The notes under the pieces were generated by a model. The model was given only the letters and a program-made list of their open reading frames with translations, did not search any database and was not told the origin of the DNA. A stretch of 64,000 bases of DNA from Sclerodactyla briareus (taxonomy: Eukaryota > Echinodermata > Holothuroidea > Dendrochirotida > Sclerodactylidae): positions 1 through 64,000 of the forward strand of contig JAODTK010005545.1 in the NCBI GenBank assembly GCA_026419785.1, read 5' to 3'. Positions 1-64,000 of this stretch are shown here, one piece after another. Made by a program: the position numbers and the translations under genes. How positions within the stretch are numbered: the stretch's first letter is position 1; every line of letters begins with the position of its first letter.

Positions 1-118
1 CGATACAGCGGGGGACGGGGGGGGGGGTGCTGGTATGTATCCCCAAATATATTGATGGGGGGGGGGGTGGGGACATAATATCAAAATATCCCCCCAATAT
101 TCTGCGGACTGAGGCGCC
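1..118 (-). mobile_element. Truncated G-run miniature element
   Basis: G-rich blocks flank AT-rich words (gggggacgggg, then ggggacataatatcaaaat, then ccccccaatatt). The same order occurs at 15,065-15,165, and a reverse-complement relative lies at 4,617-4,735. The copy runs off the window edge, so only one side is visible. Miniature inverted-repeat elements often look like this. Membership of the hAT-like family described at 20,695 is an inference from the shared 'gggggacggggg' and 'tggggacataatatca' words. Confidence 0.45.
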
Positions 119-1030
119 AAAAACAAAAAAACCCTATAAATCACAGGTTACAGTACGGCCAAAAAAAGAACCAGGTCTAACTCAATTTTTGTAGATTGTT
201 TCATTTTTGTGAGAAGCTGAATGCAAAAAAGAAAAAAGAAAAAAAAATCGCACGCGCGCGCTCTGTGTCCTATCTTTTCCGTTACATGTATAATAATAAA
301 CGTGCGGCCCACGTGTACAATAACCTTGTCAGATTTGACAAATAGATTGGTGTCCACGTGTCCTCTTCAAGGGTGTTGAACCGATCGGTCGGCCACGAGG
401 AGAATTTGAGAATTTATTTGTTATGACTTGATTCATGTGCACCCCTCTCCCCCCCCCCCCCCGCCCCTCCTCACTTCACATTGCCGTGAATCCATACTAC
501 TGCATTTTTTTCACAATGCACACCGTTAGGTCTACTCTGACTTATTGTTTCAAGATTGGCTTTCCAGCCTAACGTGCTGTTTTTTAATATAAGATGAAAC
601 TAATGAACTAAAAACAACGGGCAGGGATCGTGCACATTAGTATAGGCGGTTTATGTGATTGACGTGGAAAACTATACACGGTGCGGAGCGGGGAAACCAT
701 TCTGAGAAATGAGAAATTCGGACGAAACATTTGAGCGGAAACAACTAATCTGAAAAATGACACCAATGGTCTGGTAACTGGCTCCATTCCTTTCAATCAA
801 TGCCCCGAAAAAATGCACACATTTTCCATGACAGGGATGTCAAGCAAAACTTGTCAATCTGCGGCAGCATCAGCCCATGAAGGGTCCTCGATGGAATATC
901 GCTAAGCCATGGCTATGGTAGGAATGGAACCCACGATGAAGAAATGTACGGATTACAGGTTTCGGAAATTCACTGTCAATTTCAGTGAGTGGCATACAAT
1001 GCCATAAGCGCGGGGAAGTGCTGACTCCCA
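119..1030. other. No gene recognised; mostly unique AT-rich DNA
   Basis: No exon-like open frame, RNA gene or repeat family was recognised. A C-run of more than 15 bases lies near 448-465, and there are A-rich tracts near 225-250. Open frames here are short and begin and end without splice-like context. Confidence 0.5.
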
Positions 1031-1034
1031 TGCA

Positions 1035-1590
1035 ATCTGGGGGGGGGGGGGGGGGGGGTCAATCCGTTTCCGGCTATCTGGGGGATTCGTAGGCTTAGAA
1101 AAAAATTCTGACCCCGGGTTGTAAAACGAAAATTTCCCGTGTACATACGCGCCACTGATTGGTGGCGGTTGGCCCGAATTTGTAAGGAATACACAACGAT
1201 CAGTTTATCAAGAACGTTTCTAGAAATATGAATCCGGAATTATTGCCAATTTTAGGGACGTGCTTCCTGCCATACGGTCGGGAAAGCCGTTTCCCTCAAT
1301 TGGGGGTCTTGTAAAACAACAAAAATGTTCCTATACCTCCCACCCCATAGCCTACGCATCAAAAAACCGACGGTGGCCAGGAAAGTATACGGAATAAACC
1401 TTGATTAGTTCCGTCAAGAATGTTTCTCGAAATGAAAACAAAATCGGGGAGGAATTGCTGACGATTTTAGGATGTTGCCATATGCCCTCAGAAGTGCCTT
1501 TTATGCCAATCTGGGGGGTCTGTAAAAACAAAAATTTACGTGTAAGCTACGCTTCAACCAATGGTGGCGCATGATCGCCTCAGATGGTTG
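1035..1590 (-). repeat. ~200-bp satellite, minus orientation, 2.5-3 units
   Basis: Three landmarks recur at about 1,149, 1,351 and 1,548, each a variant of 'cgcgccaccnattggtggc'. Each of the first two is followed by a similar ~200-bp segment containing 'caagaaYgtttctMgaaat' and 'gaattgctgacgatttt'-like text. Reverse-complemented, the units match the array at 3,040-3,915, including the words for 'cttgaaggaactgatcgatg' and 'caagaaacgttcttg'. A 20-base G run (1,039-1,058) sits at the left edge. Units differ by many small indels. Confidence 0.75.
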
Positions 1591-1599
1591 GCTACCTCA

Positions 1600-2940
1600 T
1601 ATGTCCTTCCCCCCCCCCCCGTCCACTCCCCCCAATTATTCAACACAGATCGCCACCCCCTGGTCATTACACAACTGAAAGACAGTTGTGTGAATGAATG
1701 AAAGTATTATTATCATATTGATGATAGATGTAATATGAAAAAAAGCAGGACATTTTAGCTCATTCAACTAGTATAAAACAATTCTGCATCTCCAAAGCAG
1801 CCAGAATTTTCAAAAGGGGACCATGGACAATCCCTTCCCTATGCATCACTGAACCCGGAGCTCCATAATGGGGGACCCCTGAGTTAACTTTTTCCTTACA
1901 CAGAAACATGGCTCCTAGCCTGCTGTTCACTGTTATTTGCTTCAGCTCATGGGTCGCCCTTGCCTCGTGATGCTAATAACAGATGAGGGGACCGTTACCG
2001 CGGGAAATCATGGTTGTACTGTCTAACCGGAATCACGCGATTCGCTATGAAAATAACAAGAAAAAATATACAAATTGCCAAAAGAAAAAATCTGAAAAAT
2101 GAAAATGACGAAACGAAATGTGGTTGTTGGTTAAGGGGTTAGGGTGAGGTTTCTTTTGTCAGGCGAGCTCGACCCCCAGTATAAAAATCGTTCCAGGGGC
2201 CTGACTGGAGTTGGAGTAGCAGGGAATTAGCAGGTGGGGTTATGGAACAACATGGTTCCTGGTATGTGGTCAGTAAAGCACGAGTATGTCTGTCCTGTAT
2301 GGAGCATTGATTAGGTCTCAAACAATTCTATCATGTATTCATGAAATAGATATTTGCAGAACAGAATGAACCTTTAAATGATGTAATGTTAAGGCGATGC
2401 TAATGTCTCGTGCACAATGTTGGTTCTGTGGAATCAAAATTTGGTTATGTGTGGGCATTGATTTGTGTGCTGATGTGTTTGGTTGCGGTGAGAGAGAGTG
2501 TGGTAGGGGTAAGGGTGGTGAAAGAAAGAGAAGGTTTTTTTTGGGGAGGGGTTGCTGGGATATGTAGGGCTTATGTGATTGACACCAGACCAAATCAACA
2601 CCCTGTTCAAGCTTGACATCATGGTACCTGTCTGATTGTGTTGCCTAGTCGAACAGCCTGTTGTTTGCCTATATTTTAGAACCAGCTACAATAATCACAA
2701 CCATTAGTATATCATAAGGTCAGCTGTCCCAGTTTGCTTCTTATTGGACAGGTGTTTGACGAAAAAAAATCATTAAAGGATCATTGGAAAATAATAACAT
2801 AACAACTTTAAGAAATTTAGAGGGGATAGCTCTTCCTCCGAAAACATAATGATTTAATTATAAAGTTATGTAAAATAATGCATTACACAAACCAAACGTA
2901 TTTCCTACACCTCAGTGCAGTGACAGCAGGGGCGGCGATC
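1600..2940. other. No gene recognised; unique-looking DNA
   Basis: This contains a C-run near 1,611-1,630 and a G/T-biased stretch (2,400-2,560) that produces opposing short open frames of low-complexity protein. No splice-bounded coding block, RNA gene or repeat family was recognised. Confidence 0.45.
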
Positions 2941-3039
2941 GGTGTCAAATTTGAAGGGGGGGGGGGGACATATCGAGGTGCACCATCTTGCGGAGCTCAA
3001 TAGTGTGGGCGCAGAGCGTACAAGCGAATTTTTCGTTTT

Positions 3040-3915
3040 CGTTTTTACAGGCCCGCCAGATTGCAGGAAACGGCATCTCCTGAACCGTAAGGCAGTAAGC
3101 AACATTCCTGAAATCGTCAATAAATTCTCGATTTTATTTGCAAGAAACATATCGAAGAAACTGATCGATGTATATTCCTTTAGAATTCGGGCAAGGCACC
3201 ATTGGTGACGGTAGGGGGAAAGGGACAATGTCGTTTTCCAGACCCTACAGAACGCAGAAAACGGCACTTCCGATCGTTGGCAGTAAGCAACGTCCCTGGA
3301 ATTGGCAATAGTTTTTTCCAGAAATTTAAATCTCAAGAAACCTTCTTGGAGGACCCTGTTCGAGTTTTTCCTACAATCAGGCCACGTTAGTGCACGCGTA
3401 GGGTACAAAGAAAATTTTCGTTTTAATTACCCCCCAGATTGCAGAAAAACGCACTTACTGGGCCTATGGCAATTAGCCAACGTCCCCAAACAATTGGCAA
3501 TAAATTGCAAAAAATGATATTTCAAGAAACGTTCTTGAAGGAACTGATCGATGTATTCCTTACAACTTCGGGCCAACAACAGTGGAGCGCTAGGGTACAA
3601 GGAAATTTTGAGCTATACGAACCCACCAGATGCCGGAAACGGGACTTAACGGGGTCTTATCACAGTAAGCAACATCCCTGAAATTGACAATTAATTCACG
3701 AAATTTATATCTCAAGAAACGCTCTGAAGGACTGATATATGTTCATCATACAATTCGCGTCACCAGTGGTTGATGCGTAGCGTACAAGAATATAGTCTTG
3801 CAGAGAGCGGCACTTCCCGGGCCTTATGGCGTAAGTAGCATCACTGGAACGTGACCATACATTTCCGAAAAAATGATCGATGTTAATTCCTAATTTTCTT
3901 CATCGTGACGATGGC
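3040..3915 (+). repeat. ~190-bp satellite, plus orientation, 4-5 units
   Basis: Landmarks 'ccagattgcaggaaacggca' and its variants occur at about 3,056, 3,239, 3,433, 3,626 and 3,797, a spacing of 170-195 bp. Each unit also carries 'agtaagcaacRtccctgRaat', 'caagaaacNttcttga' and 'gatcgatgtatTCCTTacaa', then a variant of the shared palindromic module. It is the opposite-strand counterpart of 1,035-1,590. A 167-residue open frame at 2,905-3,408 is a by-product of the repeat. Confidence 0.85.
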
Positions 3916-3919
3916 CTCC

Positions 3920-4610
3920 ATATACCATAGCCTATTTTAGAGGTCTTCCTTCTGAGGACCCTTCCATTGGGTTGGAGGCTGCTCGCAGATTGAAAGTTTG
4001 CTCGAACATCACTGTCATGGTGAAATGTAGCACTTTTCGGGCATTTAATTGAAAAGGAATTGAGCCAGTCATGCCCGCAGTAAATTTCGTCATTTTTTCA
4101 GATTTGTTTCCGTTCAAAATTTTCGTCCAAAACTTCCATGTCTCAGAATTTCTCCGCGCCCCGCATCGCGGCCCTTTATAGTGCCGTACCAAAGTCAGGC
4201 TGGCAAGCCATGCAGTTGAACAATAAAGAAACAGGCGTAGATTAAACTCTAGCTATTGATTAGTGCAGTGTCAAGAAATGGCAGTTGGTTCCCATCATGG
4301 TTGTAGCTAGGGAGGGGGTGCACAGGTTCAAAATGCCATGTCCCAAACCAAAGTCGCCTGTGGCCTACCCATATATGTCAACCCCTTGAAGATTGGACAC
4401 AGTATGGAGAAAATCATATTTGAAAAAAGAGATCTGACAAAGTTATTTATACATGGTCTACCTGTATTCTACAGTAACGGGAAGACAGAATTACAGCGAC
4501 GCGCAGCGCGAATTTTTTTTTTTTCACATTTCGGCCTTCTCAGCAGAAATTCAAGCATCTGATAAGAAATATGAGTTAGACCCTGGTGTTATGGCAGTAC
4601 TGTAGATATG
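3920..4610. other. No gene recognised
   Basis: No repeat family or exon with convincing boundaries was seen. The minus-strand frame at 3,932-4,192 has unbiased composition and no recognisable domain. A T-run lies near 4,511-4,522. Confidence 0.4.
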
Positions 4611-4616
4611 ATTATA

Positions 4617-4740
4617 GGGGGATTTTCACCCGTCCGCAAAATATTGGGGGGGGGGGCATGTGATATTTTTATGTCCCCCCACCAAAATATTCGGGGGCCA
4701 CATGTCACCCCCGGCCCACCCGTGATCGGCCGCCCATGGT
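4617..4740 (+). mobile_element. G-run miniature element
   Basis: It is compact and nearly self-complementary: 'aaaatattgggggg' on one side and 'ccccccaccaaaatatt' on the other, ending 'gatcggccgcccatgg'. The right edge resembles the '...gacgcccatg' terminus of the hAT-like copies. It is the reverse-complement relative of 1-118. No unambiguous target duplication could be read. Confidence 0.45.
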
Positions 4741-5059
4741 GACAGCAATTAGGAGTGGGTGTTCATAGCTGTGAGGGGGGGGGGAGGGGGAGGGGGGCAT
4801 TCATGGCTGAGTAAACAATATTACTCTGTGGTCCCAGGGCGAATTTATTCATTTTGTCTATAGGAGATAGGACCAAAGTGGGAGTAAGAGGTGGTGCGAA
4901 GGGAAAATTAGCAAGTGTGAAACACACATTTGAAGACACATCGTTTCGTGAAGGCCAGCGCAACTTGACCCCAAAGTGATTTTAGTGACCGTGAGCACCA
5001 TTTAATGTTATGCTCGGAAATGACCCTCTACCCAACGAACACACTACCAAAATAGCCAC

Positions 5060-6428
5060 CTTGGCAAAACCTTGCCTTCTGGATGCTACTGTCGGTTTTA
5101 ATATTTCCGTTTTTGGTCTCTATTAACCTTTGGTGACCTTAGCAGCCAAAAAGGAATATGGTACATAAACCACACTGCAAAGATAAATGTAGATATGACG
5201 CTCATGTCATTTACGTTTCCCAAGTTTCTTGATTACCAAATTCCAAACGTTAGGGCCATACAACCTTCGTGAAACCCCCTTGACCTATCAGAAAAAAGGA
5301 ATTGTCTACTCTACATGACGAAGATACATGCCAAAATCTGATGCCAGCTATGACCATTTCGGTTTCCGAGTTGCTTGGTTACAAGAATCTGAACGTTTTG
5401 GGCCCTACAATAACTTTTGGTGACCTTGAACCCATTAGAAAAATGGGGCGTCTACTCCACGTGGCAAAGCTACATATGAATACACCCTGAATATCACGCT
5501 CGTGTCTTATACATTTTCCGCGTTTGCTCAATTTCCAAGATTCCGCACGTTTCGACTCTACATGACCTTCCGTGACCTTGACGACTCATTTCATAAACAA
5601 AGGGGTCATCTACTCACATGACGAAGCTACTTGCATTATATGCACACATGTCATTTACGTTTCGATTTGCATCGTTACAAGTTTCCGAACGATTGGGCCC
5701 GAGGCCTTTCATGACCGTTCTGACCTTGCCCTTTCATAAAAAATAGGGTCAGCTACTCCACATAACGCAGCTACAAAGGCCATATATGGCGGCACATGTC
5801 CATTTACGTTTTTTTTCCTCCCGAGTTTGCTCGATTACATGATTCTGAATGATTTGGGCCCTACATGACCTTCCGTGACACTTGACCCTTATAGAAAGAA
5901 ATAGGGGTGATCTCACACGATGAAAATAAGCTTACATCCCATTATGAACACTAGGTCAGTTCCGTTTCCGAGTTTGCTCGATTACAGTTTTCCGGAACGT
6001 TTGGGGCCCTATGCCTTCATGACCTTTCATGACTTGACCATTTCATAAAAAATAGGGTCATCTAATCCCCATAACGAAGCTACTGCCATATAGGCGCACA
6101 TGTCATTTACGTTTCCGAGTTTGCTCGATTACATGATTCTGAATGATTTGGGCCCTACTGACCCTTTCCGGGAGCCTGACCCTGTTTAGAGAAGAATAGG
6201 GGATCTACACCCATGAAAAAGCTACTCCCAATTATGACCCTCATTGTCATTTCCGGTTTCCGAGTGTTGCTCGTTTACAAGATTTCGAACGTTTCGTGTC
6301 GCATGACCTTTCGTGACCTTGACCCATTGAAAAAAAATAGGGGGTGCTACTCCATATGACGAAGGTACAAGGAAGCACTTTGTCTATTTACGATTTGCGA
6401 GTCTGCTCGATTGCGAGATTCCGAACGG
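5060..6428 (+). repeat. ~148-bp satellite with dimeric higher-order structure
   Basis: The landmark 'ccgagtttgctcgattacaa' and its variants occur at about 5,220, 5,367, 5,518, 5,664, 5,819, 5,967, 6,114, 6,259 and 6,398. Each unit also has 'gggccctacatgacctt', 'gaccttgaccc', 'aatagggtcatctactcc', 'atgacgaagctac' and 'atgtcatttacgtttcc'. Units at 5,819 and 6,114 share variants (atgattctgaatgattt), as do 5,664 and 5,967 (cataaaaaatagggtca), giving a ~300-bp dimer. The array stops exactly where a CA microsatellite begins. Confidence 0.9.
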
Positions 6429-6490
6429 ACACACACACACACACACACACCACACACACACACACACACACCACACACACACACACACGC
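6429..6490. repeat. (CA)n microsatellite joined to satellite end
   Basis: This is a CA dinucleotide array with single-C interruptions (ccacac), starting immediately after the last 148-bp satellite unit and ending in 'cgcacgcacgccgc'. The abutting satellite and microsatellite resemble the organisation of some non-autonomous Helitron-like elements. Confidence 0.9.
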
Positions 6491-6694
6491 ACGCACGCCG
6501 CAGGCACGGCCAACCATACACGCACGAACAAAAGTAGACTACATAGATTCCATTTGCCAAAGGAATCGAAAACTAAATGTCAAATTCTATTTGACGCCTC
6601 CTTCTATTCGACGGTCGAAACACGTTGTGTGGACCTAGACGGTCGAGTGGTAGAGCGTAGACATCATCCAGGGACGTCGATAGTTCCGAAAAGA

Positions 6695-6935
6695 GGGGGA
6701 CGAGTTTGACTGCGATTCACCATCTAAGCGGAGGCCACCATTGGTTGGTCTCGTAGCGTAGCGTATAAATTTTAGATGTTATACCACCCAGATCGCCGGA
6801 AATGGCAATTGCTGGCTTTAATTGCAAGTTTCTGCAAGTGCAATATTTGTGAGGAGGAAATGGTAAAGAGGTTGTCACGCATCTACGGCCTCTTCATATT
6901 TTTGTGAGAGGAAATGACAGCAAGGGATTACAAAC
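6695..6935 (+). repeat. Single copy of the ~235-bp module-bearing repeat
   Basis: It reads 'ccatctaagcggaggccaccattggttgg', then 'cccagatcgccggaaatggca', then 'catctacggcctcttcatattttt'. The same order is found in the three tandem units at 16,690-17,400. This appears to be a solitary monomer. Confidence 0.7.
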
Positions 6936-7353
6936 CAAATAATACTAAATACCCACTGCAAATTTGCAATTGGGTAAGCAGGTGGAGCTAGGAAACCAAC
7001 CCCTTCATTGTAGCCATTATTCATCGACAGGCAAAGTGACAAAATGCGAAATAGGTCAGTGTCACATCGTTGTTGAAATGTCGGAGGATGAGTTTGCCAG
7101 TTATCAAAACGGAGCGCCACCATCGTTTGGGAATAGATCATGAGGACCCATTTTGGAGGGAAATAGGTCACCCAATTGCAGGGAACGTTACTTTCGGTAC
7201 TGAAAGTTGAATCCAGTGCAGAGGCAGGGTTTTGTACTCAGCGGGCGGTTGCTCTTGGGGGGGGGGGGGGAGGGGGGAAGTGGAATATTATAGGGTCATT
7301 ACTATCTTTGCGGAGAGCCAGCATCGCTTGACGCGTAGCGTACAAGGAAATTT
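6936..7353. other. No gene; repeat-like text and a G-run
   Basis: A G-run lies at about 7,257-7,277. A truncated shared module (gcttgacgcgtagcgtacaaggaaatttc, about 7,326-7,353) runs directly into the CA array at 7,354. The minus-strand frame at 6,875-7,171 contains no recognisable domain. Confidence 0.45.
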
Positions 7354-8411
<1,058 letters not shown>

Positions 8412-8870
8412 GGAAACTTTTCAGAGAAAAGTACTCGATGCCAGGAAATGTACTTCATCGGCTTCCCCTGACCTATTTCACGGAGCTGATGCAGTTGCGC
8501 AGCCATGTTTTGATATAGAGCGCTGGACATTGAAATGGAGGGCTCGTCATATTATCCAATAAAATTACCCAACTCTCAAAAGGGTGCAAAATTCCATTGA
8601 AGTTCATGTAGGCCTACAATATCTATATGGGAAAACCACAATTTTTTCACATTTTGGCGGCAAATGTAGCCTGTGTAATGCCACAACCAGACAGGAAACT
8701 CGTGGGGTCGAGCACATCGTCACACGATTTATATAGTCTTCCCACAATCATGAGCGTCCGCGCCCGTCAACAGAAAAGTGGAATTCTTCAAAATTCGGAC
8801 TTCGATTGGAAAAAACTTTTAAGCAGTTCACTTAAGTCAAGCAAGCTTATGTCCTGAGTTCTGACCTACT
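8412..8870. other. No gene recognised
   Basis: This is unique-looking DNA. The words 'gcgctggacattgaaatgg' at about 8,521 recur at about 18,804, marking a short dispersed repeat. Open frames here lack recognisable domains. Confidence 0.45.
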
Positions 8871-8871
8871 C

Positions 8872-9232
8872 CCCAGCCAGTATCCCCAACTGGGGCCCAC
8901 GCGGGGCCCACATGGGTGGCCCGTTCGGGCCCCGTCTCCGATTTGTCCGCGGTTTCCACGTCGGGCCCACGTGGGCCAACCGTCTGGGATGCTGGGACCC
9001 GCGTGGGACCTCCGTGGGGCCCATGTACATCTGCTAACACAATACACTTACACTGCCAATAGGCCCCCGTGTGTGGGGCTGACGTGGGACAGCCCTTTCC
9101 ATGTTGGTCCGGACTAAACCCATGTTAGCCAACATGGGCCCATTTTGGCTGACGTGGGCCATCCCTAGCCCACCTTGACCCACCTGAACCGGACTGACCC
9201 CATGTGGGCCCAGGGATGGGCTCGCTTGCGGG
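8872..9232. repeat. GC-rich degenerate minisatellite
   Basis: Variants of 'tgggcccacgtggg' and 'gggcccatgtggg' recur with short variable spacing and are interrupted by an AT-rich stretch at about 9,027-9,060. The word is close to palindromic, so the array reads similarly on both strands. Base composition differs sharply from both flanks. Confidence 0.7.
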
Positions 9233-9287
9233 TCGGGTTATATCCAGGTTCTGTCTGTAGATGCCACCAATGTCGTTGGTGTAGTGC

Positions 9288-10600
9288 TCCCTGTTTGTGG
9301 GGCTGCTTGGAATTGTGAGTGGAATCCCTATGTGCAGAGTGGCATTCGTGGCGGCCAACTTATTACAGAAAGTCAGCTTCTCAAGGTCACAGAAGTAGTT
9401 CACTGGTTTGTATTGTAATGACCTTCGGCAGCTGTCATTCTGGCTTTGGAGTTTTCCTAGTCAAGAAACCAACCTTACTAATTTGAAACTGTCAATTATA
9501 GGAGATTAATTGGCAGGCTGATTTATAGCCTCAAATTAACTTATACTGCTTAGAAAGTGGAGCAAGTTTGGTGCTCCACACTGCGAAACAGGAGGATTTC
9601 ATGCCACCTGATGAGTCGTCAAATTCTAGTGTTACAGGTTCTCATGAACATTGTGATCTTCAGAAACATTGAGAAACCATACGTCGAACAACATCCTGTT
9701 GTTGTTTGTGCCGAAGTTTGAGGGGTCTGCTTAATTGGTGTATAATCCACTGTGGGTGGGCAGCTTGCCCCGTCGGGCCACCCCCCACAGGCAATCCACT
9801 TAATCAACTCCCCTGGGTTGCTATGCTGATTGTATTATGTATGACCCTGTCCACTTCGTTCTGGCTGTTCACGATGGAGTTATGAAAACCAAACCCAAGT
9901 TTTTTTTTTTATACTGCCAATTCTAGAAAAGATATGGCAAGCATGGTTTATAACCATGAAATAAACAACCTAATTACTGAGGAAAGGGAGCAAGTCGGGT
10001 GCAAGACCCGAATCCTCCACACCGCAGAAACAGGAAAATTTCATGCCACCTGTGATTATCCTAATCTGGGGTTTAGGTCCTCATGGACATTGTAATCTTT
10101 AGTATCATTTGAAAACCCATAGGTTGTAGAAAGGATATCATCTGCCCGGACTGTGCGGGAAAATAGATGGACCATCTGTCGAATCATCAGCTGTCGTTGG
10201 TTGTGCCTGCAGGTTGGTGGGGCTGCTTTGATTTGAGTGTGGAATCCCTGTGGGTAGTAGCTTCCGGGCGGATACCCTCTACAGGCAAGTCCATCCCTAT
10301 GCCCCGATCGAGCAGCTCTACTGGATTGTATTGTATTGACCTACGGAAGCTGTCTTTCTTGATTTGGAGTCGAGAAAACCCGAACTAAGGTTTTTTTTTA
10401 ATGTCAATTCTAGATGAGGAATTGGCAAAGCATGGTTTAAAACCTGGATAAAATTAAATAGAGGGAAAAGGAGCAAGTCTGTTGCAAGACCCGAATCCTC
10501 CGCACTGTAAAAACAGGAGAGTTTCATGACACCTGTGTTCCTGAAACCTGGTATTACAGGTCCTCACTGGACAATTGTGATCTTCAGAATCTCTGTCTTG
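9288..10600. repeat. ~430-480-bp tandem repeat, about three units
   Basis: The landmark 'gagcaagt...gcaagacccgaatcctcc' starts at about 9,559, 9,988 and 10,471, followed by 'aaacaggaRRatttcatgccacctg'. A second landmark, 'ggggctgctttgatttgagt', lies at about 9,300, 9,722 and 10,218, and 'ttgtattgtattgacct' at about 9,408 and 10,326. Units are 80-90% alike by eye with indels. The last unit runs into a LINE zinc-knuckle fragment, so the repeat may derive from a retrotransposon. Confidence 0.7.
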
Positions 10601-10812
10601 GCAGAATTTAATTAAATCTGGTGCACTGCAATCCGCAGAAACACTGTAAAATTCCATGGATCGAGCAAGGACATCAACGTGCACGACATGTGGGAATGAA
10701 GAGGAAACCCCTGACCACTATATAGGCAGGTGTCCTTTTATCAGGCATCGGAACGAATGTCTGAGAGTTACACTACCACAATCCGAAATGTGGTGGAGCT
10801 ATCTAATATAAA
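10600..10812 (+). mobile_element. LINE ORF2 C-terminal zinc-knuckle fragment
   Basis: A frame containing the ATG at 10,656 encodes CTTCGNEEETPDHYIGRC, a C-X2-C-X8-H-X4-C knuckle with the 'ETPDHYIGRCP' text typical of the extreme C-terminus of non-LTR retrotransposon ORF2 proteins. It is followed by an aromatic-rich tail and a stop near 10,810. Upstream polymerase motifs are not visible, so this is a truncated relic. It directly follows the 430-480-bp tandem repeat. The clade cannot be assigned from this piece. Confidence 0.5.
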
Positions 10813-11335
10813 TTTGTGGCCTGCACATCATATTTGATGAAGAATGACTGACACCACCGTCAAGCAAGAACGACGAATGTGGAGAAACTAATATGTAGGC
10901 TCTGCAGTTGCCGGACGGCTGAATGGCGCACCCAATTGATTCGGCGCATTGCAATTGATATTTTTGGGGTATAACTCAAATACTTCAATTCGAAGATGTC
11001 GGTAGATGTTATTAGTTAATTAAGTTTGAAAAACGTTAAGTAAAGTTGTTTTTATGAGTGGGGGTCGCTATAACTAACAAGAATCGTTTGAAGTATCACC
11101 ATCAATCCTCTAAAATCATCTGTCGTTTGATTGAGTCAGTTATATATTTATTTTAGTTCTTTAAAAATTTGAAAGAATACATACTATATGCCCTACAGGG
11201 AATGGGTGGAAAAAATCTGCTCCATATAACTTGGGGATTCGATAGAAGTCACTAGAGAACCAATGGTTCAGTAGTAAAACCGGACAAATTTTCAAATATG
11301 TGGTTAACTGGTATGATGGCTATTTGGGTGGTGCA
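10813..11335. other. No gene recognised
   Basis: AT-rich unique-looking sequence. No exon-like frame or repeat was seen. Confidence 0.4.
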
Positions 11336-11339
11336 TTGA

Positions 11340-11850
11340 TTTCAGTTATATTGACCTTTGATGACACTGGCGAGCATCATGAAGATACAATTTTATTTGT
11401 GAGAGGAGATACATAGTTTTTTCACACAATGGGCCCGGAGGCTCCATCAATGGCCTTTGACCTGACCATTGGGTGGTCAATGATGACCCAACGGTCAATG
11501 AATATTATGTCCAATCTCGTCACATGTCCATCAAAGCATGAGTATTTGAGGGCCACAAAACATGCAATTTGCATATATTTTACAATTTGAACATATTTGC
11601 CTTACTACTCCCTTAATGACCTTACCTCCAATACCTGTACAATGCATTGGTACCACTAATCAATTATAACACTGGTCATGTATCATGGCAATCCGATCTT
11701 CCGCAATAGCATCGTTTGCAGTTTTTCACATCATGACCCGTTTTGCCCCTTTAATTTCATTTGGCCGATGACCCATCGGTCAATAATCATTGTGACCAAG
11801 TTTGGTCAAGATCCATCTGAGCACGAACATTGTTGGCCGAAAAAAAAACA
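11340..11850 (+). repeat. Two ~300-bp satellite units
   Basis: Two related segments, about 11,430-11,600 and 11,730-11,850, each read 'ttcacaYcatgRgccc...', then 'ggcc...tgacccaYcggtcaat', then '...ggtcaagatccatc' or 'cacatgtccatc'. Spacing is about 300 bp. They precede the GATA array and further units at 11,930-12,490. Confidence 0.55.
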
Positions 11851-11852
11851 AA

Positions 11853-11859
11853 ATAGATC

Positions 11860-11924
<65 letters not shown>

Positions 11925-11926
11925 AA
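11853..11926. repeat. (GATA)n microsatellite
   Basis: About 17 copies of the 4-bp unit, nearly pure, lie between two blocks of the same ~300-bp satellite family. It generates an artefactual Ser-Ile-Tyr-Leu open frame on the minus strand. Confidence 0.97.
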
Positions 11927-11929
11927 TGA

Positions 11930-12545
11930 GCCTCGGGCCTGAGTGGGAACTGGACCGATAATTCCTGAACAACCTGAATGTTCGGTTGTTAGTTCATCAT
12001 TACGACCGATGTCAGCACTGTGTACCAAAATTTGTAAGAGGTGGGAAGCATTGGTGTAATTCCACATGATGGGGCCCAGGGGCCACACGGTGCCATGGGT
12101 CCGAAAGTCCGCCTGGACAAATAAGGCCAGCATTAGGTAAGTACAGCAGCCACTGGCGAACCCGAATGTGTTGGAGATACAAGATTTCTGAGGTAGTTCA
12201 TACAAGGGGCCCTAGAGCCTAACGTGGGTCCTAGGCCCAGTATTCCCGAACACCCCCAATGGCCCTCTACCCCAAGGACCACTACAGTACTTGAGCAAGA
12301 AAATCATTGAAAGTTGTGGGAGGAGATGCATATCAAGTACCATTGTGTGAAATTCCATAAAATGAGCCCTCGGGCCAAGTGGGACCTTGGAATATAAAAA
12401 AAACATTCCTGAACAACCTGGAAGAACGGCTGTTAGACCATCAATGTGACCGAACATCAGCAACTGGTGCACCAAAATTGGTAGAAGTAGTAGCGTTTGC
12501 GTTTTCCTTATTGGCCCATGTTCCCTTTAATGTAATAGTGGTTTG
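11930..12545 (+). repeat. ~300-bp satellite family, further units
   Basis: The landmark 'cctgaacaacctgRaNg', followed by a run ending 'gaccgaNatcagca', then 'caccaaaattggtagaag', starts at about 11,965 and 12,410. Between them lie 'attccacatgatggggccc' and 'attccataaaatgagccc'. The reverse complement of the same text appears at 61,180-61,800 and 63,330-63,600. The block ends near 'ggtttgagcttaaaaaa', matching the hairpin flank at 60,781. Confidence 0.75.
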
Positions 12546-12549
12546 AGCT

Positions 12550-13140
12550 TAAAAAAGGGAAGATACATTTTTTGGCACATTGCAACACAGGCGACCATGG
12601 CGAAAATTCTAAGCGGTCAAGGTACAGTGAATTGGAAGTAGCATGACATGTAGGCCTATGAATGTCAGCTTGAGAGTGGTGAGTGTCTAATCTCTGGCGA
12701 ACATTCCTCCTGGGCTCAGCAGCTCATTGGGGCCTTGTAAATAGTTATCTGCGATGGCCTATGCCATTTCTAAATTCGAAGGAAATGGAGGATTGAGAAG
12801 TTTGGAAACGCAAGTTAACACATAGGTTTGAGCCATGGGGCAGAAACATTCTCGTCGAAATTTAAAAAAAAAGTCGGAACTCAGGTGAATGCACGCGAAG
12901 CGCGGGAAAACGTTCGCAATTAATTCGGGTCTTCGATGAAAAATTGGGCACTTTAATCTTAGCTCATTCAATTGATCTTGTAAAATATACATTTCCGCGC
13001 CCAAATGGACATATTACAAAACCAAAGAGCATGCGACAGATCCCTCATACGTCAGAAAGTGGGGGTTCGTGTTCAGTATAGTACGGTGCTTCCACAGTTC
13101 CGCAACTGAGACGAATTAATGGTCAATTGTAGCTTCCTGA
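12550..13140. other. No gene recognised
   Basis: Unique-looking DNA. The minus-strand frame at 12,759-13,004 contains no recognisable domain and no convincing splice boundaries. Confidence 0.4.
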
Positions 13141-13147
13141 GGAAAAG

Positions 13148-13640
13148 CTACTACTATTTCATTTCATTTCGATTTATTTGTTTCTTCATACAAGTAAACA
13201 ACAAGTAATATATAAACGAATCAAGTTGAGGTAAATAAGTGAAAGGTGATCTAGAAACCCTTGTGAAAAACGGGTAAAAAAGAGTATGAAAAGTGTGAAC
13301 AGATAAAATAAATGGTGAATTACGAATTACTATATTAGAATTATTATGATCTCTTCAGGTATTTGATAACATGCTTTGTAAACGTAGTGATGGTCTTGCA
13401 GAATTTTATGTCATCGGGGCAATTTGTTCCACACGTGAGATGACCTGTGTCTGAGGCTGCTTTTATAATGTGAATATGTAGTCTCGGAATGTCTGTATGG
13501 CATTGTACTGATGTACAGAATTATTATGCGTATAAAATGAATGAAATTTTGATGGTAAGAGCCCATTTCGACACCTGTAGGTAAAAACTGCAGTAGGCAA
13601 TTATCTAAGGGATGTCATCCTGTATTTGGGGATATGAAGT
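13148..13640 (-). mobile_element. 5'-truncated LINE, ORF2 C-terminus and 3' tail
   Basis: Reading the minus strand from about 13,520 to 13,340 gives, across frameshifts, a block with HVWNKLPR followed by ITTFTKHVIKYLKRS and a stop. This is the conserved C-terminal text of many non-LTR retrotransposon reverse transcriptases (a 'WN.LP..I' motif, then a basic helix). The presumed 3' UTR runs to about 13,150 and ends in a short GAAAT-type repeat, as LINE tails often do. No polymerase core is present, so it is dead. Confidence 0.6.
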
Positions 13641-13666
13641 TTAGTATATAATGGCGGCATGTGGTG

Positions 13667-13685
13667 GTGTTGTGTGTGTGGTGTG

Positions 13686-13716
<31 letters not shown>

Positions 13717-13718
13717 TG
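13667..13718. repeat. (GT)n microsatellite
   Basis: Nearly pure GT with two extra-G interruptions. It stands at the left side of the TGACCT-rich repeat block. Confidence 0.95.
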
Positions 13719-13959
13719 ACACCCCTTGCAGCACGATATCTACAGAGCGCAAGCATGTATGAAATTCAAATTACGTATGTGGGTTTGGACATATAGAGGG
13801 AGATGACAGATCACAAGGTCATTAAGGTATAACGAGGGGTAAAGTTCAAAAAGTTGTCAGCACGATATCTAAGACATGCAAGTATTATTGTTCAATATCA
13901 GGTTTAGGGGTTGCAAATTGGCTACGATACCCCTATTATTTTTGGTGTCAGGGCAAGGT

Positions 13960-14545
13960 CCTTTAAGGTCATTGTTAAGGTCATCATAGAACAATCTTTA
14001 TATATCTTGGCAATGGAACATTCTAGAGAGATGTCATAATGGAAAGTTGGTTCGGTCCAGCAAGCACAATACTGGTGACCTACTTTGACCTCATTTGACC
14101 TTTCGACCTTGTTTGACCTTCTGACCTGGTGACCCTGAGTGTTAGTTTTTCGTGATAACCATATTCGTCTTGCTGTGACAAACAAGAAAGTCTATTACAT
14201 TACAAGACTCTATACTCCTATCACGAGCATGTCGTCTGTAAAGGATGATGCAACCTCTGAATCACTGAGAAAATTGAATCTTCATATATCTTCACAACGA
14301 AACATTCCATGAGGTTGGTTTTGTAATGGAGGAATTTTGTGGTCCATGCAAACAACATCTGTAACCTACTTTGACCTCATTAGACTTTTTGTCCTCATTT
14401 GACCTTGTGACCTTGGGGTCAATTTTGTATGACGACCAGACTCATCGTGTTGCAACAAACCAGAGTAAGTCATTGAAACGAAACGTATAGAGCACTCTAT
14501 CACACGCTCATTATGTTCCTGTAGAAGGGGAATGTGATGATGCAA
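13960..14545 (+). repeat. ~287-bp tandem repeat, two units, TGACCT-rich
   Basis: 'atatatcttggcaatggaac' at about 13,998 and 'atatatcttcacaacgaaac' at about 14,284 head two similar segments. Each then has 'attcYaKRaggttggttttgtaatgg'-like text, a run of TGACCT words, 'ttgctgtgacaaac' or 'gttgcaacaaac', and an ending 'tatcac..catNatgt'. Segment 13,730-13,960 (agcacgatatctaNagaNNNcaag, twice) may be an older relative. Confidence 0.7.
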
Positions 14546-14825
14546 CAGCCTGGTGAGGGTGTCTTTACTTTAGTGTCGGGCTACTGTGGGTTTAGTTATT
14601 ACTCAATGCAAATATATAGATGGCTCATACATGCCATGTTGTTTGACAAAATGAAGTTGATAACTTGATGAAAAAACAAAAAAAACATTTGGAAATTAGT
14701 AAAATTGTTTGATTGATGCTTAGATGTCAAATTCTCAATTAATAAAAATATGATTGCTTGATTGTAATCCATGTCTCTGCAAAAGTACACACCATAGGAA
14801 ATGTTTATGAAGATCAGCCTATAAT

Positions 14826-14852
14826 TATATATAATATATATATAATATATAT

Positions 14853-14892
<40 letters not shown>

Positions 14893-14900
14893 TATATAGT
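14826..14900. repeat. (TA)n microsatellite
   Basis: TA array with occasional 'taata' interruptions. It produces artefactual Ile-Tyr open frames on the minus strand. Confidence 0.95.
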
Positions 14901-15064
14901 GAATCAATGTCATACACTTGCATAATGGGTTCAATTAATTGCATATAATTTAGTAAATAAAAAAAGAAGGGATGAGTCCATACAATGACAGAAATAAACA
15001 ACCATATACTTATCCTGCCCATTTTTAGCCTTGGTGGAAGAATAGTCAGTCATTCACAATGAGG

Positions 15065-15165
15065 CATGGGCGTCAATCCTAGGGGACGGGGGGACACGTC
15101 CCCCACGTTTGGTGAGGTGGGGACACAATATCAAATGCCCCCCCCCCCCCTCACATATTCGAAGA
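15065..15165 (+). mobile_element. Left end of a hAT-like miniature element
   Basis: It starts 'catgggcgtcaatcctag', the same terminus as the copies at 20,695 and 46,714, then shows 'gggacacgtccccc' and 'ggtggggacacaatatca'. No matching right terminus (acgcccatg or acgcccctg) was found downstream, so the copy is truncated or decayed. Confidence 0.55.
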
Positions 15166-15169
15166 AAAA

Positions 15170-15770
15170 GTAGTGTCGTGGCTCATTCGATTATTACCTA
15201 CTTTTTCACATTGGTAGATCTGCGACCTTGGGAATGACTGAGCAAAACGTGGGATTGAAACCACAGCTCGTGAAGCGAATAACTGTAGGCCGAAGCATAT
15301 AACTTGTTCAAGAAGTCTGCCCTCCTCTATCCGAAGAAGCGCGAAAATGAACGTTCGTATCATGCAAATGACCGCGTGACCACTTTACACACGACCGTGG
15401 CGACAGAGCTGGTTATAAGAATGGTAGGTAGTTTTCATTCACCTGTATAATTAGTAATATTCATGTTCTAACAGTAAATACTTTAGGCATACAGCTGTAT
15501 TGATCTTGCATTTCTTTGTCATACAGATTGACGTCGTATTATCGTAGAATCATTTTATGACCTTGTAGGGCTAGCGTGAGCGAATTGTCATTATGGGACA
15601 GTGGGAGTTCTGTGTTCTTCCAACCTTAGCCATTGTTCTGTGCGATAACAGGTCTTGACAGCGAAAAACTAATAATTAACCTGGTGATCGGATAAGGCCA
15701 TTACCCAATATGTGATCCACAGATGTCAACAACTGCGACAGCGCGTATGCTAGGATTTGTCAAAGCCGAG
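15170..15770. other. No gene recognised
   Basis: Unique-looking sequence. The minus-strand frame at 15,151-15,363 has no recognisable domain. Confidence 0.4.
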
Positions 15771-15774
15771 CCAG

Positions 15775-15890
15775 GGCGCGGTCACTTTAAGGGGAGGGCC
15801 ACCAGCGGTTGGCGCGGGCGTACACAACAAATTTTGAGGTTTCAACACCTCCCAGATCGCCGAAGATGGCCCCTCGGGGGCCTGAGAGGA
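15775..15890 (+). repeat. Solitary shared module
   Basis: 'gccaccagcggttggcgcgg' is followed by 'cacctcccagatcgccgaag', a stand-alone copy of the ~75-bp module found inside the hAT-like elements and the 1-4 kb and 16.7-17.4 kb arrays. Confidence 0.65.
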
Positions 15891-15894
15891 ACCG

Positions 15895-16685
15895 TTCTTA
15901 CTCACACTATCGGTTAAAAACAGAGTGCCTCCTCGTGGTGGAATTAGACTGAAAACAAATGATCTTTGAGCTCTGACTGAATATATTGAATCCTAAATTA
16001 GGGTTGAGTTTCCTTTCCACTACATATCACACATATATCAACCAACTTTATAACGAGTGACAGCTGATTTCTCTGCCCGACTGCCCATACAGTATATGCC
16101 CGACACTAAACAAACCTCATTATGGTCACTGATATGAATACAGTGCCGTATAAGTGAACAATTTTAGCAGCTGTAAGACACTGTTTTAATATTATTTTAA
16201 TACATTTCGTACATCTCGTTTAATCTTAAGAGCCAGCAGAAAGAAGTGACAATCGGTTCATGTTTGAATAACTGATTTTAAGTGTTGACTTGTGGATTCT
16301 TCTCCTTCATAAACGTACACATCCGAGTCAGGCTGGTAGACTGAGATCACTGATGTACATTCATACGGGCCGTCTTTTCAGTCGGACAGGAATGAAGCCA
16401 AACTGCATCGGGCTTTGGGCGCTGCGCCTGTATGGGAACTGCGCCACCAATGCATGAAAAGAAAAAACACAACCATCGCGGAACGCATGCCTGATTTATG
16501 ACAGAGCAGTGGCCCTTTCGCACTCGATCCCCCCACCCCCCCCCCCATGCAGTGGATATTGAGGGGTCCATACGTGTAGCTTTTGCTGTGCGTCCTTTTG
16601 CAGAAATGTTGGACACCGGTGGTTAGCCCATTCTCTCCGACTTTGGTTCTTCCTACGGTTTATGGATGCAAGATCAAGAGGCGTC
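15895..16685. other. No gene recognised
   Basis: Unique-looking DNA with a C-run at about 16,530-16,545. Short frames on both strands near 16,347-16,774 are compositionally unremarkable. Confidence 0.4.
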
Positions 16686-16689
16686 AATC

Positions 16690-17400
16690 CGTTTCGAAGT
16701 GGGGGGTGGGGGGGGGGGGCATTGGGACTGAAATCCGCTATCTGAGCGTAGCGCCACCATTTGTTGGCGCGTAGCGCACCCAGAACATTTTGGCTTTTTT
16801 TTTAATTACCTCTAAATCGCCGGAAATGGCAATTACCGGGCCTAGTTGTCACTCTGTAGGATAAAGGCAGATAAATATAGCGACACATCATCTACGGCCT
16901 TTTACATTTTTAGAAAAGAATATCAATAGAATAATATTCCAGGGGGGGGGGAGATGTGGACTGAATCCGCTATCTGAGGCGTAGACGCTACCATTGGTGC
17001 GCGTAGCGGCACACCCAGTAACATCTTGGTTTTTTTAAGTAACACTCTCAAATCGCCGGAATAGCACTACCGGGCCTAGTTGTCCTCTGCAGAATAGAGG
17101 CCAGATAAATATAGCTAACACATATCTACGGCCTCTTTATATTTTTATGAACGAGTATTTCATAAAATAATTATAAAGGGGGGGGGGCGATTGTGGACTG
17201 AAATCGTATCTAGGTAGCGGAAAATTGGTTGGCGCGAAGCGCACCCAGAACATTTGCTTTTTTAATTCCCCTCCTAAATCGCCGGAAATGGCACTTACCG
17301 TACCTAGTGTCACTCTGCCATAATATAAGGCAGATAAATATAGCAAATAACCACCTCATCTACGCCTCTTTATTTTTTTATGAAGAATATGTCCAGTGCT
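16690..17400 (+). repeat. ~235-bp tandem repeat, three units
   Basis: 'actgaaatccgctatctgag' and its variants stand at about 16,728, 16,964 and 17,192. Each unit begins with a G-run and then carries the palindromic module (gccaccatttgttggcgcg), 'aaatcgccggaaatggca', 'ccgggcctagttgtcactctg', 'agataaatatag' and 'catctacggcctcttt'. A lone relative lies at 6,695-6,935. Confidence 0.88.
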
Positions 17401-17674
17401 TTCAAACAAAAACCAATCTACCGCAAGTTTACATTTATGTCACCAGTGAGCTAGGATTGAACCCAACCCCCCTCATTTTAGCCTTAATATCTGATCAACA
17501 AAGTGCAGTCATGTGATTTAATGTATCACACCGTTGTGAAATGTGGGATAAAATTTTGCCGGGTATCTAAACGGAGCCCAAACATTGCTGACACACGCAT
17601 CTTGAAGAAGTTCGAGAGAATAGGTCACTCCAGATTGCGGACATAGTAGGCTCTTTCATTACTTGGCCGACTTC

Positions 17675-18215
17675 CAGTGGCGTAGGTAGGATTTTTCAGT
17701 GGAAAGCGTTGGAGGATAGAGAGAGGAAGCTAAGCGTGGCGTCGCCAACTTCTCGTCTGGCGGTAAGTAGCCCAGCCATTTTCAGGGGGCAAAAGAATGT
17801 CCTCTCCTAGTGGAGCTCTCCACCCACCCTAGCGCGGAGTGTACACAGAATTATTTTTTTATGTACATTAGCCCCCATATGGCTGGAAATTGTCCTTTTC
17901 CGTGCGTTTTAGGCTGCAGTCACGTACCAAGCTTCAAACATGGTCATTTTATGAGCACAAATTTTGTAATCGAGGAAAATTTGGACATTTTGTCGGCCTC
18001 GGTCCTTCGTTACCTGTACCCCGCCTTTTTGAATTCCTAGCCAGAATGTTCAACAATTTCTGCGTCCATACCACTTCGCTTCGCGCGCCATTTTTTCTCA
18101 AGATTTCCAAGCCATTGAGAAAATCAGGATCCCAGCAAAAATTAAGGACCGTGATTTTGCCAGCTTTAGCTCTACTGTCCCAATCTGCCAATCATGATGT
18201 AAACGGCATGCCATA
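17675..18215 (+). mobile_element. Possible hAT-type element, left part
   Basis: It begins 'cagtggcgtaggtagg', a terminus typical of hAT elements in animals, and includes another module variant (about 17,822-17,900). No matching right terminus was found before 18,800, so the extent is uncertain. Open frames inside have no recognisable transposase motif. Confidence 0.35.
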
Positions 18216-18219
18216 GAGA

Positions 18220-19875
18220 GCATGCAGGGGATTTCCGAGTAGTAATTTCCTGGAGAAGACACGCGTTGAAAATCAAGGCAGTCTGATAGCTACTTCAGTT
18301 CAAAATTGCGTGTGGTTGAGCGAGAAGAAACGGACAAGGGCGAAAGGGTTTAATAATCCAAAAGAGGTTGATTGTAGTTTTCAAGTTCATTTAATGAGAA
18401 TGTTGTTGTATATTTTCACCTCACAGATATGTAGGCCTATAAGCTCGGGGCCAATGAGGCAGAATTTTTTCCATAGAGCGTACAGAGATGGCGGGAGCCG
18501 GGAGAGCAACGGGGCGAATTCCACCACTGGTACCAGGCGAAGACAGACTTAGTACACTTTTGAGTGCATTGCGGCAAATTTGACACAATTACGGCCGTTT
18601 CTTGTATAAAAACAGGCACAAAGTAGCCAGGTCTATATGAAATGTCGTCGAATATATTTTCCGAAAATCACAACAAATCTCCATTGGCAGCATCGGTTGG
18701 TGATAGTGTAACACAGGAATTTCTGGAAATAAGGCCTCCTAGATGTTAGGAAAAGGACTTCCCAATCTTCCCTGATCTTTTCACAGCCGTAGTTTTTGTA
18801 GGGGCGCTGGACATTGAAATGGTGAGCTTGCCAATCTTGTCGAAATGAGTTCGACTATTGCATTATAGCGGGTAGGTGGCGGATCCACCGAAATCAACAT
18901 TAACCCCATGATTTGTCCCCTGGCAGCCTGTAGTAGGTGGGGGTGAGGGGGGGGGGTGGGGGGGGGGGGGGGATTCCGGCCTCGATCCAATATTTGATCA
19001 TCCGAGCATACCGGAAGCTGATGATGTTACACTGATTGGACCAGTGGGGGAGGGGGGGGGGGGGGTGCTTAAACGTGGGAACATTCTTCGACACAATTTA
19101 TTTGTATATATGACTCACAATAGCCTACGTCACTTCGCAGTTTCTGGATTTCTCTCGTATGTTTTTACCACCCCTCCCCCCTCTCTCGCTCCTCTTTCCC
19201 TTTCTCTTTTCTTCTTTTCTCTTCTTTCCTTTCCTCTCTTTTCTCTCTCTCCTTTTCCCTTTTCCTTCTTTCTCTTACCCGGGGACGCTTTTTTTCGAAT
19301 TATATATTTAATCTCTTCGATAATATGTATAGATTGCCATGGTCGTCAGTCGGTCGTTTAATTCACACACTGCTAGTGCTTTCATTGGTCATACTATTTC
19401 ACGTAAACCCGTAGTCAGAGGGGAATGGCGAGGTAGAAATCGAATGAAACCGTGATTACTTCAGACTGCATCAACCCTTAAGAGCTGGGTGGGAAAGTGT
19501 CATGAAACTGTCTAAAAAGCGTGATACACGATGTCAAGAAAAAAAAAATGTTGGACAGAATTTGTGCAGCCTTATTTTGGGAGGAAAAGCAATAGTGAAA
19601 AGGTCTGTAAATACCACTGAACAATTATCATAAAATCATCATAAAAACATCAAGATATACAGTACATAAATATTAAATACACCATCAGGGGCAGTGAATG
19701 GCCATTTCCTGCGATTTGAGGGGTTCATTCTCAAAAAAATCCTTGTACGCTCCGCTCCAACCAACGTGGCGCTCGCTTGGATACTCGACTCAATAAAATT
19801 CTGGGTACGTCACTGTGCCCCCCCCCCCCCACAATCGAGAGGATTGACGCTCTGGCTGTGTGTAAAGTTCGATTG
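18220..19875. other. No gene; simple-sequence tracts and a module copy
   Basis: G-runs lie at about 18,945-18,972 and 19,052-19,065. A pyrimidine tract at 19,165-19,277 consists of CT with few purines. A minus-orientation module variant lies near 19,745-19,790 (tacgctccgctccaacca), followed by a C-run at about 19,818. No gene was recognised. Confidence 0.5.
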
Positions 19876-19879
19876 AAAA

Positions 19880-20512
19880 AAGTGAGCTCATATACTTAGC
19901 ACGATGCATGGGGTGCCATTTTTGAGTAGAAGTCTAAACACATATAGCATGACAACTGTGGAACCAAATGATGTGCCGGGGAGCTCACACTTGGCACGGA
20001 GGGTTGCCAAGTGATATAGATGATCCCTATTTTTTGGGTGAGGACCAAGGTCACCAGAGGTCAACACTCAACAGAGGTCCGAAAAGCTGATGAGCACAAT
20101 AACTGCGCAACAAAATGATGTAGAGAGTTCATACGTGGCATGAGGGGTTGCCATTCGGAGTAGAGGACCTCTAGCTTCTGGTCAGGTCACTATGTGTGCA
20201 TGAAACTGTGCAACGAATGTTGTAGAGAGCTCATAACCCTGCACGAATGGTTTCCGTGTAATGTAGGATCCTTATTGTTTTGGGGTAACTCGAGTAAGGT
20301 TCAAGGTCACCGATGGCCAACAGAGGTTAATGTCAAGCTGGTGAGCACAATTATAACTGTACAACGACATGTTGAGAATTTATACATGGCACGAGGGGTT
20401 GAAATTTGGAAGGTGGAATCTATATGGTTTGGGGGTCAGTTCACTTAAAGTATACAGATGAGATCAAAGATAAAAACTATGCGGTGAGCATTAGAACTGT
20501 GCATGGTTTTTA
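19880..20512 (+). repeat. ~145-bp satellite, five units
   Basis: The landmark 'aactgtgcaacgaaatgatg' and its variants stand at about 19,954, 20,101, 20,204, 20,355 and 20,495. Units also contain 'agagagttcatacNtggcac', 'gaggggttgccatttggagt' and 'gatccNtattgNtttggggt', then 'ggtgagcacaat'. One unit is shortened to ~103 bp. Confidence 0.85.
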
Positions 20513-20665
20513 GGACTTAAACCTATGTCCTCAGGTTACCTTGGACCTGACTCCAAACCAGTAGGGATAATCTTCTCCAAATGCCAACCCTCATATAAGG
20601 CCTGTGAACTCTCTATATCATTTCGTTGCCACAGTTCATGTGCTCACTTTCCAGACTTTGACCTG
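20513..20665 (-). repeat. Inverted terminal unit of the ~145-bp satellite
   Basis: Reverse complement reads 'gtgagcacatgaactgtggc', 'aacgaaatgatatagagag', 'gagggttggcatttggagaa', then 'ccctactggtttggagtcag', the satellite unit in the opposite orientation. The junction with the head-to-tail array lies at about 20,510. A hAT-like element is inserted ~20 bp further on. Confidence 0.8.
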
Positions 20666-20694
20666 CATGTTCTTCGAAGGAGCGTCACATAGAC

Positions 20695-21716
20695 CATGGG
20701 CGTAACAGGTGGGGGACGGGGGGGGGGGACATGTCCCCACACTTTCAAAAGTGGGGGGGATATCATATCGTTTGTCCCCCCCACTTTCCGGACCGTAATA
20801 AAAATAATAGGCACATGTCCGATTTTGTATCACTCTAAACTGATTCAATTTTTGTCTAACCAAACAATAATCGAGTTGTGGAAATTGTCTTATGTCAACC
20901 AATTCCATGCGGACCCCAGGTGAAGATCTGGACCCGACCAGGGCCAAAATGGAAGGATTACCCATGTTTCATACCGAGTTCTCGAATTTTAAATCGAATA
21001 GCCAGAAGTACATAATTTTCAAGTGTTTCGCGCGCAATGGCGTTTTCTTCCAGGCGTTGTAGGCTAAATATGCGATGTAATGCTTCGGATCATTTCGTTA
21101 ACTCGATTAATTTCAGAATCCTTGGGGGCAGACTGCCTCCCCCCGCCCCAATTTTTCTGAGATGAAAAATTCTGGCGAAAATTCGTGGCAATTTTGGAAG
21201 GAAAAAAGCAAAGTGAATAAAATGCCTGAGTTTTTTGCAGACTTTTTCGAATTAAAACTGGCCCGGGAAACATGCAATTTTTTTCGCGCGCTTCGCGCGC
21301 GCCGGTGGTTTCCAACGGCTGACTTGTAAAATTCGGGTACAAATTTTCGGCTTTCAAATTGGAGTAGTCCCGTACGCTATTGCTTTTCCCTTCGATCCCA
21401 CCAGAGATCGTTCGGTAGACCCCTGGATCTCACGCAAACAAGCCAGAGTAGAGAGGGTAATAAAAAATACCATGTGTGATACTCGGTAAATCATCTTAGT
21501 ATGCACAATGACACTTTTTTTTCTGTCTTTACCAAATCACACATGTAGATGGGTGCTACTGAGCCTGGCAGGTGGGACGATTCTGTCGATCTGGAGGGTT
21601 ATGAAAATCTGAAATTTTCTTGGTACGCTCCGCGCCAACCGATGGTGGCAGCTCCGCTTAGATGGTCATTTGCATTCAATATATCCCCCCACTTTCGAAA
21701 CGCTCCGACGCCCCTG
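20695..21716 (-). mobile_element. Non-autonomous hAT-like element, copy A
   Basis: The element runs from 'catgggcgtaacagg' to '...cgctccgacgcccctg'. Read on the minus strand it starts caggggcgtcgg and ends ...acgcccatg, so the termini are short imperfect inverted repeats. It is flanked on both sides by the identical 8-mer acatagac (20,687-20,694 and 21,717-21,724). An 8-bp target duplication with CAGGG-type ends is the hallmark of the hAT superfamily. Colinear copies lie at 33,717-34,650 and 44,086-45,182. No transposase-like frame is present, so it must move in trans. Confidence 0.85.
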
Positions 21717-21724
21717 ACATAGAC

Positions 21725-23212
21725 ACATACACACACCACGTAAAACACACACACTAAAATGCATGACTGCATGGATTCCTTCTGCCTCCGGCAACGGAAC
21801 TCGAAATTAAATTTTTTTTTTTACGGTGGGCACAAAAGTCGCTACATATAACAATATTTTATCCCAAGGAGTATGGGCCAATTCCAATTTATAATGTTTT
21901 TCTCCAAAGGAATCATGATACTTTTCGCTAGTTGTGACAGATTATAGGAAAAAATTTTATCCAATTTAATTGGCAAGCGAACGCACCTTCTTGAAAAAAC
22001 AAAAACAAACTCTAATCATCATTTTCCTACATATTTAAAAATTTCTGAAAATCTAACTTGGCAATTAGCTGTCCTGGGTAAAAAGATATGCTCAACTCAA
22101 ATTGTTCAAAACTCGCAAGACTCCAACTAAGATCATGTCCAACTTGAGTCGAAAGTCGAAACCCAATTTTTCCAGAGGTTGGCGGTGCGGAGTATCTTTT
22201 CACATGTAAAGTCATCGGGATTCGGTTTTTGAGCCACGATATTTATTCAGTCTTTGGTATGATTGCATGATGTATACCCATGTGTACCGTCATGAAACAT
22301 GGTAGGCTAAATCCGATAATTCATGGATTCGCCGTTAAGGCTTAAGCCGTGGCCTAATGAATATACGCTAAAGGGTGCGCCTCACCCTTTGCAGTCGAAT
22401 TACTCCTTTTCTAGCGTAAGTGTGGCGTTTTTTGGCACCAGTACTAAATGTTGATGAAATTACCTCACCTCTTCTGCCGATTGAAAGAAATGGTTCATGA
22501 ACTGAAAAGTTTGGCTCTATCCTAAAGATACGTGCACGTCAATTTACCGTTTTCCATCATACTAGACCTTTTCGAAAATAGCATGTTGGGGTGCACTGTG
22601 GGATAGTTTTGAGGCATTCTGGGATATACTTCAGGGGGCAGTTTGGTGTTAGCATGTATGGAAAAACTTTGTAAAAGGTTCAATTATCTTTCTCAGTCTC
22701 GTGCATATCTCTCAAAATTTAGTATGGTGTTCCCGATAATTTTTTAAATCTTCATTGTGGAAAATCTGACTATTAAAACTTAATGAAAGCGTCTATTCTC
22801 GCCAGAATAATCCATTTATCCGCTGGACTTCCTATGTGGCGTTACATAGATTGCATAACTTTGCCCCCTGAGCTATGGGACCACAATGCATGGACGAGAA
22901 GCTATTGTGAAAAGGCTATTTGTTTACATTCTACACAGTGACAGGTTATTAATATCACAAGGTTAGGGTCAGTGGACACGTTGGTACTACGGGACATGAT
23001 CTAAATTCGTACCAAAAGTTTGATACACGATGTCGAGAAAGGCCTGGTCCATGAATTACTTGGTACTTTGGTAGGGATTTCTCCAAAATACTCCTGGGTA
23101 CGAGTTTTGACTGGAGGTGGCAGAGGGTGGACGTTACTCAATGTTGGCACAAATCTTCGAGCACAGCAGTATTGAAAGTCTGCGGATTCGATTTTAATAT
23201 TGTGGTCTGCGG
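21725..23212. other. No gene recognised
   Basis: A short CA-rich stretch follows the hAT-like element (21,722-21,755). The rest is unique-looking and AT-rich. A possible terminator-like hairpin word, 'aagggtgcgcctcaccctt', at about 22,370-22,392 is short. Confidence 0.4.
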
Positions 23213-23303
23213 ATCAAGTCCCATTTCTCACCACTTACTATAAGGGAGGTCTATTAAGGGTTATTCCATTATTGATGTAGGGGCGGTGTGTGTCTGATGT
23301 GGT
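23213..23303 (+). mobile_element. Short LINE 3'-end fragment, plus strand
   Basis: 'caagtcccatttctcaccac', 'ttactataagggaggtct' and 'ggggcggtgtgtgt' match, in reverse orientation, the ORF2 end and 3' UTR of the minus-strand LINE at 24,480-25,085. The match is about 90 bp, consistent with a severely 5'-truncated insertion of the same family. Confidence 0.65.
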
Positions 23304-23513
23304 GTGATGTGGAGTCGATCAATACCCCATTGTATTGCTTGGGGTGACTGCACAATGGGCACTTATATCGAATGGGTCGACTATCCTTTTGTGGCCGTGA
23401 AGGAAAGCTAGTGTATTGATGGAGCGTAGGTGAGCACGAGGGAAATCGAACATGTTGATTGAATAGGAAATGGGCAAGCCAGCTATGCGTGTGGGGACTG
23501 CCACCTGAATAGG

Positions 23514-23865
23514 CAGGGCTCACTGGGGAACAATTCCAAGTGTTGTTGGACTGACAGGGGATACTGCAATTTATGAAGACAAGTTTTAAATCACATGTAA
23601 CCTGTGAAGTATGAGGGGGTTTGGGATTAACTGAACAAGTTATGAGCATTGATTAATAGTGCAGGGCTCACTGGGGAACAATTCCAAGTGTTGTTGGACT
23701 GACGGGAACTGCAATTTAGGAAGATGAGTTTTAAATCGCATGTAACCTGTGAAGTATGAGGGGGTTTGGGATTAACTGAACAAGTTATAAGCATTGATTA
23801 ATAGTGCAGGGCTCACTGGGGAACAATTCCAAGTGTTGTTGGACTGACAGGGGATACTGCAATTC
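23514..23865 (+). repeat. 146-bp tandem repeat, 2.4 units
   Basis: Units start 'cagggctcactggggaacaa' at about 23,514, 23,662 and 23,807. The first two run on through 'gtaacctgtgaagtatgagg' and 'gcattgattaatagtg', and the third stops after ~58 bp. Copies are nearly identical, so the duplication is recent. It underlies the minus-strand frames at 23,269-23,649 and 23,785-24,003. Confidence 0.9.
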
Positions 23866-24344
23866 GTAGCTCGACGTATCCGACATTCCGACTGATCTTA
23901 TCGCTGATTTTGACATATGAATTTGAGTGGAATCCCCCATAGCAAACCTAAGCATAGTTAGAGGAATTCCACTCGTACACACCACTATACTAACCACATT
24001 CACATTGTACGCGTGTACTGCCTGTCATGGCTTTTACTATCTATATCGATCAATACTCTGGAATTTTTTCCGCTCGCTGAGTGCACTTATTGTTGGGCCC
24101 TGTCGACCGATAATCCCCCACGGATCACAACGGGTGTTGATTGTGTATGACCTTTGGTCCGTGTAGAGGTGTAAATAGTTCAGGATCAATGCAAGTGGAT
24201 CCTCTCAAAAGACTTGAAATAATTAAAAGATCAGTTTGTATATGTGTATAGCGCCCGATCTCCATTACCTTCTCCTGCTTGTATGAATGCAATCGGCTAA
24301 TTAGATGAAGAGCCAAAAGTCTGGCTCCCGTTTTTGTTTCTATT

Positions 24345-24478
24345 CCTCTTTCCATTCACTGTCTTCCTCTTCACTCCCTTACTTCCTGCCCTTCCCCCCA
24401 GTCTTCTTTTCCTCTTCTCTCCTCTTTTCCTCTCCTTTTCCTCTTCTCCTCATTCTCACATGTTAAAAATAAAATATA
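24345..24478. repeat. Pyrimidine-rich tract plus TA run
   Basis: Almost uninterrupted C/T from about 24,345 to 24,450, then 'aaaataaaatatatatatac'. It lies just beyond the 3' end of the minus-strand LINE and may be its tail or insertion-site sequence. Confidence 0.6.
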
Positions 24479-24479
24479 T

Positions 24480-25085
24480 ATATACATTGATTGGGACATA
24501 AACATGCTTCACACACACATCATACACACACCGCCCCTTCATCAGTAATGTAATAACCCTCAATAGACCTCCTTATAGTAAGTGGTGAGAAATGGGACTT
24601 GAGGACATTCCATTTATTAACAGTCCTTCTGGAAAAAAAGAGTGCGTAGACATCAGAATTAGTAGTCGGGATGGTAAATTGACGGTTGGAAGTGTCCGGT
24701 CTGGACTATCAGGTTAGGACTAACATAGGCCAAGTAATCAATATCCAAATGGCCTTCAGCATTTTATGCTAAACAGTCAACCGATGTGATTCCATTCGAT
24801 CTTTCAGTGTTGCCAGTTAAGTTGCTTGAGTAAAGCAGAGACCACTAGTGTCAATCCCAAGGTGTTGGTGACAAAAGTGCAGCCTGTCGTGGACTCCTTC
24901 GATGGATGATACAAGTTTATTCGTGTACCAGGCGGCCCATGCTGCAACAGCATAATCCAAATGTGGCCGAGCCAGAGTTAGGTACAATTTCCTCCTTGAC
25001 ACAGGGGGAAAATGATGGAAATTTTGTCTCAGGAGGTGAGGGCCCCAATGCTTTTCCAGTAGCATAGTGGGTTTGGCTATTCCAG
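24480..25085 (-). mobile_element. 5'-truncated LINE, RT thumb to 3' UTR
   Basis: The minus-strand frame from 25,065 contains LARPHLDYAVAAW, then YTNKLVSSIEGVHDR and CHQHLG. This is the conserved thumb region after the RT palm in non-LTR retrotransposons ('..RP.LEYA..VW.P......LE.VQRRA.R'). Translation continues through several frameshifts to FFSRRTVNKWNVL and SHFSPLTIRRS, then a stop near 24,550 and a GT-rich 3' UTR. The palm and endonuclease are missing. It is a dead copy. Confidence 0.75.
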
Positions 25086-25142
25086 CGAGGTCGCTTTGCA
25101 GATTAACTTGGGACAGGTTTTTTTATTTTTTTATTTTACACA

Positions 25143-25218
25143 GGCTAGCCCACGCCCACAGGCCCCCTCAAAGTTCTGTAGTATATACCTACACGTTGAG
25201 GGGGCCTGTGGCCTAGCC
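25143..25218. ncRNA. 76-nt hairpin (miRNA-precursor-like or tiny palindromic element)
   Basis: Arms ccacaggccccctcaa (25,156-25,171) and ttgagggggcctgtgg (25,196-25,211) are perfectly complementary over 16 bp. Outer arms ggctagg/cctagcc-like (25,143-25,150 and 25,212-25,218) extend the stem past a small bulge. Inside, tgtag pairs with ctaca around a 7-nt loop. Length and shape resemble an animal pre-miRNA, but a decayed palindromic transposon is equally possible. No expression evidence is available. Confidence 0.35.
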
Positions 25219-25224
25219 AACATA

Positions 25225-28200
25225 GGCCTGAGTGACGTAGTAGGTGATATTTGCTGTGTGACAGTGTTGGCGCTAAGAATTCATATTTGGGAGGGAGCTT
25301 CGGGGAAAATTTGGGGGGGGGGGATCTGACAAAAGTGGGGGGGGGGCTTTAGAATTTTTGATTGGCTGTCAGCTACCCATTGCACAGGGGAGCGGGGGTT
25401 TGTCCCAGCCTTTTATGTAGCGTAGGTCCTTAGCCAGTGTGCTCATTGCTTGTCTCACACCGAAGATGTTATACTGGCTTCCCATTACTTATCATTACCG
25501 AAAGTGAGTTCACGCCGAAGATCTTCAGTTTGGAGTGCACGAAATGCAGATGGGACCTAGGTCCTGTACATGGCTATAGGTCATAGTCGTCCTCTCTCAA
25601 AAAAAGAAAGTTGGAGGGGGGGGGGGTGCTCATGGAGAGAGGCAGTATTCAGGAGGAATATGGTACTGTATCTTGCCCATAACCTGAGAAATTCCTGTAT
25701 GGGGCCACTGTAAGTGTACATTATAGCAGCGCTGAGAAAATGATCAAACTTGTGTAAGTGTCGCATATACCAGCAATTTGTCAGAAATTCTCAAACTTTG
25801 TTAATCAATCTTAGGCTGAATAAACATTAGGTTGATTGAGCACTCTGCATTCCACCAGTGTCCCCGTCTGAGCTTGCAGGCTATATACATATGCTCAGGA
25901 CTGGTATTTGTTGGCCTTAATGGCCAAAGTGGGTGACAAGATAAGGAACAAGCTCAGATAGCAAGGTTTGGATTATCCGTGGGGGGCATGGTTTGGTAAG
26001 GTGGGGGGCATGTTTTGTGTAACAATCTTGACGTGTACCCAGCCCCAAGCAAAACATTGAGGAGTGGACTTGAATCACATTTTGGAGTGGAATTCCAAAG
26101 TGCTTTTCATGTGTTGTTTTTTTTTCATTGGTGTCACTCCCCCAGTTGAGTCTTTGGAACCAAAATTGAAGAGCATACTATTATATGATTTCATTTTTAT
26201 TTTACTGGATGGAGGCTTCCCTATACTGTGAGTATGATATTTGAAATGTCCATGTCTATCGCAAATAGTGATTTTATGTTACTAGACACTATATAGGCCT
26301 GCATTGCAAACTTATACAAGTGAATTCAGACAAGTCGAGCATGGGTGAATTGGTCAACAATGATGTACATCAATTGAGTTGGTTGCCCTGGTTTACGGTA
26401 CTGTTTCCAGAGCTTCAGTGAAAAAGAGGACATTTTAGAATAAGGTTGAACTGAAGAAGTACACTGAAGGACATTTAGGTTGTTAGCCATGAACACTATT
26501 AGGTCGAGTGAAAAAAAAAAAAATCCTGTTTAGCACGCACACTTTTTCCCGCAGCGTTGGATTTTTTTTCCTTCCTTTCCTCAATTTTTTCAGTTCAGAA
26601 CTTGCACATTTGTCAAAAAAGTTTTGTCCAGGGACCATCAAAATGCCTATTTGGTATTTTTAGTTAAAAATATTGCGGAATGTGTGAAGGCTGCAAAAGC
26701 AGTGCTGTGTGCTGACAGGTCTTTAGGGGTAATCCCCCCCCCCTCATAAATTTGAGAGGATGACATTACAGGTTTTTAGAAAAGGACATGCAATGGCAAA
26801 GTAGGACATGTCCTCTCAAACGACAACCTTTGGTAACCTAAATACAGCTGTTCTCAAATCTAAACCACTTCGGATTAAGTACGGAGCATGTGCTGGCTTG
26901 TGATACACTTTGTAGTTGTTCAGCAAACCACCTTACTCACCAATAAGCCTTTGTTATCAGAGATTACCTCCTCCGGGTGAAAATTTGAGTCCGTTGACGC
27001 AGCTACAGATGTATACAACATAGAATCACACGGATTCTTTTATCCTGGCCTCCTCCTTTCCTAGATTTTAGATGTTAGCCACTTGACAATTATTTCACCT
27101 ATTTCAATTATTGAGATTCCATGACTTCGAGTTCTGACCTGATTCATCAGTATTTGTTGGAAGTTCTGTTATTGTAGGTTGAGATTCACTGGCGATCATT
27201 TGAAAGAGCGCACACATTGGGTACAAGATCTTGAAAAATCAAGATGACCTGAGAAATTCGCCCGTGACCCGTTGACCTGCCTAACAATTGAAGCCTAAAT
27301 TCAAGGATTAACATGCAATCATGACAGACATGCACTCAGCCTGTTTCCTAGTGTAATTCGCCTTTATTCATCTACTAGGCTGGAAGAGATGAAGGGGTAG
27401 GGCAGGAATCGGCATTCTTCACAAGACAGAAACAGACCAACTTTCCCAAATATGGCTTCAGTATTGTCAGCTGCTGGTTTTAATTTCCAAAGCAACAGTA
27501 AAGAGACGATTTATGGCCTGCACTGAATGCCGGTGTTGTCTAGGATAGGAGTATAGAACAACCAGATCAGCAGTAAGCACAAAGTGTACTATGACCTTCT
27601 TTATAAACAATCCTCTCATTGAAGAAGGCAAAAAAGCTTCTATTCTAGTTGATGTGCCAATGTACTAGATGGTTATGGTACTTTTGAGATGCGGTCTGTG
27701 AGTGCCAAAAAGTTGGGTCTCCTTTTATCCATCTGCTATTGACAAGAAAACCTCACAGATATTACATTGCTCATCATTTCAGCCAAACCAACTCAACGAT
27801 GAACAATGGATGGCTGGTTCCTCATCGTGTACCCTCAATACTGGCCTTGGACCTCCCGGTGGTGTCTGCCATGTTGGTGGATCAATTTCAGTGAGTTTGT
27901 CCTCATCCACTCTCTTAATGCTTCTCAATAAGCCTCTATGGTGTAAAGTGTCATGTCCGCCACTAAACCGCTCAGCGGTATAGACAAGATTCTCCTATAG
28001 CTCATCATAGTGCCCATTGTTAAACTGTCACTACTCTTCGGGAACACAACAAATTTAGCAATCTTTCGGATAGGCATGTTGATAGAAGCAGGGAGGGAAT
28101 CTGTAAAGTTTTGTGCTGGTAGATGCCTTGTTGTCATCAGGGGAGCTTCCGAAAAATTGTTTGTGACTACTGTGTCCCCATATGACCTCTGACAAACATT

Positions 28201-28400
28201 ATTCATCTCATTAACTGCAACCATGACGAGTTGTAATGGTGAGAATCAATGGTATTACTGACCAGTCAATAACTTACTATTCGATGGGAGTTCTTGGAGT
28301 GGAGGGTTTGGTAATATTAGTCACATATTTAAACACATGCACCTTGAAGTTTAGGGGCAGCCCCTTTTTCTGTAATCCCCTCCCACACTGCTATATGACC
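25225..28400. other. Repeat-poor DNA, no gene recognised
   Basis: G-runs occur at about 25,313-25,323, 25,338 and 25,617-25,627, and an A-run at about 26,511-26,523. Otherwise this is long unique-looking AT-rich sequence of intronic or intergenic type. The opposing frames around 27,700-28,224 (93 and 99 residues) contain no domain that I recognise. Confidence 0.45.
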
Positions 28401-28471
28401 CATACATGCAGTGTTTAGGTGCCGTAATGTACCTTTTTAGTCTACCATATTTCTTCTACGCTCTCGCCCAG

Positions 28472-28650
28472 GCACACCCTACTTTCTCAAAGCCAGGAGG
28501 TGTGTGGAAACATCTGCCAACTGTTCTTCAAGGAAGCCTGCTTGAAGGCATCCCAATTTTGCTGGTTGATGGGGAAAAGTCAGAGATATTCTTTGCCAAC
28601 ATTGATAAATATTGTGATGTGGATCAAATACTGTCTGTGGTTGAAATCTG
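28472..28650 (+). CDS. Possible internal exon, unknown protein
   Basis: An open frame is bounded by a good 3' splice signal (pyrimidine-rich run ending 'ctcgcccag') and a plausible 5' splice site (gtgcgt at 28,651). The predicted 59-residue piece is not low-complexity: AHPTFSKPGGVWKHLP..., then LLEGIPILLVDGEKSEIFF, then DVDQILSVVEIW. The phase would be 0 in and 2 out. No family is recognised, and no companion exon was identified nearby. Confidence is low, because chance exons of this size are common in 64 kb. Confidence 0.25.
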
Positions 28651-28654
28651 GTGC

Positions 28655-31600
28655 GTAGCTTTATTTAGCCAAAAATGCATGTTGAACATTGGAAACCTCC
28701 AATAAGGATATAATCATGACATAAACATTACATTGTGCCATACAGTGTGTGTAATATGCATCCGGTATATCATGAACACTAGGTGAAGTGTATGGGTCTT
28801 GGTCTAACTGAATTGTGCCAATTTCAATTTTTTTTGCAAGCACTTGAGACGGTTTGAGATACGTATACAACAATCTGGTTTTGACCCAGATGCCTCTCTA
28901 CTTTGTATCAAGGTGCACAGTCGTGCAAACATATTCAACCACTATGGTCTCTTCATAAATGAATCTGCTGGCAAGGCACGTTAGAATGCAACAACCTCAT
29001 TGAATCCAAATCGAACTCTGGTATAGGTACCTAGTATATTGTGTTGTAAAGAGAAACATTGGAGACTGCATGATACACGTTTCAACTTGGAAACAAACAA
29101 TCATGCAATCATAACTGTATTCATTCTAATAGAGGGGCACTGCATGGTACAAGCACCCAAGCTTGTGCCTGCCCTATTTCTTAGCAATTGATTCTTGGAA
29201 CTAGCAAATGTATAAACTGAATTTGCATATATCCAATGACTTTTTTTGGTTTAGTTTTAGGTTGTTAAGGTTCAGGGGACAAAATCGTCATGAAAGGCCC
29301 TAAAGCCACAACATCTCAAAAAAGAATAACCCAGATGCCTAAAAAAAATTCACCCACAATTCTTGAAAAAAACTCAATCTGTTCTTGAATGCATTCACAC
29401 TATTGAACAGAACAACGTCTTCAGGAAGGTTATATTCCACTCGTTAATAACAACTCTGCGAGAGAAATATTCAAATATACACTACAGCGTTTGGCCACTT
29501 AGCTTGAGGCCAGGACCCCTATTGGTGGTTACTTATAATACCAAAATATAGTGAAAGGAAAGGCCCATGAACATGACTAAGTCACCTCAAATTCTACTCG
29601 GCTCCATCTAAGTTACTAAACTACCCAAATGAATCAGGACAGATTTTATCTGCACAAACATAATGAAAAAAGTACGCTCAACCAATATAATTGGGGGTTG
29701 ATTTTTGGGGTCCTCAAACCGTCACATAACGACCAAATTTTGACAAAGCTTTTAGACCCTTGCTTCAATTTTCACTGTGCTTTTACTAGGACACAAGAAT
29801 CAAGAAGTTGGTTGGAAACACAGGTCTGCTCCTATATTCACGACATGAGGTTCTATCAGAGTGAACATTGTATTCCTCTCTGCTACAAGTTACTGTACAC
29901 CATAATACATAACACACTGAGTGGACCCTAGCTAGTACAAACCCCTAATATTAATAAAATGGCACAACCACTGTTGGTCTAGGTGCAAATTAGGGGGCCC
30001 AAAGCAGTAATGATCATTTTTTTGTGTGGGAGGAATTATTAGGGAGTTTATAGTAGTGTTCCAGTGGCTGGGACCTTGGTATGATGTGTTATCTTTGGAA
30101 ATATGAAAATCTGTGCAGGCAGATGAAACTGAAAAAAAAACATGACACTATTAAAAACTATTACTGACCAAGGGTTTGAAGAAGCTTCGAACAGTTTTTC
30201 CGGTTCTCTATTTTAGAATTTGTTGTGCATTTCAGTTGTGTTCTGAAAGTTGTGTGGAAAGTGGCAAGAGGTGAAGCTTTCTCACTTTGCACTTGTGGAA
30301 CTGGATTGAAAAGAAGCGAGGGGGGTCAGTATGTTGCTTTTTGAGTACAGATTGTAAAATTGGTAAAACATATTCCCTGTCGGTCGAAAAAGGTTCCTGC
30401 AAGAACAGGGGTCATATGTTTCAACTTACAGACACAACATGCACTACAAATGGGTTCTGGGGAGGTGGGTCGTGGTAGTCAGTAGGGGTCAGTGTCACCC
30501 TCTGACACAAGATCAATTCTTCTCATTGTGCAAATAATACTTCAAATAAAAATATTATTGATAATAGTTAACATTTAACACCAAAAATGTATTACATTTG
30601 TGGTGGAGAATTTCCCTTAACACCATGAGAAATTTCCACTGAAGTTAAGGTCCTTTGCACTTGTAATAGTTCTGTACTATATATCCAAATCTTATTTTAC
30701 CTTCGGCCATGAAAGACCTCAATGACTTGATCACACTCTTTACAGATATGATGTGGGTTTTTTTTGGTCAGGATTACTACCCTCTTTTTCCCCCAGGGGC
30801 GTGATATAAAAACAAAGGCGTCACCTCTGCTGATAGAAGTTTGAACGTATTTATTATGATTACTTTTCAGGGAGCGAGAAAGCTATCACCCTCTCGGGCG
30901 AGTACTGACCAAGGCTGAGTGCACGACCCAGCGGGACCGTTCGACGTGGGTTAACCTCTTGACCACTCTCCACCTACAGCCTAGAACCTTTGGCGCCAAG
31001 TGGTTGGTCAGTCACGGAGGGCCCCAGGGGGGGGGGTGTTTTTTTTTTTTTTTTTTTTTGTTTGGGGCGGGCCACCCATCCACTGTCACTGACAGGTAAA
31101 ATGACATTCCCCTGATAGCCACCGCAGAGTCCCAAACAAACACGGAAGATAAAATTTGCACCCGAGTTCTGTTGGCCTATCACTGCCCCTTTCGTTTCAT
31201 TTTGCATTCTGTCACGTCCGGCTTCCATCGGTTCCGTGACTTTTTTCCGGCAATCTCTTCCGGGAGAGTCGGGGGCCTGACCCCGGAGAAATCTGACTTG
31301 ATCCAACTAATGACCCTCAGACGTGACAGACGTGTAGGGTATTCCTTATGGGATGTGACATTTTTTGGTACGTCCTGCTGATGTCGGCACATTGGCTAAT
31401 ATCGCACTGGCATGTAAGTCCATTAATAAGTACTAAAAGTGCTGGTTAGGTTTGTTTTCTCCTTATGAGTTTGTCAACGACTAAGACTCAATTTTTCTCT
31501 TGGCCTTCATCCGCTGCTTGAGAGGCACGCTGAGATTCATCCCCCGCATAATTTGGCAGCTATTAGTACCGGCATACCCCGCAGTGTTTTCATTGGCTGT

Positions 31601-33700
31601 TAGTTTTCCTGTTACGGCCTCCTTTCAGTCATTTCCTTTTACGGAAACTCGTCCAGATGCAGGGGTTCGGTTCTTCCGACAACTGGGGAGTGTGTGTCAA
31701 CTCCAATCTTTGGTGATATATTGATGTCTGTGTAAGTTTTTCTTGATTGTTGATTACTTTTCTTCTCCAGGATCTTGCATAAAAGTTGTTTTATGTATTC
31801 AGCTAATAACTTATTGAGGTATTAATTTTTTTTTTTTCTCATTTCATTGACATATTTGGTATCTTGTCCATATGTGTACATTTGTGATTTGAAGAAATTG
31901 AAATAAGAAGGCTTACTTACTATATATAATATCCATTCAACAAAATGAAAATATTGTCCTGGATTTATAATTGCAAAACAATCACGTGTGCTTGATTCTT
32001 GAGGAAAACAATACGCTATTTATTTATTCTAATTTGCATTGACCAATGGAATCTCAGGAGCACTACAAGCCATGTATTTGAATAATATATTTCCCATTCC
32101 CAATGAATACATAAACCATGCTTCATTGCTGCAATGTCTGCCTTAATAATAGATAGATAGCAATTTGGGTTCTCCATTTTTAGCAAACAAAAAGAAATTG
32201 GTTTCTGTAAGGAAGGACAAAATACACAAATAATATACAGGCATAAGAGTATACATACAACACATATTCATTCAATGCTATCATGATGTGGGTAAATCAG
32301 TAAATAATTGTACAAACTGGACATATCACATACCAGTTGCTGTGCAATTTTGCAACTGGGAGTATCACAAGGTAATAATTTCAAACGTAAAATTGAAGAG
32401 ATTTTTTCCCCCGTGAATGTTCATCCTGAATTGTGTTTTGTAACAGGTCTAATTGCGCGTTTAGCTCTGAGGAATAGATGTTTTGCTCTTAGTCACTTTT
32501 TGAAAAAAAGAAAAAATGCTCTGATGGTAAAGTGCTGTGAAATTTGAATGAATATTGTCAGAAGAAATGTTGTAGTAAGGTGGCTTTGAAGTGGCATTAA
32601 TGACCAGGACATTATTGGATTTTTTGTTTGATGGCATAATTTCGGTTACTGTCCTTATCGCGAACCCTCAACTCTGCAGAGATGAGGAGTCATTTGCACT
32701 CTGACCTCCTGACGCCTTTCCTTGCATAAACCTGCCCTTAATTTCCCATTGTTTGTTTCTATTGTCTCTTGAACAGAATGTACTTTCGCACACACATGCC
32801 TATTCTTGTAAATATCACATTTCTAGGAAATGCCAAGAACATAATAATCATCCAACAGATCTATGCGATAACTGATCAATTCAAATAAATCTATCTTACC
32901 GGTGGATACTAGGGTTATTCATCTTCACGCCAAATAGTAGATTCTGAGCGTGAATTAGAATATAACTCACCTCATAGCCTCTATGCATGGGGCAAGCCAA
33001 TCACACATCTCATTGCACCAGACCTGTTGCCATATTCCGTAACCTGATTTGAAAGGAGAGAACACAAATGGAAATTCCATCCACACTTTTCTTATCTGGA
33101 TGCAAAAACGGTTAGCCCTGATATGAAACTACAATAACAGATGTCACAGATTCTCCTTCCACAATATTATTGCCAGCAGTGGGTAGGCCCATGACCCTAA
33201 GAAATATTGGCACTGTGAGCAAACTTGAAAAGTACTTATAACAAATGCTGGTCCCACATTTCAACCAATGTACTTTACCTCCCCCTTCACAGAGATATGT
33301 GAACTGAAAAACTTGAATAATTAACCTCATCCTGATTGTTGTCATAGAAAATGTGTGCAAGTGGTAGTATTTCAAGCAGCAAAGGCTAAGATATGTATGT
33401 TCTTTAGAGCCACTGAATATTAATAATATTATAATAATAATTTAGAAAAACAAAAAAATAAGAGCTGTTTAACTTTGTTATCAAGAAGTCCATATCCACA
33501 CCTTGAACTAACCATAGCTTTTCAACAGTGAGAATACATAAAACTGAATTGGTCATTTTGGGAACAGTGAACAAAAAGTTCTTACTAAAAATAAAAATAT
33601 GCAATCCATATAATGTAAGAGAAACTCACGTTCAAGGTTTTTTTGGTGTAATCTTCCCTCATGTACAGAATATATTATGTCTGCTTCTGATCAGTTGGAA
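28655..33700. other. Repeat-poor DNA, no gene recognised
   Basis: Unique-looking AT-rich sequence. A G-run followed by a 21-base T-run lies at 31,027-31,059, which on the minus strand reads as an A-run. Several 60-110-residue frames exist but show no recognisable domain, no conserved motif and no consistent splice pattern. An intergenic or long-intron interval is the simplest reading. Confidence 0.45.
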
Positions 33701-33716
33701 AGGTATTAGCTTCTGT

Positions 33717-34650
33717 CAGGGGCGTTTGACCGTTTTGGAAAAGTGGGGGGGGACACATCAAATGCAAGTGACCATCTAAGAAGTCGAGCGCCACCATCAG
33801 TTGGCGCGAAGCGTACATTTTTTCAGATTTTCATACCCTCCAGATCAACGGAAATGGCACTTGCCAGGCTCACTAGCAACCCATCTACATGTGTGATTTG
33901 AGTAAACGACATTGTGGTCTACTAAGATGATTTATCTAATATCACACATGGTATTTTTTTTATACTTGTTACTCTGGCTTTGTTTTGCGGGGTCAGGGTC
34001 CTAACCGAACTGGTGGGCATGGTCGAAGGTCAAACCATAGCGTCCCCGCAGATTTACAATTCAGTAATTGAGACACTACGGCGCGCGTCGAGCACGCGAA
34101 AAAGAAATTGCATGTTTTCCGGCATTTTATCGAAAAAGTTTGCAAGGCATTTTTTTCACTTTGCTTTTTTCTTTCCCAAATTTTCTACGAATTTTCGCCC
34201 GAATTTTTCATCTCAGATAAATTGGGGGGGGGGGGCTTCCAAAATCATCGAGTGAACAAATGATGCGAAGAATTTAATCGTCTATTTACGCTACACCGCC
34301 TGAGAGAAACGCAATTGCGGTCGTCATAAACGCTTGAACAATATGCACTGGGCTATTCATTTAAAATGTGAGACCTCGGTATGAAACATGGGCACTCCTT
34401 CCTCTTCGGCCCTAGTCGTGTCAAGATCTTCACCTGCGGTCCGCACCAAGAATTAGCGGACTTAAGACATTTCCAACACGATTATTGTTTGGTTAGACAA
34501 AAATGGAATCAGTTTAGAGTGGTACACAATCGGGCATGTGCCTATTATTTTTCAATACGGTCCGGAAAAGTGGGGGGGGACAAACGATATGTCTCCCCCC
34601 ACTTTTGAAAGTGGGGGGTACATGCCCGTCCCCCCCTGTTGACGCCCTGG
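33717..34650 (+). mobile_element. Non-autonomous hAT-like element, copy B
   Basis: It begins caggggcgtttg and ends ctgttgacgccctgg. It is flanked by gcttctgt (33,709-33,716) and gctctgt (from 34,651), an 8-bp duplication with one base lost. It carries, in order: a G-run, the palindromic module (about 33,788-33,865), an internal inverted repeat catgtgtgat/atcacacatg (33,888 and 33,941), 'tttttcatctcagataaatt' before a G-run, 'tattgtttggttagacaaaa', and the terminal 'acttttgaaagtgggggg' block. It is colinear with copies A and C. No transposase. Confidence 0.85.
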
Positions 34651-34659
34651 GCTCTGTTC

Positions 34660-35665
34660 TCTGTGGAATTAACAGTTGGACTGTGATAATATTTGATTGG
34701 AAGGCAAAACCACTGGAGACTGATCTCTCCCGTTATTGTGTCATAAAAGGCTAACAATGGTAAATGTTGTTTCGGAACAGCATTCTTTTTTTCACAGTTT
34801 GGTGACATAATTACGGAACTTCTTTGACACAGACAATAATCGATGTATTTTTAACTAGGCCTATTTTTTCCATTTCCTTGCCCTTACCCCAGGATATATG
34901 TTGTCAGTGTCAACAGTAATGTGTCCTGGTGTGCATGTGTGTTCCTAACTACTTTCAACTGAAGATGCACTCAGAATTTTTATATGTTACATTGTTACCT
35001 TGAACCACACAACTTAACAGTCCTGTTTCCTGGGAACTCCTGGGTGATAGAAACTATTGAAGAAGAAAAAATGTATACAAGATTGGCTGTTGGTTGAGAC
35101 CGGTGAGGTGGGGGTGGTATTGAATAGTCTGTGGTTGGCTAAACAATGCAAAGAAGGGATATTTATTAGAGACTTTAGATAGAAAAGGAAGGAAGGAAGA
35201 AACGAAAGGATGGATGGGGACGATTGACGAAATTGGTGCTTGTATTGCGATAAAACCCGTGTTTGAAGTTCCATTCAAGCCTTTTAAATATTCAAGAAAT
35301 AAGCATCAATGATATGAAATGACTGCCATCGTTCGATACCTATTGAGTTTTTCCAAACCACTGGGCACGTCGCGCTTGATGCAGTAGTAAAGATTGTTGC
35401 AGTACAGTACAACGGCAAACTGTCTGCGCCTATTTGCAAGTTGCCTGCAAATGTGGGTCTAGTGTGCACCGAAGCACAATGAAGCAACCAGCAACTCGGC
35501 TCAAAGCGATCCTGCCATTCCCCAATCCGTTTGCAGCAAGACAGAGTCTCTCGATGTGCAGATATAACAAACATTTTCAATTATCGCCTCGCTGCAAGCA
35601 TGCCGCATTACACACTTTAGGGGAATAGTGTTACCAGGCATAAATCTCCCGCACGAATGGGGCAG
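34660..35665. other. No gene recognised
   Basis: Unique-looking DNA. Opposing frames at 35,284-35,628 and 35,014-35,274 lack recognisable motifs. 'aactaggcctatttttt' at about 34,855 is an example of the TAGGCCTA-type words scattered through the window. Confidence 0.4.
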
Positions 35666-35669
35666 TGGT

Positions 35670-36025
35670 GTATATGTATGTAGATTTTTTCAAAAGCTTT
35701 TGACCTGTGTACTTGACCTCTCCTGGGTGGTCAGCCTCATACTAGGCATGGGTACTCAAAACTGAATACTGTACATGGACTTTTTCGGGGGTTGATCAAA
35801 GGTCTTTTGAGGTCACAAGGTTTGCCTCAAACCTTGTTACACAACATGTCCAGGATGCTTAACAAGCTTAATTTTGGTAGAAAGTTTTCTCTTATGGGGA
35901 GTACGAAACCTTTGATTCGGGTATGGTGAAGTTCTTGCGAGGGGGAATTTGTGGAACCCACCAAAAAGCCACATCTCGCCTAATTTGACTTGTGGACACA
36001 ATAACTTGCCCATCTTGACGGCTCG
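35670..36025 (+). repeat. Solitary unit of the ~320-bp satellite
   Basis: 'ggtcttttgaggtcacaagg', 'catgtccaggatgcttaaca' and 'cttatggggagtacgaaacc' follow the same order as in the units at 37,670-38,990 (aggtcaaaggtc, 'acacgataagtccNgaatg', 'tcttatgaggagtacatgaa'). Confidence 0.65.
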
Positions 36026-36029
36026 AGCC

Positions 36030-37665
36030 TCACGTTGGTTTGTGGCTTCCATTTATAAAACAATGAACTGTCAGGTATTTTCATGCTGTTTTCATTCAAT
36101 CCGACTGAGAGGTATTCAAAATACTATGTTGCATTACAGAGACCCTGGTGGTTTTCTGAGAGCTCATTAGTGCATAGTATTTTTTTATTGAGCAAACCTC
36201 CCAATTATTCCTGATTCATCGTATTAACATTAAATTTACCATGTTTCATACTATTGTTGAACTGTTTAATTCAACTCGCAGTGGAGTACAGGATGGAGTC
36301 GGTTGACAAAAGTTCACAGATGGGACAGATTGGGCAGTCCCCAGGTTTCTCTGTAACACTGCCTAGAACATCATCGGTCAGAGTGACACTCGCAACAATG
36401 TTTTGTGGTTGCTCTTTTGCTGCACATTATCTGAACATGATTTTAATGCACCTTCATAGAATATTACCTGATGACTGACTACTGCAAATTCAAGGTGATA
36501 CGACTGTATCACATAGTTCCTAGCGCACCTGCATTAAAAACCATGTGCAAATCTTGAACATTCTGATTGGCTCTCTTATACAGGTGCTATATTTCCATGG
36601 TGAATTGCTTTGATCAACCAAATCTACATTTGCCCCTGCCACTCTGACAAGCCACCTTGGAATTTTTTCCTGCTGCTCATTGGATGTTCAGAGCTATATT
36701 GAGAGACAGGTATCAGCGTCGGATAGCTGGTGTACCCATCATGTTCCTCAAATGAGCAGATTGCTACACACTTTTGGTAGTTGCCATAGCACTCAGTTTG
36801 TTTACCAAACTTGTGGCAGCATACAGGTTTTTTCTACATCCTCCCCCAATTGCTACACCAGTGTACGTACTATATCAATTTCTATTCAACACTGCATGTA
36901 TCTCTAATGTGTTTCATAATGTTTAATTCCTGGGGTTGTGTACTATAGGGGATGAACCATCATTTTCCAAAATTTTATCGTGTCACAAACCGTCTAATTG
37001 ACTCGAATTCAACTCATTAATGGACGGTGAATGTCTTCCAATAGCAGTTTATCCCTGGAGTCTTCGCTGATAACCTGTCCAATATTTCAGTCTCCCCTGT
37101 CTAGTTAGCATCTTCACTTCAGAATGAAGGGTAGTTGAGGCTATCATGTGGATTGTGTGTGCAAATTGCTGGGCATCTACTGTCCCATCAATATTCATAT
37201 TCAATATTGGCGTAACTGACAGAATTTTGGAACACATACAATTTGATTAATTGCATGTAGCCGCACGTAACCATATACCAGTATATCAGGCAGTGCACTT
37301 ATAAATTTCATCACTGGGTGGACATTCTCCTATTGAAGGAGAATTTGCTTTGAAGACTTTGTGTTGCAGCTATGTAATCCTATATTCACTGTTTACGTAC
37401 CTCATTTTTTTCTATAGTAATGCTGCCACCACTTTGGCCATCACTAATAATTTTTGCTAGTAGTCTTTCAGCTTAGTTATGTTCAACGATCTCAACACCC
37501 ATCATTTCTCAATTATAGAACTGGTTTGGCACCTATATAATCATATTCACTCTGTGCTGATTATATTCCTTAGGTAAATGCGGCCACCCCCTTGCTTTTT
37601 TTTTTTATTCCTTGAACGAAGTCAGAGGAATGAGCAGTCATGGACAGTGTGGGTTTGTGTGTACG
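36030..37665. other. No gene recognised
   Basis: Unique-looking AT-rich DNA. Short plus-strand frames at 36,254-36,478 and 36,680-36,907 have no recognisable domains. Confidence 0.4.
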
Positions 37666-37669
37666 CTTA

Positions 37670-38990
37670 GATTTTGTTGAACACACGATACCTCAACCCC
37701 GCTTGGATGGATTAAGTTCACTTGTGGTTCCCTCAACTGAGTTAACATGATCCTATTGGTTTTGGGTTCAGGTCAAAGGTCATATCTGAAGGTCAAGATA
37801 GTTCAAAGTTTGAAAATCTTATTAACACGATAAGTCCAGAATGCCTCCTCCGTCAGGTTATAAATTCGGTATGCAAGCTTTCTTTTGAGGAGAGCAGGAA
37901 CCCTTTTGTTTAGGGTAAATTTGGTTGGGGGGGTCAGATTCGGGAGGAAAATGGGAAATTGTGAAAAATATTTGGTCACTTTCGCTCATTTTGGTCAATT
38001 TTTAGCTCGTTAACACTAACGGTCAACCCCACTTGGATGGATCGAGTTCTAATTGGGTAATGGGATCCCATAATGAGTGCATGATCAGTATGGTTTTGGG
38101 GTTAGGTCAAAAGGTCTATCTGAGGTCAAGAGGTGTCAAAGTCTGAAAAATCTCATTAACACGATGAGTCCCGAATGGCCTGGTCCGATCCGGGTGAAAT
38201 TCGGTATGCGCTTTCTTATGAGGAGTACATGAACCCTATTGTTTTTTTTGTGTAAATTGGGGGTCAAATTCGGGAAAAAGGGGGAAATGTAAAAATGATA
38301 ATTTGACAATTTTAGCTGTTAACAAACACCATACCTTTACCCCACCTTGATGAATCAAGTTCATATTGGTATGTGTGCTCCCCATGATAAGTACATGACC
38401 TCCTATTATTTTGGGTGAAAGTCAAGGTCATCTGGGTACCCAAAGTCAAAGTGTGAAAACCTTGTAACATGATAAGTCGCATAATGGTTGGCCGTCCTGA
38501 TAAGTTGAAACTTTGGTGTGTACTCTCTTATGGGGAGTGCAGGAACCCTAATTGTTTTTTGGTTTGGTCCCGGGTGAAATTTGGTCAACAATTGAAAATG
38601 TGTGAATATGTCGATATTTTGCATTTTTGCCCATTTTGGCTGTAAACATGAATAACTCACTTCACTTGGATAGATGAGGCCCATACTTGTTGTGTGTTCC
38701 CCACAATGAGTACATGAACCCAATTGTTTTTGTGGTCAGGTCAGAGGTCATCTGAGGTCACCATAGGTCAGTGCTGAAATCCTGAAATTCAGTGGTAGCT
38801 TCTATCAAGAGTATGAAACCCTATTGGTTGTTGGGATAAATGGAAATTTGTCAGATGTTATTTGCCCATAATGAGCTGGTGCATCTCCCCATTTGTTCTT
38901 GTGTCCCAGCTATAGGTTGTCATAAAGGTCAAAGCATCACTGAGCCCTTGTGTTGCTTTCGGGTTCGACAAGTATGTAGTACAAAGATAT
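37670..38990 (+). repeat. ~320-bp satellite, four units
   Basis: 'caaccccgcttggatggatt' and its variants stand at about 37,695, 38,022, 38,337 and 38,658. Each unit continues 'ttttgggttcaggtcaaagg', 'tgaggtcaa', 'attaacacgataagtcc', 'ttcggtatgc...tttcttatgaggag' and 'catttt..caatttttagct'. Units differ by 10-25% with many single-base indels. A solitary unit lies 1.6 kb upstream. Confidence 0.85.
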
Positions 38991-39053
38991 CTGACTTTTA
39001 ACTCTAGCACCTGTGTGTTGTCAAACCATCCTGATTCTGTCCTTTCAAATCAG

Positions 39054-39470
39054 GCTTAGAAATGGAAGAATTCAGGGATTTTTCTCAGTTCCTGACGAAA
39101 CGAGGAAAAACACAACAAAAAACTATTATAACAGAGCCGAAGGCACCTGGTACAGGGCATTGCATCTTGCTGTACTCCAGGCCTCGGGAATGTTGAATGA
39201 TGCAAGCGGGCTTAATGCAACTGTGGATGGCATAGAAATTGAAGTAAACATGCGCTTGGACAATAAACAGATCTGATTGAACAAAAAAGCCATTCAAACA
39301 GGTCCTTATTATCGTGCTACGGATTGTATTTACTGAAGAGGCAAATGCAGAAAATACATGTACTACTTGCAGAGAAAAGAATGTCCCTGTGTCAGCTGCA
39401 CTGAATGGCATGTATATCGATGCAAGGAGTGCAACGGTGTGGGGGACATGCATTTTCGTCTCTAGGCTTG
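39054..39470 (+). pseudogene. Possible broken coding relic, unknown family
   Basis: After an acceptor-like 'cctttcaaatcag', a plus-strand frame encodes ...FFSVPDETRKNTTKNYYNR then GTWYRALHLAVLQASGMLND, ending at 39,276. In the same frame past the stop, a cysteine-rich stretch follows (KECPCVSCTEWHVYRCKEC and then NGVGDM, about 39,345-39,455). Clustered Cys pairs suggest a zinc-binding segment, perhaps from a transposase, but no family is recognised. It may be two unrelated pieces. Confidence 0.25.
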
Positions 39471-39871
39471 AGGTAGGTCGACGTACTTGGCTGCCAAAAC
39501 GATCGGTTGTACATTGACTCGTTTGCAGACATAAAAAAAACATGACGTATCGTCATTCTAAATAGCTGCATGGTCACTCCAGGACAGAAGCTTACAACCA
39601 TAGGTATTTTGCAAGTCACCGCCATAGTCGAACAAATTAAATTGATTAATCAAACCAAACAATTCGCAGTAGCCAAATCAATCTTTATATTCGTTGATTC
39701 TATTTTTAGGGGGTGGCAGGCCAGTGAGAGGTGATGTAACTTTATGATAATATATATTAATATGTTAAAATATTAATTTACCAGATAATTGTATATTTAA
39801 AACAAAGACTCCACTTCTGATCCTTTAACTTTTCCAGGTCACCTCAGCCGTGGCTGGGGATCGTGAGGGGA

Positions 39872-40213
39872 ACTTCTACCCCCGGACAACTACCCCCAGA
39901 CGTCTACCCTCTGGGAAATACCTCACGGAAAGTCCCAACCCGGCGACCAATAGCCTCCCGGACAAATCCCCCGGACAGTAACCACCAGGACAATCACCCC
40001 CGAAGACAAATGACCCCCCGGGACAACAACCCCTCTCAGACAATTACCCTCCGGGACAATCACCACCGAAGACAAATACCCCCAGGACAACAAGCCCCCA
40101 GAAATTACCCCCGGACAATCACCCCACCCGAAGAGAATACCCCGAGGAAACTACCCACCGGACATGTTACCCCACGGGAAATACCCCCGAGGACGGAATA
40201 CCCCGGGTATAAT
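39872..40213 (+). repeat. ~16-18-bp C-rich minisatellite (arm 1)
   Basis: About twenty degenerate units of the form ccccggacaattaccc/ccgaagacaaataccc occupy 340 bp. The reverse complement of the same unit forms the array at 48,379-48,776. Left edge 'gtgaggggaacttctacccc' roughly mirrors the reverse-complemented outer edge of the other array. Confidence 0.85.
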
Positions 40214-40219
40214 ACCACA

Positions 40220-41075
40220 CTAGCACAATGGGAGGGGTCTAGATCCTTGGTAAGCGGTGTCGCCATGTGCAACCTACTCATGAACCGACCAATCGATCGA
40301 TACGGGGGTATAGGCCAATTGAAAGTTTAAAATGTTGACAATATCTAAGTGTAGCGCCACTTAAACGGTTGGCGCGAAGACAAAAGAAACAGTTTAGACT
40401 GAACGACGAGTTCTTTATGTCGGAAGACCAATACCCATGCGGGATTCACTGAGTATATGTTATGGGCATAAGGTCTAAATATTCTAATTTATTTCACTTC
40501 TCTGTGGTCGGAAAGCGAGCAGAATCTCCCCCGCTATTCTCAGGCAACAGTCACAATGGTTTTAAGAGTCCAAACCGTTACCGGGGAAAAGATTATGGAC
40601 CATCTGCCCCAATCGAACAACTGTTCAAAAGCCGTGGCGCCCGGGCATATTATCATTTTCCGTGGGGAGAAATACGGCCGGAAGCATGAACGTGTCCTAT
40701 CATCCCAAATAAGGATTCCACGGCGGATCACTCAGCATATGATGACGTCTTGTTTTGATTGTAGTTGATCGTCCCTTTGTTATTGCTTTTCCTGTAATTG
40801 CCCAATATGTAAATTGAGCTTTTCCGTTTATCACGTTCCGCTTCCGATTTCGATTTTGTTCCCCAGTGCAAAGTTCTTACAGGTGAAGGCACAATAGCGT
40901 TATGATGTTACAAACGCTTGATATTTCATTGGCTGGATGATTGATTATCAATGTGTGTCATCATTAGGTAAATCTGTAGGGGGGCCTGGATAGAGTCGAA
41001 GCTATATGACGATAAATGGCCACTAAACTGGCTATATCGGGCGAGCTAGCGAATAACTTCCTAAAGATACGGGGA
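40220..41075. other. No gene; a partial module copy
   Basis: 'tagcgccacttaaacggttg' then 'gcgcgaagac' at about 40,353-40,382 is a damaged copy of the shared module. The overlapping frames at 40,462-40,768 have no recognisable domain. Confidence 0.45.
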
Positions 41076-41079
41076 TGAA

Positions 41080-41106
41080 TTTTTTTTTTTTTTTTTTTTT
41101 TTTTTT
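41080..41106. repeat. T27 homopolymer
   Basis: Uninterrupted T run. Similar tracts at 42,765-42,791 and 46,176-46,205 give three in about 5 kb. On the minus strand these read as poly(A), so each could be the tail of a minus-strand retroposed sequence, but no body could be identified. Confidence 0.8.
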
Positions 41107-41109
41107 GGG

Positions 41110-42335
41110 AAGACTGACCGCGGATTTACCGAAATAACGACAAAGGAATGATAGAATATGTGAAACAATCTAATATCGCAATCAAACACTATAAACTTAC
41201 TAATTGAGAAAAACACGCACACGCACACATCGGAAAAACAAACAAACACACGCTCACGCCGCAGCCGCAACATAGAGAGGTCACAGTCACATCTGAGCTT
41301 AACTGTAGGGATGGCGGTATGACCGAGACATGTTACTCGAGGAGAATTCAAGCCCGAGACCGGTATCGACTACATCTGCCTACTCATCTGACGACTTTTT
41401 ACTCACGCGTTTCCAAACTTGATTGAATAATAAATTACCGACATCTCGAATTGAAGAAAGAAGAAATAGCGCTTATACCCCAACATAACACTTTGCAATG
41501 CGCGAAATAATTAGGCGCGTCATTCCAAACCCGTCCGGGAACTACAGGCCATACAGATCAGTGTGTCTACAATCATCGTTAATTGCTTGACATATGTAAA
41601 CTGCTTAAACGTTTGGCCAATCAAATTCCGAATCCTAAAGAACATAGTTTCCTTTATATTCCATAAATACGAACGTCGTTGTTCTTTGCCCTGAAAGTCA
41701 TCAGGCGCGGGTTCTACCAAGGGCGGTAGGAATCGGGGTGATAACCCCCCCCCCCTCCACCCGTGATAAATGTTGGGTTTCCTTTTTTTTTTTTTTGGCG
41801 GATGTTTTGTCCCCCGGCCCCCCCTTATACTCCCGGGTACCCCCCCCCCACCCCGTCTATCCTCGGTGTGAAACCCCTTTTTTATTGCTTCACCGGCACA
41901 AAATTTTCGCAAATAATAATAATTTTTCCGTCAATTACACACTATTTACAACGACCGCCGTGCTGGCTGTCGTATTGTGAGAGCAATCAAATTGTGGTAT
42001 GTTAGGATCAGGAGTAGGGTAGGAATTAAATTCACGTACAACCAATGCGGAAAGCGCTGGTGTTTAAAATTTGCAAATTGACTCCAAGCATTTTTTAACG
42101 ATAGGCTAGTGCAATTTTATCCTTCTGGCATGGAATAAAATTACAAAGAGCGTCCTGGTTAGGTAGCTGAAGCCGTGGAAATACGCAGAAGGGAAGCACA
42201 GCTTCCATCTTAGCACCTCCATTCGGGACAAAAGGAGTTTACCTGGTCCTACACTATATGTTCGCTTTCAGTTGCAAAAATGTTGATGAATGAAAGGTTG
42301 TTCACTTTTGCCAGATATTACCCAGATGATTAGCA
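41110..42335. other. No gene recognised
   Basis: Unique-looking sequence with C-runs and a T-run between about 41,745 and 41,850. The frames at 41,520-42,005 on both strands arise from these homopolymers. Confidence 0.4.
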
Positions 42336-42339
42336 AAGG

Positions 42340-42478
42340 TTACAGCCCACGAACCGGAAGGTCACGAGACCGAAGGTTCGCGAGAGACGAAAATGAAAAA
42401 AAGGTCCACGAGACTGAAAGCCGTGAGACTGAAAAGCGAAAAAAGGGTCCGAGACCGAAGGGTCGCGAGACCGAATGA
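42340..42478 (+). repeat. ~18-22-bp minisatellite with 'cgagaccgaaggt' core
   Basis: About seven degenerate units vary around gaaggtcacgagaccgaagg, ggttcgcgagagacgaaaat and ggtccacgagactgaaag. The spacing and the 'ggttcg' word recall the foldback-arm unit at 49.6-50.9 kb, but the sequences are distinct. No opposed partner array was found in the window. Confidence 0.75.
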
Positions 42479-42479
42479 T

Positions 42480-44075
42480 AAAGGAAATTCTTGGACAGCG
42501 TTGTTACACTCAGATATTGCAACCGGTCGAAGAATAATTGGGGGAGAATGGATTTCCCTAGACATAGTAGTAAAACAAAAATTTGAAGCCAGTGGTATGC
42601 TTCATCCACCTACCGGGTTTTAACCTGACATATGTAAGGCTCAGGTCAATGAGGGAGTGAAGTGTGACGAACAGAATGAACGAACTAACCTGACTAAAGA
42701 AAAGAACGAAGAACGGAGAGACGTTATGACTTGTGAAGCTGCTTACACGCAGCTGAAAATTACATTTTTTTTTTTTTTTTTTTTTTTTTTTGATGTACGC
42801 TAATGGGTAATGATGAAGTAATAGGGTTATTGATGATTTTGGTTGATCCGCCAATACCCGCTATGAGGCGTGAATTGAATTCAATTTACACATAAATTGA
42901 TGTGGTGACACCCTCGTCGAAAGATGTGCCATGATCTGCTCTCATTTATGTGCAGCCGCGCCTGCAAACAAATTAAAATAGTACAAGTTTCACCCGCTTA
43001 ACCAACTGGAAACCCATTTATCAGGCGCGGTTGTACTATAGGCTCCCCGAATAATAAAATCCTTAGTAGATTCGCATCAGCAAAATCGCATGAACTGCTA
43101 ATTGATATTTTTTTTCAAGGTGTGAAGTTTATTTTAATTTATAATATGAAAATGGTCTCTGGCCTCACATTTGGCGTGTCTCCAATGCAATTTGAAAAAT
43201 TGCGCCTAGTAGCCTACGGCTTGGGGGTCTTATTTTAAAACGCACTTCATTTTGTAAAGCTCTTTTTTTTTACCACATAAAAATGCATATATGGCACTCA
43301 CCATTTGTCCTTCTGTAAATATCCACAAGGGATCGCTACGATGCGCAGAAGAAGAAGGAAACTAAATTATTGCCGGCTTCGCAATAAGGCGCAAATTCGC
43401 ATGAACTAGAAGAGGCCAAGTGGAATTCACTTCTGATTGTAAAGTGATGTTCGATTCAGTTATGAGAATGGCAATCTGTTTTGATACGCTGCGCGGCCAC
43501 CGTGGTGCCGCCCGCTCGTGATAGTTCGAAAAAGCGTAAGAACATCGTGGGACTAAGTTGAAATTCAAGTTTTTTTTTTTTTTTGAGATATTACGAAAAT
43601 AGATATCTGGAGATCACCCATTGGCATTTGAGGAAGACCTGATTTCGAAAAGTTTGCTACGCTGCGCGGCAACTAAGGGTGACACTTCCATTAGATAGAT
43701 AAAGCCGTTTGAACATACAGTGACTAAGATGAAATTCATTTAATTTCCATAATGGATACATGGAAAAATGTCCATTGGTGCTCACCAAGCATCTAGAAGA
43801 CGGACTTGACGTTTCACTAAGGCTTAGAGGCACCAGTGGGTGTCGACTCTGATGTCATAAGAGATATTTTGTATGGACATACTGTTGGGTAAGTGATTTT
43901 TTTTTCATTTGAACTTCGGTTCATTTGAATATGAGTTTTTCACAACGGAGACAACTTTACTTTAAAAAATCCGGGCGAGGGGCAATTGGCCATAGAACCC
44001 ATATTGGAAACCCGAGGGTTCGTCTCGTGTGCATAAACTAGAGAGGTGTGTGATTAAGAAAGTATGTTTCCAGAA
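42480..44075. other. No gene; T27 tract and unique DNA
   Basis: A T27 run lies at 42,765-42,791 and a T15 run at 43,570-43,584. Two loosely related segments, 'tacgctgcgcggccaccgtg' (about 43,486) and 'tacgctgcgcggcaactaag' (about 43,659), suggest a weak ~170-bp repeat with module-like words. Confidence 0.45.
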
Positions 44076-44085
44076 GCCTGTCAAC

Positions 44086-45086
44086 CAGGGGCGTCGGCCG
44101 TTTGAAAAGTGTGGGGGGGGGGCGGCAATCGAATGCAAATGACCACTAAGCGAAGCGTTACAAGAAAATCTCAGATTTTCATACCATCCAGATCGACAGA
44201 AACGGGCACTTGCCCCGGCTCAATAGCACCCACATACATGTGTGATTTGAGCAAACAAAAGACAGAAAAAAAGTTGTAATTGGTGCATCTAAGCGATTTA
44301 CCGAATATCACACATGGTATTTTTCTATTAACTTTTCTACTCTGGCTCCGTTTGCATGGGATCCAGGGTTCTACTGAACGGTCTCTGGCAGTCTGGTGGG
44401 ATCGAAAGGGACAGCCATAGGCGTAAAGACCACTCCAATGTAGGAGCAGAAAATTTGGACCGAATGTACAAGTCAGTATCGGAAACTAACCAGCGCGCGC
44501 GGGAGGCGACCGCGAAAAGTATTGTAGGTTTTCCGGGCATTTTATCGACATAAGTCTGCGAAAATTCAGGCAGTTTTTTTTGCACTTTCCTTTTTCCTCC
44601 CCCAATTTTCCACGAATTCGCACCGAATTTTTCATCTCAGGAAAAATTGGGGGGGGGGGGAAGTATGCCCCAGGCTTCTAGAATTATTGGAGTGAACAAA
44701 ATGGACTCTCGAAAAGCATTACATCGATATTCAGCCTACAACGATGGGAAATTTGCCGCGCGAAAACTCAAAAAAAGTATGCACTTTTGGCTATTCGATT
44801 TACACATTCGAGAATCGGTATGAAACATGGTATTCTCCACTTCGGCCATATAGTCTGGTCCAGATCCTCACCTGGGGCCTACGTGGAATGGTGGAACTTA
44901 AGACAAATTCCCAACGCGATTATTTGTTGGGTTAGACAAAAATGAAATCAGTTTAGAGTATACGAAAGGGGCAGTGCCTATATTTTTATGACGTCAGGAA
45001 AGTTGGAAAGTTGGGGGGGGAGGGCCAAAAGATATGATGTCCCCCAATTTGAAAGATTGTCTCCCCCCCCCCCCCCCCCCCCCCCC

Positions 45087-45122
<36 letters not shown>

Positions 45123-45182
45123 ACCCCCACCCCCCCCCCCCCCACCCCCCCCCCCCCCCGTCCGCCACCTGTGACGCCCATG
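44086..45182 (+). mobile_element. Non-autonomous hAT-like element, copy C
   Basis: It begins caggggcgtcgg and ends ...cacctgtgacgcccatg. Flanks are ctgtcaac (44,078-44,085) and ctatcaac (45,183-45,190), an 8-bp target duplication with one mismatch. Internal order matches copies A and B, including the inverted repeat catgtgtgat (44,237) and atcacacatg (44,307). The right part has expanded into an almost pure C tract (about 45,063-45,158) with a few A interruptions. No transposase. Confidence 0.85.
45063..45158. repeat. ~96-bp C-tract with A interruptions
   Basis: Poly(C) is broken by single A residues inside hAT-like copy C, where the other copies have short G/C runs. It creates glycine- and proline-rich artefactual frames on both strands. 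The minus strand has very high G-quadruplex potential. Confidence 0.9.
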
Positions 45183-45199
45183 CTATCAACTGAATATTT

Positions 45200-46172
45200 G
45201 AGGTGTAAAAGGATGCTTGTAGCCAGATTAGGACTATCAACTGAACATTTGCGAGAATAATTCCAATAAAAAAATATTTACATGTTAGGGGTGCTATTAT
45301 TGCCTACTTCCCAAAGGCACCGGACAGTGGGAAGTCCTTTCCTGCTATCTCACGAACATTTGTGGATATGATGTTGCGCGCGCACACACGTGGTGGCGAT
45401 CGGCTCAAAAAGTCATCCCTTGCTGATGGGCCCCCCAAAATCACTTTTGCACGACGGACCCTGCCCCACCCTCTTCCAGCGGCTCCCACTGAAAATTCTG
45501 CTACGTACTGGAGTTAAAGTACCAAAAGTACTCTTTCCGGCATTGATGACCTATTTCTCTCGAATTTCAAGCGATAGTACAAGCAAGGATTGGGCTCCGT
45601 TTAGATAACCAGCAAAATCATCCCCCACATTTCACAACGGGTGTGTACTAATTAAATATTGTCACCTTCGCTATCAGATATTAATGATGTGTTGCTATTT
45701 TATTATGCCTATAGGCTGCAGAGTAACAACTCTTAACATACTTTACTTTACTAAAATCGCACATCCGATTTTTGACAATAGCCCGGGCAAGTGCCAGTTC
45801 CGGCGATCTAAGAGGTTATAAAAAGCTACATTTTCTGAGTGCGTACGCGCCAACCAATAGTGGCGCTCCGCTAGTAATTAAATTGCAGTCACTGTCCCTG
45901 TTCGGGCAACAAAGTACCGGTCAGAAAGAACGACAGAAAAAAGGGGCTAACCGCAGTATCAAAACCCCATGCATGAGGTTCCAGGCGATGGTTAGTGTTT
46001 CTTCCAGGAATGGTACGCAGTTTCACAGCTCAGAGAGCTAAGGCCGTTAAATGTGCATCAATGATCTCGATCAGCCTGATATGAAGTGTACGTTTATCTA
46101 GAGGAGAAAAAGGCACATGTCAATACACTAACTGCTAAACATCAGTTATAAAACAGAAACGATTGTCACCTT

Positions 46173-46205
<33 letters not shown>

Positions 46206-46705
46206 CGACTGTGAGTTTGTTCAGGTCGGCATACACTGATGGGCTGAAGGAGAGGAATCACTGATGCACTCGTATGGCTTGGTTATATTACTTGATATGA
46301 TGTGGAGAAAGGGAAAACCCAACCCTCACATATAGATTCCACTAATTCCAGTAAGGTGCAAAGATTCATGGAAGTTTTCCAGGTAGGTTATCCCACCTGG
46401 AAGAAGGCACATTGTTTCTAGCCGATAGTGTGAGTATGAACGGTTTCATCTCAGTCCCCCGAGGGGGGCCATTCCCACGGCATGCTAGGAGGGTGTTAAA
46501 ACCCAAGAATGTTCTGAGTGTTCCGGGCAAACCTATATGTGGCGACCTTTTAGATAGTGACCCGCGCACCTGGGTTGATAAATGTCTGATGTGCTCAGTA
46601 GTAAGAGGAATGGTCGCTGATCATCAAAAAACTTATAATTCAACAACTATGCAGCAGTTTGTCGGAACATCCCTGTCAGAAAACAGGGGGTAAGACTAAC
46701 GCCCC
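45200..46705. other. No gene; one minus-strand module copy and a T30 run
   Basis: A well-preserved module in minus orientation lies at about 45,781-45,872 (caagtgccagttccggcgat, then 'tacgcgccaaccaatagtgg'). A T30 run lies at 46,176-46,205. The opposing frames at 46,366-46,693 show no recognisable domain. Confidence 0.5.
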
Positions 46706-46713
46706 CTTCACCC

Positions 46714-46872
46714 CATTGGCGGTCATCAACATCTTAAAAGTCGGGGGGGGGGGGAGGGTGATATGGCAAAAATTTTTCAAAATTTAAATGTTAAAGTCAA
46801 TAGGAAGCATTGTCAAAAAGTGGGGGGGACATGAAATGTCCCCCGCCCCGGCCCACACCGTTGACGCCCATG
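46714..46872 (+). mobile_element. Short (159-bp) hAT-like miniature element, copy D
   Basis: It begins cattggcggtcatcaac and ends ccgttgacgcccatg, matching the termini of copies A-C with small indels. Flanks are cttcaccc (46,706-46,713) and cttcccct (46,873-46,880), 6 of 8 identical. Only the two G-run ends and a short AT-rich middle remain, as expected of an internal-deletion derivative. It lies immediately upstream of the LINE pseudogene. Confidence 0.65.
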
Positions 46873-46880
46873 CTTCCCCT

Positions 46881-47962
46881 GAACAGTATAACCGATTTAC
46901 CTTCCACCCAGCGCCTATACACCATGCACTAGTGAATACAAATTGCAGCCATCCAAATTACGCAGCCATACCAAAGTACGCGATGACGTTCAATCTATCT
47001 CCTTGTCCCACCAGATGATATTGACTCGTCAATATGTCGTCTCGAGAGATTTATCGATAATTTATGTCAATGACTGGATGAACAAAAATACGCTCACACT
47101 CAACCCCCTCAGTAAAACTGAGTTATTATTTGTCGATGAAAAAGATGTCTCCCCCCCTGTTTTAGATTCATAAGACGCTGCCATTAGATACGTCCCGATC
47201 CGTGATTACTCCTTCCATCGAGGTTAGAAATCTCGGAGTTATCTTCGACTCGAAACTGTCAATGGTTCCCCATGTCAATACAATTTTGCCGTTCAGCGAA
47301 TTTCAGCTAAAATATTTGGGAGGATTCCGTTCTAATCTCAACGAAACTGCCTCTTTACATATTGCTCATGCATTATTACCGCTAAACTTGAGACTGTAAA
47401 TTTCCTGTTCGGCCTACCCATTACCACTCTCAAACCGCTGCAGCGGATTCTCAACTCTAACGCAAGGGTTGTCTGCCGATGTCCGTCCTTGGAAGACAGT
47501 ATCACACAATCCTGAAATCACTTCACTGGCTTTCCATTAATGAACGCATTTAGTTCAAGATTTTCTACTAGCATTTAGTTTCCAACAAGACCCGCATAAC
47601 TCAGTCATCTGCTTGAAGGATTACAAGCCTCGCCGTTAATCTCAGAACTGCCGACAGAAAACTCCTGATTGTTCCACACAGATCCTCAAGATGGCGACAC
47701 CGAGAGTTCGGTTTGGTTTCTCACATGCTGCCCCCGGCACTATATAACAGGACCCTGAAGATCTCCGTCAGTGTCAGAACTCGTCTACCTTCAAGTCCCG
47801 TATAAAAAACCTCATTTGTTAATTTGTATATATGTTTATTGTTCGCATGTTTCGGTTTTTTTCGTCAAGCGATTCGAGGCCCATTGGGAGAGGCGCTCTA
47901 TAAATAGTGTTAGTATTATTTATTATGTCCCTTTTATTTTATTATTATTATTAATTAATTAC
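46881..47962 (+). mobile_element. 5'-truncated CR1/L2-like LINE, RT palm end to 3' tail
   Basis: The RT catalytic box YADD is readable at 46,977-46,989 if one missing base is allowed, followed by VQSISLSHQ. Then come DWMNKNTLTLNPLSKTELLF and VRNLGVIFDSKLSMVPHVN in the adjoining frames, FGLPITTLKPLQRILN, NARVVCR, SLHWLSINERI and FKSRIKNLIC with stop at 47,820. This order is standard for the RT palm-thumb-C-terminus of CR1/L2-group elements. The 3' tail has the 'gaggcgctctataaatag' then ATT-repeat ending typical of that group. At least five frameshifts make it non-functional. Confidence 0.9.
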
Positions 47963-47964
47963 AG

Positions 47965-48375
47965 GTCCATCACATCCATTAATCTCCAACAATGACTTTT
48001 TCACATGGAAGCAAGCTCGAATTCCAACACCATGAATAAAAATATAAATTACAATAGGTGAAATTATTTTCGACTTGTAGAGGAGGTAAGACAAGCCTCG
48101 GTGAAAAAGCAGCAAATTCAGAGATAAATAAATTCACTGATCATGAGGATATTGTTGTAATATTAGTGGGTATGGGTCTGGTAAGGACACACACACATTA
48201 CAAAATTTTGATCATCACAGGCGCGGGTTGCACGGCGGCACGGCTGTTCACAGTGACTCGCTGCGTCGAATGTAGCCAACCTGGATTGAATTCCGGAGGC
48301 GTCTGAGACAATCTGAATTCGGTTCCAAAAACGATCTTTTCCAAAAACGTTATTTAACATTATCTGTGGGCATTC
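47965..48375. other. No gene recognised
   Basis: Unique-looking sequence. The frames at 48,058-48,360 have no recognisable domain. Confidence 0.4.
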
Positions 48376-48378
48376 TGT

Positions 48379-48776
48379 TCCGGGGGGATTCGTCAGGGAG
48401 GGTAAGTTTGTTGTCCGGGTGATAGTCTCGAATGATAGTTATATAGGACTGACTTCGGGGGTGATTTGTCTGGGGTAAATGTCCGGTTGGTAGACCGGTC
48501 CCCGGGGGTATTTGACATCGGGGGTATTTGACGGGGGGTGAATTGTCTGGCGAGGTAGTTGTATCGGGGGTATTGTCTTCGGGGGTGGTAATGTCGGGGG
48601 GGTGAGTGTCTGGGGGTAGTGTCCCTCGGTGGTATTTGTCCTAGAGGGTAATTGTCAGGGAGTCATTGGCCAGAGGGTCATGTCCGAGGGTAATTTGTCC
48701 AGGGGGTTGTTGTCCTCGGGGGAGTTGTCGAGGGGTATTGTCAGGGGGTTATTGCCGGGGGTAGTAGCCCTAGCAC
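48379..48776 (-). repeat. ~16-18-bp G-rich minisatellite (arm 2)
   Basis: Degenerate units such as gggggtaattgtccgg and gggggtatttgtcttc occupy ~400 bp. They are the reverse complement of the units at 39,872-40,213, so the two arrays face each other across 8.2 kb. The outer edge reads, reverse-complemented, 'gtgctagggctactaccccc', loosely like the outer edge of arm 1. Confidence 0.85.
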
Positions 48777-48789
48777 GGGGAATTATTGT

Positions 48790-49585
48790 GATCATCATGC
48801 AAGCTATCTATCATTAATTTGCTCAAATTGATTCACATTGCCAGTAATTTTCCCACATCTCGCATTGGGTCATGATTTGTAAAACTGGTCAGACTGCACC
48901 ACCAAAATGAAGGTCATCTGGGGTGTTCACAGGTCAAGTTGGGGAAACATTGCCCCCCCCCCCACCAAGAAGTCAATTTAAGTCATTTCATGGAAATGAC
49001 CAAAAGTTTTATCAGAACAGATAATAGATTGAATCGAAATACCATGATTGTTAGTACATATTGACCAATGGTATATATGGGGAATTCAGGAATTTGAGGT
49101 CAAAGTCATTCAGCAATTTTCGCTGAATGGTCAGTTTCATGATATCTACTTCCTGTAGAACCTGTTAAATAATCCTGAAATTTGGTCTATTATATTGGAC
49201 TAGTGTGTGGGGTAATAGGTGGCTGTCAGGATTTGAAGCAAAGGTAATTTAGGGGTCCATTATAGTCAATGTGAATACTAGTCAAGCACTGCCAGTTTGA
49301 ATTGGGAGATCGTTATTCGAGTGGGTCGGTTGATTTTATTATTTTATTGATTCATTGACATCAAGGACAGTCATGGGAAGAAAAGTCTTTCGCTTTCAGT
49401 TCCGTATGACCTCACACAAAGGTATATCCATTTTTTTGCCAGAGCCGGGTTGCGATATGATATTTACTACCCCTTTTAGATTGATGATTCGCTGAGGATC
49501 TGCGAATTGCAATATATGCAGCCCTCTTTATTGTTTGAATAATGGCCCCTCTTCTCTCTTCAAATTAGAAAATCCAAACCATCCA
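48790..49585. other. No gene recognised
   Basis: Unique-looking sequence with a C-run near 48,953-48,963. 'ggaatttgaggtcaaagtca' at about 49,090 is similar to text near 55,535 and may be a diverged repeat. Confidence 0.4.
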
Positions 49586-49602
49586 TTGAAGGGCCCTTAT
49601 CG

Positions 49603-50935
49603 GGGTACAGCCGATATTTCATAAGGTTCCTATTAATAAGGTCTTCCCTTGTCAGTGTTCATAGGGTCATTATTCATAAGGTTCGGTATTCATAAGTTCG
49701 TTATTCATAATGAGCAAAAAAGGTTTCATTGTTCATAAGGTTTCGTTATTCATAATGGCGAAAAAGTTCGGTATCAATAAGCCCAAAAAAGTTCGTCGTA
49801 ATGCATAATATTTAAAAGGTTTGGAATTCATAATAATAAAAAAGGTTCGATATCATAATATGGATGAAAGGATCGGATATTCTATAGAAATAAAGATTGA
49901 TATCCTAATAGAAAAAAGGGTCCTTTATTTAAACAAAAACCCAGGTTCGATAGTCATAAAACGACAAAAGGTAGATATTATAAAGGCAAATGGTTCGGTA
50001 TCCATAAATAACGCAAAGCAGGCGCGTACGAGAGATTTGTCTTGGGGGGGGATGGGGGGGTTGGGTTGGGGCACCCCAGGGAAGTGCGCCATCATAACTG
50101 GCCACACCCCCCTATTGGCAAAAATAAGTACAAGTTAGGGGCCCTAGACACATGCTGCGCAAGATTTCCTGCTAAAAATAACAGTGCAAACTCTACTGAA
50201 CTTTGCAAAACAAAAAATGTTGTGAAAATTTTATCGATCACTTGGGTAACGGGGGTCCTAACCCCCATGTGGGTATGCCTCTGGTATGAACCTTCAAAAT
50301 AATTTCCCCACGACCACCTACGCCACTTATATTAGGATATTATGAATATCGAACCGTTCGTCCTATGATGGAAAACAAACCATTTCTTCTATATGAATAC
50401 CGACCCCGGTTATCTATTCATGAAGAACGAACATTTTCTTATATATCGAATACCGAACCCTTTATCTATTATGATATCGAACCTTTTTTCTATTATGAAT
50501 ATATCGAACCTGTGGCCATCATGGATATCGAACCTTTTTATTCTATTAGGAATATCGAACCTTTTGTCCATCATGGATTATCGAATTTTTGTTCTATTAT
50601 TTTTTTACATATCGAACCTTTTGTCCATTCTGGATATCCAACCTTTTTTCTAGTATGAATATCAAACCTTTTTTTATATTATGATATACATTTTTGTCAA
50701 TTATGAATATCAAACCTTTTTTTCTATTTAATGACTATCAAACCTTTTTTATAGTATGAATATCGAACCTTATTGATATCGACCCCTTTTCCCCTTTTAT
50801 TATGAATAGCGAACCTCATGTCCATATGAAGTATTACGAACCTTTTTTTCGAAAATTGCCCTAATGAATTACGAACCTTATGAATTTTAATGACCCTGAT
50901 GGATACGAACCTTATGGAGTATCGAGCAGACCCCC
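49603..50935. mobile_element. Foldback-type element with minisatellite arms
   Basis: The left arm (about 49,603-50,010) consists of short degenerate units of the form ggttcgatattcataa. The right arm (about 50,335-50,930) consists of the complementary units ttatgaatatcgaacctttt. The arms flank a ~320-bp non-repetitive centre. Units become A-rich (aaaaaaggttcg) inward on both sides and end in 'cataaggttc' outward, so the arms match unit-order as well as composition. Long inverted arms built of short tandem repeats define foldback transposons, including sea-urchin TU elements. No transposase is encoded. Confidence 0.8.
50020..50328. mobile_element. Central region of the foldback; possible nested hAT miniature
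   Basis: The left end reads 'caggcgcgtacgagagattt' and the right end 'gaccacctacgccact', so both carry a GGCGTA-type terminus resembling CAGTGGCGTA...TACGCCACTG hAT ends. It includes a G-run (50,043-50,060). A clean 8-bp duplication could not be read, so this is tentative. Confidence 0.3.
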
Positions 50936-50965
50936 CCCCCCCCCCACCCCCCCCCCCCCCCCCCC
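50931..50965. repeat. C-run at the outer edge of the foldback
   Basis: A 35-base tract of C with one A immediately follows the last right-arm unit and separates it from the SINE. Confidence 0.9.
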
Positions 50966-50999
50966 TTATCAGTCCCCTTGATTACTTGCACTAAATGAG

Positions 51000-51260
51000 T
51001 GGCTGGCCACAGTGGTATTAGAGCATTGGCTTCCACCGGGAGGTCGGATCGAATCCCAGTCGGGTAATACTAAAAGACTTTAGAAATGGACCTGTTGACC
51101 CTCGTGCGGGGAGCTCAGCACAAGAGACGGGAGCAGGGAAAGGAAAGGCTTCAGGCAACACTGCACCCCCCACGGTCGTCTGACATTCACAGCAGGTGGG
51201 CTTGCGCGGAGGTGTCAGAACTAATTAGGCCCTGCAAGAGATTGGCGCTGTTCACAGGTG
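51000..51260 (+). mobile_element. tRNA-derived SINE
   Basis: A pol III A box-like 'tggtattagagc' (51,013-51,024) and B box 'ggatcgaatcc' (51,046-51,056; one mismatch from the consensus) sit at tRNA spacing. The flanking text is 'ccaccgggaggtcggatcga' and 'cccagtcggg', as in tRNA-related SINE heads. No intact acceptor stem is seen, so it is not a functional tRNA. The body to about 51,260 is unassigned, and the right boundary is uncertain. Confidence 0.65.
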
Positions 51261-51264
51261 TGTG

Positions 51265-54200
51265 CTCCAGAGTTCCTTCCTTTTTCCCTTCCTCTCTATT
51301 ACTGGTCATATAATCAGACATTTCTATGTTATTTCCTATATATGATGAAACCTTTGTAAATCGTTCCTTGTGGGAGTCTGGGTTTTTGTCCAATAACACG
51401 ATAATAATTCATGGTCGATTCCGTTTCGGTGAGTTGAGAATGAAAAGTCAAAATCATATTGACAAAACTCAGCAAACTGAGTAATATCCACATTGATGCG
51501 TCAGTAATAAAGATTTATGCCAGTTATTGATTGCAGGTTGCACTTATTCCTATTGTTATTATTTTCTTCGTGGATGGGGTAATTGATGAAATATGGTTTG
51601 TTCGCTAATAAATAATAATCGCCTCATTGGGTCATCGTGCAATATACTCTTTTCTGTTGGGAGTAGTAGCAGGCGTTCATGCCAGGGACCATACTGTCGG
51701 GCCTGCAGTACTCGATTGTCTTCTGATACATACAGTGGACTACAGGGGGTAGCGTAAATGGGTCGATACTAACAAAGTAAATGCATATTTTCTATTAGAG
51801 ATGATGCAGAATTTCCTCGGGTTAACCAGTTGTTTGCTTGACATATTTTTAGAAGTAGTTAAGTAGTCTAGCTATTTTTTTCCGCCCCAATAAATCTAAA
51901 TATATATAGTGACACTTAACTAAAACATTCTGGGGCCTGATTGAGTTTTTCAAGATTGAAAAATCGCTTGATATTCACATAAGGTCCAATAACAATGTTA
52001 GGGTAGAAAAAGGAAAATGAACAGGCACATTTAAAGATAAAACACAGGTTAACAAGGTGCTGAGTTTTCTGATTAGATGTGAAATAAAAATTAACATTCA
52101 AGCTCTGTGTAGGCTGTAGCACCCACTTTGAGCGCCATGATTTCAAAAAGAATTGAAGATTTTCATAGGGATGGTTGGGTGAAGGCCACCCTAGAATATA
52201 TTGCAGTGTTGAAAACTTTTATTGCAGGGCATATAAGTTTGTTGTTAGTGTTTCCAAAGTAACTCATTTCACATTGGAACTTTGTGTTACACGGGGATCC
52301 GTGGCTCCCCCCTCCATGTGGCTCCCCCACCCCCCCCCACCCCCGACTTTACAAGATGAATTTTTAATAACTGAATTTGGGAATCGGCTGAAGTGAAGTT
52401 CAGCTGGGGGGGTTTCGGCTTCCAGCAATTCTACATGTTGGTCATAGTAGCGGGTAAATCAAAACACGCCCATATTTCGAGGTGTATTTTTCTTAGTACC
52501 TCCTGGGCCCCTAACTCCCCCTAACAGACGCATCTGTTGTACAGCGTAACAAAAGCAGCTCGGGTGAAATAGTGCCAACACTGTGTAGCAATTTGGGGAA
52601 GGAATTGTAGAGAGAAACCACATTCTCTCCCACAGTTTGTGTACAAACTGACTGCCGGTTTCTGAAAGTGTGTAGCAAACTTGCTCATTTTAGGAGCATT
52701 CGCGAGGCTACACCAGCTATTTCGAACACTGAACATTGTGAACAACAGTCATTTAATGACATGGACAATTATTCTTGAGCTAGCTAGAGAGCAGGCGTGG
52801 AATATGACACAAATAAAGTTGCCCCACAACAGGAAATTTAAACAATGGCCACCCACTCGTACGCAAGAAAAGAGAAAGTATGCAAATGAGATGTTAATTT
52901 ATGCAATCTGACCCAATAGCTAATGTTGGTCGTTCATATTTTCAAGTAATCAGAAAATTGAACCATCGAAAAAATCATTACAAACATATAAATTTAGCTC
53001 GATGGCTTTGGTTATGACACAATTCTTGAGCTTTTCAGAATCAAGCGATTTTGGTGTGCACTATTTAATTTGAAGGGTTAATTTGAGTAATTAATCATTT
53101 CATGGAAAGAAATCATCTTGCTACTGCAAAGTGGTGATGCCTATTATTGATTAGGCAAAAAAAATCATCATGTTCAATACCGGAGTGAGAAAATTAAATT
53201 CTTACTCAGTCACTGATGAATCCAGTTTTGCTTCAGCTAAACCAATATCTCCAGAAAATTTTCAATGCGCGCTTCTACTCACTGGGATTACATCACCATG
53301 ATTTTGTGTACTAATTGAATGCATGATGTTTAAGCTATCAGTGATTCCTTTACAACAGTGCCATGATCGTTATATACTGTCATGCAGTGGTGCATCAAAC
53401 TCCAGCGTTGGTGCTTCAAAACTGAACCAAGGGGTGGTAGAGGGGCCGGTGTGGTGCATCAATTTGGAAATCATTCACAAATGTGTCGGAATGTCAGGTG
53501 CTGACCAAACGAACAAAGAAACTTCTGATAGTCCCCAGCAGTATAGGAACTTTATTGTACGAGGCCACAACATGAATGTGCATGGATACCGGGCCCCTCC
53601 CATTAGGCGTTTGTGCAGTATGTCTGAAATATTGCAAATAGCAATCAAAGTTAGTTTCATCAATGGTAAGGGGAAGGTGTGGAGGAGGGGGGGGTGGTCC
53701 ATTTTGTGTTGGTGTAGGGTCAATCTGCAGGCATGCGACATGCTGAATAAATTTACCACAGAAAATGCAAATCACCCGCATGTGGTCATTGCAGAGAATT
53801 GAGTAGTGGAGCAGAGTCTCAGACAGCGCTTGTGCTTCACAGAAAACTGTGAAAGTTGCTCATCTATTAACACAGTTCATTCATTCTTGCCGAAAATACT
53901 TGATGGCTGAATCAGGTCAAGCTGGACCGTGAATTAACCGCGTTAATGCACACGTGTTTAATGCACGGTACTGCGAAATAAACTGGTTGTATGGATATTG
54001 ATTGTTGTAAGTGTCACACGAATATGTTTACAGCGTATCAAAAGAACCGCTTCTCACATAATGGTTAATGAAGGGATCCATTGGATTACATGTCACAAAT
54101 GGCGCGAGTACAGGTCAGAGCATTTCCTGTGACGTTTCAACTAGAACTTGTATGTATCTTGAACGCAAGTAGATCGAGATATCACGTTTCCAATGAATGT

Positions 54201-54600
54201 GGTTTCACACGCCAACGTAGCGAGTGTTCACAGAGGACAGGACGCGTTTTGGGTTGAAACAGTTATTTTTACGTGCATGGACATTGGCCAAACGCTTTTG
54301 TGATATGAAAAACCGCGGACTGATTGATCAACCCTGATTAAACCCCATCCTCCCCTCCATGCCCTATGGCCCCTGGTGTCTAGATATCATCCACAAGGCT
54401 GGTGTGACTGTATACCAAGACTGGTAACTCTACCGATTAGTTGGATATACCAAAGATGGTGAAACGACAGGTGCAGTGATGTATTCCTGGTAATTGATTT
54501 TGGGGTCTTCAACACTAGCCTTGTTGGATCATAGTCTGTTCGTTTTGGGGAGGGAGGGGAGGGGTTGAGATCGATTTGTGGGTGTTGGGTGTTGTTGTGG
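51265..54600. other. Repeat-poor DNA, no gene recognised
   Basis: Unique-looking AT-rich sequence. The longest frame is 159 residues at 53,323-53,802 (plus) with overlapping minus frames. It has ordinary composition but no recognisable domain, and its reality cannot be judged. C-runs lie at about 52,330. Confidence 0.4.
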
Positions 54601-57600
54601 TTCCTTTCATTGCAAACTGTGGGTTATAATAAATATGGTCCTCATTGTCTGTCTCTAACTTATCAATAGTAGATGGTAAATTACCCTCAGGGGATCTCCG
54701 ATAACAGGCGTTGATTTACACAACACTGGATTCGCTGCATCTTCATCATTAATGAGCTTAGTCATTTCAAATTCTTCTGGTATAGTGGATTCTGTCGGGA
54801 ATTACATCCGACCGAACTGCTAAAGTGATTTTCTTAGTTTCCCGGGTTTTTGCGTTCGCTACTCTATGAACGACTCTGATGCTGTAACTTGGGATCATTG
54901 TCCCATCTAGTGTTTCGTGTCCCTTATTGTTTCAACAAAGGATATTTTTTTTGGGGGGAGCTAATGGGGCCAACACGCCATCGGCCATGTTCCCCTAATG
55001 AGAATATCAGATTCCCTTCAGGGTCTACATCTTTTATGCATTTTATGGTTGTCAATTGAGTTTGGGTTTGAAACATTTTCTATCTGGTGGTGAGGCACCA
55101 CTGCGAATCGCAGCGAGATATCATTGATCGAATTCCCCTCAAGTTATCCACGTGGGTTGTCGCATGCATGGGTTTGCGGCCGCTTTCAAGTTGAGGGAAG
55201 TAAATTAGATTCGTCATCCGAAGTGATACATTTTTTCCTTGTGTTTTACTCACCTTTTGCCCCATGTGGCAGGAGCAATGACACCGCGTACATCTGTGGT
55301 GGGACACCCTTGATGAGAAAAAAAATGGGACAGGAGAGTAGAAACTTGGCAGTGCCTTGAAAGAATTATGCCCCAAAGGTTCAAAGCTTGAATAGAAAAC
55401 AATTTCCTTGGATGGATGTATAGGCAGGTATATGGAGAAACTGGTATGTGTCGCTATGTTGCACCTAGTTTGGTCATCTATCTATTTTATCTGTCTGTCC
55501 ATCCGCCTGTACGTACATAAGGGGTGTTCATGAAATTGAGATCAAAGACCATCTGAGGTGTGATTTAGTCATTTTGCTTGAATGGTCAAGCGGATTCGGC
55601 TTCTGTGCCTATAAAATCAATTCAAATGATTATGAAAGATGGTCAGTATTGTTATCGAAAATAGTATGGGTGTTACAGACTGGAGGTCGACGGTCATCCT
55701 GGGTTGATTTTGGTGTATACAATATAAATGCTGATTTGGCATAACACTCTTGAGATTTGATAATTGCTCAAATGTTCGGGAACCTGACAAATGTTCAAAC
55801 AAATTCAAAGTTGTCTTTACATCCACATTTGACTACTAGGAAAATACTAGGGAGAGTGCTATGCCATTGGCACTCTTGGTTGAGCACTCTGCCTGTACCA
55901 GCACATTGCAGCTACTGTAGATAACTCGATATGGGTGATTCCCATTGTTGACGCGATATGTCTCACGGAGTATGCTGCACAGGATTGTGATAGCTGTATA
56001 TTAAATGGCCCACTAAATTTAATGATTTGTCATATTTCAAAATCGTTCTCCTAAAAGGCTGGGGCAGTGTTGTTGGTTGGAACGTATGTAATTATAAGAA
56101 ACCAATATGAGATTGCTTGTCTGATAGTAATAATTAATGGAGGATGTTACAAATATGCTGGTGGAGAACATCCTCGTTGATTCAGGTAGATTTGGTCGTG
56201 CACTTTCCATTTATACTACTGTACTTTATACATCCTGACGTCAGTCCAGCTCAACCATATTGACTTTTCTGTACCTTGGTCTTCATCGCAGTAGAACAGA
56301 ATTTGTATAAACTCATAGAAAATTCTTAATATATTTGTAACTGTTCTCATGCAATTTGACTCCCAAATGTGGAAGATTGACCAATAGTTTTGGCTTGGTA
56401 GTCCCACATAATAGGGCCACTGCGAGAGGATACGTCAGGAAATGCTGCTAGGACCCATCTGAGGTTTTCTTTCGTGGAAAATTGTCTAGCAGTGTCAAAA
56501 CGATTAGGTATGTCAAGGGGGGTGTTAGCAAGGGGGTTCTGATGGATTACCACTGGTACAACATCTGTGAAGGGGTTCAAGATGTCAATGGTGTGTAAGA
56601 ATTCACCGTTCTGTCTCCTTGATAACATGGATAAGAATGGGGAGAACATGACTACCTTCTAAAAGATAGAGTCAATCGTTAATATATAATTGTATGTTAC
56701 TTGACCTAACCTCTCATTAATTGAGGGGATTTTGATCTCTGTCCCAACTGTTCAAGAGTAGGTGAACAGATGCCGAAAATGCAAGTTGAAACAGCAGTAA
56801 ACTCAGCGGTCAGGGTAACTCGCACAGTGTCCACATGGTGCCAAGCTGTCAACACGAAACACGCCTCCTCAAAAAATAATACAATACGCAATGATACATG
56901 TCATCACTGGGATAGCTAAACATCGGTATGTACAATGAAATATAACAGTCATTTACCACGGATCGAGTCTTGAATTACCCGACATCTCTACAAACCCGTG
57001 TTTTCCAGATAACATCATGAACATGCTGGCTGAAAAGATAGTTGACCAGCCCTGTGTACACTCGCAGTCATTTAATAAGTTGATCATTATTCCTGCTATT
57101 TCAATTACTTCAATACAGTCTTCAATAATATACCCCTCCCCCATAGCAGGGCTTGAATCATTAAATAATCCCTCTCCGAAATAATGACCTCATTTCAAGA
57201 CTTCATATGCCTACCCAGGGGTTCATCATCAGAGGTGATATTTCTTCGCACTCGGTATTAGTTACTATTATCTATGTGAGCAGTTCAGCCAGTGATGACA
57301 GTCAATTCAGTGGGACATATATACCTTGTTGGAGTTCAGCAGTACATAATATATGTCTGATTTCAGTGGTATGCAGTGTTGGTTTCACCGTGGCGGAGGG
57401 GGAGGGGGAGGGACATGGGGAAGGAAACCATTGACCATTCTAAGTTCCACCCCACTATAAAATAGATTCCCCAGGGTCCCCATCCTGAATGTAATATGGG
57501 GTATAAATAATATGGTATTAAGCCAGGAATTTCTGCTTTACCTGGAAAACTTGGAAAAGTCGGGAATTTGAAAAAGATGCTTTAAATTGGGAAATTGGGA

Positions 57601-60600
57601 AAAATGCTTCTAATCATTGAAATTGGAAAATTGAATGGTTGAGAATTGATTGGATAAGTCGCTTTCCCGAGTGTCCGGACTGGAAATAGTGAACATTTCA
57701 TCATGGCTTCTGAAATTTCCAATCCAGAAAAATCATTGAAATTCAGGAATTTTGGGGACCCTGTCTTGAAATATTCATCCCCCCCCCTAACAATAACCTT
57801 TCAAGTATTGGGGAGGAAAATTCTCAAAGGGTTGGGGACACATCTCTCTTATACCCCTGGACGGAGATCACCAAGTTCCACAACGTGCCCTCCTGTGAAT
57901 TCACTTGTGTTGATATGTTGCCACTGACGGTGTGAGGAAATTTTTTTTCCCTCAAACCTTGCCACCAATCACAAAGGCATACGGCACCCACTTAATTTAT
58001 ACCCCTCTCTCAAGACAGAAATCACTGGCCGCAGGGGGAGGGGGGGGGTGTCCTACACAAATTCCCCATTCTGACAATGGTGCCTCAGTAGACAAGAAAG
58101 TGGCAGGAAAACTCGCGTGTTATCAATCAATACAGCATGATATGATAAGTCTGCTAGGAATTGTCATGTACGTAGGGAACTGTGCCCACAGAATGTAAGA
58201 AAACCGATTCATGGTATCCAGGAAGTTCCATGGAATTCATTGCTACTGATGCAGTATAGCCTTGTCATTGTTGTACTCCTTCAATAAGAATGCTATGGTG
58301 TTTTGTTGCATAGACCGGAAGACATAACTACAGGACACACTAGGTCAGTTCCATGGTGCCATAGGCACTAGCCTCGGGTTGTTTGTATGGCACACAAGGG
58401 GCCGTGAGGTTGGCAGCTGTCATGGCTGGGTGTGTGGGTGTGTGGTGCTTGCAATCCCGATCTAAGGGATCCGTCATCGGGAAGCCAGGGTGTCCCAGGC
58501 CCTCTTATCATAATCCAGTCCTATTGATTGTGCTGTATGCATGGTGAGTCTTTGGGCCTTTCAACAGGACTGAGGCTATGATCCAGATAACTAACTTTTC
58601 TAAAGTACCCTTATAATTGCTTGTTACCTGCTGGGGATTGGCAACAACTATCTACAGGGGTATGTTTATTGGAGGGTTGGACGCCTCAAAAAACATGGAC
58701 TATTCGAAAATGAGTTATTGATACATTATAATTCCATTAGGCCAAGTAAAAAAAAAAAGCAGTGGTCACGTCCCCGCCCGCACGCTTTTTAGATAATTGT
58801 CAAATTTCTTTTTTTTTGACAATTCAATTGATGAACTTCTTTCACAAAACTGTTTAAAGGAAAAAGCTTACTACTGATGCCATGCAAAACTATGTAAGGA
58901 AAACTTTGGGATGGCTTTGTGGCCTCTAGGGGGTATAACCTCAGAGAAAAAAAGAAAAAAAAGAAGCCTCATGCTCAATTCCAGACAATGCTGTACCGCG
59001 AATACAGTACTAAATATGGGTATCTGGACTGTCTGAGAGCAAAAAAAAAAAAAAAAAAAAAGGCCCTCACGCCCAAACTTCCAGCAAAGTTAGGACGAGA
59101 AAAATTTTTTTTTTTACTTGGCCTTATATATATACTTGTCAGTATGGAAGAGCTCCGTTGACTTTACCTGAGTTATAGAAACCTGGTACCCTCCTCCAAC
59201 AATCACACATAACGTTTCCCCGATTTTGGCACAGGTCTGCATTGATTGGCTAGATGAGCAGGACAAGCTTAGACAAGAGTGCAATCACATGTTGGAAGGT
59301 CAGGGGAGCAGGTGGGGGGGGGGGGGGTCTTGGCAGGCTACGCCCTTGAATGAAGGGGACAGTGACAGGCTCTGCAGATAAAGCGATTTCCACCATTCTC
59401 CGAAGGTCATGCTATCGTCAGTTCATCATCTAGAAACATGCAATCAAGATGCGACAAAGCAATGGGGGACCATAGGTTGGCCCTGAGCGTTACTGAAAAT
59501 TAGGTGAACTTGCTAAAAGGGTTTCCCCAGCTGCCAAAGGTAATTGATTCAGGTTTTATTTTGTGTCTTCATGAACATGTTTCCCACAAATATTGCTTTG
59601 GGGACGTAGAGGAATTGTGGTGGCAAAATCCCTAATAGCCCCCCCCCCCCCCTTAGTCCTCATCTGTTGCTCCCCTCCCACTTGACACCTAATCTGGAAG
59701 ACTGCAATCTCCAACTATTCCATTCACCGTGTCAATTATGAATAAGAGGAACAGTATAGTGTAGCAGCAGACAGTGCAGGTTAGTAATCTGCCTGAAGTA
59801 CATGGCAGCTGGCCCCCCAATTGCTACGTGCGATGTGCTACAGTACGATGGGTGTGAAATGGGAATAATGTGCAATTCACAATGTCAAATTACAAACTGT
59901 ATGAGTAGCTCATTGCATGGTTCGGTAAATTGAAAGGATCGTATCTCGGTCAGGTGGCGTGATCGGTTGTTCTGTTCACCCAGGTCATAGCTCCCCGGGA
60001 CCCCGACGGGGATGTCCGGTTCCAAAGAGCACTCACCCTAAACCTAGGTTCAAAAACACCTGCATTTCTTATGTTGTGTGTTTTCAAGAGAAATAACAGA
60101 ATGGAAAAATAAATGCACATTGCTGAGAGCAAGTTTCACTCTAGCATCCCACCAACAGCATTCTCAAGTAGAACAGAGTCAAGGGAACAGCCTGGGCAAT
60201 GGGAATAGTTGTATTGTGAGAGCACACCACTTAACACAAATGCCAAACAGTTTATAGACGGCACAATGTATCATCCTCCCCAACAGAATTGTAACATTAA
60301 TCTCTTTGGAGGGACTTTTGAAGATAGAATGTGTCATCCTATCTATAGCCGATCTTATAGCCTATCTTGCCACTATTGTTAATAGTCTGTAGGAAGGTAA
60401 GAGGATGGACATGCTGATCTTAAGCTTGAGGCAAGGAACTTTGGCAATATTTTGAAAATATAAGACGCACGAAGCATGCCGAAAATGCCCCAGGGTATGA
60501 GTTAGTTCGTGACTGCATCCTATTGATGTATTCATGTGTCAGGTATTGGGTACACTGGGGGGGGGTGGATTGACTGGATTCCACCTTGAAGGTACCCCTG

Positions 60601-60775
60601 GTAATGTGAACATGAATGGACTCGCGTGTATGTGGCCATTGGCCTTTTTGGCTGCTATTTTGTGCCAGAATACTTCTGGTTTAATCCAATCTGCTATCTA
60701 ACTGTGAAGGAAGCGACCTCTTGGCTGAATATGGGGAGACCACAACTGGGCCATTCAGTGTAATGCATAGACATT
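54601..60775. other. Repeat-poor DNA, no gene recognised
   Basis: Unique-looking sequence with simple tracts: 'gaggggg' runs at about 57,400, 'ggaaaacttggaaaa'-type text at 57,540-57,630, an A21 run at 59,041-59,061, a G-run at about 59,317-59,329, and a C-run at 59,641-59,652. The text 'ggttgagcactctgcctgta' at about 55,880 resembles 'gattgagcactctgcattcc' at about 25,837, a possible small dispersed repeat. Frames at 56,347-56,649 and elsewhere show no recognisable domain. Confidence 0.4.
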
Positions 60776-60780
60776 TTTTA

Positions 60781-60806
60781 GCTCAAACCAGCTATGCTGG
60801 TTGAGC
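60781..60806. repeat. Short terminal-type hairpin
   Basis: gctcaaaccagc / gctggttgagc form an 11-bp stem with one bulged A and a short loop. The reverse complement, 'gctggtttgagctaaaaaa', resembles 'tggtttgagcttaaaaaa' at 12,538, where a related satellite block also ends. It could be the end of a satellite-carrying element. Confidence 0.55.
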
Positions 60807-61179
60807 TTGGAATCTGAATGTCACTCTATCTAACTCTATACTATTACAGCTTTTGTATCCAGTATGTCAATAATGGCCTTTTTTCCTCCCCAAAAACCAG
60901 TCATTCTCTGATGATTCTGGAGTAAGAGAGATGATTGGGTTGCCAGTTGGATAGGGTTTCAATTCGCCAAAGAAAAGACTTGTAGCTTACAAGGGGGGTG
61001 GGGGTAAGTAATGGATGATGTAAGATTATGAAGGTTCCTTGTCGTTAGTATACCAAACCCTGTCAAGTTTTTTGGGATGCTGTGTATGGATGTCAACCAA
61101 ACTGGGACACAATGTTATTGACTCATGGGACATTGTTGACTTTGTGAAGGTCATGTTCAATGGTCATGAAGGAACAATT

Positions 61180-61800
61180 TAGGAGGCCGATTACGTGTAA
61201 ATTTCAAATTTGTTGCACAGTGTCGGTCCTAATGATGTTCTAACGCTGTACCTTCGGGGTCCATGAATTTTAAGGTCTAAGGTCCTCACTCTTGGGGCCT
61301 GAGGGCCCATTGTATGAAATGTCACACAATGGTACTTGAAATGCATCCCTCCCCCAAGCTTCAATTTATTTTTCCTTCAAATTTACATGTAATGGTCCTT
61401 TGGGTAGAGGGCATTGCGGGTGCTTTGGGTGTTCCAGGCCCAGGGCCTAGTATGGGCATTGGGGCCCATATAGAAATACCCCAAATCTTGTTATCTCCTA
61501 GAATTTTGTGCCAGTGCTGATGTTTGTCATTATGATGGTCTAATAGCCCGACCTTCAGGGGGTTTTTTGTTGTTCCCCAAGAATTTAGGACCAAAGGCAC
61601 TGTGTGGGCCCTGGGGCCCAATAATGTTGAATTATGCAAAGCTTCTCCTCTGTGCGTTCGGTTGCACAGTTTGCTGACAGCGGTCATAATGATTGTCTAA
61701 ACGGTGTACCTTGCAGGGTTTTCAGAATTTTTGGTCCAAAGGTCCCACTTGGACCCGTTGGCCCATTTTTGTCCACCGATGAAATTCAGGAAGAGACTTT
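61180..61800 (-). repeat. ~300-bp satellite family, minus orientation
   Basis: 'agtgctgatgtttgtcatta' or 'agtgtcggtcctaatgatgt', then a 'ctaaNNgNtgtaccttcagg' word, then 'ttggtccaaaggtcccactt', 'ggccc', and 'tgtcacacaatggtacttga'. These are the reverse complement of the units at 11,930-12,490. Two to three units are visible (starts at about 61,212, 61,510 and 61,672). Confidence 0.75.
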
Positions 61801-61814
61801 GTGGTTCACTTTGG

Positions 61815-61860
61815 CGTGTGTGGGTGTGTGGGTGTATGTGTGTGGGTGTATGTCAACTTT
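61815..61860. repeat. GT-rich simple sequence
   Basis: 'gtgtgtgggtgtgtgggtgt' and a similar continuation form a short impure GT microsatellite at the right edge of the satellite block. Confidence 0.7.
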
Positions 61861-61999
61861 CTCATAGCAGGATTTCTCACAAACCGTGAGGCCAAATATG
61901 ACGAAATTTTGTGTGTAGCACCGGGGTTGGGGTACACAATCTGCTACAGGACGTAGTTTGGCAGGTAGGACCTGGATGACAGGTAGATAAACTGATTCG

Positions 62000-62700
62000 A
62001 TTTTAGCAAAATATGCTAATCTAGTGTCCAATTTGAATAATTTATGCCAAATTTTCAAGTTAGACGGATTTTCACGAAACTTGGTGGATGTGGGTATATT
62101 TGGTTCCTGAGAAAACTAAAAGGTGACGTCGGGTCACTGGAGGTCATTGAAATGTGTTCAATTTGCATATGTATGCAATTTTTGAAAGTTCGTTGGATTT
62201 CCACAAAATTGGTAGATGTGACATCCACCTTTGATCCTGATCATTTTGAGGTTTACAGCTGGGGGCAGTAGAGGTCATTGTATTGCAGAACTTGCATAAG
62301 ATATTCCAATTTCAACTTGATAAGAATTCGCCAAAATATTAGGTATGGTCGTTAACATCCTTCTGGATAGGATGTGTTTGTTGTCATGAATCTGATTGAA
62401 TTGCATCATATAATAGCTTCTGTGAGAATAAAGCACTGAGAAACGAGTGAACCATAGCTCATGTGACAGTTATGCTGGTATAAGCACATTGTATGTGCCT
62501 GATTTGCATCATTTTTTCAAAATTCCAACTTGGTAGAATTTCGCCCAAGATCAGTAGGTAGAGTCGGTTAACATTTTATGAATCTGAGGGGTTTGATGTT
62601 CATGAATTTGATTGAATCCTGTCGTAATAGCTGCTGTTAGAACAAAGCACTGAGAACGAGTGAACCATGCTCGTGGCAATTGTGCTGTTATAAAATGCCC
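62000..62700 (+). repeat. Two related repeat sets (~120 bp and ~218 bp)
   Basis: 'ttcaagttagacggattttc' with 'cttggtggatgtg' (about 62,055) recurs as 'gaaagttcgttggatttcca' with 'ttggtagatgtg' (about 62,183). The ~218-bp pair begins 'catgaatctgattgaattgc' (about 62,380) and 'catgaatttgattgaatcct' (about 62,600), both containing 'aaagcactgagaaacgagtg' variants. Confidence 0.7.
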
Positions 62701-62704
62701 ACAA

Positions 62705-63325
62705 GCAAACCTTTTCTTACCCAACCAATTTGAATAGTTGGTTGGACCTTCAAAATACTGTAAACATTTTTTTCCCTCTTGCATGGGGATGCTGGGGACA
62801 CAGTGGAGGATTTCCTAAAGATATACTTTGGGACATCTCGACTGCTGCGGGGGGATAGTTGATGGTGGGGGGGGGAGGCGGGGGAGGGAATTGTTTGCTG
62901 CATGGTGAGGGGGGGGATGGAATGTCCTGGCTGTGGAAAATAAAAGGCAATGAATAATGAAGGAAATTGATTTTAAAAGGCACAAAGAAGGCCCGGGCTG
63001 CTAAGGGGATTTAGAACATTCAGTTGGATTTATGGGTCAAGAAGGAGTCTGAATGAAGCGATAAAACTTTATTCAAATTGGGTATTTATGGAGAGAAGAG
63101 TGGGGGGAGCATGAAGAAGGCAAAAAGCAATTGAGGGACTTTTGTGAATAGAGTCAAACTTATGGTCAGTGATTTTAGACATTTTCTGGAATTTTGAGTG
63201 TAGATGTGGAAATAAGTGATGTTCGTTTGACATGAAGATAGTCTGCATGAACTATTGGTTGTGATAGTGTGAGTGTAGTGAATGATAGAAACCACCGATG
63301 GCACAACCAGGCGAGACAATTTTTG
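62705..63325. other. No gene recognised
   Basis: Unique-looking sequence with G-runs at about 62,850-62,920. Confidence 0.4.
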
Positions 63326-63329
63326 CGCG

Positions 63330-63600
63330 ATCGCCTTGTATGAAAAATTCCCACAATGGTACTTGAAATGCATTCCTCCATTGAGTTTCAATGATTTCCT
63401 TTGACGTGCATGTAATGCTTTTTAGGTAGTGGTCCATTGAGGGTGTTGCAAATTTCGAGTCCCTAGGGCCCGTCAGTGATATCAGCAAAAATAACATCTA
63501 CAAATTTGAGCTGCCAGGTCAGTGCTGATGTCAGTCATAATGACGGCTAATAGCTGTACCTTGAGGGTTCCCAGGGATTTGGGATTTTGGTACTGCTAGT
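63330..63600 (-). repeat. Isolated unit of the ~300-bp satellite
   Basis: 'cacaatggtacttgaaatgc', 'agtgctgatgtcagtcataa' and 'ctgtaccttgagggttccca' match the units at 61,180-61,800 in the same orientation. Confidence 0.7.
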
Positions 63601-63604
63601 CTTA

Positions 63605-64000
63605 CCAGTCACCAAGGCGTTCAACCTTTATAGTTCCCTTATGGTAATCCGCCGTTGCACTCTAAGAAACAATTGTAACTACAAGCTGGTATTTAATGCT
63701 TGCAAGTTGTATGATGTCAAGGAACCATATTGTATCCAGTCACATTTTTGCCTGAAGAGGGGGCTTTGTGACCTCGAAAATTAGCAGTACGGCATCTCTA
63801 ACTGCAATATTCGTGTTGTCTTCATTTATCATATGGAACCCCTGTATTCCTATTAATATTTATATAAAGACAAGAGGCCAGAAACTGTACAACCAACATC
63901 ACATTAAAAATAGCAATGGGCTGGGAAGGCGTGAATAAAACAGTGCTGAGCTTTAGTGCAAAGCTCGCGAGCAATACTGCCTTCTTCAGGCAGTCGATCA
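63605..64000. other. No gene recognised; ends at window edge
   Basis: Unique-looking sequence. The frame at 63,587-63,784 has no recognisable domain. Confidence 0.4.

Follow-up and report, generated by a model that had tools for sequence, protein, structure and literature searches.

Foldback elements, such as TU of sea urchin (15-bp units, 8-bp duplications) and FB of Drosophila (9-bp duplications), have long been known mainly by their structure, and the question of what moves them is often open. The locus described here is similar to both in having long inverted arms of short tandem units, as compared from their descriptions and not their sequences, and a Mutator/foldback architecture of the Tm1/Muta1 type fits it at least as well. 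Tm1, a Mutator/foldback element of root-knot nematodes, is alike in its composite terminal inverted repeats (TIRs), which consist of asymmetric outer motifs (A1/A2) followed by a variable number of tandem repeats (13–15 bp in Tm1), in the different lengths of the two arms of one copy, and in its lack of a clear target consensus (PMC3169594). It differs in its repeat unit, in its duplications (mostly 9 bp, range 8–10, compared to 8 bp here), in the identity of its TIRs (93% on average over the aligned parts, against about 70% here) and in having a form that codes for a Mutator-like transposase, of which none was found here (PMC3169594). Muta1, a MULE of Aedes aegypti termed a type 2 foldback element, shares the terminal motif with subterminal tandem repeats, the duplications of 8 or 9 bp and the many non-autonomous derivatives with variable centres; it has a 12-bp unit, a 145-bp TIR and a coding 3.2-kb form, whereas the arms here measure 400–600 bp and no coding form was seen (PMC5225508). 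Tetris of Drosophila virilis, whose description also cites sea-urchin foldbacks, is likewise a non-autonomous foldback element with tandem repeats in its TIRs, a variable middle, 8–10-bp duplications and a missing transposase, but its units are of ~220 bp and also form satellites (PMC4079207). The element presented here is thus a further member of the foldback elements, with an architecture that is already known and is nearest to Tm1 and Muta1. Among the open-access papers that literature searches listed, none has a title or abstract opening that describes the family itself.

The locus lies in the window, the whole 64-kb stretch of DNA that was analysed. The initial annotation had placed two arms of 400–600 bp facing each other across ~320 bp, and the sizes measured agree with it, at ~411 bp for the left arm, ~604 bp for the right one and ~320 bp for the centre. 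Its boundaries were also near-exact, as the element starts at 49602, one base outside the claim, and ends at 50934, or at 50962 (27 bases beyond) with a run of C, giving an extent of 49602–50962. The unit core AAGGTTCGATATTCATAA, an 18-mer searched with up to three mismatches, has all 17 of its places in the window inside 49678–50879, six on the + strand in the left arm and eleven on the − strand in the right one, while shuffled windows have a mean of 0.07 places and at most one; this bears out the short degenerate units on both strands that had been proposed. The unit consists of AAGGTTCGATATTCATAA and an A-rich spacer, and is degenerate and mostly 15–30 bp long. Steps of ~16 bp (TTCATAAGG) make up the outer part of the arms, and further in the units measure ~25 bp and include the A-rich spacer, in agreement with the inward A-richness noted earlier. 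The E1 arm (49602–50012, + strand) is cut by the unit core into 17 pieces and begins with the E1 terminus (49602–49626, + strand), which reads GGGGTACAGCCGATATTTCATAAGG compared to the family form GGTGACAGCCCGATRTTCATAAGG and has an end-scan score of 16 for a maximum of 24. Beyond the centre (50013–50330), the inverted E2 arm (50331–50934, − strand) is cut into 24 pieces, locally shows a higher-order period of ~51 bp and closes with the E2 terminus (50910–50934, − strand; reverse complement GGGGTCTGCTCGATACTCCATAAGG, family form GGGGTCTGCTCGATATCCATAAGG), which scores 22 for the same maximum. The arm units of this copy are 0.71–0.72 identical.

Aligned in inverted orientation, the two arms reach a score of 110, against 17 in direct orientation; 300 shuffles averaged 24.7 and did not exceed 39. 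The proposal that unit variants are mirrored holds for their order, since 110 is above the best (109) and the mean (83.6) of 400 unit-order shuffles, but not for a unique register: the banded scan gave 76.5 at offset 0 and 92 at +175, and one mirrored register for the two arms was rejected for want of a single best offset. The locus therefore has the architecture that defines the foldback class, a centre flanked by inverted arms of short tandem units, and the snap-back of single strands is seen by computation: the arms could pair strongly, with a computed energy gain of −120.8 kcal/mol versus −24.5 kcal/mol in 20 shuffles. Close to the element, window positions 51005–51100 look by eye like the head of a tRNA-derived SINE, which neither ARAGORN nor Rfam (at the gathering cut-off) reported.

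As to the insertion of the window copy, CCCTTATC is the sole 8-mer common to both flank stretches tested (49594–49601 and 50963–50970). On the left it directly adjoins the tip, while on the right it comes after an expanded C run (50931–50962) that extends the tip ...GAGCAGACCCC. Some 8-mer is common to 470 of 5000 random flank pairs, and the CCCTTATC pair taken alone is modest insertion evidence. The E2 ends of three other copies (L026, L029 and L030) read ...GACCCC or ...GACCC, and among the 50 runs of at least eight C in the window one, presumably that of the E2 tip, is followed by bases that, after CCC, recur in the left flank. The copy reaches 4 of 8 bases in the automatic duplication test, below the threshold, because the scan set the right tip before the C run. 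Both tips carry indels, and are missing from the lists of E1 and E2 places at up to two mismatches while being caught by the looser end scan. Fixed tips with target-site duplications are found for the family, and for the window copy through CCCTTATC, not through the automatic test.

The genome searched was the window's own assembly (319 Mb, 3171 contigs). A 16-mer of the unit, with up to two mismatches, has 1111 + 1263 places in it, compared to 115 + 91 for the reversed control, and 20 stretches were picked among the unit matches listed. Pairs of a + arm followed by a − arm are present in L026–L029, L037, L040 (twice) and L042, and long pairs in L030 and L031. The outer tips are constant across copies and differ between the two ends, forming the asymmetric pair GGTGACAGCCCGAT / GGGGTCTGCTCGAT. 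This is the consistent outer boundary whose absence would have told against the initial annotation: E1 (GGTGACAGCCCGATRTTCATAAGG, up to two mismatches) has 96 places in the genome and E2 (GGGGTCTGCTCGATATCCATAAGG) has 10, with none for either control. Twenty of the 96 E1 places are exact matches to E1b (GGGGACCGCCCGATGTTCATAAGG), the partner tip in a sister group (subfamily 2) that pairs E1 with E1b and has its own centre of ~135–160 bp in L037 and L040. A subfamily-2 copy at 343723–347518 of contig C3024 has its − units in two blocks (344266–344500 and 347388–347481), and looks as if its second arm had been interrupted by ~2.9 kb. C3019, a candidate long form of the same subfamily, was rejected, as it looks composite and by eye has no recognisable coding frame. 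In the viral contigs scanned, two double-unit patterns gave no match, and 17 loci had a single 16-mer match each, taken as chance.

An end scan was run on the window copy and the 40 loci L026–L065 (41 sequences), a sample that favours intact copies because selection went by matches to the unit or the tips. It found 23 facing end pairs. The 18 pairless sequences comprise 16 with one tip, eight of which covered 1.5 kb only, and two (L036 and L039) with arm units and no tip; L034, L038 and L039 each belong to a longer copy. Unpaired arms, which would have spoken for separate satellites, thus occur without being general. When the 8 bases adjoining the tips were compared with shifts of up to 3 allowed, 9 of the 23 end pairs were exact (8 of 8) and 14 had at least 7, while mispaired ends gave 7–8 of 8 bases in 1 of 506 cases, so that the target duplications predicted at the outer ends were recovered. 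No duplication of at least 7 of 8 was found for the nine remaining pairs (L026 with 6, L027, L030, L037, L045, L050, L060, L064 and the window copy). Since exact pairs fall to 3 of 23 in a 9-bp comparison, the duplication length of the family is taken as 8 bp. In L026 the units of the right arm are 0.98 identical and those of the left arm 0.80, which shows that the arms change independently and that one arm can amplify alone.

The longer relative with a transposase that the initial annotation had suggested looking for was found as to its length, but not as to a recognisable transposase. L031 (on contig C1595) measures 7336 bp from tip to tip and has a perfect 8-bp duplication, TAACTGCC. It is 80.6% identical to a copy on C2260 (7036 columns) and 79.9% to one on C3071 (7068 columns), the latter two being 80.1% identical to each other (6975 columns); the scan detected no E1 tip for the C2260 copy, and no E2 arm is present within the stretch covered for the C3071 copy. 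Parts of the long-form core also occur in L030 (7063 bp, duplication 5 of 8), in a pair spanning ~17 kb on C2656 and in an incomplete copy on C329. A search with this core gave at least 53 matches from the best 40 of 542 candidates, and two matches on C3150 are without an arm in the stretch covered. The interiors of L030 and L031, in six frames, gave one weak and irrelevant match to Pfam (E 0.04, below the cut-off), and the substitutions among the three long copies have no codon phase (largest chi-square 5.7 in 132 windows). The long form was for these reasons rejected as an autonomous element.

The centre of the window copy is 70–72% identical to those of L026–L029. In the 7.3-kb long forms, the E1-inner side is matched by part of 50043–50267 and the E2-inner side by 50262–50329 (the last ~68 bp of the centre), and these two sides lie ~6 kb apart there. 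Both inner sides are joined in four of the five short copies tested (the window copy, L026, L027 and L028), while L029 has the E1 side only. From this comparison, the short copies look like internal deletion products of the long form. A C-rich stretch followed by GGTACGCC lies at the core edge on the E1 side of the C2260 copy and on the E2 side of L031, with GGTACCGGCC in the corresponding place on the E1 side of L031; because of these stretches, it is a fair inference that a deletion between short direct repeats made the short forms. The reverse direction, in which the core was inserted into a short form, is possible. The middle of the centre (approximately 50040–50290, limits deduced from the match to positions 35–295 of L026 2352–2713) we read as a separate dispersed repeat, as 36 of the best 40 of 1646 candidates are confined to ~31–301 of the 362-base query. 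One edge of this repeat lies near GTGGGTACGCCCCTG, and it is perhaps a MITE.

A second foldback element is located beside this copy, at 39867–48775 of the window. Its arms are made of ~15-bp units (CCCCCGGACAATTAC), on the + strand at 39867–40215 and on the − strand at 48380–48775, and contain 13 of the 14 places of CCCCCGGACAATTAC in the window (up to three mismatches); its unit order is mirrored to an extent that none of 400 shuffles reached. The 8.2-kb interior has no Pfam match in six frames. Decayed ORF pieces at 47166–47400 within it, which we take to resemble the end of a LINE reverse transcriptase, have no Pfam match either. Relatives of this element have tips near GGTGCTAGGGC (L080, L082, L083 and L085) or CGTGACGGGGC (L080 and L084), and L084 and L085 have interior pieces in common. 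No target duplication was apparent in its flanks in the window; by eye, L080 has one possible duplication pair with 7 of 8 bases. The window also contains a third inverted pair at 679–4168, with outer parts at 679–955 and 3884–4168 (74%) and inner tandem units of ~190 bp inverted at 1168–1534 and 3036–3788, whose tested ends have no 6-mer in common. A ~1-kb dispersed repeat is present in three copies that are 69–77% identical (20687–21719, 33714–34657 and 44150–45083), the third of which sits inside the second foldback element, and a CA microsatellite of 1.06 kb occupies 7354–8411.

Which transposase moves the family was addressed by profile searches of the genome. The 8-bp duplications of the family fall within the 8–10 bp of Mutator-like elements, with which it also shares the long TIR with subterminal tandem repeats. 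The MULE domain gave no match in the genome at E 0.001 (0.18 for the best relaxed match), in a search that could miss divergent, intron-split or unassembled genes, and no MULE transposase was found in the L030 and L031 interiors. Other domains gave 38 matches for the hAT dimer, 10 for P-type, one for KDZ (Zisupton) and one for IS1595/Merlin-type, none of them inside a copy as judged by the E1 list and the stretches covered; the contigs of the E1 list, itself covering part of the family, carry neither the KDZ nor the Merlin match. The asymmetric tips and variable short tandem repeats match the plan of Tm1 and resemble Muta1. A transposase of the Mutator/foldback type is the likeliest mover, with about an even chance, and we lean towards a divergent or unassembled Mutator-type enzyme. 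A mover from the P superfamily, to which the foldback-like Galileo element of Drosophila belongs, is unlikely: the genome has P-type domains, and Galileo is described as having long internally repetitive TIRs (PMC3573991), but the contigs of the E1 list (again only part of the family) carry no P-type match, and the duplications given there for chimeric Galileo copies are of 7 bp compared to 8 bp here (PMC3573991). Somewhat less probable is that a single transposase lineage, not among the five domain families searched, serves both foldback families, whose units (25 and 15 bp) are unrelated but whose GGTGAC-like tips resemble each other; such an enzyme would move large (7–9 kb), wholly non-coding elements in trans by recognising their tips, leaving the arm units to evolve freely.

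The tips of hAT elements read YARNG, and their duplications have the consensus nTnnnnAn. A hAT enzyme, whose duplication length of 8 bp fits and whose dimer domain has the 38 genome matches, is a still more doubtful mover, as the tips of the family (GGTGAC/GGGGTC) begin with GG, by which hAT tips were rejected, and the pattern is absent from 15 duplications (the 14 and that of the window copy, in unnormalised orientations), with T at position 2 in four and A at position 7 in five. By-eye comparison with the E1 list, up to 20 kb on the E1-inner side, gave a sole hAT match, 12.6 kb away on C3024; it was rejected as part of the copy, being outside it because the copy already ends at the E1b tip, at 347518. 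That the structure is not a transposon at all, but an inverted satellite that arose on the spot through foldback replication or slippage, is highly improbable and was rejected, for although arm length varies, one arm can amplify alone and some arms have no partner in the stretch covered, the tips are fixed, 8-bp duplications lie flush with them, and colinear 7-kb copies occur on different contigs.

The feature in the window is almost certainly one old, non-coding copy of a family of foldback (internally repetitive terminal-inverted-repeat) DNA transposons, the reading of the initial annotation being upheld by the fixed tips, facing arms and 8-bp duplications across its own genome. Asymmetric fixed tips, inverted arms, 8-bp duplications, dispersal, a 7.3-kb form and short forms lacking ~6 kb were all observed for the family. 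In the proposed mechanism, a transposase made elsewhere would bind the tips and the repeated units in trans, the arm units acting as multiple extra binding sites; both steps are suggested by the architecture and by statements on the repeats of Galileo and Tetris (PMC3573991, PMC4079207). The element would then be excised and inserted with an 8-bp stagger, in a cut-and-paste manner. Each arm may lengthen or shorten on its own via slippage or unequal exchange, and internal deletion would give rise to the short forms.

The family combines precise tips and 8-bp duplications with a non-coding long form, and it includes copies whose units are near-identical as well as copies whose units are degenerate. 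It therefore makes testable which enzyme moves foldback elements, and how the arrays in their arms expand, degrade and remain recognisable.
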